In this document: piece after piece, positions 1 to 64,000 of the stretch
Layout: each line of letters begins with the position of its first letter
How positions within the stretch are numbered: the first letter of the stretch is position 1
Source of the DNA: Branchiostoma floridae
Lineage: Eukaryota > Chordata > Leptocardii > Amphioxiformes > Branchiostomatidae
Direction: 5' to 3'
DNA: 64,000 bases
Assembly: GCF_000003815.2 (NCBI RefSeq)
Contig: NC_049991.1
Coordinates: 5,987,372 to 6,051,371, forward strand
Program-made: the position numbers and the translations under genes
The notes under the pieces: generated by a model
What the model saw: only the letters and a program-made list of their open reading frames with translations
The model's database searches: none
What the model was told of the DNA's origin: nothing

Positions 1-359
1 TAAAAAGTTAACACATTTGCATGTGACAGCATGACCACTTTGGCTTTATTCTAAGACAACATGAACACACACACAGCATGTCTTGTACAATCAACACGAA
101 TAATTGACAATATCTAAAAATAATATATCAATATTTCTATGAGGTATAAGGTTGGATTTTTCCACATGCATTACAGGTATCATCAATACGGGCAAAATCA
201 ACCAAGTATACATATTAATAAATTCTCATAAATCATCTCGAGATTGCACTAGATATAGCAGTAGTTTAAGGTCATCCCTGATATCGAACATGGCAATTTT
301 ACAGTTGTATCTCTTTCTATTGATAAAGCATTTGTAAGAGAACACTGGTTCATTGTTTA
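1..359. other. AT-rich non-coding stretch
   Basis: No supportable gene, RNA or repeat was recognised. The last 100 bases may be a decayed upstream part of the reverse transcriptase fragment that follows. Confidence 0.4.
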
Positions 360-515
360 TTGTGCGGTGTACCCCAAAGATCCATCCTTGGCCCCCTCTT
401 GTTCTTGCTTCATGTTAATGACATGGCATCGGCATCAAAGAAATTATCTACACTGTTATTTTCCGACGATACAATTTTATCAATGTCCCGCAAAATTTTT
501 GATACCTATGGGGCT
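360..515 (+). pseudogene. LINE reverse transcriptase fragment
   Basis: The plus strand reads CGVPQRSILGPLLFLLHVND and, about 15 residues later, LLFSDDT. In non-LTR retrotransposons of the CR1/jockey-like group the corresponding blocks are GVPQGSILGPLLF and FADDT, so this is reverse transcriptase palm-domain sequence. The catalytic block has S for A ahead of DD, and neither side continues into a longer reverse transcriptase frame. It is a short decayed remnant, not a gene. Confidence 0.7.
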
Positions 516-577
516 TTTATGAATTCATATTTCTGCCTAACAGTGGGACGTTTTTAAAAATATAAGAATTATTTGGG

Positions 578-2039
578 TTATTTCATGACTCGACTCTCCA
601 GTTGCCCGACTCCGTGCATCACAAGTCTGTCCGAGAAAACGTCCACAGTACCGAAGGCGTTACTTCCGGGCGGCACTTCAATAACACCCGGTAGGGTCAC
701 GTGATGGATCTCGTTCCCAGAGTCGAAGTGGTACCCACCCCCGTGATCGTGCCCGGAGAAGTAAGCCAGCACGACGTCTGAGAAGTCTTGGAGGATGTTC
801 AGGACGTCTTGGTAGTTCCACAGTAGACACATCACGTAGCAAGAGTTTGGGTGAACGGGAACGTGACCTACAGCATAAGAGTTGGTGTAGAAAGAGATAA
901 AACGAGACAAAAGAAAAATTTGAGTTGAACCTTTTTCTTTTAAATAGTAAAAACGTTGTACTAGACTTCTATCTATACGTAAAGCTTCAGTAAATAATCA
1001 ACTAAGGTTATTAGTAAATAGCTTACAACAGTTATTCATTCACACCCCATTAATAAATACAAACGTTTCAGCGACACTCTGTCACCTTCCTTCCGACAAA
1101 AATGACTGTGTTTCCTCGTACTGCAGCTAGGTGTCGCTGCAGTACCATTAGGAATGCTTATACATACTGCACATATTTAAAGGCACTCTCACATTTAACT
1201 GTTGATAACGCTTTTTACAACGTCTGATCGAACGCATAACTGTTACCTGATATCACGACTTTCTCCCCTCGTTGGCGAGCGACCTCTAGCGTTTCACGCA
1301 GCCACTGCAGTTGCTCCTCCCCCATGCCACCGTTAAACAGAACGAACCTACGGTCGACCCCAAAAAGACCATCTGGCGAATTCAGTTCCTCGTTCTTGTT
1401 CATTTGTCTCAGAATCTCCCCTGCTTTCTTGTACTGTGGCGAATCTTTATCTCTCCCTATTCCACACATACTGATGTCATAGTTATCAAGAATGACGAAT
1501 CTGTAGCCATTGTATGGAGAGAAATCGTAGTAGACAGCGTCTGCTTCCTTCTTCACAACTTCTTTAAGATTACTGGCAATGTCTTGAGACTCTGGTCCAG
1601 TGAATAGCGGTGACTTCATAAGATAGCTTCTTGAGAAGTTGTAGAATTCGTGGTTGCCCCATATGTGATGCAGTCCGAAAGGAACGCCTTGAAATTCTTT
1701 CAAGACAGCTTGCAGAGCGTTCTCTGAGTTTTTCCGTCTTGTGTTAAAGCCGTCTATGATGTCGCCAAGTTGAAGTACAAACTGGATTCTGTTTTCTTCC
1801 TTCCAGTGCTGCACTGCCTCACGTAAGAGATAGAGGGCGTTTCTGTAGTACCGCTTTTTAGTCTGGGTAAAGTTCATGGCATCGTCAAGGTCTCCGTATT
1901 GGACGTCTGCAATGATTCCAAAAGAAAATAGGGGGCGCTCTTCTGTTGTTGCCATCGCTGCCCGTACACTCGACTGCGGATATCTAAGTGTCGAAAATAT
2001 GTGATGGTATTTAGCGTGGCGTAAGAGTTTTTGAGCCAA
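578..2039 (-). CDS. ADPRM: Manganese-dependent ADP-ribose/CDP-alcohol diphosphatase
   Basis: Two coding exons on the minus strand, 2039-1247 and 867-578, join in phase 1 (donor GTAACA, acceptor ending TGTAG) into 360 residues; human ADPRM has 342. The metallophosphoesterase motifs are all present: IADVQYGD near residues 43-50, GDIIDG at 92-97, GNHEFYN at 128-134, GHVPVHP across the splice and GHDHGGG near the C-terminus. Known members use a two-metal (Mn) centre to hydrolyse ADP-ribose and CDP-alcohols such as CDP-choline to nucleoside monophosphates. The start is ambiguous. Met1 gives a 28-residue basic, Ser-containing leader without acidic residues; Met29 (MATTEE) fits the usual cytosolic protein better. 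The last exon closes with the family-typical AFGTVDVFSDR block and a TAA stop. Function by orthology; high confidence in identity, lower in the start. Confidence 0.94.
868..1246 (-). other. ADPRM intron
   Basis: The 379-base intron is bounded by GT at 1246-1245 and AG at 869-868 on the minus strand. Nothing else was recognised in it. Confidence 0.9.
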
Positions 2040-2586
2040 CGCTAGGCAAATAATTTGGCCTATTTTGTTTCGTGAGACAGTACGATTGTTGTTGAAAATA
2101 CAAACAGGAAATTGTATAGCAACGTCCCGAAACTAATTGTCGTTCTTTGATGTGGTACAGCGTCAGCTTGTTGCAGAGCAAACTTCTGAAGTAATAGAAA
2201 CTGTAGAAAATGGTAGAACACAGAAATATCGTTACAACTGATACCTCTGATTGAAATTAAATTATCCAGTTTAGAAAGTACATTATGACGAAAAACCCAA
2301 TCTATATCGTCTTCATCTGTCGTGACATATACATGTTTACCCCCTTTTATCCAAGAGGCATGGTCCGTGGCTAAGAGACACGTTACTTTCAACGCTGACG
2401 CATACCCTGAAGTAGGGCTCAATCCCCAACTTTACTTTCAAAACACACTTTTCAGCCATATATTTCAGTATTCAATGTCATTTCGCAGCAGTTTATGAGA
2501 GAAGTGAAACCTAAAATAGACCATCGAAAGCCTTTTTACAGGCAAAAAAGGTGCAAAACAGCGCTTACAAAATAATGAATAATATC
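2040..2586. other. Region upstream of ADPRM
   Basis: Expected to hold the ADPRM promoter and 5' UTR. A minus-strand open frame of 120 codons (2060-2422) lies here but shows no recognisable domain and reads like chance. No TATA box was found that I would defend. Confidence 0.4.
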
Positions 2587-2680
2587 TGTGTGTGTGTGAG
2601 TGAGTGTGTGTGGGGGGGGGGGGGGGGGAGGGAGTTGGCGTGTGCCTGTGTGTGTGTGTGTGCTCATGCGTGTGTGAGTA
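2587..2680. repeat. TG microsatellite with G run
   Basis: Alternating TG/GT tracts surround an uninterrupted G tract at about 2611-2627. Simple sequence repeat. Confidence 0.9.
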
Positions 2681-3186
2681 TAATCACCAGGTGTATTTTG
2701 CCAGCCAGTAGGTACCCATCATGAGTAATGAGGCTGATTAACGTGGTCGAGGCACCTCCTCGAGCACGGGACCCCCGTTTTACGTCCCTCCCGGTATCTA
2801 TGTCGAACTGGGATATAATTTTTTCTACAAATTCTCATTCTCCTACGCAGAGGGACCACAGTCGTGTCGAAACTCCTTGTGGTCACAGTTACCTAGCCGT
2901 TGGGAACCGTGCGTATGACTACAAACAGAATAATTTCATTATTAATTTGTGTTACGAAACCTGGATTACGAAACCCGGAAGTAAAGCACCCCCCTCCCAA
3001 CCTGACTTTAGTTTGCGTTCCCCTTCCAATGAAACAATATCCGGCAAGCAGGCGACCACGATTAGATAAATGTTCACTAACGAAACCACTGGAGATTGAC
3101 AGAGCACGAAAATATTCAAAATAGTGCGTTTTCTGTGACCTTACCTGGGGAAATTCAGTCCTGTGCTGCACGAAGAATTCTACCTG
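2681..3186. other. Intergenic stretch left of the foldback element
   Basis: Small overlapping open frames occur on both strands, but none has a recognisable domain or splice context. No gene is supported. Confidence 0.4.
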
Positions 3187-3194
3187 ACCTTTTG

Positions 3195-3309
3195 GGTAAA
3201 GGGATCATTTAAGTTGTCCCGAGCATGTAAATGAGTACTAAGTTGTCCCGAGAATATTAAAGAGATGCATGCAAATAACTATGAATGCATCAAGAAGACC
3301 AATAGAATC
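3195..3309 (+). repeat. Left terminal inverted repeat of foldback element
   Basis: About 115 bp matching 16054-16172 in reverse complement, with roughly three differences. It contains the motif TAAGTTGTCCCGAG twice in direct orientation, near 3209 and 3240, as does the right end. Confidence 0.88.
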
Positions 3310-5440
3310 CAGGAGAAACCAGGACAAACCAGGAGAATCTAAGAGAATACAGGAGAAACCAGGAGAATCCGGCAGAATACAGGAGAAACTAGGAGAAACC
3401 AGGAAAAACCCGGAGAATCTAGGAGAATACAGGAGAAACTAGGAGAAACCAGGAGAAACCAGGAGAATCTAGGAGAATCCAGGAGAATATAGGAGAAACC
3501 AGGAGAAACCCGGAGAAACTAGGAGAAACCTGGAGAATACAGGAGAAACTAGGAGAAACTAGGAGAAACCAGGAGAAACCCGGAGAATCGAGGAGAATCC
3601 AGGAAAAACTAGGAGAAACCAGGAGAAACGAGGAGAATCCAGGAGAAACCCGGAGAATCGAGGAGAATCCTGGAGAATACAGGAGAAACCTGGAGAATAC
3701 AGGAGAAACCTGGAGAATACAGCAGAAACTAGGAGAAACCAGGAGAAACCCGGAGAATCTAGGAGAATACAGGAGAAACTGGGAGAAACCAGGAGAAACC
3801 TGGAGAATCTAGGAGAATCAAGGAGAATACAGGAGAAACTAGGAGAAACCAGGAGAATCTGGGAGAATCCAGGAGAATACAGGAAAAACTAGGAGAAACT
3901 AGGAGAAACCAGGAGAAACCCGGAGAATCTAGGAGACTACAGGAAAAACTAGGAGAAACCAGGAGAAACGAGGAGAAACTAGGAGAAACCAGGAGAAACC
4001 CGGAGAATCTAGGAGAATACAGGAGAAACCCGGAGAAACCCGGAGAATCTAGGAGAATCCAGGAGAATACAGGAGAATCTAGGAGAATCTAGGAGAATAC
4101 AGGAAAAACTAGGAGAAACCAGGATAAACGAGGAGAATCTAGGAGAAAAAAGGAGAAACCAGGAGAAACCCGGAGAATCTAGGAGAATCCAGGAGAATAC
4201 AGGAGAAAATGGGAGAAACCAGGAGAAACCAGGAGAATCTTGGAGAATACAGGAGAAACCAGGAGAAACCTGGAGAATACAGGAGAAACTAGGAGAAACC
4301 AGGAGAAACCCGGAGAAGTTAGGAGAATCAAGGAGAATACAGGAAAAACTAGGAGAAACTAGGAGAAACCAGGAGAAACCCGTAGAATCTAGGAGAATAC
4401 AGGAGAATACAGGAAAAACTAGGAGAAACCAGGATAAACGAGGAGAATCTAGGAGAAAAAAGGAGAAACCAGGAGAAACCCGGAGAATCTAGGAGAATCC
4501 AGGAGAATACAGGAGAAACTAGGAGAAACCAGGAGAAACCCGGAGAATCTAGGAGAATACAGGAGAAACTGGGAGAAACCAGGAGAAACCAGGAGAATCT
4601 AGGAGAATCCAGGAGAATCCAGGAGAAACCAGGAGAAACCAGGAGAAGCCCGGAGAAACTAGGAGAAACCTGGAGAATCCAGGAGAATACAGGAGAAACA
4701 AGGAGAAACCCGGAGAAACGAGGAGAAACTAGGAGAATCCAGGAGAATACAGGAGAAACCTGGAGAATACAGGAGAAACCTGGAGAATACAGCAGAAACT
4801 AGGAGAAACCAGGAGAAACCCGGATAATCTAGGAGAATACAGGAGAAACTGGGAGAAACCAGGAGAAACCTGGAGAATCTAGGAGAATCAAGGAGAATAC
4901 AGGAGAAACTAGGAGAAACCAGGAGAATCTAGGAGAATACAGGAGAATACAGGAAAAACTAGGAGAAACTAGGAGAAACCAGGAGAAACCCGGAGAATCT
5001 AGGAGACTACAGGAAAAACTAGGAGAAACGAGGAGAAACGAGGAGAAACTAGGAGAAACCAGGAGAAACTAGGAGAATCTAGGAGAATCCAGGAGAAATC
5101 AGGAGAAATCAGGAGAAACCAGGAGAATCTAGGAGAATCTAGGAGAATCCAGGAGAATCCAGGAGAAACCCGGAGAATCTAGGAGAATCCAGGAGAAACC
5201 AGAAGAAACCAGGAGAACCCAGGAGAATACAGGAGAAACAGGGAGAATCTAGGAGAATCCAGGAGAAGCTAGGAGAAACCTGGAGAATCCTGGAGAATCT
5301 AGGAGAATCTAGGAGAAGCCAGGAGTATCTAGGAGAATCTCAGGAGAATACAGGAGAAACTAGGAGAATCCAGGAGAAACTAGGAGAAACCAGGAGAATC
5401 CAGGAGAATGCAGGAGAATCTAGGAGAAACCAGGAGAATC

Positions 5441-6030
5441 CATGAGAAACCAGGAGAATACATGAGAAACTTTGAGAAACTAGTAGAAACTAGGAGTAAC
5501 CAGGAGAAATCCGAAGAATCCAGGAGAATACAGTAGAAACTAGGAGAATCCAGGAGAAACTAGGAGAAACCTGGAGAATAGTGGAGAAACCAAGAGAATC
5601 TAGGGGAAACAAGGAGAATTAAGGAGAAACTAGGAGAATCCAAGAGAATCCAGGAAAATACAGGAAAAACCAGGAGAAAGTAGGAGAATCCAAGAGAAGC
5701 TATCAGAAACCAAGAGATTCAAGGAGAAACCAGGAGAAACAAGGAGGATCTAGGAGAATACAGGAGAATCTAGGAGGATACAACAGAAACTTGGATAGTC
5801 CAGGAGAATATCGCAGGAAGTTCGAGAATACAGGAGAAACGCAGGAGAAACCAGGAGAAAGCAGGAGAAACTTTGATTGTTCAGGATAATACAGGAGAAA
5901 ATAGGAGAATCTAGGAGAAACCAGGAGAAACCAAGAGAATCTAGGAGAAATAAGAGGAATACAGGAGAAACTAAGAGAAACAAGGAGAAACTAGCAGAAT
6001 ACTGGAGAACTGAAGAGAAGACAGGAGAAT
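5441..6030 (+). repeat. Direct duplication inside left array, copy 1
   Basis: This irregular block (CATGAGAAAC through GAAGAGAAGACAGGAG) recurs at 7259-7826 with the same rare variant units in the same order, offset by about 1.8 kb. Confidence 0.85.
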
Positions 6031-7258
6031 CCAGGAGAATCTAGGAGAATCCAGGAGAATCCAGGAGAATCTAGGAGAATCCAGGAGAATCCAGGAGAAT
6101 CTAGGAGAATCCAGGAGAATCCAGGAGAATCTAGGAGAAACCAGGAGAAACCCGGAGAATCTAGGAGAATCCAGGAGAATCCAGGAGAAACCCGGAGAAT
6201 CTAGGAGAATCCAGGAGAATACAGGAGAATCTAGGAGAAACAAGGAGAATCTAGGAGAATCCAGGAGAATCTAGGAGAATCCAGGAGAATACCCGGAGAA
6301 ACTAGGAGATAACCTGGAGAATGGAGGAGAATACTAGGAAAAACTAGGAGAAACCAGGAGAAACCCGGAGAAACGAGGAGAATCCAGGAGAAGAAACCCG
6401 GAGAATCGAGGAGAATCCAGGAGAATACAGGAGAAACCTGGAGAATACAGGAGAAACTAGGAGAAACCTGGAGAATACAGGAGAAACTAGGAGAAACCAG
6501 GAGAAACCCGGAGAATCTAGGAGAATACAGGAGAAACTGGGAGAAACCAGGAGAAACCAGGAGAAATCTAGGAGAATCCAGGAGAATNNNNNNNNNNNNN
6601 NNNNNNNNNNNNNNNNNNNNNNNNNNNNNNNNNNNNNNNNNNNNNNNNNNNNNNNNNNNNNNNNNNNNNNNNNNNNNNNNNNNNNNNNNNNNNNNNNNNN
6701 NNNNNNNNNNNNNNNNNNNCGGAGAATCCATGAGAAATCCGGAGAATCTAGGAGAATCCAGGAGAAACCAGGAGAAACTAGGAGAATCCAGGAGAATCCA
6801 GGAGAACCTAGGAGAATCTAGGAGAAGCTAGGAGAAACCCGGAGAATCTAGGAGAATCCAGGAGAAACCAGGAGAATACAGGAGAAACTAGGAGAATCCT
6901 GGAGAATCCAGAAGAATACAGGAGAATCTAGGAGAAACTAGGAAAAACCAGGAGAAACCCGGAGAATCTAGGAGAATCCAGGAGAATATACGAAAAAATA
7001 GGAGAAACTAGGAGAAACCAGGAGAAACCCGGAGAATCTAGGAGAATACAGGAGAATAAAGGAGAAACTAGGAGAATCCAGGAGAAACTAGGAGAAACCT
7101 GGAGAATCCCGGAAAAACTAGGAGAAACCAGGAGAAACCAGGAGAATCTAGGAGAATCCAGGAGAATACAGGAGAAACTAGGAGAATCCAGGAGAAACTA
7201 GGAGAAACCAGGAGAATCCAGGAGAATACAGGAGAAACTAGGAGAAACCAGGAGAATC

Positions 7259-7826
7259 CATGAGAAACCAGGAGAATACATGAGAAACTTTGAGAAACTA
7301 GTAGAAACTAGGAGTAACCAGGAGAAATCCGAAGAATCCAGGAGAATACAGTAGAAACTAGGAGAATCCAGGAGAAACTAGGAGAAACCTGGAGAATAGT
7401 GGAGAAACCAAGAGAATCTAGGGGAAACAAGGAGAATTAAGGAGAAACTAGGAGAAACCAAGAGAATCCAGGAAAATACAGGAAAAACCAGGAGAAAGTA
7501 GGAGAATCCAAGAGAAGCTATCAGAAACCAAGAGATTCAAGGAGAAACCAGGAGAAACAAGGAGGAACTAGGAGAATACAGGAGAATCTAGGAGGATACA
7601 ACAGAAACTTGGATAGTCCAGGAGAATATCGGAGGAAGTTCGAGAATACAGGAGAAACGCAGGAGAAACTTTGATTGTTCAGGATAATACAGGAGAAAAT
7701 AGGAGAATCTAGGAGAAACCAGGAGAAACCAAGAGAATCTAGGAGACATAAGGAGAATACAGGAGATACCAAGAGAAAACAGGAGAAACTAGCAGAATAC
7801 TGGAGAACTGAAGAGAAGACAGGAGA
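7259..7826 (+). repeat. Direct duplication inside left array, copy 2
   Basis: Second copy of the block at 5441-6030. It is slightly shorter, lacking a few 10-bp units, and is followed by a short (AATA)n tract near 7827. Confidence 0.85.
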
Positions 7827-8515
7827 AATAAATAAATAAATAAAGACAGGAGAAACCAGAGAATCTAGGAGAATCAGGAGAAAAAAGGAGAAACCCAGAG
7901 AATAGATGAGAAAATAGGAGACTACAGGAGAAACCAGGAGAATAGAGGAAAANNNNNNNNNNNNNNNNNNNNNNNNNNNNNNNNNNNNNNNNNNNNNNNN
8001 NNNNNNNNNNNNNNNNNNNNNNNNNNNNNNNNNNNNNNNNNNNNNNNNNNNNNNNNNNNNNNNNNNNNNNNNNNNNNNNNNNNNNNNNNNNNNNNNNNNN
8101 NNNNNNNNNNNNNNNNNNNNNNNNNNNNNNNNNNNNNNNNNNNNNNNNNNNNNNNNNNNNNNNNNNNNNNNNNNNNNNNNNNNNNNNNNNNNNNNNNNNN
8201 NNNNNAGAAACTAGGAGAAATCAAGAGAATCCAGGACACACCAGGAGAAACTATGATAATCCATGAGAAACTAGGAGTAACCAAGAGAAACCAGGAGAAA
8301 CCTAGAGAATAAAAGAGAAACCAAGAGAAACAAGGAGAAACTAGGAGAATACTGGAGAAACCAAGAGAATAGAGGAGAAACTTGGAGAATCCTGGAGAAT
8401 ACAAATGAAACTTGGAGAATACAGGAGACGCCAAGAAAATACAGGAAAATTTTGGAAACAATCCAGGAGAATACCGTATATATATATAGAAACTTGGAGA
8501 ATACAGGAGAATCTT

Positions 8516-9062
8516 AACCCTATGAGAAGGTATTAAAGTCTTATATCCGTTGCAGTGCGAGGGTAACAATATCAAAGTGCTTCATGTTTTGTATTCATGT
8601 CATAAAAATGAAATGTCAGTTAAAGATATGCTCCCTCAGGACTCCAGCGTGAGTAACTTCTTGACGCTCGAGTGCTCCCGTCTGGACATCCCGATATCGC
8701 CGTCCCGTTTAAACCAAGGAGGTTAATGTTTAAACAATACTGCTGTTATTGTTATTGATATGTTATTTAATGAAAATGAGTGTGTGGGGGAGGGTCATGG
8801 AAAATTTTTGAGGGAGGGCCATCGAAATATTTTTTGAGCCGGGATGGTCATTGAATTTTTTTTTACACCATCCCTCTCCCAGTAAAAATCGAACTGTCCC
8901 TAACCTTTGACCAAATTAATTTAGCTTAAAATATGTGTCAGACATCGCCCTATCTACACTCGGTATTATGAATGACCTGGGAGTACCGAGGGCCAAATGT
9001 TGGAAAATTACATACAATACTGATGCATACATATACATATACACCCAGCAAACACACACATA
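8516..9062. other. Foldback element interior, left part
   Basis: Non-repetitive sequence with no recognisable gene. It contains two related GA-rich phrases (GGGAGGGTCATGG and GGGAGGGCCATCG near 8788 and 8812). Confidence 0.5.
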
Positions 9063-9221
9063 GGACCCTGCTCTTACATACACACGCGACCCTGCGCTTA
9101 CACACACGCACGACCCTGCGCTTACACACACACACATGACCCTGCGCTTTCACACACACGGCCCTGCGCCTACACACACACACGGCCCTGGCTTACACGC
9201 ACACACACGGCCCTGCGCTTA
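9063..9221. repeat. CA-rich minisatellite, left half
   Basis: Tandem units of about 26-30 bp built on CACACACGACCCTGCGCTTA. The same repeat resumes at 10250, so the array was split by the element at 9222-10249. Confidence 0.9.
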
Positions 9222-10249
9222 TACCCCCTTTCCACTAGGACGGCGCTCTCACGGCGCTCTCTCTGCGACCTCAAATATGATAGAGCGCGGTGAGAGCGCG
9301 GTGGGATCGCCAAGGTCGCCATGGGAGCGCGCAGAGAGCGCGGTGGGAGCGCCATGGTCGCCATGGTCGCCATCACCTCCGCGACTGTTTTGAACCTGCT
9401 CAAAACAGTCGCCGTGAGAGCGCCGTGGACGGCGATCTAACGATGAGCGCAGAGAGAGCGCCAAGGGAGCGCGCAGTGAGCGCCGTGAGCGCCAAGAGAG
9501 CGCACGGCGAGCGCGGCGAGCGCAATAGGTCTCAACAGTGGTTTATGATACCAAATTAGCTAGGACGGCGCTCTCACCGCGCTCTCTCTGCGCTCTCAAC
9601 TGCAGTTTGAGAAGAAGTATATTTGAAACAGACAGAACCCGGAGAAATGTTTAATATGTACCGATGATTTACAATTAAACAAACTGAGAAGGAACTGAAC
9701 AAATTCGTTTTTTTGAATTTCAACATGATGACATCAGTTTTCTTGTTCTTCATTTGTACATTTATACTATTGAAGTCCTGTTTTCAATAAATCTAACTGT
9801 TTCAGTGTTGTATGATTTACACTAAAAGCGTGGCATGATAAAACAATTTATGGTGAACATGCTACATGACAGAAAAAGGACCAAGACAAACGTGTATATT
9901 TCGGGCTGAGTGACTGTACGGTGACCAAAATGGGATTTGTTTACAGCCTTGATTTTATTCTTTGAATGTTATGTAAGACGTAAAAGGGTGACTTTAAAGA
10001 TACCAAAATACACTATACACCAAAAGATTCGTTCTCTATCTCTGAAATTCATTGAACAATCTTTCAAACTTTTGTTAGCTCATAAAAAGCCTTGACTGAT
10101 GCTAAACTGAGTTTTTCGAGCGCGCTGGGGTCGCCCGAGCGATTCCACTAGAGCAGTTTTTCCGGCGTCGCGGCGCTCTCACGGCGCTCTGGCCAATTTT
10201 CCATCGCAGCGAGAGCGCAGTGAGAGCGCCGTCAAGTGGAAAGGGGGCC
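9222..10249. mobile_element. Harbinger-like MITE
   Basis: 1028 bp flanked by TTA at 9219-9221 and 10250-10252. The termini are inverted: CCCCCTTTCCACTAGGACGG at the left and its counterpart ending AAGTGGAAAGGGGGCC at the right. Three-base TWA/TTA target duplications and GG-CC-type ends are characteristic of the PIF/Harbinger superfamily. Subterminal GAGAGCGC motifs repeat heavily at both ends, and a second copy of the left end starts at about 9562. No transposase is encoded. Confidence 0.85.
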
Positions 10250-10390
10250 TTACATACACGCACACGACCCTGCGCTTACACCCACACACGGCAATGCGCA
10301 CACACACGCACGACCCTGCGTTTACGCACACACGACCCTGCGCTCACACACACACACACACACACACACGACCCTGCGCTTACACACGTC
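10250..10390. repeat. CA-rich minisatellite, right half
   Basis: Continuation of the CACACACGACCCTGCGCTTA array interrupted at 9222-10249. Confidence 0.9.
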
Positions 10391-11935
10391 TTACGATGCT
10401 CATGCACTGAAAGGGGAAATATTCTCACATACATTTACGGGAGTGACACACTGATTCATACGCTGTTGGGTTGTGATGTCTGACAAATGCTAGCATGGTC
10501 TATCTTCAAGAAACATAAATAAATTCGCGTGTTGCATGTAAAAACGACTTTCAAAGTGGGAACTGAAATCCCGGCCACCACGGGAATACGTGTCCCCTTC
10601 ACCCTGAAATCCATACAAAGGCCAAAACACTAAGCATTTTTTTATCTCGTTTTTTTTAATCTTGTTTTTGAAACATCTTACCAATAGCTATATCACCTAT
10701 CACCTATAGCTAGACATTTGACTCACTAACTCCCTAATGTGTTAGTCATTACAAAGAGCTCACGTCTACCGAAATAATAGACATTAACACCAGAACGACA
10801 ACAACAATAATACTATATTCAACACGTAAAGTTGTTTTTCAATGAAATGCACTCCCGTAGCAGTTTCGAACTCAAGCAAGAAACCATTTTTGTAGGAAAT
10901 GGAAGTAGGGTGACACAGAATTTTCGGTCTTCTCAGCCGAAAGTCATCAAGTCTTTCTATAGTGCGTTTCAAACATGTCTTCCAAATTGAAGACAAATCT
11001 CTTAACACAAATATGATTGTGCATGAGAGTTGCTGGAGGTGTTTTGTAATCTGAATGTACCGGGAGAAAGTCTTTACATCTGTTTGTTGATTCCCTCTGA
11101 AAGCTTTTCTCTTATTCTGGCTAGCGTTGTGATGCCTAGATCTCTGCTGTCATCTATATTATTTCCAGTGTGACACATGTTACACGAACGGAGGGAGATC
11201 ATTTACTGCTTGTCAACTCCACCTACAGCTACAGGCCGGCGGTGTTCTCAATTAACAACCCCCACACTGACGTGCGCCACCCATGTTGGTTTATGTTGTA
11301 TTTAGTTAGAATAACACCCCTATGTTATGNNNNNNNNNNNNNNNNNNNNNNNNNNNNNNNNNNNNNNNNNNNNNNNNNNNNNNNNNNNNNNNNNNNNNNN
11401 NNNNNNNNNNNNNNNNNNNNNNNNNNNNNCGCCATGTTGGAATAAAGCTCCTCAATATAGTTGCATCGTGTGCCCAAGAGTCGTCCCCTTATAGGACCCT
11501 TATAGCGATCCTTGTCCATACTGGCGGTGGGATAAAGAAAGACGTATCAATCAACAACATTCTGTTCTGACTTCTGTTTTCTGCGTCCGGATCGAGACTA
11601 AAAAAGCCAACAAAATGATTGCTAACATACGGTAAAATTTCACTAAGTAAGCTAAACCTTAAGCAACGGGTTCTACGTGCGGTTGTCCTGAGTACAATAA
11701 GTTCCTATATCCCAAACCTATCGTCCCTATCGGATCTTGACCTTTGGCGCTCGGTGGGGTTAACTACATCTGACCTGAGGTCAATCGGATTAGTTCAGAG
11801 ACAGACACAACCCTATCAGAGGCGTGTCTGACCGCGCCTCATGATTAGTGAACTATACCCGTGACGGGTGCTATACCTACCACCACGTCAAGCCCTACTG
11901 TATCAGGACCACCTGAAGCGGCAGCCGTTATCATA
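10391..11935. other. Foldback element interior, middle
   Basis: No gene recognised on either strand. Contains a 100-base N gap at 11330-11429. The open frames here are short and show no domain. Confidence 0.45.
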
Positions 11936-11994
11936 TGTATGAGTGTGTGTGTGCGTGCGTGTTTGTTTTTGTTTGTGTGTATGAGTGAGTGTGT

Positions 11995-12033
<39 letters not shown>

Positions 12034-12084
12034 TGTGTGTGGGTGGATGTATTTGTGTGCGTGTCCTGGGGGGGGGGGGGGAGG
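11936..12084. repeat. TG/GA microsatellite with G run
   Basis: Alternating TG tracts surround a (GA)n tract at 12000-12030, followed by a G tract at 12067-12081. Confidence 0.9.
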
Positions 12085-12092
12085 GGTTGGCA

Positions 12093-12456
12093 CAGGGTTG
12101 TAGCCAGCCTGAAATCATTTTCAGTCCCCTCGATTTTGAATGGGAATCCTATTGAGCACCGAAGGCATGGCATGGTGTTGCGCGTCATTTCTAGGGGGTC
12201 TGGGTCCCAGAAAATGTTGAAACCTAGACCCTCTGAAACACTATTTCCTGCATTTTGAGGTGCAAATTTTGCTTGTAGACTAAGCTGTTCAATGTCATCT
12301 GTTTTGGTGAGGAAGAACACATGGGTTTCAGTTTTTTTATATCTTTACATATCCATTTTTGTCTGTCCCAGGGGACGGAATGGGGAAAACTTTTTTCAGT
12401 CCCCAGCTGCAAAATTCCTTCAAAGGACTGAAGGACAGGTGCTGGCTACAACCCTG
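12093..12456. mobile_element. hAT-like MITE
   Basis: 364 bp. The ends are perfect 16-bp inverted repeats, CAGGGTTGTAGCCAGC and its complement. Perfect 8-bp direct repeats GGTTGGCA flank it at 12085-12092 and 12457-12464. An 8-bp target duplication with CAGGG-type termini is the hAT signature. There is no coding capacity. It is nested within the foldback element. Confidence 0.9.
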
Positions 12457-12464
12457 GGTTGGCA

Positions 12465-12837
12465 TGCCTGTGTGTATCTGTAAAGGAAAACGTGGTGTCT
12501 TCTGTCTTACCATTAAAATATTGATGATATATGCAAAAGAGAGAGGCATCCAAGTCTACAACGTCATTTTCGTCAATTTCAATACCCATATACATGCAGT
12601 TGATTGATAGTCACAAACACTGCAATGAAATAAATACATAACGTTATATAAAGCAGTTATCGTCAGGCTTATTTGTCTTGCTTTATAAGCCTTTATTTAG
12701 AAAAAAACGTAGTTATACTTATATCATTTGGAAACTGCATTTTTTTTGTTTATAACAATAAACTTAATGTGTGATATAAGCCCTTTTTTGGGGGCGACAT
12801 CTCTAGAGAGGGACGACCTACGTAGTATCTGATGTAT
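12465..12837. other. Foldback element interior, right part
   Basis: AT-rich sequence with no recognisable gene between the hAT-like MITE and the right minisatellite arm. Confidence 0.45.
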
Positions 12838-15800
12838 TCTCAAGGATTCTCCTGGTTTCTCTTGGTTTCTCCAGTATTCTCCTAGTTTCTCCTTGTTTCT
12901 CTTGGTTTCTCTTGTATTCTCCTGGTTTCTCTTGGATTCTCCTTGTTTCTCATTGTTTCTCTTGATTTTTACTATATTCTACTGGTTTCTCCTGGATTCT
13001 CCTTGTTTCTCCTGTTTTCTCCTAGATTATCAAAGTTTCTCCTGTATTCTCTTGGATTCTCCAGTATTCTCCTAGTTTCTCCTTGTTTCTATTGTCTTCT
13101 TCTGTATTCTCCTGTGTTTCTCCTGAGATTCTACTATATCTCCTGNNNNNNNNNNNNNNNNNNNNNNNNNNNNNNNNNNNNNNNNNNNNNNNNNNNNNNN
13201 NNNNNNNNNNNNNNNNNNNNNNNNNNNNNNNNNNNNNNNNNNNNNGATTTTCGGGTTTCTCCTGGTTTCTCCTAGTTTCTCCTAGTTTCTCCTAGTTTTT
13301 CCTGTATTCTCCTGTATTCTCCTAGATTCTCCGGGTTTCTCCGGGTTTCTCCTAGTTTCTCCTGTATTCTCCTGGATTCTCCAGGTTTCTCCTAGTTTCT
13401 CCGGGTTTCTCCTCGTTTCTCCTGGATTCTCCTGGATTCTCCTAGATTCTCCTGGTTTCTCCTAGTTTCTCCCAGTTTCTCCTGTATTCTCCTAGATTCT
13501 CCGGGTTTCTCCTGGTTTCTCCTAGTTTCTCCTAGTTTCTCCTGTATTCTCCTAGATTCTCCGGGTTTCTCCGGGTTTCTCCTAGTTTCTCCTGTATTCT
13601 CCTGGATTCTCCAGGTTTCTCCTAGTTTCTCCGGGTTTCTCTTGGTTTCTCCTGGATTCTCCTGGATTCTCCTAGATACTCCTGGTTTCTCCTAGTTTCT
13701 CCCAGTTTCTCCGAGATTCTCCTAGATTCTCCGGGTTTCTCCTGGTTTCTCCTAGTTTCTCCTGGATTCTCCAGGATTCTCCTAGATTCTCCAGGATTCT
13801 CCTCGTTTCTCCTGGATTCTCCTGGATTCTCCTAGATTCTCCGGGATTCTCCTGGATTCTCCTCGTTTCTCCTGGATTCTCCTAGGTTTTCCTGGATTCT
13901 CCTGGATTCTCCTAGATTCTCCGGGTTTCTCCTAGTTTCTCCGGGATTCTCCTAGATTCTCCTGGATTCTCCTGGATTCTCCAGGTTTCTCCTAGATTCT
14001 CCGGGATTCTCCTGGATTCTCCTAGATTCTCCTGGTTTCTCCGGGTTTCTCCTGGATTCTCCTAGATTCTCCTGGATTCTCCTGGATTCTCCTAGTTTCT
14101 CCTGGATTCTCCTAGATTCTCCGGGATTCTCCTGGATTCTCCTAGTTTCTCCTGGATTCTCCTGGATTCTCCTAGATTCTCCTGGATTCTCCTGGTTTCT
14201 CCTGGATTCTCCTGGATTCTCCTGGATTCTCCTGTATTCTCCTGGATTCTCCTAGATTCTCCGGGTTTCTCCTGGATTCTCCTCGTTTCTCCTGGTTTCT
14301 CCTAGTTTTTCCTGGATTCTCCAGAATTCTCTTAGATTCTCCGGGTTTCTCCTAGTTTCTCCGGGTTTCTCCTAGTTTCTCCTGTATTCTCCTGTATTCT
14401 CCAGGTTTCTCCTAGTTTCTCCGGGTTTCTCCTGGATTCTCCTGGATTCTCCTAGATTCTCCTGCTTTCTCCGGGTTTCTCTTAGTTTTTCCTGTATTCT
14501 CCTAGATTCTCCTGGTTTCTCCTAGTTTCTCCGGGTTTCTCCTCGTTTCTCCTGTATTCTCCTGTATTCTCCGGGTTTCTCCCGGTTTCTCCTATTTTTT
14601 CCTGGATTCTCCTGGATTCTCCGGGTTTCTCCGGGTTTCTCCGGGTTTCTCTTGGTTTCTCCTGGATTCTCCTGGATTCTCCTAGATTCTCCTGGTTTCT
14701 CCCAGTTTCTCCTGTATTCTCCTAGATTCTCCGGGTTTCTCCTGGTTTCTCCTAGTTTCTCCTGTATTCTCCTGGTTTCTCCTAGTTTCTCCGGGTTTCT
14801 CCTCGTTTATCCTGTATTCTCCTGGATTCTCCGGGTTTCTCCTGGATTCTCCTCGTTTCTCCTGGTTTCTCCTGGTTTCTCCTAGTTTCTCCTGGATTCT
14901 CCTGGATTCTCTTAGATTCTCCGGGTTTCTCCTAGTTTCTCCTGTATTCTCCTGGATTCTCCAGGATTCTCCTAGTTTCTCCTGGTTTCTCCTGGATTCT
15001 CCTAGATTCTCCTGCATTCTCCTGGATTCTCCTAGTTTCTCCTGTATTCTCCTAGATTCTCCTGGATTCTCCTGGATTCTCCTAGTTTCTCCTGGATTCT
15101 CCTGGATTCTCCTAGTTTCTCCTGGATTCTCCTGGATTCTCCTGGATTCTCCTGGATTCTCCTAGATTCTCCTGGATTCTCCTGGATTCTCCTAGATTCT
15201 CCTAGATTCTCCTAGTTTCTCCTGGATTCTCCTGGATTCTCCTGGATTCTCCTGGATTCTCCTGGATTCTCCTAGATTCTCCTGGATTCTCCTGGATTCT
15301 CCTGGATTCTCCTGGATTCTCCTGGATTCTCCTGGTTTCTCCTGGATTCTCCTGGATTCTCCTGGATTCTCCTGGATTCTCCTGTTTTCTCCTAGATTCT
15401 CCTGGATTCTCCTGGATTCTCCTAGATTCTCCGGGATTCTCCGGGATTCTCCTAGATTCTCCTGGATTCTTCTGGATTCTCCAGGTTTCTCCGGGATTCT
15501 CCGGGATTCTCCTGGATTCTCCTGGATTCTCCTAGATTCTCCTGGATTCTCCTAGATTCTCCCAGTTTCTCCTGGATTCTCCTAGATTCTCCGGGATTCT
15601 CCTAGATTCTCCGGGATTCTCCTAGGATCTCCTGGATTCTCCTAGATTCTCCGGGATTCTCCTAGATTCTCCTGAATTCTCCTGGATTCTCCTGGATTCT
15701 CCTAGATTCTCCTGGGATTCTCCTGGGATTCTCCCTAGTAGGGTACACAGCGAGTGCTCGTTTCTCCTGTATTCTCCTGGATTCTCCGGGTTTCTCCCGG

Positions 15801-16060
15801 TTTCTCCTATTTTTTCCTGGATTCTCCTGGATTCTCCTAGATTCTCCGGGTTTCTCCTGGTTTCTCCTAGTTTCTCCTGTATTCTCCTGGATTCTCCAGG
15901 TTTCTCCTAGTTTCTCCGGGTTTCTCCTGGATTCTCCTAGATTCTCCTGGTTTCTCCTGGTTTCTCCTAGTTTCTTCTGTATTCTCCTGTATTCCCCTAG
16001 ATTCTCCTGGTTTCTCCTGTATTCTCTTAGATTCTCCTGGTTTGTCCAGGTTTCTCCGGG
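12838..16060 (-). repeat. Right 10-bp minisatellite array
   Basis: Same 10-bp unit as 3307-8515 but in reverse complement (CCTGGATTCT register). It becomes very homogeneous between about 15050 and 15400. One non-repeat insert of about 25 bases (around 15736-15760) and a 100-base N gap (13146-13245) interrupt it. Confidence 0.97.
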
Positions 16061-16172
16061 ATTCTATTGGTCTTCTTGATGCATTCATGTTATTTGCATG
16101 CATCTCTTTAATATTCTCGGGACAACTTAGTAACATTTACATGCTCGGGACAACTTAAATGATCCCTTTACC
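16054..16172 (-). repeat. Right terminal inverted repeat of foldback element
   Basis: Reverse complement of 3195-3309 with about three differences. It is followed directly by the 8-bp repeat ACCTTTTG at 16173-16180. Confidence 0.88.
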
Positions 16173-16409
16173 ACCTTTTGACCTATATATCCCACACTCC
16201 TTCACGCAGACTATTCCAAAATTGTCGAGGGGTGTTTGAGTCTGTAAAGAGCTCTGATGTAAGCAACATGTAAAACGGTTCGGCGAATGTTGTACAATGT
16301 ATAACTGTAGATAATGATAATTACAACATAATGTTGAGTATCAACCCTGATACATTTCAGATTTACATTGCGAAACTAAATTTAACTGAAAAAGAAGAAA
16401 CAAAGATGA

Positions 16410-16850
16410 GGCCATGTTGATTTGAGTATATGAATGACATTCCCGGGGAATCAAAAACTGATGCGAGCGTGCGACTGAAAAAAAAATTAAACTAAATTTG
16501 ACCTCCCCCCCCCAAAAAAAAATTGCCTTCATTATGAAATCTAAGTGGTTAGGAAGGTTGAACACTGAACACAAGTCACAGAATATATAGTATGCGAACA
16601 ATATATTCTTCATTTTTGTTCTTTTATATCGTCTTAAAGTTTGGCTTTGAAAAGTCAGTTTACTTTTTCCGATATTTACTTTTGCAATTCACGGCATAAA
16701 TTTGTTTATTTTGGAGCTGCTTTGTAACTTACGATTTGGAGTATGGTTGAAAAGGTTTATTTTTTTCAATTTTGACAATGGGCAAAAATTGACGCGCGCG
16801 GATGTCATCCAGGCGTCCATATAATCAAATCAAAGTGGCCTTTGCATTCT
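16410..16850. mobile_element. Inverted-repeat element, GGATGACATCC family
   Basis: The right side carries GCGCGCGGATGTCATCC followed by AAAGTGGCC. The interior (GATGCGAGCGTGCG, GGTTAGGAAGGTTGAA, GGCATAAATTTG, GGAGTATGGTTG) is collinear with a related copy at 34795-35110. The termini are degenerate, so the ends are approximate. Confidence 0.55.
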
Positions 16851-18170
16851 AACCCATCTTTTTCAGTGCCATATAACCACAAACAGAACTTTTTTTTTTT
16901 CTTTTGGCTATGCCTTACCACTCACTGCCATCTGCGCTTTTGTCATTGTGCTGACCTCCGGTAGGAGTGAAATAAAATTGTGAAATGAAAACGAGCAGAT
17001 AAACTTCAGCTCTTTTTCACAGATATTTTGTAGATTGTACTCTTGAATTTAGACTATTCAGTTCTTGAAGCTTTTAGCTTAAAATATTGCGCCCTGCTAT
17101 GAATTCTTTAGGCACCGTGTTCGGAACCACCTTGGGTCCTTAACACCAAGGAAGACAGGATGCTGTACAGGGTGCTGTACATAGCCCGACCACGAATTCG
17201 TCTTTCGGAAAGGATGTAAAACGGGGGTCCCGTATTCGAAGAGGTGCATCGAGTACGTACAATCAGCCTCATTACTAAAAATAGGGGGGGGGGGGTACCT
17301 ACTGACATGCAAATAACACACCGAATGTATCATTATCCATACCCCGTAGGCTTAAAACTGTGTTCTGATATTTTAAAGTTTCAAACAAAACGGGAAATGG
17401 CCTATCCGAACAAAGCTGACTAATATGTCAGTAACTTAGGTCAGGTTTCTTGATATGCGTTGTTATATTAAGTTCAGCCGGCCAAAGGATCGCCTCCCAT
17501 GCTTAAACAATGTAGAAGGGCCGGTGATCCTTAATCGCCCCCCCCCCCTGTGTCATAACTAACCATAAACGTATCACAACGAACGTACAAATTCACTGAA
17601 CGCCTTCTTTAAGAACGACCACCCGAATGGGGCAGATTCGTCCATATAATGAGATGGACCCCATACGGAACTTGGTCTTGTGTCATGAAAAGCATTCGCG
17701 CAAATTTTGAGACTACACAAACTTAACTTAAGGAACAGGTTAGGTCTAACCTTTACCATTCAAAAAGAAACTTGTTTGTTTTGTTCACCCGTTTATTTGG
17801 CGTAGGGACAGATCTGAGTTCTTCGGTGCTGCAGATGGATACATGATAAAACTGGAGTCAAATGTACGATTTATTTGATAGATCTAGCCTTTCTCGTTAT
17901 GTCAGCAGATTAACCCCGTTTTCTTTGCAGGAGTATAATTATAAAGTATAACAGATTTACTCACCCATTCGATGGGCTTTGCAGTGGTATGCAACTTTTA
18001 CATGAGAACTACCCCAAACTGAAAACAATATATATAGCTCAGCATGACAAGGGTTAAATATTTCAATCTTGTACATGAATACTCTAGTATAAACAGGCTC
18101 AGCCGGACAATGGTTAAGATTGAAATTTGGGGAAGTATTTAACGAGGTTCCGAATAAGTATTTCTTTAAT
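16851..18170. other. Intergenic stretch
   Basis: AT-rich with G and C homopolymer runs near 17284 and 17540. No coding region or defined repeat was recognised. Confidence 0.4.
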
Positions 18171-18171
18171 T

Positions 18172-18425
18172 AATAGGTCACACTGAATTAATTTCATTTT
18201 TATATCCGCGCGTGCATCAATTTTTACCTGTTCAAAAAAAAAAAAAATGACGACGCCCGTATAATACAGTCTTACTAGAGGAGAACATAACACAAACCGT
18301 TAAGCCTGGGAATAAATTGACTAGATGCTAAGCGATATTTTTTTGTTGTTGCTGTTTTTCTTCTTATTCGATTTTTTTTTGTCTCCGGCGGATGCCATCC
18401 ATGGAGTATAATTAGTGTGGCTTTA
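18172..18425. mobile_element. Inverted-repeat element, GGATGACATCC family
   Basis: The left end reads AGGTCACACTGAATTAA followed by CCGCGCGTGC; the right end reads GGCGGATGCCATCCATGG followed by TTAGTGTGGCTTTA. The two halves are imperfect inverted repeats. The TTA at its right edge serves as the target duplication of the adjoining MITE. Confidence 0.6.
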
Positions 18426-18675
18426 AGGTGCACTCTCATAGCACTTGCGTCAAGCTTGCGTCACTGCGGGGCTCGTTCACTGCGTGACTATTTTGTTATT
18501 TTCTCCGATTCTTTATAACTCAGATATTGCATAATACGTAATTTAAGCATGGCTTAGAACAAGACAAAATACGAAAAAGGTTCGAAAAATCCGTTCTTTA
18601 TCTCTGAAATTCGTTGAATATATTTCGAATCCCGCAGTGACGCAAGTTTGACGCAAGTGCAGTGAGAGTGCACCT
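18426..18675. mobile_element. Harbinger-like MITE, 250 bp
   Basis: TTA at 18423-18425 and 18676-18678 flank inverted ends beginning AGGTGCACTCTCA. The inverted match continues as GCACTTGCGTCAAGCTTGCG for roughly 43 bp. A three-base TTA duplication fits PIF/Harbinger. It shares the internal phrase TATCTCTGAAATTC with the larger MITE at 9222-10249. Confidence 0.88.
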
Positions 18676-18904
18676 TTATATTAGGCCCCAATGAAGAACC
18701 TGTTCTACACTGTAGAGTGTAGACAATTACGTTTAACCACCATGTTTATGTAAAGGATATGAAATTGAAAAATTCCCGCTCAAAATGAAGTTGTTTGATC
18801 TTTATGCCATGCATATTTTACGTGCACGGCTTCGGTCTAAGTTATTTTTTATGCATTAATTCATTAATGGTTATGGCGTTTAGTCTCTATATGCCCCCCT
18901 CCCC

Positions 18905-18906
18905 CC

Positions 18907-18943
<37 letters not shown>

Positions 18944-19145
18944 GTGTTTATATGTGTGTACGCGTGTGTGTTTGTGTGCGTGTGTTTGTATGTGTTGTGT
19001 GTGTGTGTGTGTGTGTGTTTGTGCGTGTGTGTGTGTGTGTCTGTGTTTGTATGTGTGTACGCGTGCGTGTTTGTGTGCGTGTGTGTGTTTGCGTTTGTAT
19101 ATGTGTTGTGTGTGTGTGTGTTTGTGTGTGCATTTGTGTCTGTGT
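18905..19145. repeat. TG microsatellite
   Basis: About 240 bases of imperfect (TG)n with CG interruptions. Open frames across it are repeat artefacts. Confidence 0.95.
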
Positions 19146-19539
19146 TATCAAGAATCAGTGGGAGAGACAAAAAAGGAGTAAAAATGAAGTTATAGGACCC
19201 TCGTGAACATAGGTATTTCTTTTAAACCAAAAAAAGGCGGGTATGTAAAAAGTGAGAAAAAAAGTTACAAATGTACAAATACGTCTACCACGCGATATAT
19301 TTTCCCACTGTTCGTATTTTCTCGTCATTTTTACCATCTCCAAAGTAAAAAAAAAAAGTATTTTTTCCTTCTGTTGTTTAAAAAATCAGGCAAAAATCAA
19401 TGAATGCACTAGCTGATGTTGTTATCCATAAAATGTACTTTACCACAGAAAAGTGGATACAGAGCCGTCTAATTTGACAAACCACTTCCTTTGCAGCTGC
19501 TAAGGTTGCGATGAATGTCCTTTGATATGGTGCGGGCAT
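19146..19539. other. AT-rich intergenic stretch
   Basis: Poly-A and poly-T runs only; no gene or defined element recognised. Confidence 0.4.
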
Positions 19540-19970
19540 ACTGACGGGATTTTGCTGATGCCGGCCGTGCGCACATGATTTTCGCCTGTTATCCAAAGAA
19601 AAACGAAAAATGTGCCTTTATGTTACACAATATCATCCCTGGTCAATCAGAATTTCATGCTTGCCAGAGGATTCGCTCTCTAGGGTAAGGATGGTCAAGG
19701 CATGGAGCCACAGAGAACTTGTTCCGACTACAAAAAAGAATGGCAATATATACATGATTGAACTGGCGACGATTGTCTCTTACAGTCTTAATGGAGGTGA
19801 ACATAAGACAAACCAAACCTGACAAATTTAAACAAGGGTCTGGATGTTTAATTAGTCCTCACAGTGGTATAGCAGCATTTCTTTGCTGGATATTTTCTTT
19901 TGCCTTAGTTTGGGAGTCTCCAGAGGATGTCATCCATAAAATTAAGCCAGTGTGGCCTAAAGAAACAGCT
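19540..19970. mobile_element. Dispersed repeat related to GGATGACATCC family
   Basis: The right end GAGGATGTCATCCATAAAAT then CCAGTGTGGCCTAAA matches other family ends. Internal phrases recur elsewhere: GAGGTGAACATAAGACAAAC, in reverse complement near 44420-44440, and CCCTGGTCAATCAGA with the following 40 bases at 62541. Confidence 0.6.
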
Positions 19971-21755
19971 TTCCACTGACAACATTAGTGGCATAGCCCG
20001 CCGTAGGGACGTCACGTCTGTAGCGTTGCCATGACTACGGATTTAATGAGAAGGGTGCGGCACGTCACGAATTCGAAGGACAGACCAGAAACAGGGAAGG
20101 TGTAGCGACGACAACTCTCCTTTTTCATGACCCGCGGGACGACTACGATGCCGCAATGAGAACAAACAACCACCGCCGCCTGATCCACCGGTAAGTTTTC
20201 TTTTTTTATGTGCAAGAGTCTACATGGGGGTCCTTAAAATAATTTGCGATGTATTCAGAAGAAGCCCGTACCGTATAAATAAAGAGGCGAATAAAAACAG
20301 TCTCCTGGCTCCCGAGATGCGAACTAGGGCCCTCCAGCTCATTTACCGAACACCGCTATTAAAGCCAAAAGATCCGGACCATGCAGTTGGAATGGTCAGT
20401 CGGTGGCACTTAAACCCCACTGTTATGCTTCACCCCTTTTTTTCAGTTTTTTCCTCAAATATCCGAGTTAGAAATCCCAGTTCGGCAAATTGTAAAGTCT
20501 AATGGAGATAAACAATAAACAAACAAACAAACATTGTTGCCATTATACTAACCCAACAACATAACCGCTAGGCCAAAAGGTCCGGACCAGTTGGACTTGA
20601 TGTCCACAGTCTGTTACAAGTATCGCCCTAAAATAAAATTATGTATAAGGTGGCCAACTTGATGTTTGCAAGTTACGTTAATAAGATTATTTTTCATATG
20701 ATTTACGAGAAGTCAAAATAGGCCACCTACGAAAATGGCTATTCAGGCCATCATTGGATACATTAATGATTATGTGTTTTACTTTATCTTTGCCAATAAC
20801 GAACACTTTCCTCTGTACCGGTATCCTATGTATCCTTGAGGTTACAATTTGTAATGTAAATATGAAATACACAAAGCTTTAATTGAAGGTCATTAGTAGA
20901 GTTGTATGCCTTAAGAAATACATGTGTAGGAGGAACAGGTACCAGAAAAATAAGGAACTAGGTCCGGACCTGTACCTTAACCTGTTAACAATTATCTGTA
21001 AGTTATATATGTACAATTCAAGTAGTAAATTAGTCCTTCTTAACAATAAATTGTCATACTTTTAAGAAGCCATATTCTAGTCACAAACCAATCAACTGTA
21101 CGTTGTCTAGGTTTTTAACCATTGCCATCTATGATCCAGGGTTTACTTATATGTAGCCTTAAAAGTTGTGTCTGTAAATGCTTTATTTTGTATAGGTACA
21201 GATACAGATACACTGCTAATTAAGCTAGGTCCGGACTTGTACGTGCAGTGCAGGTACGGGTACGGGTTTTAGGTACACAGCACAAGTCATTAGACAATCT
21301 GTTTTTAAGATACGTCAGGGTAGAAACTAATTTTTGTATCAATGCTACTCTTAGCGACTGCTGGCCATTTTCTGGGCTGTTCCTGTTGAGGTGCAGCACC
21401 CCTGCCGCACAGGGCCGTGGTGGACGGAAGGGGCGACCTCCGTAGCCGGTAAGAGCCACTTCTTAGGCCTACGTCACATTTCCAAACCGCGGCCCGGCCG
21501 GGCAAATTTCGGGAAGGATGATAAAAGACACCAAACTACACAAGACGTGAAGAGAGTCGCTAGCATTATTTATGTGTATTTTTACGTACTAAACGTTTCA
21601 AACAAATTTAACAGCCTGGTCGGGTCCCTGTTTGCAAATTTGACGTAGGCCATGTTATACTTTCTACTTTGACAATATACCTCTAGTTGCTAGATTTAAA
21701 TGGGCCTATAAGTCAGTCTTCTAGGTACCCTCTAGTATTATCCGCCTATATTACG
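19971..21755. other. Intergenic stretch without recognised genes
   Basis: Only short open frames with no domains. It contains a (CAAA)n tract near 20515 and a repeated phrase AGGTCCGGAC near 20960 and 21230. No RNA gene was seen. Confidence 0.4.
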
Positions 21756-21759
21756 CTAG

Positions 21760-21977
21760 TTCACCCTTATTCGCGGGGTAACCTATCTCCGTGGGGTTTT
21801 TTTTTTTAATTTTTTTAACAGGATATTTACTAGTTTACGGATACGTCGACAGACGTTCGTTTAAACTACAAATTTTGAAATTATTGCAATTAGAAATAAC
21901 CGTTTGTTGACTCTTTATCCCTAAATACTTTGGTTTTAAAAACAACGGATATAGGTTACATCACGGACAAAAGTGAG
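21760..21977. mobile_element. MITE, GTAACCTATATCCGT family, copy 1
   Basis: The left end TTCACCCTTATTCGCGGGG then TAACCTATCTCCGT is inverted at the right as ACGGATATAGGTTAC then GGACAAAAGTGAG. A related element with the same ends lies at 31050-31258, with an unrelated middle. Confidence 0.75.
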
Positions 21978-22233
21978 TTGATAGGCGGATCAAAGGGCTT
22001 GATAGTACGTGAAGGCCCGTTGAAGTCTCGTAGGCATACTGTAAAGTGGGAAATGTTTGTAGTAGGGAGAAAATGGTGTACAAATGATTTCGGGTAAGGT
22101 AGCAGAACACAGTTTTCGGCCTATAGTGATTTTTATAGTTAAGGGCCATAGGGTGACTATGCCGCATTAAAAATTACAGTAGGGTGCACTATAGGCGAAT
22201 GCTTATGGATGAGTTTAGGGTACATGCCACAAA

Positions 22234-23931
22234 ATATTCATTAAAGCATTTGATTCTGTTTGGAGAAACGGCCTCTTGTTTAAATTGAGTAAGCTCGGTA
22301 TTGGTGGTAAATTTCTAAAAGTAATAGAAGGCATGTATTCAAAGACTATAAACTGCGTTAAATCTAAAAATGGATTGACTGAAACTTTTGTTACTAATTG
22401 TGGTGTGAGACAAGGGTGTAATTTAAGCCCTACATTATTTAACCTTTTTCTTAGCGATATTGTGTCCCAATTTGACGGTGCTCCCTGTAATCCTCCATTT
22501 ATGTACAACAAAACTGTCCCTTGCTTGTTGTATGCTGACGACTTGGTAATTTTTTCCGAGTCCAAACAGGGATTACAGCATTCCTTGAACAATCTGGAAA
22601 ATTATTGTGCACTTTGGAAATTAAAAGTAAATCTTAGGAAAACAAAAATTATTGTATTTAAAAAGGGTGGCAGTCTACCTAAAAACTGTTCTCTCCTGTT
22701 TGATAATCGTGAAATAGAAATTGTAACTTGTTATACTTATCTCGGTATTATTGTGAGTGCAGCTGGCACGTTTAAAGCTAACAACAAATACCTGAGTGGC
22801 AAAGGTCTGAAGGCTTTATTCGGAATAAAACAATCTTTAGATAAAGCCACCGCCTCATTACCAGTTAGAAACAAACTTTTCGATGCATGTGTCAAACCTA
22901 TTCTACTTTATGGCTCAGAAATCTGGGGCGCATTAAAAAGCCCTAAAACCTGTCCCATTGAATCTGTTCACCTTAAATTCTGCAAACAAGCACTAAATAT
23001 CCCCAGACCAGCATCTAACCTTGCCACAAGAGCGGAATTAGGGAGGTACCCCATTCAACTGGAAGCCTCCCTGAACGCTATCAAACACTTTCTAAGAATC
23101 CGTCAAAACGTGCCAGCTGACAGTCTACAAGCCGACGCCCTATCTTGTCAATTACAACTAGATGCAAATGGAAACAACTGCTGGGCGTCCGGCGTTCGTA
23201 AGATACTGGAGGAATGCGGTTTTGCCTACATATGGAGATCTCAGATATCTCTAGGAACAAACCTATTACCTATAACCAACGCCATCAGCCAACGATTAAA
23301 GGATATTTATATTCAAACATTTAAAGCTGAAATACACAATGACAACCGGGACAAATCTTTCGGTAACAAATTACGAACCTATAGATTATTCAAGACTATT
23401 TATAAAGAAGAAGAATATCTGATGGTGAAAAACATACAACACAGAGTGGCTGTCACTAAACTCCGGATTAGTTGCCACAAGTTACATATCGAAACTGGAA
23501 GGCACAACCGCACCCCTCTGCAGCATAGAGTCTGCCAATTTTGTGATTTGCAACAAGTAGAAGATGAACAGCATTTTATTTTACACTGTAAACTGTACCA
23601 TAATGAACGGATTGTGCTTTATGAATATATAAGAAAAGAGTTCCCATATTTTGAACACCTTAATGCAACGGATAAATTTCTATTTTTGATGCGCCTAGAC
23701 AAACCCTGTATATCAAACATTATCTGTTCCTATATCTACACCTGTACAAAGAAGCGAGAAGATGTCGACCATCCTGTTAGCTTAGTACCTTCAGCTAGTT
23801 AATTGTATCTTGTAGTTTTTGCATATGTTTGTTATGTCTGTTATCAGTCATGTCTGTTATCAGTGACCTGTACCTAGCCCGTCGAGGCATGAATGTACAA
23901 TAAAGGTCTTTCATTCATTCATTCATTCATT
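22234..23931 (+). mobile_element. 5'-truncated L2/CR1-like LINE
   Basis: The open frame enters at KAFDSVWRNGLLFKL (from 22243) and runs to the stop at 23802. It shows GVRQGCNLSPTLFNLF and the catalytic YADDLVIF near residues 86-93 of the part starting at 22276. A C-terminal CQFC-x10-HFILHC zinc-binding-like block follows. Typical 3'-end features come next: AATAAA at 23899-23904 and an (ATTC)n tail to 23931. Endonuclease and N-terminal reverse transcriptase sequence are missing, so the copy is dead on arrival, although its remaining frame is intact and so probably young. The clade is tentative. Confidence 0.85.
22276..23802 (+). CDS. LINE reverse transcriptase, C-terminal part
   Basis: 508 codons without a stop. 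The palm motifs (GVRQGC and YADD) and a thumb region with CVKPILLYGSEIWG, a block common in animal non-LTR reverse transcriptases, are followed by the CX2C...HX4C module. The frame is already open 33 bases upstream of the first listed codon, so there is no genuine start: the region is the 3' part of a polyprotein frame cut by 5' truncation. Confidence 0.85.
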   Translation: MFKLSKLGIGGKFLKVIEGMYSKTINCVKSKNGLTETFVTNCGVRQGCNLSPTLFNLFLSDIVSQFDGAPCNPPFMYNKTVPCLLYADDLVIFSESKQGLQHSLNNLENYCALWKLKVNLRKTKIIVFKKGGSLPKNCSLLFDNREIEIVTCYTYLGIIVSAAGTFKANNKYLSGKGLKALFGIKQSLDKATASLPVRNKLFDACVKPILLYGSEIWGALKSPKTCPIESVHLKFCKQALNIPRPASNLATRAELGRYPIQLEASLNAIKHFLRIRQNVPADSLQADALSCQLQLDANGNNCWASGVRKILEECGFAYIWRSQISLGTNLLPITNAISQRLKDIYIQTFKAEIHNDNRDKSFGNKLRTYRLFKTIYKEEEYLMVKNIQHRVAVTKLRISCHKLHIETGRHNRTPLQHRVCQFCDLQQVEDEQHFILHCKLYHNERIVLYEYIRKEFPYFEHLNATDKFLFLMRLDKPCISNIICSYIYTCTKKREDVDHPVSLVPSAS

Positions 23932-24102
23932 AAAAAATCCTGTCGGCGTATCAACGACGCATATATGACGCCCACTTTGAAAACGCCGCTCTGCGGAAGT
24001 CAAATAATTATAACTCACTAGAGCTCACACTGGGAAGGCAGTTGCGTATGCGGGGTTCATTTATACACGATATAGAAAATGTGCACAATCCAAAATCATA
24101 CT

Positions 24103-24194
24103 AGCCTGGTATCCAGCCGTGATATTGCTCTGCAATTAATAGCAAAGAGGAGAGACGAGACTCGAGAGCTATATTACGGCTGGATACCAGGCAA
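24103..24194. mobile_element. Short palindromic MITE
   Basis: About 92 bp whose ends GCCTGGTATCCAGCCGTGAT and ATTACGGCTGGATACCAGGC are inverted repeats with one difference in the first 20 bases. Confidence 0.8.
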
Positions 24195-24786
24195 AAATTA
24201 TACATGTACAGTCTACAAGCCGACATATTCTTTAACCACGCAACACAAGTTATATCTGGCTGCCTTTCAAATAATACTTTCTACCTAGCCTTCAACAACG
24301 CCGGGGGTCGCGCATAAATACTGTGTTCTGCTACATTGGAAGTGCTATGGGTGCTTTAAAAATGGGAAATTTTGCCTTGAAGTATCAGCGCCGAAACCAC
24401 AAAAATAAAACCACCGCGAACATCTTTCACAGAACATTTTTTACAGTACTATGTGAGGCGCATGCAGTTTTAACTTTGTGTTTGTGTTTGAATTTGGTAT
24501 TTGTACATTCGACAAGATTTCATAATAGCTGCTTTGTTAATGTGTTGTGTCGTTTTGTGTACTACTAAGCAGGCAATTTTGATAAAATTATTTGTATTCA
24601 AATAAGGCGATACTAATTGTATTCTATGGATGACATCCTTGCGTGCAGCCATTTTTCTGGGTTTTCAAAATAAGAAAATAACATCACGCGTAAATTAACA
24701 GTAAAGTCAAAGAATGAATTCGGTGTTTTACTGTGTATAATGCCCGTTGTAATGTCTGTTTGTTTCACATAACGATATAAGTAATA
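24195..24786. other. Intergenic stretch
   Basis: No gene recognised. CTATGGATGACATCCTTGCG at 24627 matches the GGATGACATCC element ends. A possible partner end (TCAGAGGATGTCATTTAA) lies near 25630, beyond the LINE piece. Confidence 0.35.
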
Positions 24787-25290
24787 GCCTTTATTGCACA
24801 TTCATGCCCTATCGGGCTAAGTACAGGCATGTAGATACAAAGGGTAGTAATGCAGTAAACATGGTTTCTAAGACTAAACTAAAACATAGATTCTAAAATT
24901 ATTCTAATACATTTGTTCGACTTCTTCTCGTATCTTAGTAATGTTAAATATGTAGCTTGAGATGTGTTTGTATAATGTCGTTTGATCAAAGCTCATAAGA
25001 AAAATGAATTTTTCAACACTAGACATAGATTCAAAGCGAGGAAACTTTCCTATAATATAGCTAAAAAGAATACTTCTATCGTTACTATATAAACTACAAT
25101 CTAATAGAAAGTGAGATTCATCTTCGACCTTGTTCAGGTTACAGAACTGACAGATTCTTTGCTATAAAATAGCTGAAATATAGTTTTGCCTGACTGTTTT
25201 TTTTCACATGCCTTATATCTTTTTCCTAGTCTAATAATCTTGTTGTTATTACAATGACCAAAGTAAAGCATTTTGACTTTATTAGCATTA
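24787..25290 (-). pseudogene. LINE 3' fragment, minus strand
   Basis: Read on the minus strand, 25168-24904 encodes RICQFCNLNKVEDESHFLLD and continues in frame to a stop, collinear with the C-terminus of the LINE at 22276-23802. The 3' UTR end AGGGCATGAATGTGCAATAA also matches that element. Upstream (25290-25170) the frame reads NANKVKMLYFGHCNNNKI, which resembles a different reverse transcriptase stretch and is not collinear, suggesting a rearranged or chimeric copy. Confidence 0.75.
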
Positions 25291-26149
25291 AAGGCCATTC
25301 GATGCCTTCTTCGATTACAAGTTTGTGTAGATAGGCTGATTTTGTGTGTGTGTGTTGCCCGAAATGTGGCAACATTTGCTTTACTATATCAAACTCTGTG
25401 TTGGCAGGAAATTGTCATTTTTGCGGGGGAGGGGGGTCTTTGCCTATATATGTATCTACATAGCAGTTATAGCTGTCCTTTGGCGTAACATCCGAAATTA
25501 CATCAAATGCTTTCTTTGGTTTGATGTTCGTGTAGTTGGACTGAATTCATGACGGGGTTGTGTCGCCAAAAAAAAAGTGATAACATTTACTTTTCGCATG
25601 CTCGCACCAGTTTGGATGTTCTCAGAGGATGTCATTTAAGTAATATTAATTTTTTTTTCAATTTTTTTAATTGTTTTTTCAGAGCTTTATTCGTAAAACA
25701 AATCGTACATTTCTCAAAAACAGAGTATCTAAGCTACTGGACAGGGAGTAATTCGAAGTACTAGTGTCCACTATCGCATAAGTAAGAGTATGTTTCTTAG
25801 GCACAATAGGTATTGCACATGGAAAAAGAATCTTCGTCTATATAAGCATTTCTCTCATGTACATATACAGGCTATTATGTATAACCACTATACACCACAT
25901 GATTGCCACAATTGTCATGGAATAATTATGATACATGTAGATGGTTACAAAAACAACAAATTATTTTTTACATTCAGGAATGTTTCTTTCATAGCAATGG
26001 ATAGTTACAGTATGCTATAACACAGTAGATCTATACTGGACTAGAACTATAGTTCACATACTATGGGTTAAACAGTTTTTTATGAGCTTAAAAAACATTC
26101 TTTGATACTTCATTACATAGAAGTAAACATTACAGAACATGAAGTATGT
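25291..26149. other. AT-rich intergenic stretch
   Basis: No gene supported; short open frames only. Confidence 0.4.
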
Positions 26150-26640
26150 TTTTTAGTTCACAGTTGAAAATGTTAGATAAGTTATGGCCTGAAATTGGAA
26201 GTGGGCACTTCCTAAAAAAATCCATGTTTTAAAGATAACCCACTTTGCTATAGATGTTATTCGTATTCTTCTCTTCAGAATATTTTCGTTTATTGGCTGG
26301 TTTACCTTTCCCAGTATCATCTCTTCAAAATCAATATAAGGGTTACCGGGGCTAAATGGTACACAAGTATGTACCAAGTTCCACAGGTTAGTTAGCCTTT
26401 TACATTCCAGAAACATATGTTTATAATTTTCAACATGTCCACTGTCACATAATTTACATATAGGATCAACTACTTAACCATATGCATCTTCATCTTGTAT
26501 TTTCCATTTGTTTAATTTCTCACCACATGGTAAAATTTGATGAAGTAGTTTTTAATTAAGTTCTGCTATTTGTGTTTCTTTACATAATTTCATGACGTTG
26601 TGCCTAGCATTTTCCAAATCTTCTTCCAATTAAGTGAGCC
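26150..26640 (-). pseudogene. L1/Tx1-like LINE C-terminal fragment
   Basis: The minus strand reads LHQILPCGEKLNKWKIQDED, then ICKLCDSGHVENYKHMFLEC and KRLTNLWN. This is the zinc-binding reverse-transcriptase-associated region (CX2C...HX4C, then W) seen at the C-terminus of L1/Tx1-like and plant LINEs. In-frame stops occur, for example before the CKLC block, so it is a dead fragment. Confidence 0.7.
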
Positions 26641-27200
26641 TATATAAAATGTGTCAAGTAATATTAATATTACCTTATTTGGTACAACTACAAGTTGAAA
26701 ATTATGATTTTTTGCCTTGCCGCCAGGCAAGGCTTTACGCCAGCTTTTTTCCATGGATCAATGGACGGACCTTTTAACCCAGCCCTTCCAAAGCCCCTTC
26801 CAAAGGCCCTTCTTTCCTTGCCGAGTTTCATGGCTTAGTTAGACAATGGTACATTCCAGACGAGTATTAAAACGCTCTTCTAGACGCATGTTACTGTATG
26901 TGGTCCAGCGTAATAAATCTACGCTTTAACTCACCATGTTCATATAAATATATATCACAAATTGCATCAGAAGGAACTTAGTTTGTAATAAAAAATAATG
27001 CATATTCATTGTGGGTCAAAAAGTTTTACAAAACCTGTTTAATGTGCCAATAATTCATCTGACATAAATTATGATAATGAGGGGGAGGGGGGCGACATGT
27101 GGAACTCGGGATTTTTAAGCGTAGAATCTAGTCTAACTTACCAAAATAACATAAAATACGCGGCAAGGCACAGCTTTTTTAAAAAGATTTCTTGTTTTCA
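26641..27200. other. Upstream region of the LRR receptor gene
   Basis: Contains a small hairpin CCTTGCCGCCAGGCAAGG near 26715. A polypyrimidine-poor but plausible splice acceptor (TCTTGTTTTCAG) ends at 27201, which could mark a 5' UTR intron for the gene starting at 27321. Confidence 0.4.
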
Positions 27201-27320
27201 GGTGAGCCAGCCGGTTGGTTGCTCGCCCTCCCCGACTAGGGACCAGCAACCCTGCAGCAGTCAGCGGCACAGACCGTTTAGACGTAACTTAGCTGTTTTA
27301 TATATAGTTTCATATCTAGC

Positions 27321-30300
27321 ATGTTGAATGTAATAGACAAGGTAGTAGTTGTTTTCACCATCATTGTTTTTTGTGAAAGTTTAGAGCCGGCATGTTTTCC
27401 TGGGTGCAATAGTACAAAATCCTGGTCATCCTGTGTTCCCAAAAGAATACTATATCAAATGCAACGCCCCGACTCTCATGATGTTACCTGTATCTTATGT
27501 CCCTTACAGCCACATCCAGTACTAAACGTAAAGAACTCCTCCCAGGCAACCTCAACATGCCTTCCTAACAAGGGCCGTGTAGCCATTCGGGGTTTCTCCT
27601 TTGAGATACTGTCAGTACAGAAACTACGACTACAAAAGCGATCGTCCGTATATGACCTCGCTCTCATTCAATGCGGAATCACAGATATGGAACAGGGTAT
27701 TTTGGCAGAGTTTCCTCGATTACAGTATTTATACATTGACTTCAACAACTTGACCCACGTCAAGCAAACTTGGTTCGATGACGTTGGTCAAAATAGGCTC
27801 TCTAAGTTGTCTTTGGCACACAACAACATAAGTACTATGGATTCGAAGTGCTTCCAAAAGCTTGTCTCCCTGAGCACATTAATACTTGAGAGTAACTCTT
27901 TGCGAAGTATCAAGCCATCTTGGTTTTACAATCTAAAATCGTTGTACAGACTTTCTTTGGCATCAAATTCTATCGAAATCATCCCTCCACGTGCATTTCA
28001 GTCACTGACAATGCTGGGAAACCTAGATCTGAGTGAGAATTTATTGACATGCTTGTCAAGGGAAACTGTAAAGGGTCTGCACAGACTATACGCGCTGTCA
28101 CTGGGTGGGAATAGGTTACTTGCTCTCGATGATTCTGTTCATATGGCAATGAACTGGCAACTGCACTCTCGCCACAATCTTCATTTAGGTAATCGCATCG
28201 CAGTAATGGTAAACAAAGCGCTTTTCTGTATCACCGATTTGGGAGTTCCTCACAAGAGACAATTCTACCATGTCCAGCCGCAGCATAGCACGAACTCACA
28301 TGCTACTCAGCATGAACCAAGTATTCGATGTAATTCTATGAGACAGAATCTGCTAGGAACAAGGCAAATAAAGTACAACCTGCCACTGGTTATCATATCC
28401 ATCAACAAAAACCAGAGTGACATAGATGCTAAAAACACCACCCACTTGTGCAAACATGCTTGGGAAAATGCCTCCCTTGTAAAGGTAGCATTGCAGGGAG
28501 GTACAACTCTGCAGATTGTTTCCATGGATATAGACAGGTCCTGTAATCCCCAAATTTTTGCTATAATTCTATCAGATGCCATCCCAAATGAAAGCGAGGC
28601 CAAGCTTTATGCTGATAGACACAGTAATAATGCCACTGTTTTTGGTCATGAAGAAATGACGAATGTAACATGTTTGCTCAACACTTGGGAGGAGACCTAC
28701 CAACACGTCTTCACCACGCCCTTGTTCAGCACTCCTGATGGCACCGTGTGTGTAGAAAAGACACAGACCACAAGGACCGTGTCCAACACTCCTGATGGCA
28801 CCGTGTGTGTCTCAAAGACTACGACCACAAGGACCGTGTCCAGCACTCCTGATGGTACTACCGTGTTTACGAGAGAGGGGACGACTCTGACCACAAGAGA
28901 ACCTAAGATCAAGACAACAAAGTCAACTCTGAGTCAGACGAACCCCAGTACAAATGGATCTATGAAGGAGAGATTCCCACGTCGAGCGATCATCATAATG
29001 GTAGTTGTACTAGTGGTAGTACTGGTAGCACTGTTTGTGATGTATGTTATCAGAAGACAGTGCTGTTGTTCACGGGGCCACCTGGCAGGAGTCCATGGCA
29101 CTGCACTTGACGGTACTACACAGCAGTCTTCATCTTCATGTGATGATCCGCAGTACAGTGTGATTCCCGACGAGTACTACAATCAGCAAGGCACTGTGAC
29201 CACGACACAGACTGAGAATGATTACAGTCAGATTCCTGACGAGTACTACAACTACTACAACACAAGACCAGGGGCACAGCATCCTTACTGGGAGATCCCT
29301 GACGAGTACTACAACTACTACAACACAAGACCAGGGGCACAGCATCCTTACTGGGAGATACCAGATGAGTACTACAACCGCTACAGCACATACCCTACAA
29401 CACGTCGTGTGCCTCAAGACGACAAAGACTACTCTGTAAGATTCACGTCCGCTGCAGCTGATGTGGTCATTCCTTCCTCAACCAGGCTAGGTGCTAAACA
29501 TCCATCCTATGATACAGCCCCTCAAGTCTGGAGAGACCCACAGAATTACCAGATACCTACAAGTGGCCGTCAAACTAACATCAGATCACAGGCAAAGCCT
29601 GTAGCAGGCAGTGGTAGTGGCCAAAGATATATGGGTTTGGTAGGTAACTTCAAGTCTAACAGAAGACGCCTATCATACCCTCTAACACTCCAAGTGCCCC
29701 AAGAAGACTACTCTGTAAGATTCAACACCACTGAAGCTAAGGTGGCACTTCCTTCCCCAACCAGGCTAGGTGCTAAACATCCATCCTATGATACAGCCCC
29801 TCAAGTCTGGAGAGACCCACAGAATTACCAGATACCTGCACGTGGCCGTCAGACTAACATCAGAGCGCAGGAAATGCCTGTATCAGGCAGTAGTAGTGGA
29901 CAAAGATATATGGGTCTGAAAGGTAACTTCAGGTCTAACACAAGACGCCTATCATACCCTCTAACGTTCCATGTGTCTGATGGCAAGTACTACCCTGTAA
30001 GATTTAACTCCAATACAGCTGATGTGGTCCTTCCTTCGTCAACCAGGCTAGGTGCTAAACATCCATCCTACGATGCAGCCCCTCAAGTATGGAGAGACCC
30101 ACAGAACTACCAAATACCTGTACGTGGTCGTCAGACTAACATTAGAGCGCAGGAAATGCCTGTAGCAGGTAGTAGTAGTGGCCAAAGCTATATGGGTCTG
30201 AAAGGTAACTTCAGGTCTAACACAAGACGCCTATCATACCCTCTAACGTTCCATGTGTCTGATGGCAAGTACTACCCTGTAAGATTTAACTCCAATACAG

Positions 30301-30623
30301 CTGATGTGGTCCTTCCTTCGTCAACCAGGCTAGGTGCTAAACATCCATCCTACGATACAGCCCCTCAAGTCTGGAGAGACCCACAGAATTACCAAATACC
30401 TGTACGTGGTCGTCAGACTAACATAAGAGCACAGGGAATTCCTGTAGTAGGCAGTGGTAGTGGCCAAAGATATATGGGTTTGATGGGTAACTTCAAGTCA
30501 AACAGAAGACGCCTATCATACCCTCTAACACTCCAAGTGCCCCAAGAAAATAAGGACTACTCTTTAAGGTGGCCCTTCCTTCGTCAACCAGACTCGGTGG
30601 TAAACACCTATCCTACAATTTAA
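27321..30623 (+). CDS. Leucine-rich-repeat single-pass receptor with repetitive tyrosine-rich tail
   Basis: 1100 residues in one exon. Residues 1-20 form a hydrophobic signal peptide (VVVVFTIIVFC). A cysteine-containing region follows, then about six leucine-rich repeats at residues 111-270 (for example LSKLSLAHNNIS). A Thr-rich stalk carries TPDGTVCV-type repeats. A transmembrane helix lies near 555-577 (IIIMVVVLVVVLVALFVMYV), followed by basic and cysteine residues (RRQCCC). The cytoplasmic tail, about 520 residues, has four IPDEYYN motifs and four tandem 93-94-residue repeats (DNA period 279-282 bp), each with PSYD(T/A)APQVW, NYQIP and (R/S)YMGL. YYN fits the Y-x-N consensus bound by Grb2-type SH2 domains and YQIP fits Y-x-x-P; signalling is therefore inferred, not shown. 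The frame ends inside a fifth, damaged repeat. No family orthologue is recognised. Confidence 0.88.
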   Translation: MLNVIDKVVVVFTIIVFCESLEPACFPGCNSTKSWSSCVPKRILYQMQRPDSHDVTCILCPLQPHPVLNVKNSSQATSTCLPNKGRVAIRGFSFEILSVQKLRLQKRSSVYDLALIQCGITDMEQGILAEFPRLQYLYIDFNNLTHVKQTWFDDVGQNRLSKLSLAHNNISTMDSKCFQKLVSLSTLILESNSLRSIKPSWFYNLKSLYRLSLASNSIEIIPPRAFQSLTMLGNLDLSENLLTCLSRETVKGLHRLYALSLGGNRLLALDDSVHMAMNWQLHSRHNLHLGNRIAVMVNKALFCITDLGVPHKRQFYHVQPQHSTNSHATQHEPSIRCNSMRQNLLGTRQIKYNLPLVIISINKNQSDIDAKNTTHLCKHAWENASLVKVALQGGTTLQIVSMDIDRSCNPQIFAIILSDAIPNESEAKLYADRHSNNATVFGHEEMTNVTCLLNTWEETYQHVFTTPLFSTPDGTVCVEKTQTTRTVSNTPDGTVCVSKTTTTRTVSSTPDGTTVFTREGTTLTTREPKIKTTKSTLSQTNPSTNGSMKERFPRRAIIIMVVVLVVVLVALFVMYVIRRQCCCSRGHLAGVHGTALDGTTQQSSSSCDDPQYSVIPDEYYNQQGTVTTTQTENDYSQIPDEYYNYYNTRPGAQHPYWEIPDEYYNYYNTRPGAQHPYWEIPDEYYNRYSTYPTTRRVPQDDKDYSVRFTSAAADVVIPSSTRLGAKHPSYDTAPQVWRDPQNYQIPTSGRQTNIRSQAKPVAGSGSGQRYMGLVGNFKSNRRRLSYPLTLQVPQEDYSVRFNTTEAKVALPSPTRLGAKHPSYDTAPQVWRDPQNYQIPARGRQTNIRAQEMPVSGSSSGQRYMGLKGNFRSNTRRLSYPLTFHVSDGKYYPVRFNSNTADVVLPSSTRLGAKHPSYDAAPQVWRDPQNYQIPVRGRQTNIRAQEMPVAGSSSGQSYMGLKGNFRSNTRRLSYPLTFHVSDGKYYPVRFNSNTADVVLPSSTRLGAKHPSYDTAPQVWRDPQNYQIPVRGRQTNIRAQGIPVVGSGSGQRYMGLMGNFKSNRRRLSYPLTLQVPQENKDYSLRWPFLRQPDSVVNTYPTI

Positions 30624-30745
30624 CAGCCTCTCAAGTCTGGAGAGACCCACAGAATTACCAGATACCTGCACGTGGACGTCCAACTAACATCAGATCCCAT
30701 GGAATGCCTGTGGCAATAAGTAGTAGCTATAGTGGCCTTGAATGG
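30560..30745 (+). pseudogene. Decayed fifth tail repeat of the LRR receptor
   Basis: The fifth 282-bp repeat lacks 22 bases, bounded by TAAG in intact copies, and so shifts frame and terminates at 30621-30623. Recognisable repeat sequence (CAAGTCTGGAGAGACCCACA) continues beyond the stop to about 30745. Confidence 0.85.
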
Positions 30746-31049
30746 TAAAAACATATATAGCAAAACAATGAGAGCTTCAAAGTTCAGAATGCAGACAGTG
30801 CCAGTCTGTATAACACCCCCCCCCCTCCCCAGCCAGTAGACAGCAGCATAGCGCAAAGGACCAGGCTTCACTCAAAGCTAACCATGACCGCACAAGAAGC
30901 AAATGTCACTCAGAAATTTCATGTCAAAAGACCATTTCTCAAGGTCGGAAATGTGGTGGCAGAGGTCATCTCAGGTCATCAGAACAAAATGCCTTCACAC
31001 TTCTGTCTAACCCCATAACAATACAAATGTATGCCAAAAGACTACGCGT
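30746..31049. other. 3' flank of the LRR receptor gene
   Basis: Probable 3' UTR. No clear AATAAA signal was identified. Confidence 0.4.
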
Positions 31050-31258
31050 AGTTCACCTTTTTCCGCGGTGTAACCTTTATCCGTTTTTTTCTAAACATAA
31101 CGTGTTTAGTGATATCAATTGGACGGACAATAGTTTTGAAAGTATTGCAACATTTTGAAAGTATTGCAACTTACAAAAAAAGACAAGGACCATATAGTAT
31201 TTTATTATAACTTACACTTTTTTAACAACGGATATAGGTTACCCCCGGATAAAGCTAA
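31050..31258. mobile_element. MITE, GTAACCTATATCCGT family, copy 2
   Basis: GTTCACCTTTTTCCGCGG then GTAACCTTTATCCG at the left; ACGGATATAGGTTACCCCCG then GATAAA at the right, inverted. Same ends as 21760-21977. Confidence 0.75.
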
Positions 31259-31849
31259 GCTTGCGTCAAATTCTGCCTTGTTGAAGTCAATGTATAAAGA
31301 GTTATTGTCACAAAGAGTAATCTGTTACCTCTTATGGTTCAAATGACTCTCATTTAGATTTACCCCCTTACCTTAATTACGGAAGATGTATTCCATACGA
31401 CTGTCTTGTCTGTGCAACCAAGAATGAGTCTCAGGTGCTACGAATGGCTTGCAACTGCTGCATCAAAAAATAACAAAAGCATAGCATGTCCAGGACGAGA
31501 GATACAAAAAACAAGAAGTTCCGCTGCAATACCAAGGTCACACACCAGTAGGCCCCAAATCGACATCGACCTTCATCTTCCCAACCCCTATCCACATAGC
31601 AAATCGATCCATCCAATAATTATAAAGTTATGCTGATTTGAAACACCAAGAAACACCCACAAACGAATACAAAAAAAGAACAATATCTCCATTATTAATG
31701 GAGGTAAAAAGGTGTTTCACATTTCGCTGTAAAATAAAAATTGACATTTTCTTTTTAAAAGATTGTACTCGGGAAATACTGACGGATGTTTCTCTTTGAA
31801 AACACATTGTTAACTGTTTAATGACAGGCGCTGTATCTCAATACAGGAA
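31259..31849. other. Intergenic stretch
   Basis: No gene or defined repeat recognised. Confidence 0.4.
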
Positions 31850-32425
31850 CAAAATCAAATAATTGTGATTTCGTAAAGTAGACATTGTTCTGAATATTGC
31901 ACCCAGGAAACATGAATGGATATCATTGCAGGAATAGAATCATATAATTGTAATTTCGTGAAGTAGACATTGTTAATCTTGCACATAGGAAATATGGATG
32001 AATGTTCAACTGGTACCATGGTGGTCTCTTACTGAAGACATTTTCTTGTCTAATGACGTTAAGCGTAGGAGAACGCGCAATATTATTGCAGGGATGGATT
32101 CAAATAATTGTAATTTCGTGAAGTAGACATTGTTAATCTTGCGCATAGAAAATATGGATGGATGTTGAACTGGTCTCTTACTGAAGACATATTCTTGTCT
32201 AATGACGTTAAGCGTAGAAGAAAGCGCAATATTATTGCAGCGATGGAATCATATAATTGTAATTTCATAAAGTAGACATTGTTAATCTTGCACCCAGGAA
32301 ATATGGATGGATGTTAAATTGGTCTCTTAATGAAGATATATTCTTGTCTAATGTTGTTAAGCGTAGGAGAAAGTGCAATATTATTGCAGAAACGGATTGC
32401 GGAAATTGTAACTTCGTAAAGCAAA
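31850..32425. repeat. Tandem repeat, about 150-160-bp unit
   Basis: The phrase GTAGACATTGTTAATCTTGC recurs at about 31963, 32123 and 32272, with the surrounding text (ATTATTGCAG, TTCTTGTCTAATG, TTAAGCGTAG) in the same order. Roughly 3.5 copies, divergent. Confidence 0.88.
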
Positions 32426-33256
32426 GTTTGTGACTTAAATGAATACCAAATAATGTGTAATTTGTAGTATGTAATTTTTTTTCTCCATTTGTGATCGAGT
32501 TCTATTCCAAATATGGCCTGTGATACATTATAAAAGAATATGAACGAAAAATATTTTTTCAGGTCAAAATTGTCAACATTATCATCACAAAATGCAAATT
32601 ACAAAATATTTACAACCCCAAGAAAAAGACTGGAATAAACAATGCAAATTTATTTCCAGATGTATGTTTTGTATACGACTCTTTATTAATTTTGATCAAA
32701 GAGCAATGAGAACCTTTTCGGCTGCATATGCATGAAAAAATACAAATATCAAAGTAGCACCGCCCATGAGGCATAATTGCAAAAAAAAATTGAATTAGGA
32801 ATACCATTTATATCCGTGGATACCAAATCTGTGGCTGGGTAAAATCACTGAACTGGCCGTATACAAAGTCCCATTGCCGAATATGGGCAGTGTACAAGCC
32901 TTCAATTTTCAAGGCCATTTTCTTGTGTACCACTGTAGTTCTATGGTGACGTGTGTGGCTAATAAACTACAAAATTGAGAAATCATATCATTGTTCTTGC
33001 TGTTTGTTCACTGTAGATGTAGGCAGGGACAAATAAGCGGGTGTTGCGTATCATATGGATATTTGAAAAGAATTATCTCTCTGTCTCTCTCTCTGTCGTG
33101 TTTCCAAATTTGCAGGTGAATTGGTTCAAACACAGGAGCACAAAAGGTACATTGTTTGTCAGAACTTAGCTAGCGTACATCTATGTGATTACGATAGGGG
33201 GCTATAGGGAGATCTCCTAGGTCAAACATAATATACCCCGTGACACTTTTTATTTT
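32426..33256. other. AT-rich intergenic stretch
   Basis: A (TCTC)n tract near 33077; otherwise nothing recognised. Confidence 0.4.
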
Positions 33257-33480
33257 CGGTGCAATGGCCGAGTGAGTAGAGTGTTCGCCTTACAATCAGT
33301 AGGTCGTCAGTTCGATCGGGCGATTCATACCAAAGACTTTAAAAATGGTACGTGCTACTTTCTCTGCTAAGCACTTAGCATTCGGCAAAGAGTATGGAAG
33401 TTGAAAACACACCACTACCAGTGGAATGGCCCCCTGATGTAGTGACTGCACAAAATTGTGTGGCCCAGGGCTAAAAAACG
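33257..33480 (+). mobile_element. tRNA-derived SINE
   Basis: A-box-like TGGCCGAGTGAGTAGAGT near 33265 and B-box-like GGTCGTCAGTTCGATC at 33302-33317 are spaced as in a tRNA promoter. A non-tRNA body follows. There is no foldable acceptor stem, so it is not a tRNA gene. Confidence 0.7.
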
Positions 33481-34794
33481 GAGATGGGCGCCGCCCTATG
33501 CGCCATTAGGCGCGGGAACGGCTTTAATTTTGACTGTTTGTTGAATAAAAAGATGAAGTGAGCGGACAATAGTAAACATTGTAGTGGTTTATTTGACGTT
33601 AATAATACTGTTTGTAAAATGCCGTGACGTCGATGTCGGAAGTTCTTCTGACGTCACCAGGGTGGTGATATCTGTATTGAAGGATAACAGAAATAATGAA
33701 TAGTCGATTATTAATATTCGGTATAGCAGGCAAAGAACCCAAGGTGTCAATATTTACAAAAGGAAGTTATGCTAACATACCCAACACCTGCAAATAATAA
33801 TCCATACACGGCGGTCGGTTGCTAGGGTATTCTTTCCCGTTGCTATGCGAGTTCGACAGAGTATCGGGTTACAAGAGGCCTACTATTTGCTAACCGTAAA
33901 ATATTTCAAACTAAACAAGATGTTATGACAAGGAAAATGTATTCAAAATAAGATTAAATTCACAATTTTAGATAGTTTGAATCTTTCCGTTTCAATTGAG
34001 ATAGTTATTTTGTTTCGATTTTGCTTCAAAAGACGATTATTTTCTGTTTCAAGGAAGGCCTTCAATTCGACCATACTCTTGATAAGATGGGCCGCAAGTG
34101 CCATGGCAAATTCTCGATTTTTATATTTTTCGTCATCTGAGAGGCAAATAAAACTTTCTGTTTTTGGGATTTTTTTATTTTTAATTTTAAGCAAAGTTAC
34201 AGTCAAAAATATGCGTAAAAATGGCATTTTTCGCACTTAATTACCAATAATTCAAAATCTAAGGCATTTTTTAAAAATCCCAAAAACAGAAATCTCGGAA
34301 AAACCGTTGCGGTCATTTTGAGCCGTCAATGAGTTATGTTGGACTCTTCTTGGTGGAGATCTTAAACGATGTTTACACGCATGTCATGCCGCACGGAGAT
34401 CGGGAGGGTGTAATTGATACCGGTGTAAACAACACTAATGATATTCAAGGTCACCAACAAAAACGCCAATAGCTTCGTTACATATTACAGGTCCCAAACA
34501 AAGTGAAAGCATAGATGTACTGTCCAGAAAATTGTTTATATTGGTTAAAAACTATATTTTTCGCTTGATTCAAGTTAGTTGGGGGGAAAATGCCAGAAAG
34601 CACGGTTTTACCTGCAATGACCGCAGATGACCTAAATAGAACACGGGTTCGGTTCGAATTACGTCAGATGGAACATCATGGAAGAAGGTTCGAATTCGAC
34701 TAGACATGGGAGGTTTTGAGCCCGTATTTGACCACCGTGATATATAAATAATTATTCAAATTAATTATTAACATATATGTACGTAAGGCTATAA
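33481..34794. other. Intergenic stretch
   Basis: No gene recognised. An imperfect inverted phrase involving AAATCCCAAAAACAGAAA occurs between about 34150 and 34290. Confidence 0.4.
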
Positions 34795-35110
34795 CGATTT
34801 AATTGTATGGATGACATCAACTAATGCGAACGTGCGAATTAATAGAAAGGAAAGAAAAATGTTGCCTTTATTGTTAGGAAGGTCGAAAAAAGTTGCTGAA
34901 CACACGGAATGTATTGTTTTTAATAGCAAATAAGTCATTTTCCTCTTTAACAAAGCTTTGTTTATAAATACATAAATGTTTCCCGATATATTTCTTTCCA
35001 ACTGATGACATAAATTTGCTAATTTTGTAGTTGTCTTGTATCTACAGTATGGTGGCAAACTTGTTTTTTTAGGAAATAGAACGAAAATAGATATTGCAAT
35101 ACATATAATC
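34795..35110. mobile_element. GGATGACATCC-family element, copy
   Basis: Starts GTATGGATGACATCAAC. The interior is collinear with 16440-16760 (TGCGAACGTGCG, GTTAGGAAGGTCGAA, GACATAAATTTG, CAGTATGGTGG). The right end is not clear. Confidence 0.6.
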
Positions 35111-35566
35111 AAGTGGTAATCTAAAATTTGCACGCAATCTATATAACAGAACAACATTACCTAAAACAAGTAGAGAAATATTCAATTTACTTCTCTCATG
35201 TCCCGACTCCATATCTGTCCTCCTATGCCAATAAATATATAATGCTATACAAAAGAGAAGTAGTGTTCTAACAATGTCAAATACACTATACCGCCATATT
35301 TTCTGTTATGTCAGATTAGTGCACTGTTATACAGTTGTAAATAGTTTGTAGCTGTTAATAATACATGTTATTTTCTATACACTTTAATAGTCTGTGTAAC
35401 ACAAACTCCGCTGTCCAGGGCTGTAACTAGGGGGCCAGTGGGTGTTTGGCGGGCTGCTATAAGCGAGATTTAATCAGGCTAACATTTTACGTGTTGCAAT
35501 TGTTATGCAATGAACTTGACTTGACTTGACTATATTATTGTAAAAAAAAAAACGTAGTCGCAACCT
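35111..35566. other. 3' flank of the cysteine-rich peptide gene
   Basis: Contains (ACTTG)n repeats at about 35512-35530, of the kind that end some SINEs and LINEs. No polyadenylation signal for the neighbouring minus-strand gene was identified with confidence. Confidence 0.4.
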
Positions 35567-36668
35567 TTAGAGCGTGCAGCCGCAGTGGATGCCGAAGTTG
35601 TCGAAGGTGAGTTCGAAACCTGACGGGCGACAGTTGTTACAGCAAATGACAGTGCTTCCGACACTCCCAGTGCTGGCGCAGTTCGTGCACTGGTGGTTCA
35701 ACCAGCATGGGTCGGTCGCCCTGCCACCAGCGGACTTCTCCATAGCACGTTCCCAAGGGATCAGGGTGGCTGAAATACAACGGGAACATAATCCGTTTAG
35801 GATAACCATATTATCGTGAGCTTCCTGGTATATTGGCGGTACTTGGAGTGATGCCTGCCCGCCCAGTTAATTGGCATAGGTCGGTGCATATACTATACGG
35901 TGTTATTTCAATGATTAGTAGGGATGGAGCCCGTAGAACATGGTTACTAGGCTACATTGTACGTTAAGGCAATACGAGAACTTCATATGTCTATATCTTT
36001 ACTATGTAGGACTATTTGCCCCCCCCCCCCCAAGAAAGCAGGTTCCCATTTTTACACCTGGATCGATTGAGGTTGATAGCGTAAAGAGACATTGCCCCCA
36101 GTTAAAACGTCTATCCAAGAATTCAAGGAATAAAACTCATGACCCCTTGTTCCAAAGTCCGCTAAACTAACCACCTTGCCATTCTACCCCATCAATGTAC
36201 AAAAGACAGCAAAGATAGAGCGTCCTGTGTACATACTAAGTGGCATCGTGTGGCACAATCAGTAAGCTGTTTGACCCAGACCACAGAAGTAACAGGTTCG
36301 AAACTACTGATTTTCCCGATGTTGTGCCTTTGGGAAAGGCACTTTACACGACTTTCATCACTTCAATCAGGTGAAAATGAGTACATAGCTTTGGTAAGGG
36401 CCGTCCCTCGGATATAGGACGTTAAATGGAGGTCCAGTATTTGAGGAAAGCCACACCTCCAGCACGTTAAAGAACCCACCAGACCTTTCTAAGGGCCTTT
36501 CCCGGTATGCGAAACTTGCAACCAGTTAATAGGCTACATAATTTTCAGCATATGTAAGTTTAATAGGTAGAATCAAAAGAAGAAAAATAGTAAAAAAAAA
36601 GAAAAGTAAGCTTCCCTACCATCAGCCACAACCAGACCCAGCACAAGGATAAGAACGGCGGTCTTCAT
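35567..36668 (-). CDS. Secreted eight-cysteine small protein
   Basis: Two exons assembled by hand: 36668-36620 encodes MKTAVLILVLGLVVAD and ends in a phase-1 donor (GATG then GTAGGG); 35769-35567 resumes after a TATTTCAG acceptor with TLIPWERAMEKSAGG and runs to a TAA stop. The joined product is 83 residues. The first 16 or so form a classical signal peptide, so secretion is expected. The mature part holds eight cysteines in the pattern C-x5-C-x2-C-x11-CC-x2-C-x15-C-x-C, suggesting four disulfides. I do not recognise the family. A TATA-like box lies about 90 bases upstream of the ATG. The 849-base intron carries a SINE. Function unknown; a hormone, defence or matrix role would be a guess. Confidence 0.8.
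36236..36510 (+). mobile_element. tRNA-derived SINE in intron
   Basis: A-box-like TGGCACAATCAGTAAGC near 36250 and B-box AGGTTCGAAACTACTG at 36294. Its body (CCCTCGGATATAGGACGTTAAA) is shared with the SINE at 53442. Confidence 0.75.
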
Positions 36669-36753
36669 GTTGACGATTCGTCGTTGAGAAGAGGTTGAAC
36701 TTGAACGTAGAGGTTGTCTTTAGATGTCTGTAGGGTTGTCAAGCGAAGAGCTA

Positions 36754-36761
36754 CTTTTATG
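36754..36761 (-). promoter_or_regulatory. TATA-like box of the cysteine-rich peptide gene
   Basis: CATAAAAG on the minus strand, about 90 bases upstream of the ATG at 36668, which would leave a short 5' UTR. Confidence 0.5.
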
Positions 36762-36769
36762 CCATTCTG

Positions 36770-37072
36770 ATGTTTACACTGTTGTCAGAAAGAGAAAAAC
36801 AGCCGTGGAGCCAAACAGCTGCAAGATCTATTTTCTGTTTCAAGGTTTTCTGGAATTCTTGGAAGCATGGTGTTGTTGTATCAAGTTTTCTTAGACCGCA
36901 TCAAGTACGTTTTACGGAAGCCATAGTTTTTCCAGACTCCAAATGTAATGCGAGAGTGCGAAAAAACAGGTGGGCAAAAACGAAAGAAGCTGGCATTCAA
37001 TAGTTATAGCAAGAAATAAAGTTACCTAACATGAAATCACAGCCGATAGGGCTTAAATTATTACCTTCATGG
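36770..37072. other. Intergenic stretch
   Basis: Nothing recognised beyond the putative promoter of the preceding gene. Confidence 0.35.
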
Positions 37073-37205
37073 GAGTGTGTGTGTGTATGTGTTTGCGTGT
37101 GTGTGTGTGTGTGTGTGTGCGTGTGTGCGTGGCAGTGTGTGTGTGTGTGTGTGTTTGTGCGTGTGTGTTCGTGCGTGCGTGTGCGGCGAGTGTGTGCGTG
37201 TGCAC
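37073..37205. repeat. TG microsatellite
   Basis: About 130 bases of (TG)n with CG interruptions. Confidence 0.95.
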
Positions 37206-38940
37206 AAATCTTCACTCCATCCGTTCCTTAATCTCTTGAAGGACGTTCAAGGGACGTAGAAATAACTGTTTTTTTTTTAAATATGTGAACAACACATTTC
37301 AGTCTCAATAGGATATATGCCTTTTCCTTTCTTTAATTGTGCTAAATTTCACCTCACTCGACGAAAAATGGTCCTGCTACAAAGTCAATGGCATTACCCT
37401 CTAAATCAACCAGCAAGGTGTAGGTATAATCACCTACATAGAAATTGCCCTAGCCAAGGACAACTTCAAGTAGATGAACTTTTCTTCACCCGCGAGCTGT
37501 TCTCCTAACTAAAACATCGTATCGGAAAATTCCTGGAAACGCGGATGTTTGTCAAGTCTGCGGATATGCAACGTTTAATCTAAGCTTATTTTGGATTCAG
37601 AAGCGACACAAAAAATAGACAAACCGCAAACATTAACATCCGATTCCTGGAATTTTCTTATCACTATAGGTGTGAAGTTCGGCAGCGCTTTTGACAGGTG
37701 AAATAACTTTACATGATTCGACGATGAAGGTTAGATAGACATCCTGATATGACGTAATATGGTACGTCAAATAGCAATTACACAAGCAACTGGATATGAC
37801 TTTAGAAACAGTCAGACGTTTCAGGTAACATCCATCACCTTTCGACCGTGACACTGTTGGAGAGCGGATTTGAACCAAAAGCTATGAAGTAATATGCAAA
37901 GTAATGAAGACACTTTTAAGATATTATAGTCCTTTAGGAATTTTTAAATAGGACACACAAAAAAACATATATTAATGCCCCTGTTGTATAAGCGCTAATG
38001 CTGTCATATGGAGGTGGGAGGGCAAGTAGCGAAAAGTTGACACCTAGGCCTACTTTCCTGTTGAGGGTGGGAATGTACATTTCTCTCACAACGGTTGTAG
38101 GCTGTACACAAGGATTGTCGTTCGGAGGATAAAAAGTTAAGATTTACTTATTTTGGGGTCCAAAATTACCCAATACAGTTTGAATTTACGCTACATACAA
38201 ACGCAAACAAGTTCACAGACTACATGTAATGTATACATGCGCAGTGACGTCACGTCCGATATGATAAAAGACTTGATTGGTCAATAAACACACACAGTGA
38301 GGTAATATCCGGATTCGTTGAATGACTTTATCATGAAATGCGATTGATTCTTAGTATCGTATATTGAAAAACAACATTTTTCGTCAAACTACATAGGCGA
38401 CAGCTGAAATGTCATATGATATCACCGGAGCTTTAATAAATTTTCTGTCAATAGCCTATCATATATATTCCAGTCTTTGGCGCTTATGCCTCATGACCTT
38501 AGTCCGACGGGGATTTCCTGCATGACACTGCCTGTTTTCCATCACCATGCGAAGTGACGAAAACAATCCATTCCATCTAGCGAGACTTGGGGTTGATCCC
38601 CTTGTCCCTAGATAGGCAACATAAGCACGAGCGCCACCTAGCGGATTATCTAATGTTATCCTATGTACAATGTATATGTCGTAAAACAGACTGCTACAGC
38701 TAGGTAGAGACTCATGGATATGTCAGAAAGGTCCACGACAATGTCAGTTAGATCAGATCAAAAAAGCGCATCTGATTTCGCCACAGGAAGTGATATACTA
38801 CCATATGCGGTCAACGTCGTTTTCTGGATCTTACTACACCCGATTCTCTTTCCCAAGGCATCACGGGAACATCCGGGGAACGCAGACGGTCAACATCACA
38901 TGATTTAGTATTACGTCATACCTGGTGGCGTGGCATTGTT
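37206..38940. other. Intergenic stretch
   Basis: No gene or defined repeat recognised; open frames are short and lack domains. Confidence 0.4.
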
Positions 38941-38945
38941 GAGAA

Positions 38946-38952
38946 TATAAAA
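38946..38952 (+). promoter_or_regulatory. TATA box candidate
   Basis: Consensus TATAAAA about 440 bases upstream of the ATG at 39392. It could direct transcription of the three-exon gene that follows. Confidence 0.5.
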
Positions 38953-39070
38953 TTACTGTTTGCCCGCCGCCATATTTGTGTCGCACTCAGAAAAAGAGGA
39001 GCAGTGCAGTTTCGCACCTCTAACGGGTTTCACCTCTTCACAGACGTTTGGACGGGACGAAAAGCCACAA

Positions 39071-39134
39071 TTAAAACTCTTTAAACCTTTTCAATGAAAA
39101 AAGGTTTTCATTGAAAAGTTTTAAAGAGTTTTAA
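39071..39134 (+). repeat. 30-bp-arm hairpin in the 5' leader
   Basis: Arms 39071-39100 and 39105-39134 pair at 29 of 30 positions around a four-base loop (AAGG). It lies between the TATA candidate and the ATG, so it would be part of the 5' UTR if that promoter is used. Confidence 0.9.
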
Positions 39135-39391
39135 GGCAAAAACATCGATCCCCAGGCTTAAGAAAGGATTCTCGGCACGGTTCAGTGCATCGGCACAGCG
39201 GCAACTCAGTACAACACGGCAAACATTGTTCGCCAGGCAAAAGTTTCTCCGAAGGGGCTGAAGTCGAGCGAGTAGAGGCAAGTAAAGACTACTATAGAAG
39301 CCGAAGTCTAATTCTGTAGTAACTTTGACTCGAATACTATCGACTTTTCAACAAATCTGCAGCAATCGACGACCGTTGACTATCAGGAAAC

Positions 39392-42204
39392 ATGAAGCAA
39401 GTCCTGTTACAACGCGCTCCAGTGCAAAGGTACAGTTCAGTTGTCCACACAATCGGTGTACTAAAAGGTACCAAGTCGACTTTCGAGGTGCATGTCTTGA
39501 CAAACCCGGTCACGAAGCAGCCTGAAGGTATAGCCCTCAATTTAGACCACAGAAGAAGACAGAACCCGTCAGAATCCAAAACTCGTTGGGAGACCAAGGT
39601 AACCAGAACTTTCGATACCATTTCCTGAACTTTACCATACGTCTTGGGCGTCTGTTGGAAGATGACAAGTTTGATACCTTGCTTCACCAAATGTTAGAAG
39701 AAAATCGAATCCTCGTCTACAACAAGGACAAGGAGGTTGTCCTGTGGAAAAATGGCATCCGTTCTCCGGTCAACATAACTTCTGTGTTCTTTGCAAGGGC
39801 CGTCCTGCCAATTGAAAGCAAAGAAGCAAAACTCGAGAAAGAACGAGCCTGTTTACCATACAAAAGCCCCAAGAAGCTGCAAGCGTTCTTTCAAGAATAC
39901 CGCAGCACCTCGTTGCCCCTTGGTTCAAACGGGGATATCTTCGCCCCTCGCGAGGGAGGATCAAGCGACATGGAGCGCTTTAGGGTCTGGGAATGTGGCT
40001 TTGAATATGTTAACCCACCAGAGAAACTGATAGTTATTGGGCACTTCCAGGGCGACGCTGCAGTAATGGTAGGGACAAAGAGTGGTAAGGTGTACCTGGA
40101 CAAAGACGAGATAGTCTACAACGTGGCGGACACACTCTCGGACTTTGCCGACAAGGGCTGTCGAAAGAACCCGACCTTTTTCGACTTCTGCTTAGCACGA
40201 CCAAAGGATGTCAACAGTTTGCCCTGTGCTGCCGGCACGTATAAAGATGAGGTAAGTACTTGCTTGTATTAGTTTCCCTACCTCTGAAATACAAGTTTGT
40301 GGGGCTTTGGTGACCAGATTTTCATAATACAAAAATGTACAAATTTACCAGCAAAAATGTGTAGAGGTAACGTTTGAGAACTTAAACTGCATTGTGAATA
40401 TTTCGAGTTCAACATATTCTGGACTAACAACATCTCTTCATACTTTCGTTACTTTCATAGCGATCAGTATCAAGAAGACCTTTAGGAGAATTATTATTAT
40501 GTTAAATGTGTGAAAACAAACCAGCCCTTCTACATCTCCTACTTACGATTTTATCCAAAATAGTTCACATTACAATTCCGAAAGAAACAAACTTTTCCGT
40601 AAAATCTACAAATCTTTCCCATGCTTTTCTTACCTTACCTTACCGACCAACAAAAGTAATCTTCTTGCTTTAGTCGTCCAACACCTTTATATATAAAAAT
40701 GTTGGATAATTAATCTCCCACTGCATTCAGAAAATGGGTCAAACCCATCAAATAGCTTAAGTAGAAATGTATTTATCTAAAGAGCTCATTTTCCTTCTCT
40801 GTAAAGTATACAATCATCTATGCCACTACTTTACTTTGTCTGCAATTAGCCCTTGGCTTGAACTTGCAATAAAGATGATTGTTATAACGTTGCTAAATGC
40901 TTTCTTTCTTGTTATTTAAACCAATTAAACACTTAAAGCACAAAAAAGGTTTCATGGCACTATTACTTTCATAGTCATTTTATCAATTTATTCAATCTCC
41001 TTCAAGATGTCAAATACAATGTACTCTTGGTCATTATCAGAAATGTCCATTATATGGAATATCAGAATTTAATATGCTCTGCTTCCTTTTTACTACAGAA
41101 GCTAGCAGAAGACATACCTGAAGAAGACAGATGGACCTTTATTGGTGAGCATACATGCTATGAAAATCATCTATGTCATAGACAAGTATCTAGCATTATG
41201 GTTGAGACAAACATTAAACAAATTGTAATGTATATTCACTATATTCTGATATCTATATTACATAAAACCAATAACGCTAGAAGTTACAGCATAAAACATT
41301 TAACAACAAAACGCTAATTAAATCAAATGACTAGGCTAGATTTACATTTTGTAGTTACCTTTCCAGGTTTTCGAAAATATCCCTTACCCATGTTTTGTTG
41401 TTTTAACAAAATGTATTTCAGAAAAAGAGAGTAGTGATGTTTCACGTGTGCTTTCAGTTGAAACTTTCTAGTATAAGTATACACATAAGACTACAACACG
41501 GTGTATTCAGCATCACTCGAGGTACGTTTACCAGCCCGACCGCCGGTAAGATCGCACGACCAGGGAGAGGGTTGAAACCAAGGGTGATGCGGAATACACT
41601 TTGTTGTATTTTCTTTATGTCATACCCATCTAATAGAACATGTTCCAATGCAAAATGCGCCAAAAGTTTGTGAAAATTTAGTGTTCAGGAAAAAATCAAG
41701 TTGTAACAACAGCAACTCCAACATCAAAATCAGGTATTCGAATTTTCGACAACGCTGCTCTCGGTGCACATGGTACGTTAAGATTATTCGATAGAAGCCC
41801 TTGGAATAGATTTCGAAGCCAATGTTATGTGGGAAGTTATCACTTTCTTCGGAACACCCTTATCGACCGTTATCAGGCCCAGGTATGACATAAAGACAAA
41901 ATATTTACTTGGATAGTTCTGATTCATACATCTATCATCAATAGGTCATGATCCCAAGGAACTCGAGACCGACCGTGAAAAGGCCCGCCGACTGTATGCA
42001 GAAAGGGCAGACTACTTCAAGCATCCACCTGAAGATTTCCTCGATTTTTCCAATGAAGAGAATCAAAGTCAATCAGAGTCTTTCTTTGCACAGTTTGATC
42101 CAAATGAAGTCAACCAAGAACCGTTCTGGTCATGGCCCTGTCAGGATATCCCAACCTCTAATCCTTTCAATCAACACGCTTTCCAGTTGTGTGTAGAAAC
42201 TTAA
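39392..42204 (+). CDS. Unknown three-exon protein, possible SUKH-like region
   Basis: Exon 1 ends at 40251 at a GTAAGT donor. Exon 2 is 41099-41144 (KLAEDIPEEDRWTFI) and ends in phase 1. Exon 3 is 41945-42204, ending ...HAFQLCVET and a TAA stop; all joins are in phase. Exon 1 is problematic. The ATG at 39392 opens MKQVLLQRAPVQRYSS, but that frame stops at 39628, while the frame feeding the splice is open only from 39526. A single-base loss between 39526 and 39628 would unite them. The segment from LPLGSNGDIFAP to KVYLDKDEIVYNVADTLSDF resembles the C-terminal half of SMI1/KNR4 (SUKH) domains; this is a pattern impression, not a verified hit. Exon 3 is acidic and Glu/Gln/Ser-rich. Introns of 847 and 800 bases; a palindromic MITE sits in the second. 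Confidence 0.65.
41492..41608. mobile_element. Palindromic MITE, ACAACACGGTGTATTC family, copy 1
   Basis: The two ends TACAACACGGTGTATTC and GAATACACTTTGTTGTA are inverted repeats with inner CATCACTCGAGG/AGGGTGATGC pairing. The related copy 2 is at 45658-45787. Confidence 0.8.
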
Positions 42205-42277
42205 AGTTAGCATTTTAGGCTAGCTATCAAGTCTTTGAAGGGATGTTTTGTACAATGTTGGTACCAGAAGAAGAAAT

Positions 42278-42356
42278 ATTTTCAATTTTCAATTTCTTAT
42301 CCAACATTGCTTTGTAATACAAAGTAAAGTTGAATAAGAAATTGAAAATTCAAAAT
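42278..42356 (+). repeat. Hairpin in the 3' UTR
   Basis: Arms 42278-42305 and 42329-42356 pair at 26 of 28 positions. The loop itself contains CTTTGT...ACAAAG. The AATAAA at 42354-42359 overlaps the 3' arm. It lies 74 bases after the stop at 42204. Confidence 0.85.
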
Positions 42357-42359
42357 AAA
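42354..42359 (+). promoter_or_regulatory. Polyadenylation signal candidate
   Basis: AATAAA about 150 bases downstream of the TAA at 42202-42204. It is overlapped by the 3' arm of the hairpin. Confidence 0.6.
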
Positions 42360-42408
42360 GTTAGTAACTAACCTTCAACATATTCGAGTCATATTTCCTA
42401 CCTTTATA

Positions 42409-43315
42409 GGACCCTCACACTAAAACTGGATCATTAGTAATCAAGCAGAATCATACGGAATGAACAATTCGCATCATTCGAGCCACATTTGGGCAAGAAT
42501 TCCAACCTCTTCACACGAAAGACGGAATGAGCCGGAATGCCGTCTGAATGAAAATTCTCTTATATTCCTGGGTATTAGTACATTCTAGAAATTCTTACTG
42601 CATCTAAGGTATTTGGGTACATTTTTGTAGCCGGTTGGTTCTCCATCGAATGAGGTCAGAACGTTTCGCATACTAGTTTAATTGTTGGAATACCTTAGAA
42701 TGCAGACGCTGAAATGTACACGGAATGCCGCTCGACATTTCTCCGCCTCAAATGCACCTTGAATGTTCTGAGCTTGACAAAAGCATTTGAGACGGCCAAA
42801 AGAATCGGCACAAATATCTAGATTGCAGTGAGAATTTCTAGATTACACTACGAAGTCCCAATAATATACAAGGAACTTTATTCAGACGGCATTCCGGCCC
42901 ATTCCTATTCTTGTGTGAAGTGGCATTTAAGTCCCCTTCACACGAGAGCACGAATGAGCCTAAATGCCGTCAGAATGATCTTTTTTCTATTCCTGGCTAT
43001 TCTTCGCAATTCGTAGTGTATTTTGGACATTCCTACTGAATTCCAAATATTTGTCCCCGTTCTTTTGGCTGGCTTTAAAGTGGAGAAATATAGAATAGCA
43101 TTAGAAGTGTATTCGAAGTGTATTCTAACTAATCTAACTGCAGTTTGACCACATTCTGCAGCATTCCAACATTATTCGAAACGTTCTTATCTCATTCGAT
43201 TCTTCCATTTGGAAGTGCCACTCGGGATGGCCCCGAATGTGGCACAAATTTTGCAAATACTTTTTCCGACTGGTTCTGCTTGATTCCTGCTAATTCGGTT
43301 GCAGTGTGAAGGCCC
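42409..43315. mobile_element. Composite inverted-repeat element, 907 bp
   Basis: The ends GGACCCTCACACT and AGTGTGAAGGCCC are inverted and flanked by TATA on both sides (42405-42408, 43316-43319). Subterminal AATCAAGCAGAA is also inverted. Inside is a second inverted pair: TTCACACGAAAGACGGAATG then CCGGAATGCCGTCTGAAT at about 42511, and its complement ending near 42925. A third left-type end, CCCCTTCACACGAGAGCACG, starts at 42933. This looks like related MITEs inserted into one another. Confidence 0.7.
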
Positions 43316-43922
43316 TATAACCGTTGGCAATCCACGTGAAAACTGGCCGCGGCCAAGTCCCCTTATTTCTGATAGCCTAACAGAAATAAGCCAACCACGT
43401 GCACCGTGACAACAGTAATGCATGTCAAAATCGATCGTTACGGTTGGATATCTTTAAAAGCTTCAGCGGGGAAAAAAATCACCACTGAGTCTGTCAACAA
43501 ACTTCATTAACAATTCGAGCGAACTGCCGAACTCGTTGTTGAGCATTCCTTTGTCAGTCAGAAATTTGGTCAATATGGCAGACAACTCAAACGGCAGCGA
43601 ATAATGCGGACTTATTTCAAGACTCTCTCCTTGCACAAGTAAGTCGCATTCACAGATGTCGTTGTTCAGTCCAGTAATGTAGATTCAAGTTGTAACGAAG
43701 TATATTTTAAAAACTTTTAATGCTTTTATCGTTCATATACTTCAATACATCCCTATACTAGAGAACCTTATAAAGACAGGGACAATTAAAGAAAAAAATC
43801 ATTGAAAATAATATACCGATATCACAGGTATAGTTTGATATAATATGTTACTAAACTAGGTTACTGAGCTTGAGAATGTCAATTATTATCAAAATCCTAA
43901 AGAGGGGCCTGCCTGTCCCTTT
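43316..43922. other. Intergenic stretch
   Basis: No gene or defined repeat recognised. Confidence 0.4.
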
Positions 43923-44133
43923 TGATGGCCCTGAATTCAAGAAGGACTCGCCATGAAGCTTTGAAACAGTCCCTTTGTTAAAGCCATCATAAAATGTCAC
44001 TGACAGTTACGCCCAGCACTGGTACGCGTTGCCAATGTTTACACAGTGTCAGCCTTTCCTACCTACACATTGACTTAAGGAAACGAAGTCCATCAACGAG
44101 TTTACTTACGATGAACTCGGGGGGCAGCGTTAG
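43923..44133 (+). repeat. Dispersed repeat pair, copy 1
   Basis: Collinear with 46205-46427: AGAAGGACTCGC, CAGTCCCTTT, GCCCAGCACTGGTA, AGTGTCAGC, CAAAGTCCA-like blocks and finally CAGCGTTAGGGAGT in the same order and orientation. It has no inverted ends and no identified coding potential. Confidence 0.75.
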
Positions 44134-44291
44134 GGAGTACAAAAAGCCCCGGTCACAAAGCCGAACATGGCCCCCTGGACTTCCACTTACCATGGCTGTG
44201 AGTGATTCTAGTTTGAACTCATTCCCAACCAAAATTACTAATATCAGAACATGGTCGAATCACCCCATCATTCATCCTGGCCAAAAACAGG

Positions 44292-44641
44292 TAAGGCTAG
44301 ACTGACTTTTTTATGGATGACATCCTCTGGAGACCCTAAAACTAAAGACAATTTCAGTAAAAAAAAACAGGCCGCTAAACCACAGGACTATACATCCAGT
44401 TTATTATTTCCCAGCCTTGGTTTGTCTTATGTTCACCTCTAGTATGACACACGATAGTCGACATTTCAATAATACTTTTATTACGCTTTTTAATTTGTAG
44501 AGGTAAGCAGTTCCTCTGGCAAGCATAAAATCCAAATAGACCTGGAATGCTATAGGGTGACATGTGGCCACATTTTTTTAGAACAGGCAAAGGGCATTGC
44601 ACGCGCGAATGTCATCCATAAAATTCAGTCAGTGTGGCTTA
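44292..44641. mobile_element. GGATGACATCC-family inverted-repeat element
   Basis: Best-defined family copy in the window. The left end TAAGGCTAGACTGAC then TTTATGGATGACATCC is inverted at the right as GAATGTCATCCATAAAAT then GTCAGTGTGGCTTA. Length about 350 bp. TA-type flanks are possible, but a target duplication is not proven. Confidence 0.75.
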
Positions 44642-45408
44642 ATGGTGAATTAGGTTTGTCTGATGATTGTCTAATTACAAATAAAGCTTTTAGTTTCTTT
44701 CTGTATACGATTTGTTGTTGATTTTCAACGTTCCAGCTGAATTTACAATTGTACCTTGTTAGTTAACAATAAGACGATAACTGTTTCATTATCATTAATC
44801 AAAAATCAACAGCCTGAATAGATACATGAGTGCATTTGTTTTATTCTGTGGCAAGATTCCATTAATATAAAGTTTTGGTTGTCAGATTTGCCTGTTGAAT
44901 TTTGACACTTGGGTTGTTGACTGAATAAGATGTAATTCTACTGAAGTTTCAAAATGCCTTTTGTGTAGAGAATCATAATATCAATATACACATTGAGGTT
45001 TGCACTGTGATGATAGTAACGTTTGCCAACTTGTTGAATATAAAACATTACATGTACAACCATACTGACAAATACTGTATTCCCTTATTATGTAACCCTA
45101 GTGTGCATAGATAAGTTTAATTTTTCCATCAAAGTGTAAGTCAGTCTAAAATCAAATGTCTTTCTTTCATCTGTCAACAATACTAGCACAGCATATTTAT
45201 CCTATTCCTTACGATTGTTAAGCTAAGAACCAACCAATTAAAATTTGTGTAACCCAATGCCTGGTGAATTCCTTCTTTGTTGCATTTGTTATCAAAGCTA
45301 AGACTTAAACTCGATCGGGAAAATGCCAGGTATTACACAATATTCGAAGGCTATATATCGCTGTAGGCAAACTTAAGAGGGGCTTCAGTACCCGTGGCAC
45401 CTTGTAAA
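44642..45408. other. AT-rich intergenic stretch
   Basis: No gene or defined repeat recognised. Confidence 0.4.
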
Positions 45409-45560
45409 GCCCCCTTCACGCGAGAGCAAGAATGAGCAGGAATGCCGTCAACATAAAAATTACTTTCTATTCCTGGAAATTCCTCGCAATTCGTAGTGTG
45501 TTCCGGAAATTCTCACTGCATTCCAGCTATTTGTGCCCGTTCTTTTGGCTGGCCCGAAAG
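45409..45560 (+). mobile_element. Fragment of composite-MITE family
   Basis: CCCCCTTCACGCGAGAGCAA then GAATGCCGTC, and a TTTGTGCCCGTTCTTTTGGC block, match the 42933-43080 part of the composite element in the same orientation. No partner right end was found. Confidence 0.7.
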
Positions 45561-45657
45561 TTTTTGACATGTAAAAATTGTCGAGGTTCATTCAAACTTC
45601 TGGTGCATTTTGAATCAAAACATTGGTTTTCTCAGGTGGGTATGACATTAGATAAAA

Positions 45658-45787
45658 TACAACACGGTATATTCCGCACAACCCTCGGTCCCAGCCCTCC
45701 CACGGGTCGGATCGCCCGACGGTCGAAGGGCGATCCGACCCGCGGTCGGGCTGGTACCTCGGGTGATACGGAATACACCGTGTTGTA
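45658..45787. mobile_element. Palindromic MITE, ACAACACGGTGTATTC family, copy 2
   Basis: The ends TACAACACGGTATATTCCGC and TACGGAATACACCGTGTTGT are inverted. Inside, GGGTCGGATCGCCC pairs with GGGCGATCCGACCC, so almost the whole element can fold. Confidence 0.85.
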
Positions 45788-46204
45788 TTCTATATATATA
45801 TTCCTCTCCCGGCATATTTTCCTTTTCCGTCGTGTTCCCGGATAAAAATCAGCGGTCTGATACCCTAACAGTATTGGGGCGTTGTTGACTCGATAAAGAA
45901 TGGTCGCCATATTGTGTTGCACACCGAAGAAAGCGATTTCCCGCCATGTTTCGTCCACAGGACTAATCAATGATGATAAGAATACCAGTTAAGTTGGCTA
46001 TCTCTAAAATCCAAACGCCTTTCGGCACTTTTATTCCCATCTAGTCTTCAAGTCAGGTGGACGTTTCCTTATGACCTAATCAATTGATGCAATATCCCAC
46101 AGTGAAAAACTTAAGTTGGTGTGTACTGATATTTGATCTGTTCTGTCCCAAATCCTAAACTGTCCAACAAGGCAAAGTGGTCACCTGCTATTTCTTAAGG
46201 TGGT
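45788..46204. other. Intergenic stretch
   Basis: No gene or defined repeat recognised between the palindromic MITE and the second dispersed-repeat copy. Confidence 0.35.
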
Positions 46205-46427
46205 CCCGAATTCGAGAAGGACTCGCAATGAAGTTATGAGGCAGTCCCTTTATTTAAAAAAAAATCAAGGTTCACAAACATTTACACCCAGTGCTGGTAT
46301 GTGACTCATTTTGACCGACTTTGATCAGTGTCAGCGTTCTCCACCAACACAATGACTTGGAAACAAAGTCCACAAACCGGACGAGTATTTATGATGCACT
46401 TTGTAAAGTGAGAGGCCAGCGTTAGGG
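46205..46427 (+). repeat. Dispersed repeat pair, copy 2
   Basis: Second copy of the 43923-44133 unit; see that entry for shared blocks. Confidence 0.75.
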
Positions 46428-46599
46428 AGTTGCACATAGTAGTAGTAGGCATCCTTCCATCTTTCCAGATGATAAAAAGTTGCACATAGGAAGCCTGATA
46501 ATGGTACCGTAGTGAAAGTGGATTGATATTATTAACAACCTGAGGTGCATGTCTACCCTCTCAGGGAACGGTCCTGGATTTAAAAAAAGTCGTAAGGCC

Positions 46600-46660
46600 A
46601 CAGCGTGTAAATTTTATGGATGACTGCAGACTGCAAAATTAATGAAATAGGGCTGATTAA
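46600..46660. mobile_element. GGATGACATCC-family end fragment
   Basis: AAGGCCACAGCGTGTAAATT then TTATGGATGACTGCAGAC resembles a left end of the family; no right end was found. Confidence 0.45.
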
Positions 46661-46899
46661 AAACAAGATGGGTGAAAAAAAGAAGATCATCATGGTAAAT
46701 TTTCAAAGTAGACACCATGAACGTAGTAACAAGAATTGAAATGACAAAATATGACATCAAAAGCAACAGGGCATTCATTCCTGTATTCAAAAAGGGAATT
46801 AGTGTAGTAAAAAGTGACACTAGGAAGGTAGACTGGTATCACGAACCATGTTGGGAACCACATGGCTTCCATATTGGTGCCACTTTTACAAATTTCCCC

Positions 46900-47170
46900 A
46901 CCCCCAACCAAGGTTCCCTCCCAAGTTCCATTTCTATATACAGTCCCCTTTTGCCAAAAAACCCCCCCCAGGCCCCCTTTTTGAATTTTTTTTTTGGAAC
47001 CCGGCCAAAATTGTGGGGCCCGCGGAGGCCTCCCATAAAATGCCCCTTTCCGCCCTATATTAATCCTTTCCAAAGGGGGGGGGGGGGGGGGGGCTTCCCC
47101 ATTATGAACCCCCTCCATTGGAGACCCCCATTAGATTCCGTTGATTTAATTTGGTTTATTCTAGGGTAAG
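46900..47170. other. Homopolymer-rich, probably low-quality sequence
   Basis: Runs of C, T, G and A of 4-18 bases occur at a density unlike the surrounding sequence, including an 18-base G tract near 47077. This looks like poor base calls; open frames here are unreliable. Confidence 0.5.
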
Positions 47171-48196
47171 CCCCCCTGAATGTGATGCTTAGCCCAATTG
47201 GGGCTGTTGATTTTGACGAAACTTGATTCTAGCTGATAATTTTTGAAAAATATATGGACAATGGATGAATATGAAGTAATTAAGTAGTATACTCAATTTT
47301 CCTTAGATGGGGGGGGGGGGGGGGGATAATGGTTATCTTTGTCAAATGTTGAAGATCCAGGCACTTTTTGGTTTGCTTTGTTTTATTATCAACACTTGTA
47401 TATTTTACACGCAATTTGATATTTTAAAATTGTGTCTAGATAATGGGTCATGCTTAAATTCTCAGTCCGAGGTCGACCGCTAACTACAGCGGTGCTTGTA
47501 TACTTATCAAGTGACTGATAGCAAGACAACATACAGCATATAACCTGATGGACTGTAGCGATGACTATAACTAGTATTCAACTACATATTACATATCATA
47601 TTTGATGTTCGCGTATGCACATGAGATAGAGAGAACGTTTATTGTTACAACATGTAAATGTCAGTCATTTGTGTCATTTGAAATTAACAATCATCATAAA
47701 ATGTTCTGTGTGATAATTAAGTTAACACCAGTGCAGTAGTACTGTAGTCTTTAGAGTAATCATACACAACGTAACGTAACGATACCGATGCTTTGTATTT
47801 CAAGCAAATTACATAATTTTTATGCCTATAGCTAATGGTGGAACAAGGTAATTAACTTTGATATTATATATGCAAGACAGTGCATCAGCATACATCACCA
47901 AGCAAGTATGATTTCTAGAATAAAAGTAGACAAAATACATAAAAATGTAAAAGAATCTCTATGTAAACAGGAAGGGATACACACTTGGCAGAATGTCTAC
48001 ATTCCTTTTTGCAATCAAAAGTAATATCCAGTGCAGGTATGACATGTACATTCAGATAAAAGTGATACTTCTGATGCTTTCAGATGGTGTTCCTACACTT
48101 AAGACAATCATTTCATGATCATGCTTTCTATACTACAAATAAAGTGTAACTCATATAGCTACCAGAATTGTACTTTCATATACTCATTGTGGGCTA
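47171..48196. other. Intergenic stretch
   Basis: A G homopolymer near 47308. No gene recognised; the right part may be 3' UTR of the minus-strand gene that follows. Confidence 0.4.
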
Positions 48197-49496
48197 TCAT
48201 AGGTATTGTACATAGTCCCTTGGGGTTTCGCCAAGTTTATTTAACAAGTCTTCAGTTTCTGCACACCTTTGGACATGGCAAAGGAGCTTTAATCCATAGA
48301 ACATTTTGCTGAAAGCTGCATTTTCTGCACAGTTTCCGATTGGCCAAGGTGGCTCTGGGTATTGATTATCTGGCGGACCAAGTTCGTACTGGACAAATCC
48401 ATTTGGTTCATCAAATGGTGGATAAAGCTCCTCACAGTGTCTACATGGGCTAACTTTCCAAACATATTTCACATCATGGCATGGTTCACTGCCTGTAGGA
48501 GGCCTTGTACCGCTAGATACAAACTGGAATGAAGACATGCATATCGGTGGTATTGGCGTAGCCGGTATTGCATGTCGCGTATAGTTCCACTCCGTATCTG
48601 GGTTCAAAGAAACATTGATCCCAACCAAGGGGTGAAACTTTAACTTACATGCTTCCTCGATGTAATCATATTTTCCAAACTTCTTATTCAGAGGAACACT
48701 TATGCCCCAACAAGATAGAAACATATTCTGACATCGAAGCTCAGCAAAACTAACAGTAGTGCAAAGGAGTGACTTTGCTCCTGGCCCGAGCCGACCTTGA
48801 ACGAAAAACTTGATGTCTCGCACCATCTCCAGGATGCACTTGCGCATTGCTGGCCTTGGAATCCGCAAGGTGCTTACCTTAAAAATAAAAATAAAGTTGT
48901 GATGGTCCAGATTTCGTGAGAACGTACAGGCTAGTATGCCACGTACCTAATGTACACTCATATGATACTGCCTATAGTGACAACAGATCATAGAAACTGC
49001 TTAACATGATTAATTCATCAGCAGGTGTATCTATTATTTTGGTGTTGACGCTATATATTTTGCTAAATTTGTCAAATTTTACTGAATTGTTTATTATGTT
49101 TAATTCTATTAATAGTTCATGCAATTTTCATTTCACTCAGAAAATTCGTACCGAATCTTTGCAGTTCAAGTGAATCGGATTAATAAGAAAGGTTTCACAG
49201 ATTGCTACCATGAGCTTTCAGGAAAGATATGGGATGTCTAGCTGGTTCAGGGACACATTAAACGTATTTATCAAACGTGCTTTTTTGTTCAGTTTAAAGG
49301 GAACGTATATAGTTTTGCAACTTACCGCTTACAAAATTACTATCATGGGTGGTTCAGGGGCAGGAGAGGGAGGGTGTTGTTGTAAGTGATTCAAGGTATC
49401 ATGGATGTCTGGGGACATTTCTTCAAGAAACGGTATGTTGTTCAGCTGAACATCGGGTTGCCTCCTTACTCCCCAGTACAGCATACTCGCTATCAG
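48197..49496 (-). CDS. 3' part of an unknown gene with CAE and PCxxC motifs
   Basis: The terminal exon 48877-48197 starts after a TTTTATTTTTAAG acceptor and encodes 226 residues to a stop. A likely preceding exon, 49496-49341 (52 codons, LIASMLYWGVRRQPD onward), follows a TACTTTTCAG acceptor and joins in phase if the donor is GTAATT; reading further to the stronger GTAAGT would include a stop. Further 5' exons are probably lost in the 964-base N gap. The terminal exon has SPCRHCEELYPP (PCxxC at residues 144-148) and PIGNCAENAAF (CAE at 183-185). Both are zinc-site motifs of the cytidine-deaminase fold, but that fold normally has CAE/HAE before PCxxC. The protein is cysteine- and proline-rich. 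Deaminase activity is only a hypothesis. Confidence 0.65.
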
Positions 49497-49622
49497 CTGA
49501 AAAGTAGATATTAGAGAGATTCAGTCAATCAACCTTTTATATCAACAAATGTAACAAAGTTGTGCGACGCTTGCAGCAAAACATATTTGAACTTTTCGAA
49601 CCATTTTTCTGCAAGGTGTGTA

Positions 49623-50586
49623 NNNNNNNNNNNNNNNNNNNNNNNNNNNNNNNNNNNNNNNNNNNNNNNNNNNNNNNNNNNNNNNNNNNNNNNNNNNNNN
49701 NNNNNNNNNNNNNNNNNNNNNNNNNNNNNNNNNNNNNNNNNNNNNNNNNNNNNNNNNNNNNNNNNNNNNNNNNNNNNNNNNNNNNNNNNNNNNNNNNNNN
49801 NNNNNNNNNNNNNNNNNNNNNNNNNNNNNNNNNNNNNNNNNNNNNNNNNNNNNNNNNNNNNNNNNNNNNNNNNNNNNNNNNNNNNNNNNNNNNNNNNNNN
49901 NNNNNNNNNNNNNNNNNNNNNNNNNNNNNNNNNNNNNNNNNNNNNNNNNNNNNNNNNNNNNNNNNNNNNNNNNNNNNNNNNNNNNNNNNNNNNNNNNNNN
50001 NNNNNNNNNNNNNNNNNNNNNNNNNNNNNNNNNNNNNNNNNNNNNNNNNNNNNNNNNNNNNNNNNNNNNNNNNNNNNNNNNNNNNNNNNNNNNNNNNNNN
50101 NNNNNNNNNNNNNNNNNNNNNNNNNNNNNNNNNNNNNNNNNNNNNNNNNNNNNNNNNNNNNNNNNNNNNNNNNNNNNNNNNNNNNNNNNNNNNNNNNNNN
50201 NNNNNNNNNNNNNNNNNNNNNNNNNNNNNNNNNNNNNNNNNNNNNNNNNNNNNNNNNNNNNNNNNNNNNNNNNNNNNNNNNNNNNNNNNNNNNNNNNNNN
50301 NNNNNNNNNNNNNNNNNNNNNNNNNNNNNNNNNNNNNNNNNNNNNNNNNNNNNNNNNNNNNNNNNNNNNNNNNNNNNNNNNNNNNNNNNNNNNNNNNNNN
50401 NNNNNNNNNNNNNNNNNNNNNNNNNNNNNNNNNNNNNNNNNNNNNNNNNNNNNNNNNNNNNNNNNNNNNNNNNNNNNNNNNNNNNNNNNNNNNNNNNNNN
50501 NNNNNNNNNNNNNNNNNNNNNNNNNNNNNNNNNNNNNNNNNNNNNNNNNNNNNNNNNNNNNNNNNNNNNNNNNNNNNNNNNNNNNN
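49623..50586. other. Sequence gap
   Basis: 964 Ns. They may hide 5' exons of the minus-strand gene ending at 48197. Confidence 1.
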
Positions 50587-50819
50587 CCGCCCATGTACAT
50601 CAACAAGAAAACATCGTTATAGAGGCTTTTAAAATTGTCTTAAACACCTCAATATCCTATGATCTTAATGTAGAAACAGTAAATATGCTACTGAAGTCAC
50701 TGAATATAAAATGCAAGCCGGTGAAGCTGCTACATGATATTTTGCGCCCTACTAAATGGCTTTCGAGTGACCCCGATGCAGGCCATTTGATCAATTTTTA
50801 CGTCCGTCTAGACTCTTAA
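50587..50819 (+). CDS. Unrecognised open frame emerging from the gap
   Basis: The plus strand is open from the gap edge to a TAA at 50817-50819 and includes VNMLLKSLNIKCKPVKLLHD. The composition looks protein-like, but no domain, start or splice site is visible. It may be the end of a gene or retroelement lying in the gap. Low confidence. Confidence 0.3.
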
Positions 50820-51171
50820 TATATTTTCATTTATACTTGTACCAGATAGCGAAATCCATACCCCCTGAAATGCCATTTTCAGCATTTTTATATGCAGGTT
50901 TTGCTGATATAGTCAAGGCTGTATGATATTTCTACATGCGGGAGGGGACAACACACAACCCCACCCCCAACATACCCCCTCACCGTGAACCATGTAAAAA
51001 TTTAAAATCTTGACCCTCTGACCGTCTCAATCCCAGCTGCATTTTTGACCGGCAAATTTTGCTGTTACCGCATAACAACAACAGGTCAATGCTGGTGTCT
51101 CCACTGCAGCTTTGAAAAATTAGGAGGCCAGACTACGAGTCCTCAATGTTTATTTCTCCAATGTCCAATCT

Positions 51172-51456
51172 ATGTCTGCAGAAATTGACTTTTCTAAAGT
51201 CAAGTTGATAGTTTGTCTAACCACTCATGTTGGGAGGGGCCTTTTATATAAGTGTGATGGGTTCTTAAATATAGTAAGCGAACTTGTACATAATGTCAAT
51301 ACACCATTTACACCGGATTCAATACGAGCGATCGCTGTTGTTGTTTATATCCGGGGTATTCGACGACTGGCGCCTACCAGGACGTCAGTAGATTGGATTA
51401 AAAAATTCATATTTAAATCAGCAGATCAAAATGCTGGTCAATATGTTAATCAATAG
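51172..51456 (+). CDS. Unrecognised 94-codon open frame
   Basis: ATG to stop; includes KVKLIVCLTTHVGRGLLYKC. No recognised domain. A LINE-like 3' end about 300 bases downstream in the same orientation suggests it may be retroelement-derived. Low confidence. Confidence 0.25.
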   Translation: MSAEIDFSKVKLIVCLTTHVGRGLLYKCDGFLNIVSELVHNVNTPFTPDSIRAIAVVVYIRGIRRLAPTRTSVDWIKKFIFKSADQNAGQYVNQ

Positions 51457-51739
51457 TTTGCGAAACACCTGCTTTTTGTCTACCACTGCGTCACCATGAC
51501 ATCGTCGCGATCGCTCGTATACATGTATGCCTGAAGGCATAGACTTTAGAATAGACTTTGAATTGATTGCTTTTGTTGCCATTACATTGTACTTCATCCA
51601 TTACATAGTGCTTCATTTAAAAGGTGGCGTTTCCAGAACAAAACATTGGAGTCATACCGACAAATTAGAACCCAGCATTTGTGGGTTATAGGCCAAACAA
51701 CCTGCAAATAACCCAGTCAGTTGATGTTGTATGTGTCTT

Positions 51740-51800
51740 ATAAGCCCACGTGGGCCGGGCGTCTTAACGCATGACACGTTAATAAAATTCATTCATTCAA
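51740..51800 (+). mobile_element. LINE/SINE 3' end
   Basis: AAGCCCACGTGGGCCGGGCG, then GTTAATAAAATTCATTCATT. A polyadenylation-like signal followed by (ATTC)n matches the tail style of the LINE at 23899-23931. Confidence 0.6.
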
Positions 51801-52937
51801 CACATTATTTTGTCAAACAAAATTCTAAGTAGCAAAAAAGAAATCCAAAACAGATACACATTATAAAGATTATTGCACATCCTTTTTTTGACGACAGTTT
51901 AGCTATATCTTTTAAGGAAAATTCACGTTTACATAATCACATCATATGATTATCTTTCTTTTAGTACATACACAAATTACACATTTCTACTTTGGTCCAT
52001 GATGTCATATTGGAAAGCATTGAAATATTTGAAGCAATATGGAGCATCTTAGCCTGGGTACCATCTGGGTAGTACCTGTAGTTTGCTCCCATGTTCACAA
52101 TTGCCACCTGGTGTTGACGTCAGTTATTGTCATGGAGACGAGAAATGGATTCTTGTGTGCTTGTTCGAACTGGTGTTCCTACACACGTCCTGTTCAAATA
52201 TGACAATCAGTTATTCATTTCAAGACGAATCAGTGCCTCATTCAAAATTTTGAAAAGAATCGAATATGTCACGTCATAGGGACGCAGAAGTTCCCTGACA
52301 GAATAGCAGAGAAGTGACTGCATATAACGCAGCATTATAATAAATGTCTGAGAGTGAACTACGATATTACTACCAAGATTGTACCCAGGCTAGGAACATT
52401 TAGCATTGAAATGGGAAAAACATTAAAACTAGATATACTAGTTTACAATTAGGTACTGCAAAATTTTATATATTACACAATTAATGGTGTTCATATTAAA
52501 AAGAAAATCAATGCTTATCATCAAAAAGTAAAACACAATCTTAAATACTCACTGCCCTTTTGTTCAACTCAAAACATTCAACATTAAATAGTTAAGTGGG
52601 AGTCGTGACATCATCAGTTTCTGTACACATGATTCAATATCACATTACTTTCTGAAAGGGGTAAAGTAGGCCATCTACATTGTACATCAGGGTGCACCAA
52701 CCTTCTCTTAACCGGGACATGGGGCGCTATAAACTTCCTATACAAATTTGTTCCATTGCTGATCCCACATGTGCACAAATGAGCTGCAGAAGGGGACCGA
52801 GCTTTTCTGTTGACAACTACGATGAGTGAATTTAGTTTACTGATAGTTTTAACATTGGGACCTAATTTTCAATATATATATATACATTATACATTATGCA
52901 TATACATGTATGCATTATGTGCCGAATAAAGCCACTG
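51801..52937. other. 3' flank of WDR13
   Basis: No additional gene seen. The part nearest 52937 should be the WDR13 3' UTR (minus strand). A short AT dinucleotide tract occurs near 52872. Confidence 0.5.
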
Positions 52938-62794
<9,857 letters not shown>

Positions 62795-62849
62795 CTGTAA
62801 CAGGAGCGAAGAAAAAAAATCAACTTTACTGCAGCATACAGGATGTCCC

Positions 62850-63195
62850 TGTAGCTCAAGCGGTAACAGCTTCACAGTTAACAATGAGCCCTCTCACAGT
62901 CACAGAGATCAGAAAGAATGTGCAGCGACAGGAATTCATGGTATTATGAGTCAAAGTTGCATAACTACGTCAAGACTGGTTTTGTTTTCTTTTTCTGGGG
63001 CTTCAGCCGCTTCACCTTTGACCTAGAATTCCTGACGCCCCACATGTGTACTGATCTCTGTGGCTGACCTCTTATTCCAATAAATTGATGACTGGGAGGC
63101 CCTGGTTTGATTCCGGGGAAGAGTAACCTTGCTGGAGCTGCTCCGTCTTTTGGGGAGAGACATAAAATTGGAGGGAACTACTCAGTCAGATGGAT
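62850..63195 (+). mobile_element. Interrupted tRNA-derived SINE-like sequence
   Basis: An A-box-like TGTAGCTCAAGCGGTAACAG at 62855 and a B-box-like GGCCCTGGTTTGATTCCGG at 63102 are about 245 bases apart, too far for one promoter. Either two SINE pieces or one interrupted copy. Confidence 0.45.
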
Positions 63196-63554
63196 ACCCA
63201 TGCTTACATTTACAAAATGTGAAGCTTTCCAAAACCATATCCAGTTGCTTGAGTACCTACTTTTTGGTGTACACTAGTATCTTATTACCTGGATGTCTAA
63301 CCTAGTACATCGACGTATCAAACTGCAATGTTGAGTGAATCTTCATATTCATAATGAAATTTTCTAAATACACATTACATGTCTTTAAATCAATAACTTA
63401 TAAATCAATTGCAGCTGTAACTAGCAATTACCTCAAAGCAACAACTTGTACAGCAATTGCTGAGCAAACAAGTATTAGATAAATATCACATACATGACAT
63501 AGGCCATAGGGTTTGTTTTACAGTGAGTCTGACACTAGAACGAACAGACTCTCT

Positions 63555-63723
63555 TCTAGTCTCTAAGCAGACCCTACGGTGCCTAAGAGATAGTACCAAA
63601 GCTGGCAATAGGACTATAGCCGGCTACGGTGCCTGTTTGACTCCCTTTGGCCGGCTATACTTCTTTGCCAGCTTTGATATCTCTAGTCTAAGGCACCGTA
63701 CCGTAGGGTCTCCTTGGAGACTA
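63555..63723. repeat. Long imperfect palindrome
   Basis: AGACCCTACGGTGCCTAAGA and CAAAGCTGGCAA pair with TTGCCAGCTTTG and GGCACCG...TAGGGTCT on the other side, with ATAGCCGGC/GCCGGCTAT at the centre. Probably a foldback MITE. Confidence 0.8.
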
Positions 63724-64000
63724 ACAACTCTATCTCATCCTTCTTTTCAACTTAGACACTAAATGCGTATATATATCTAAATTACCTGTAAATCAGCTAG
63801 ATCTTCGCTCACAGATATCACACACTTGTCAACCCAATAACATGTCCATTAGAAGAGTTCAATACGTGAAAATTCAGACAAAAATGACAACTTTTCATGA
63901 TGACTCCCTTCCTTGCCCCTCCCACCAATCTAGATCTGTTTCAACAATAGAGGGCGACAATACACATCTTTCTAAAAAATACTAAGAATGTTATAGATAT
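63724..64000. other. Window end, nothing recognised
   Basis: Possible upstream region of WDR13; no feature supported. Confidence 0.3.

Follow-up and report, generated by a model that had tools for sequence, protein, structure and literature searches.

Within a 64,000-nucleotide stretch of the Branchiostoma floridae genome (NC_049991.1, positions 5,987,372 to 6,051,371; hereafter the window), we identified a block of about 13 kb that is almost certainly one copy of a family of non-autonomous cut-and-paste DNA transposons with foldback architecture. The same unit recurs at several loci, bounded by inverted termini that begin GGTAAAGGG and flanked, at each locus, by an 8-bp duplication of a different sequence. 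Such paired inverted termini and a duplication of constant length are features of TIR-order DNA transposons, and the long inverted arms of short tandem units that define foldback elements are present in all six large copies. What had been a single odd locus thus becomes a defined family with concordant insertion scars, in an animal that stands near the root of the vertebrates. We found no prior description of the family in the open-access literature; a catalogue entry may exist in Repbase, which lay outside the scope of that search.

In the mechanism that we propose, a transposase supplied in trans would bind the termini, perhaps via a duplicated 14-bp motif within them, and would move the element by cut-and-paste after making 8-bp staggered cuts. 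The minisatellite arms would travel as passengers, growing and shrinking by slippage or unequal exchange, and insertion would favor DNA near promoters.

Structure of the window copy

The element (C13) occupies positions 3195–16172 of the window, and the octamer ACCTTTTG directly abuts each terminus as a target site duplication on the plus strand (3187–3194 and 16173–16180). A sequence-only reading of this DNA had noted these identical octamers and put the probability of such a match at 1 in 65,000. When two 8-mers are drawn at random from the rest of the window, they match with a frequency of 4.8e-5, so the match remains far from chance but the figure becomes about 1 in 21,000. The termini, which the same reading had described as matching inverted repeats of about 115 bp outside the arrays, align over 115 bp at 97.4% identity (3195–3309, plus strand, against 16172–16060, minus strand). 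The left terminus begins GGTAAAGGGATCATTTAAG and belongs to an A-type arm that, at a single diagnostic position, is unlike the rest of its type, and the right terminus (16060–16172) belongs to a T-type arm. Each contains two direct copies of the 14-bp repeat TAAGTTGTCCCGAG (3210–3223 and 3239–3252 on the plus strand; 16116–16129 and 16144–16157 on the minus strand), a candidate binding site for the transposase.

Inside the termini lie two opposed arrays of one 10-bp unit, a layout borne out by the sequence and by a repeat finder. The left arm (3304–7952, plus strand; main units AGGAGAAACC and AGGAGAATCC) contains 463 copies of the unit at 3304–7942, and the right arm (13246–16065, minus strand) contains 280 copies of the same unit in reversed orientation at 13257–16065. 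Beyond an assembly gap in each arm (7953–8205 and 13146–13245), both arms have a degenerate inner end, on the left at 8206–8530 (plus strand; repeat-finder stretch 8206–8450) and on the right at 12847–13145 (minus strand; repeat-finder stretch 12847–13144); the left inner end is also found in another copy, C1b. Two further N runs lie in the left array (6588–6719) and in the core (11330–11429). Because three of these four runs fall in the arms, the arm lengths of about 5.2 kb and 3.2 kb given in the earlier reading stand as scaffold lengths, with the true lengths hidden. We rejected the arrays as coding sequence, as the long open frames found in all frames follow from the period-10 repeat; a protein search with one array frame returned three candidates, none at E <= 0.001.

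Between the arms is a non-coding core common to other copies (8531–12846, plus strand), which in the window copy carries two nested elements whose classes we assume from their general features. A presumably PIF/Harbinger-like insertion of 1,028 bp (9222–10249) has TTA on each side and corresponds to clean empty sites in C1b and C7. What we take to be a hAT-like MITE of 364 bp (12093–12456; CAGGG...CCCTG) is flanked on each side by GGTTGGCA and is missing from C7, where a G run blurs the exact empty site. Excluding these two elements, about 2.8 kb of core sequence is known, and eight open frames in the assembled core contain no transposase gene and no Pfam family over the cut-off, gaps being present in all copies.

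Copies elsewhere in the genome

Searching the genome assembly (513,431,437 bases in 431 contigs) with the 115-bp terminus yielded 18 ends, 12 of which form six convergent pairs that delimit large elements. Including N runs, these measure 13.0 kb (C13), 16.5 kb (C7), 14.6 kb (C1a, at 6.8 Mb on C1), 9.0 kb (C1b, at 16.4 Mb on C1), 12.2 kb (C158) and 24.3 kb (C10). Opposed arrays run inward from each terminus in all six. Assembly gaps are likewise present in all six, and the core is wholly unassembled in C1a and almost wholly so in C158. Perfect and mutually different 8-bp duplications flank five of the six (ACCTTTTG, GAAAATCT, AAACATTG, CGCATTTG and CGTTTCAT). The sixth, C158, is eroded, with GTTTGACC on its right and GTTTGA with an altered tip on its left.

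Five of the six remaining ends are lone ends. The other, on C6, is part of a 93-bp miniature that has a duplication of its own, TTCTAAGG, on both sides; unless this miniature lost its interior after insertion, some 80 bp of one terminus together with 14 bp of the opposite one may be enough for movement. Of the lone ends, that on C19 is a one-armed copy with an array and part of the core. Within the 3–4 kb examined at each of the other four (C17, C10 at 5.9 Mb, and two on C8), the opposite end is absent; the two C8 ends have flank and interior in common and therefore represent one insertion that was duplicated. The genome search that the sequence-only reading had proposed as a check thus delivered multiple copies with different 8-bp flanks, as six pairs (five with perfect duplications and one eroded) and the miniature, though no empty allele was seen, and the locus-specific duplications around convergent pairs support its view that the whole block inserted as one unit.

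A 25-bp end pattern with up to 3 mismatches recovered only the 18 known ends across the whole assembly, and its reversed control recovered 0. Relaxing the search to GGNAAAGGGATCATTT with one mismatch gave 77 matches where its reversed control gave 38; family ends account for 18 of the 77, and the second end of the miniature is also among the matches. For seven of the 59 non-family matches, at six loci, we detected no opposite end or duplication in the 0.3–0.7 kb examined. Neither was found over 5.6 kb at the one of these on C3 (L039), whose first bases are most like a family end and about 4 kb inward of which lies a frame that we take to resemble a homeobox. A 21-base stretch of the terminus had no exact match in viral contigs.

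Arm polarity and core

Thirteen arm ends align closely and reveal a fixed polarity. In every one of the six large copies, the two arms differ at alignment column 117, where one reads C and the other A. Column 127 is concordant with column 117 wherever it is present (it is deleted in the right arm of C1a). Column 109 is concordant in 11 of 12 arms; the left arm of the window copy, which may be recombinant, is the one that departs. In C13, C10, C1b and the one-armed C19, the core keeps one orientation with respect to the arm types, as it does in C7, where the whole is reversed. Core and paired arms were therefore inherited together, and homogenization has not reached the outermost parts of the two arms.

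Core substitutions between copies amount to about 1–5%, depending on the segment. An 881-base core query matched at least 170 bases at 96% identity or higher in C13, C7, C19, C1b and the unplaced contig C369 among the 40 of 159 candidates that were scored. C369 has two cores; one of them has the 10-bp array upstream and may belong in a gap of another copy. Two contigs inside C7, both bounded by N runs, are in swapped order compared with the core of the window copy: a piece matching window positions 8898–10836 sits where a match to 11470–12846 is expected, and both orientations fit the polarity. A scaffolding error is the simplest reading of this arrangement; a real rearrangement is the alternative.

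These observations bear on whether the inverted layout is itself an artifact, produced by misassembly or by two independent arrays. Gaps in all six copies and the swapped contigs of C7 lend this idea some substance, but the identical outer layout recurs six times, five perfect duplications bridge the gaps and arm polarity is fixed, leaving it highly improbable. Moreover, the ends of the window copy are contiguous with their flanks, and the matching duplications are therefore independent of the gaps, which argues against an outer misassembly. That the six copies arose by segmental duplication rather than transposition, as the common flank of the two C8 end fragments might suggest, has a vanishingly small probability given that the large copies differ in both flanks and duplications.

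Minisatellite turnover

We compared the order of unit variants between arms and found that the arms share it near the termini and have mostly lost it inward, in support of the earlier proposal that the arms change as minisatellites. When same-type arms are compared between copies, 0.75 of the first ten units counted from the terminus are identical (0.38 when shuffled), as are 0.34 of units 80–100 (0.33 when shuffled). Starting at unit 100, the values for such arms once more exceed the shuffled ones slightly (0.42 against 0.36, then 0.36 against 0.32). Over the first ten units, the two arms within a copy are 0.57 alike, and unlike arms across copies are 0.56 alike. A minisatellite whose edges are conserved while its middle changes would give such a pattern, judged from unit order in arms whose true lengths are hidden by gaps. 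The copies offer a natural experiment on minisatellite turnover, with one array at six sites and ends of common origin.

Comparison with known systems

The Foldback elements of Drosophila (FB/NOF) have inverted termini of short tandem units and variable arms, are mostly non-autonomous and duplicate 9 bp, and some copies carry NOF. The family described here shares the termini of this kind, the variable arms and the mostly non-autonomous character with FB but differs in its 8-bp duplication, in having no linked gene and in arms that consist of kilobases of a single 10-bp unit. The assembled parts of the copies, whose interiors are gapped, contain no NOF-type transposase. The original assignment to the foldback class is thus upheld by an architecture found in all six large copies, while the 8-bp duplication departs from the 9 bp of Drosophila Foldback. 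Sea urchin TU elements, as generally described, are foldback elements of a deuterostome whose arms contain short tandem units and whose duplications are 8 bp; they agree with our family in duplication length and differ in unit length (15 bp compared to 10 bp).

Several other elements with repetitive termini invite comparison on the basis of published passages. Tetris from Drosophila virilis has a flanking domain, tandem units, an inner domain and a non-coding middle, with 8–10 bp duplications, a unit number that varies between alleles and a shorter relative, DAIBAM; its units are about 220 bp and its termini at most 1,735 bp, in contrast to 10 bp and several kilobases here (passages in PMC4079207). 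Tm1 from root-knot nematodes resembles our family in its composite termini, varying count of roughly 14-bp motifs, asymmetric ends and MITE-like members, but its duplications are 9 bp long and a putative transposase is encoded by some of its members (passages in PMC3169594). Rehavkus, reported from arthropods and annelids, is a DNA transposon in which a minisatellite adjoins a terminus; it precedes only the 3' terminus, the duplications are 9 bp and the transposase contains a PHD finger, whereas our family has arrays at both ends and 8-bp duplications (passages in PMC6446971). Galileo has long, internally repetitive termini in which tandem units vary independently at each end, but with 7-bp duplications, units of about 210 bp and a P-type transposase (passages in PMC3573991). 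The amphioxus 'mirage' minisatellites are also tandem repeats with length instability, with units from 10 bp at Adh3, but are defined as duplications over exon–intron borders, and the passages describing them mention neither termini nor target duplications (PMC3087553, PMC3902484).

Source of the transposase

The superfamily that mobilizes these copies could be Mutator/MULE, in which foldback elements such as Tm1 are classed, a reading that is plausible but short of probable. MULEs are characterized by 8–11 bp duplications and long termini (as given in part of PMC6446971), a definition that the 8-bp duplication and 115-bp termini fit, and Tm1, titled a member of a Mutator/Foldback family, combines composite termini, approximately 14-bp units and MITE-like copies (in passages of PMC3169594). 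The genome also contains 27 MULE-domain matches over the Pfam cut-off. However, none of the 27 is found less than 100 kb from a family end, all 18 ends considered, and gaps could hide one; examination of 12 of them with about 1.5 kb on each side gave nothing closer than 5 mismatches in 16; and the 9-bp duplication of Tm1 counts against the parallel. Merlin is an unlikely source. Its termini start with 5'-GG, span 24–462 bp and are flanked by 8- or 9-bp duplications (passages in PMC8101967), so that the GGTAAAGGG ends, terminus length and duplication all fit, and the genome has three DDE_Tnp_IS1595 matches, but GG is a weak signature and none of the three comes within 100 kb of a family end, gaps again being able to hide one. 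Within about 1.5 kb of these three matches there is neither a close match to a family end nor a GG-ended inverted repeat with matching 8-mers. It is plausible, though likewise short of probable, that the transposase comes from some other superfamily, described or not (KDZ/Zisupton, P-like or other), given that no partner was found in the assembly. P element ends begin CA, which counts against a P-like source. The 7-bp duplications of Galileo, compared to 8 bp here, do so as well, though its membership in P illustrates that foldback-like termini occur in more than one superfamily (passages in PMC3573991), and Zisupton, too, duplicates 8 bp (in part of PMC12730594). Under our preferred reading of a non-autonomous family, an autonomous partner with these ends may reside in assembly gaps or in another haplotype, be absent from the assembly, have diverged ends or be extinct.

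As an observation in its own right, the 27 MULE-domain matches that exceed the Pfam cut-off in this lancelet, which may or may not be mobile elements, stand alongside a passage in PMC6446971 stating that earlier MULE reports in B. floridae could not be confirmed.

Insertion sites and neighboring genes

Several copies sit close to the start of open frames. C1b lies 11 bp before the ATG of a Gemin6 frame (Pfam 3.6e-8, with matches to two Gemin6 sequences of solved structures), and C7 lies 15 bp before the ATG of a 127-residue frame with no Pfam family and adjoins YY1-like and NRF1-like sites. C1a is 89 bp before an open frame without a Pfam match, presumably TMEM179, with PRPF39 exons reading away on the opposite side. 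CRE-like and YY1-like sites adjoin C158, and on its left, at a distance of about 1.7 kb, a zinc-finger frame reads away; C10 precedes an aldo-keto reductase frame by 2.5 kb. The 500 bp around the sites have an ordinary GC content of 0.40–0.47 and show no evident CpG islands.

The YY1-like motif ARATGGCKG occurs within 35 bp of three of the six large copies, leaving aside the miniature and lone ends, compared to a background of 0.0014 per 70 bp that corresponds to one match in 49,942 bases, for a motif picked after viewing the sites. The looser ATGGCKG is also found at three of six, against a background of 0.0098. We treat a promoter preference of insertions as a lead only. A more far-reaching reading, in which this is a chordate foldback family that uses an undescribed transposase, homes to core promoters and, through two opposed kilobase minisatellite arms of fixed polarity, places unstable snap-back DNA directly before genes like Gemin6 and PRPF39, is doubtful. 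Copies near start codons, such as that of Gemin6, would be candidates for regulatory change, and the inverted arms would be candidates for recombination.

The window copy itself lies about 1.2 kb before the ATG of its left neighbor, ADPRM, which is on the minus strand and whose protein is most similar to that of B. floridae (94% identity), followed by B. belcheri (84%) and B. lanceolatum (75%).

Repeated segments within the element core

The non-coding core of the foldback element (window 8531-12846) holds, at window 9052-9221 and 10255-10482, an AC-rich minisatellite with a 22-24-bp unit (GACCCTGCGCTT) adjoining a 63-bp segment. When 881 core bases were searched against the assembly, with 40 of the 159 candidates scored, the same array and segment emerged as inverted pairs on two contigs, lying 4 kb apart on C8 (3798921 and 3803011) and 12 kb apart on C13 (8631470 and 8643862). 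The two sides of the C8 pair match at 91% across 452 bases, and a search for a target duplication around this pair found none. These pairs perhaps represent a second foldback-like family, one piece of which lies inside the window core. The core search also returned matches of about 80% to the segments at window 11045-11155 and 10737-10810 from more than 20 dispersed loci (including L063), where the two segments are mutually inverted.

Other copies and ends of the family

Compared with the window core, the large two-armed copy on C7 (L009, L010) has two interior contigs in swapped order, reflecting either a scaffolding error or a rearrangement. Alignment of the arms revealed that the truncated, one-armed copy on C19 (554083-554168, L022) is missing one of two TAAGTTGTCCCGAG repeats together with the spacer, as expected for a deletion between direct repeats. 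On C17, a lone 83-bp family end (11693221-11693303, L020) sits immediately before an open frame resembling a BTB/kelch-type exon.

MULE-domain matches and other features

The MULE-domain profile, which also found matches in 3 of 14 prokaryote controls, gave 27 matches above the Pfam cut-off in the B. floridae genome (L045-L056 among them), several within long open frames.

Elsewhere in the window, a 527-codon open frame (22219-23799) resembles a non-LTR reverse transcriptase, and a 282-bp tandem repeat (29425-30726) falls mostly within a 1,111-codon open frame resembling a leucine-rich-repeat membrane protein.
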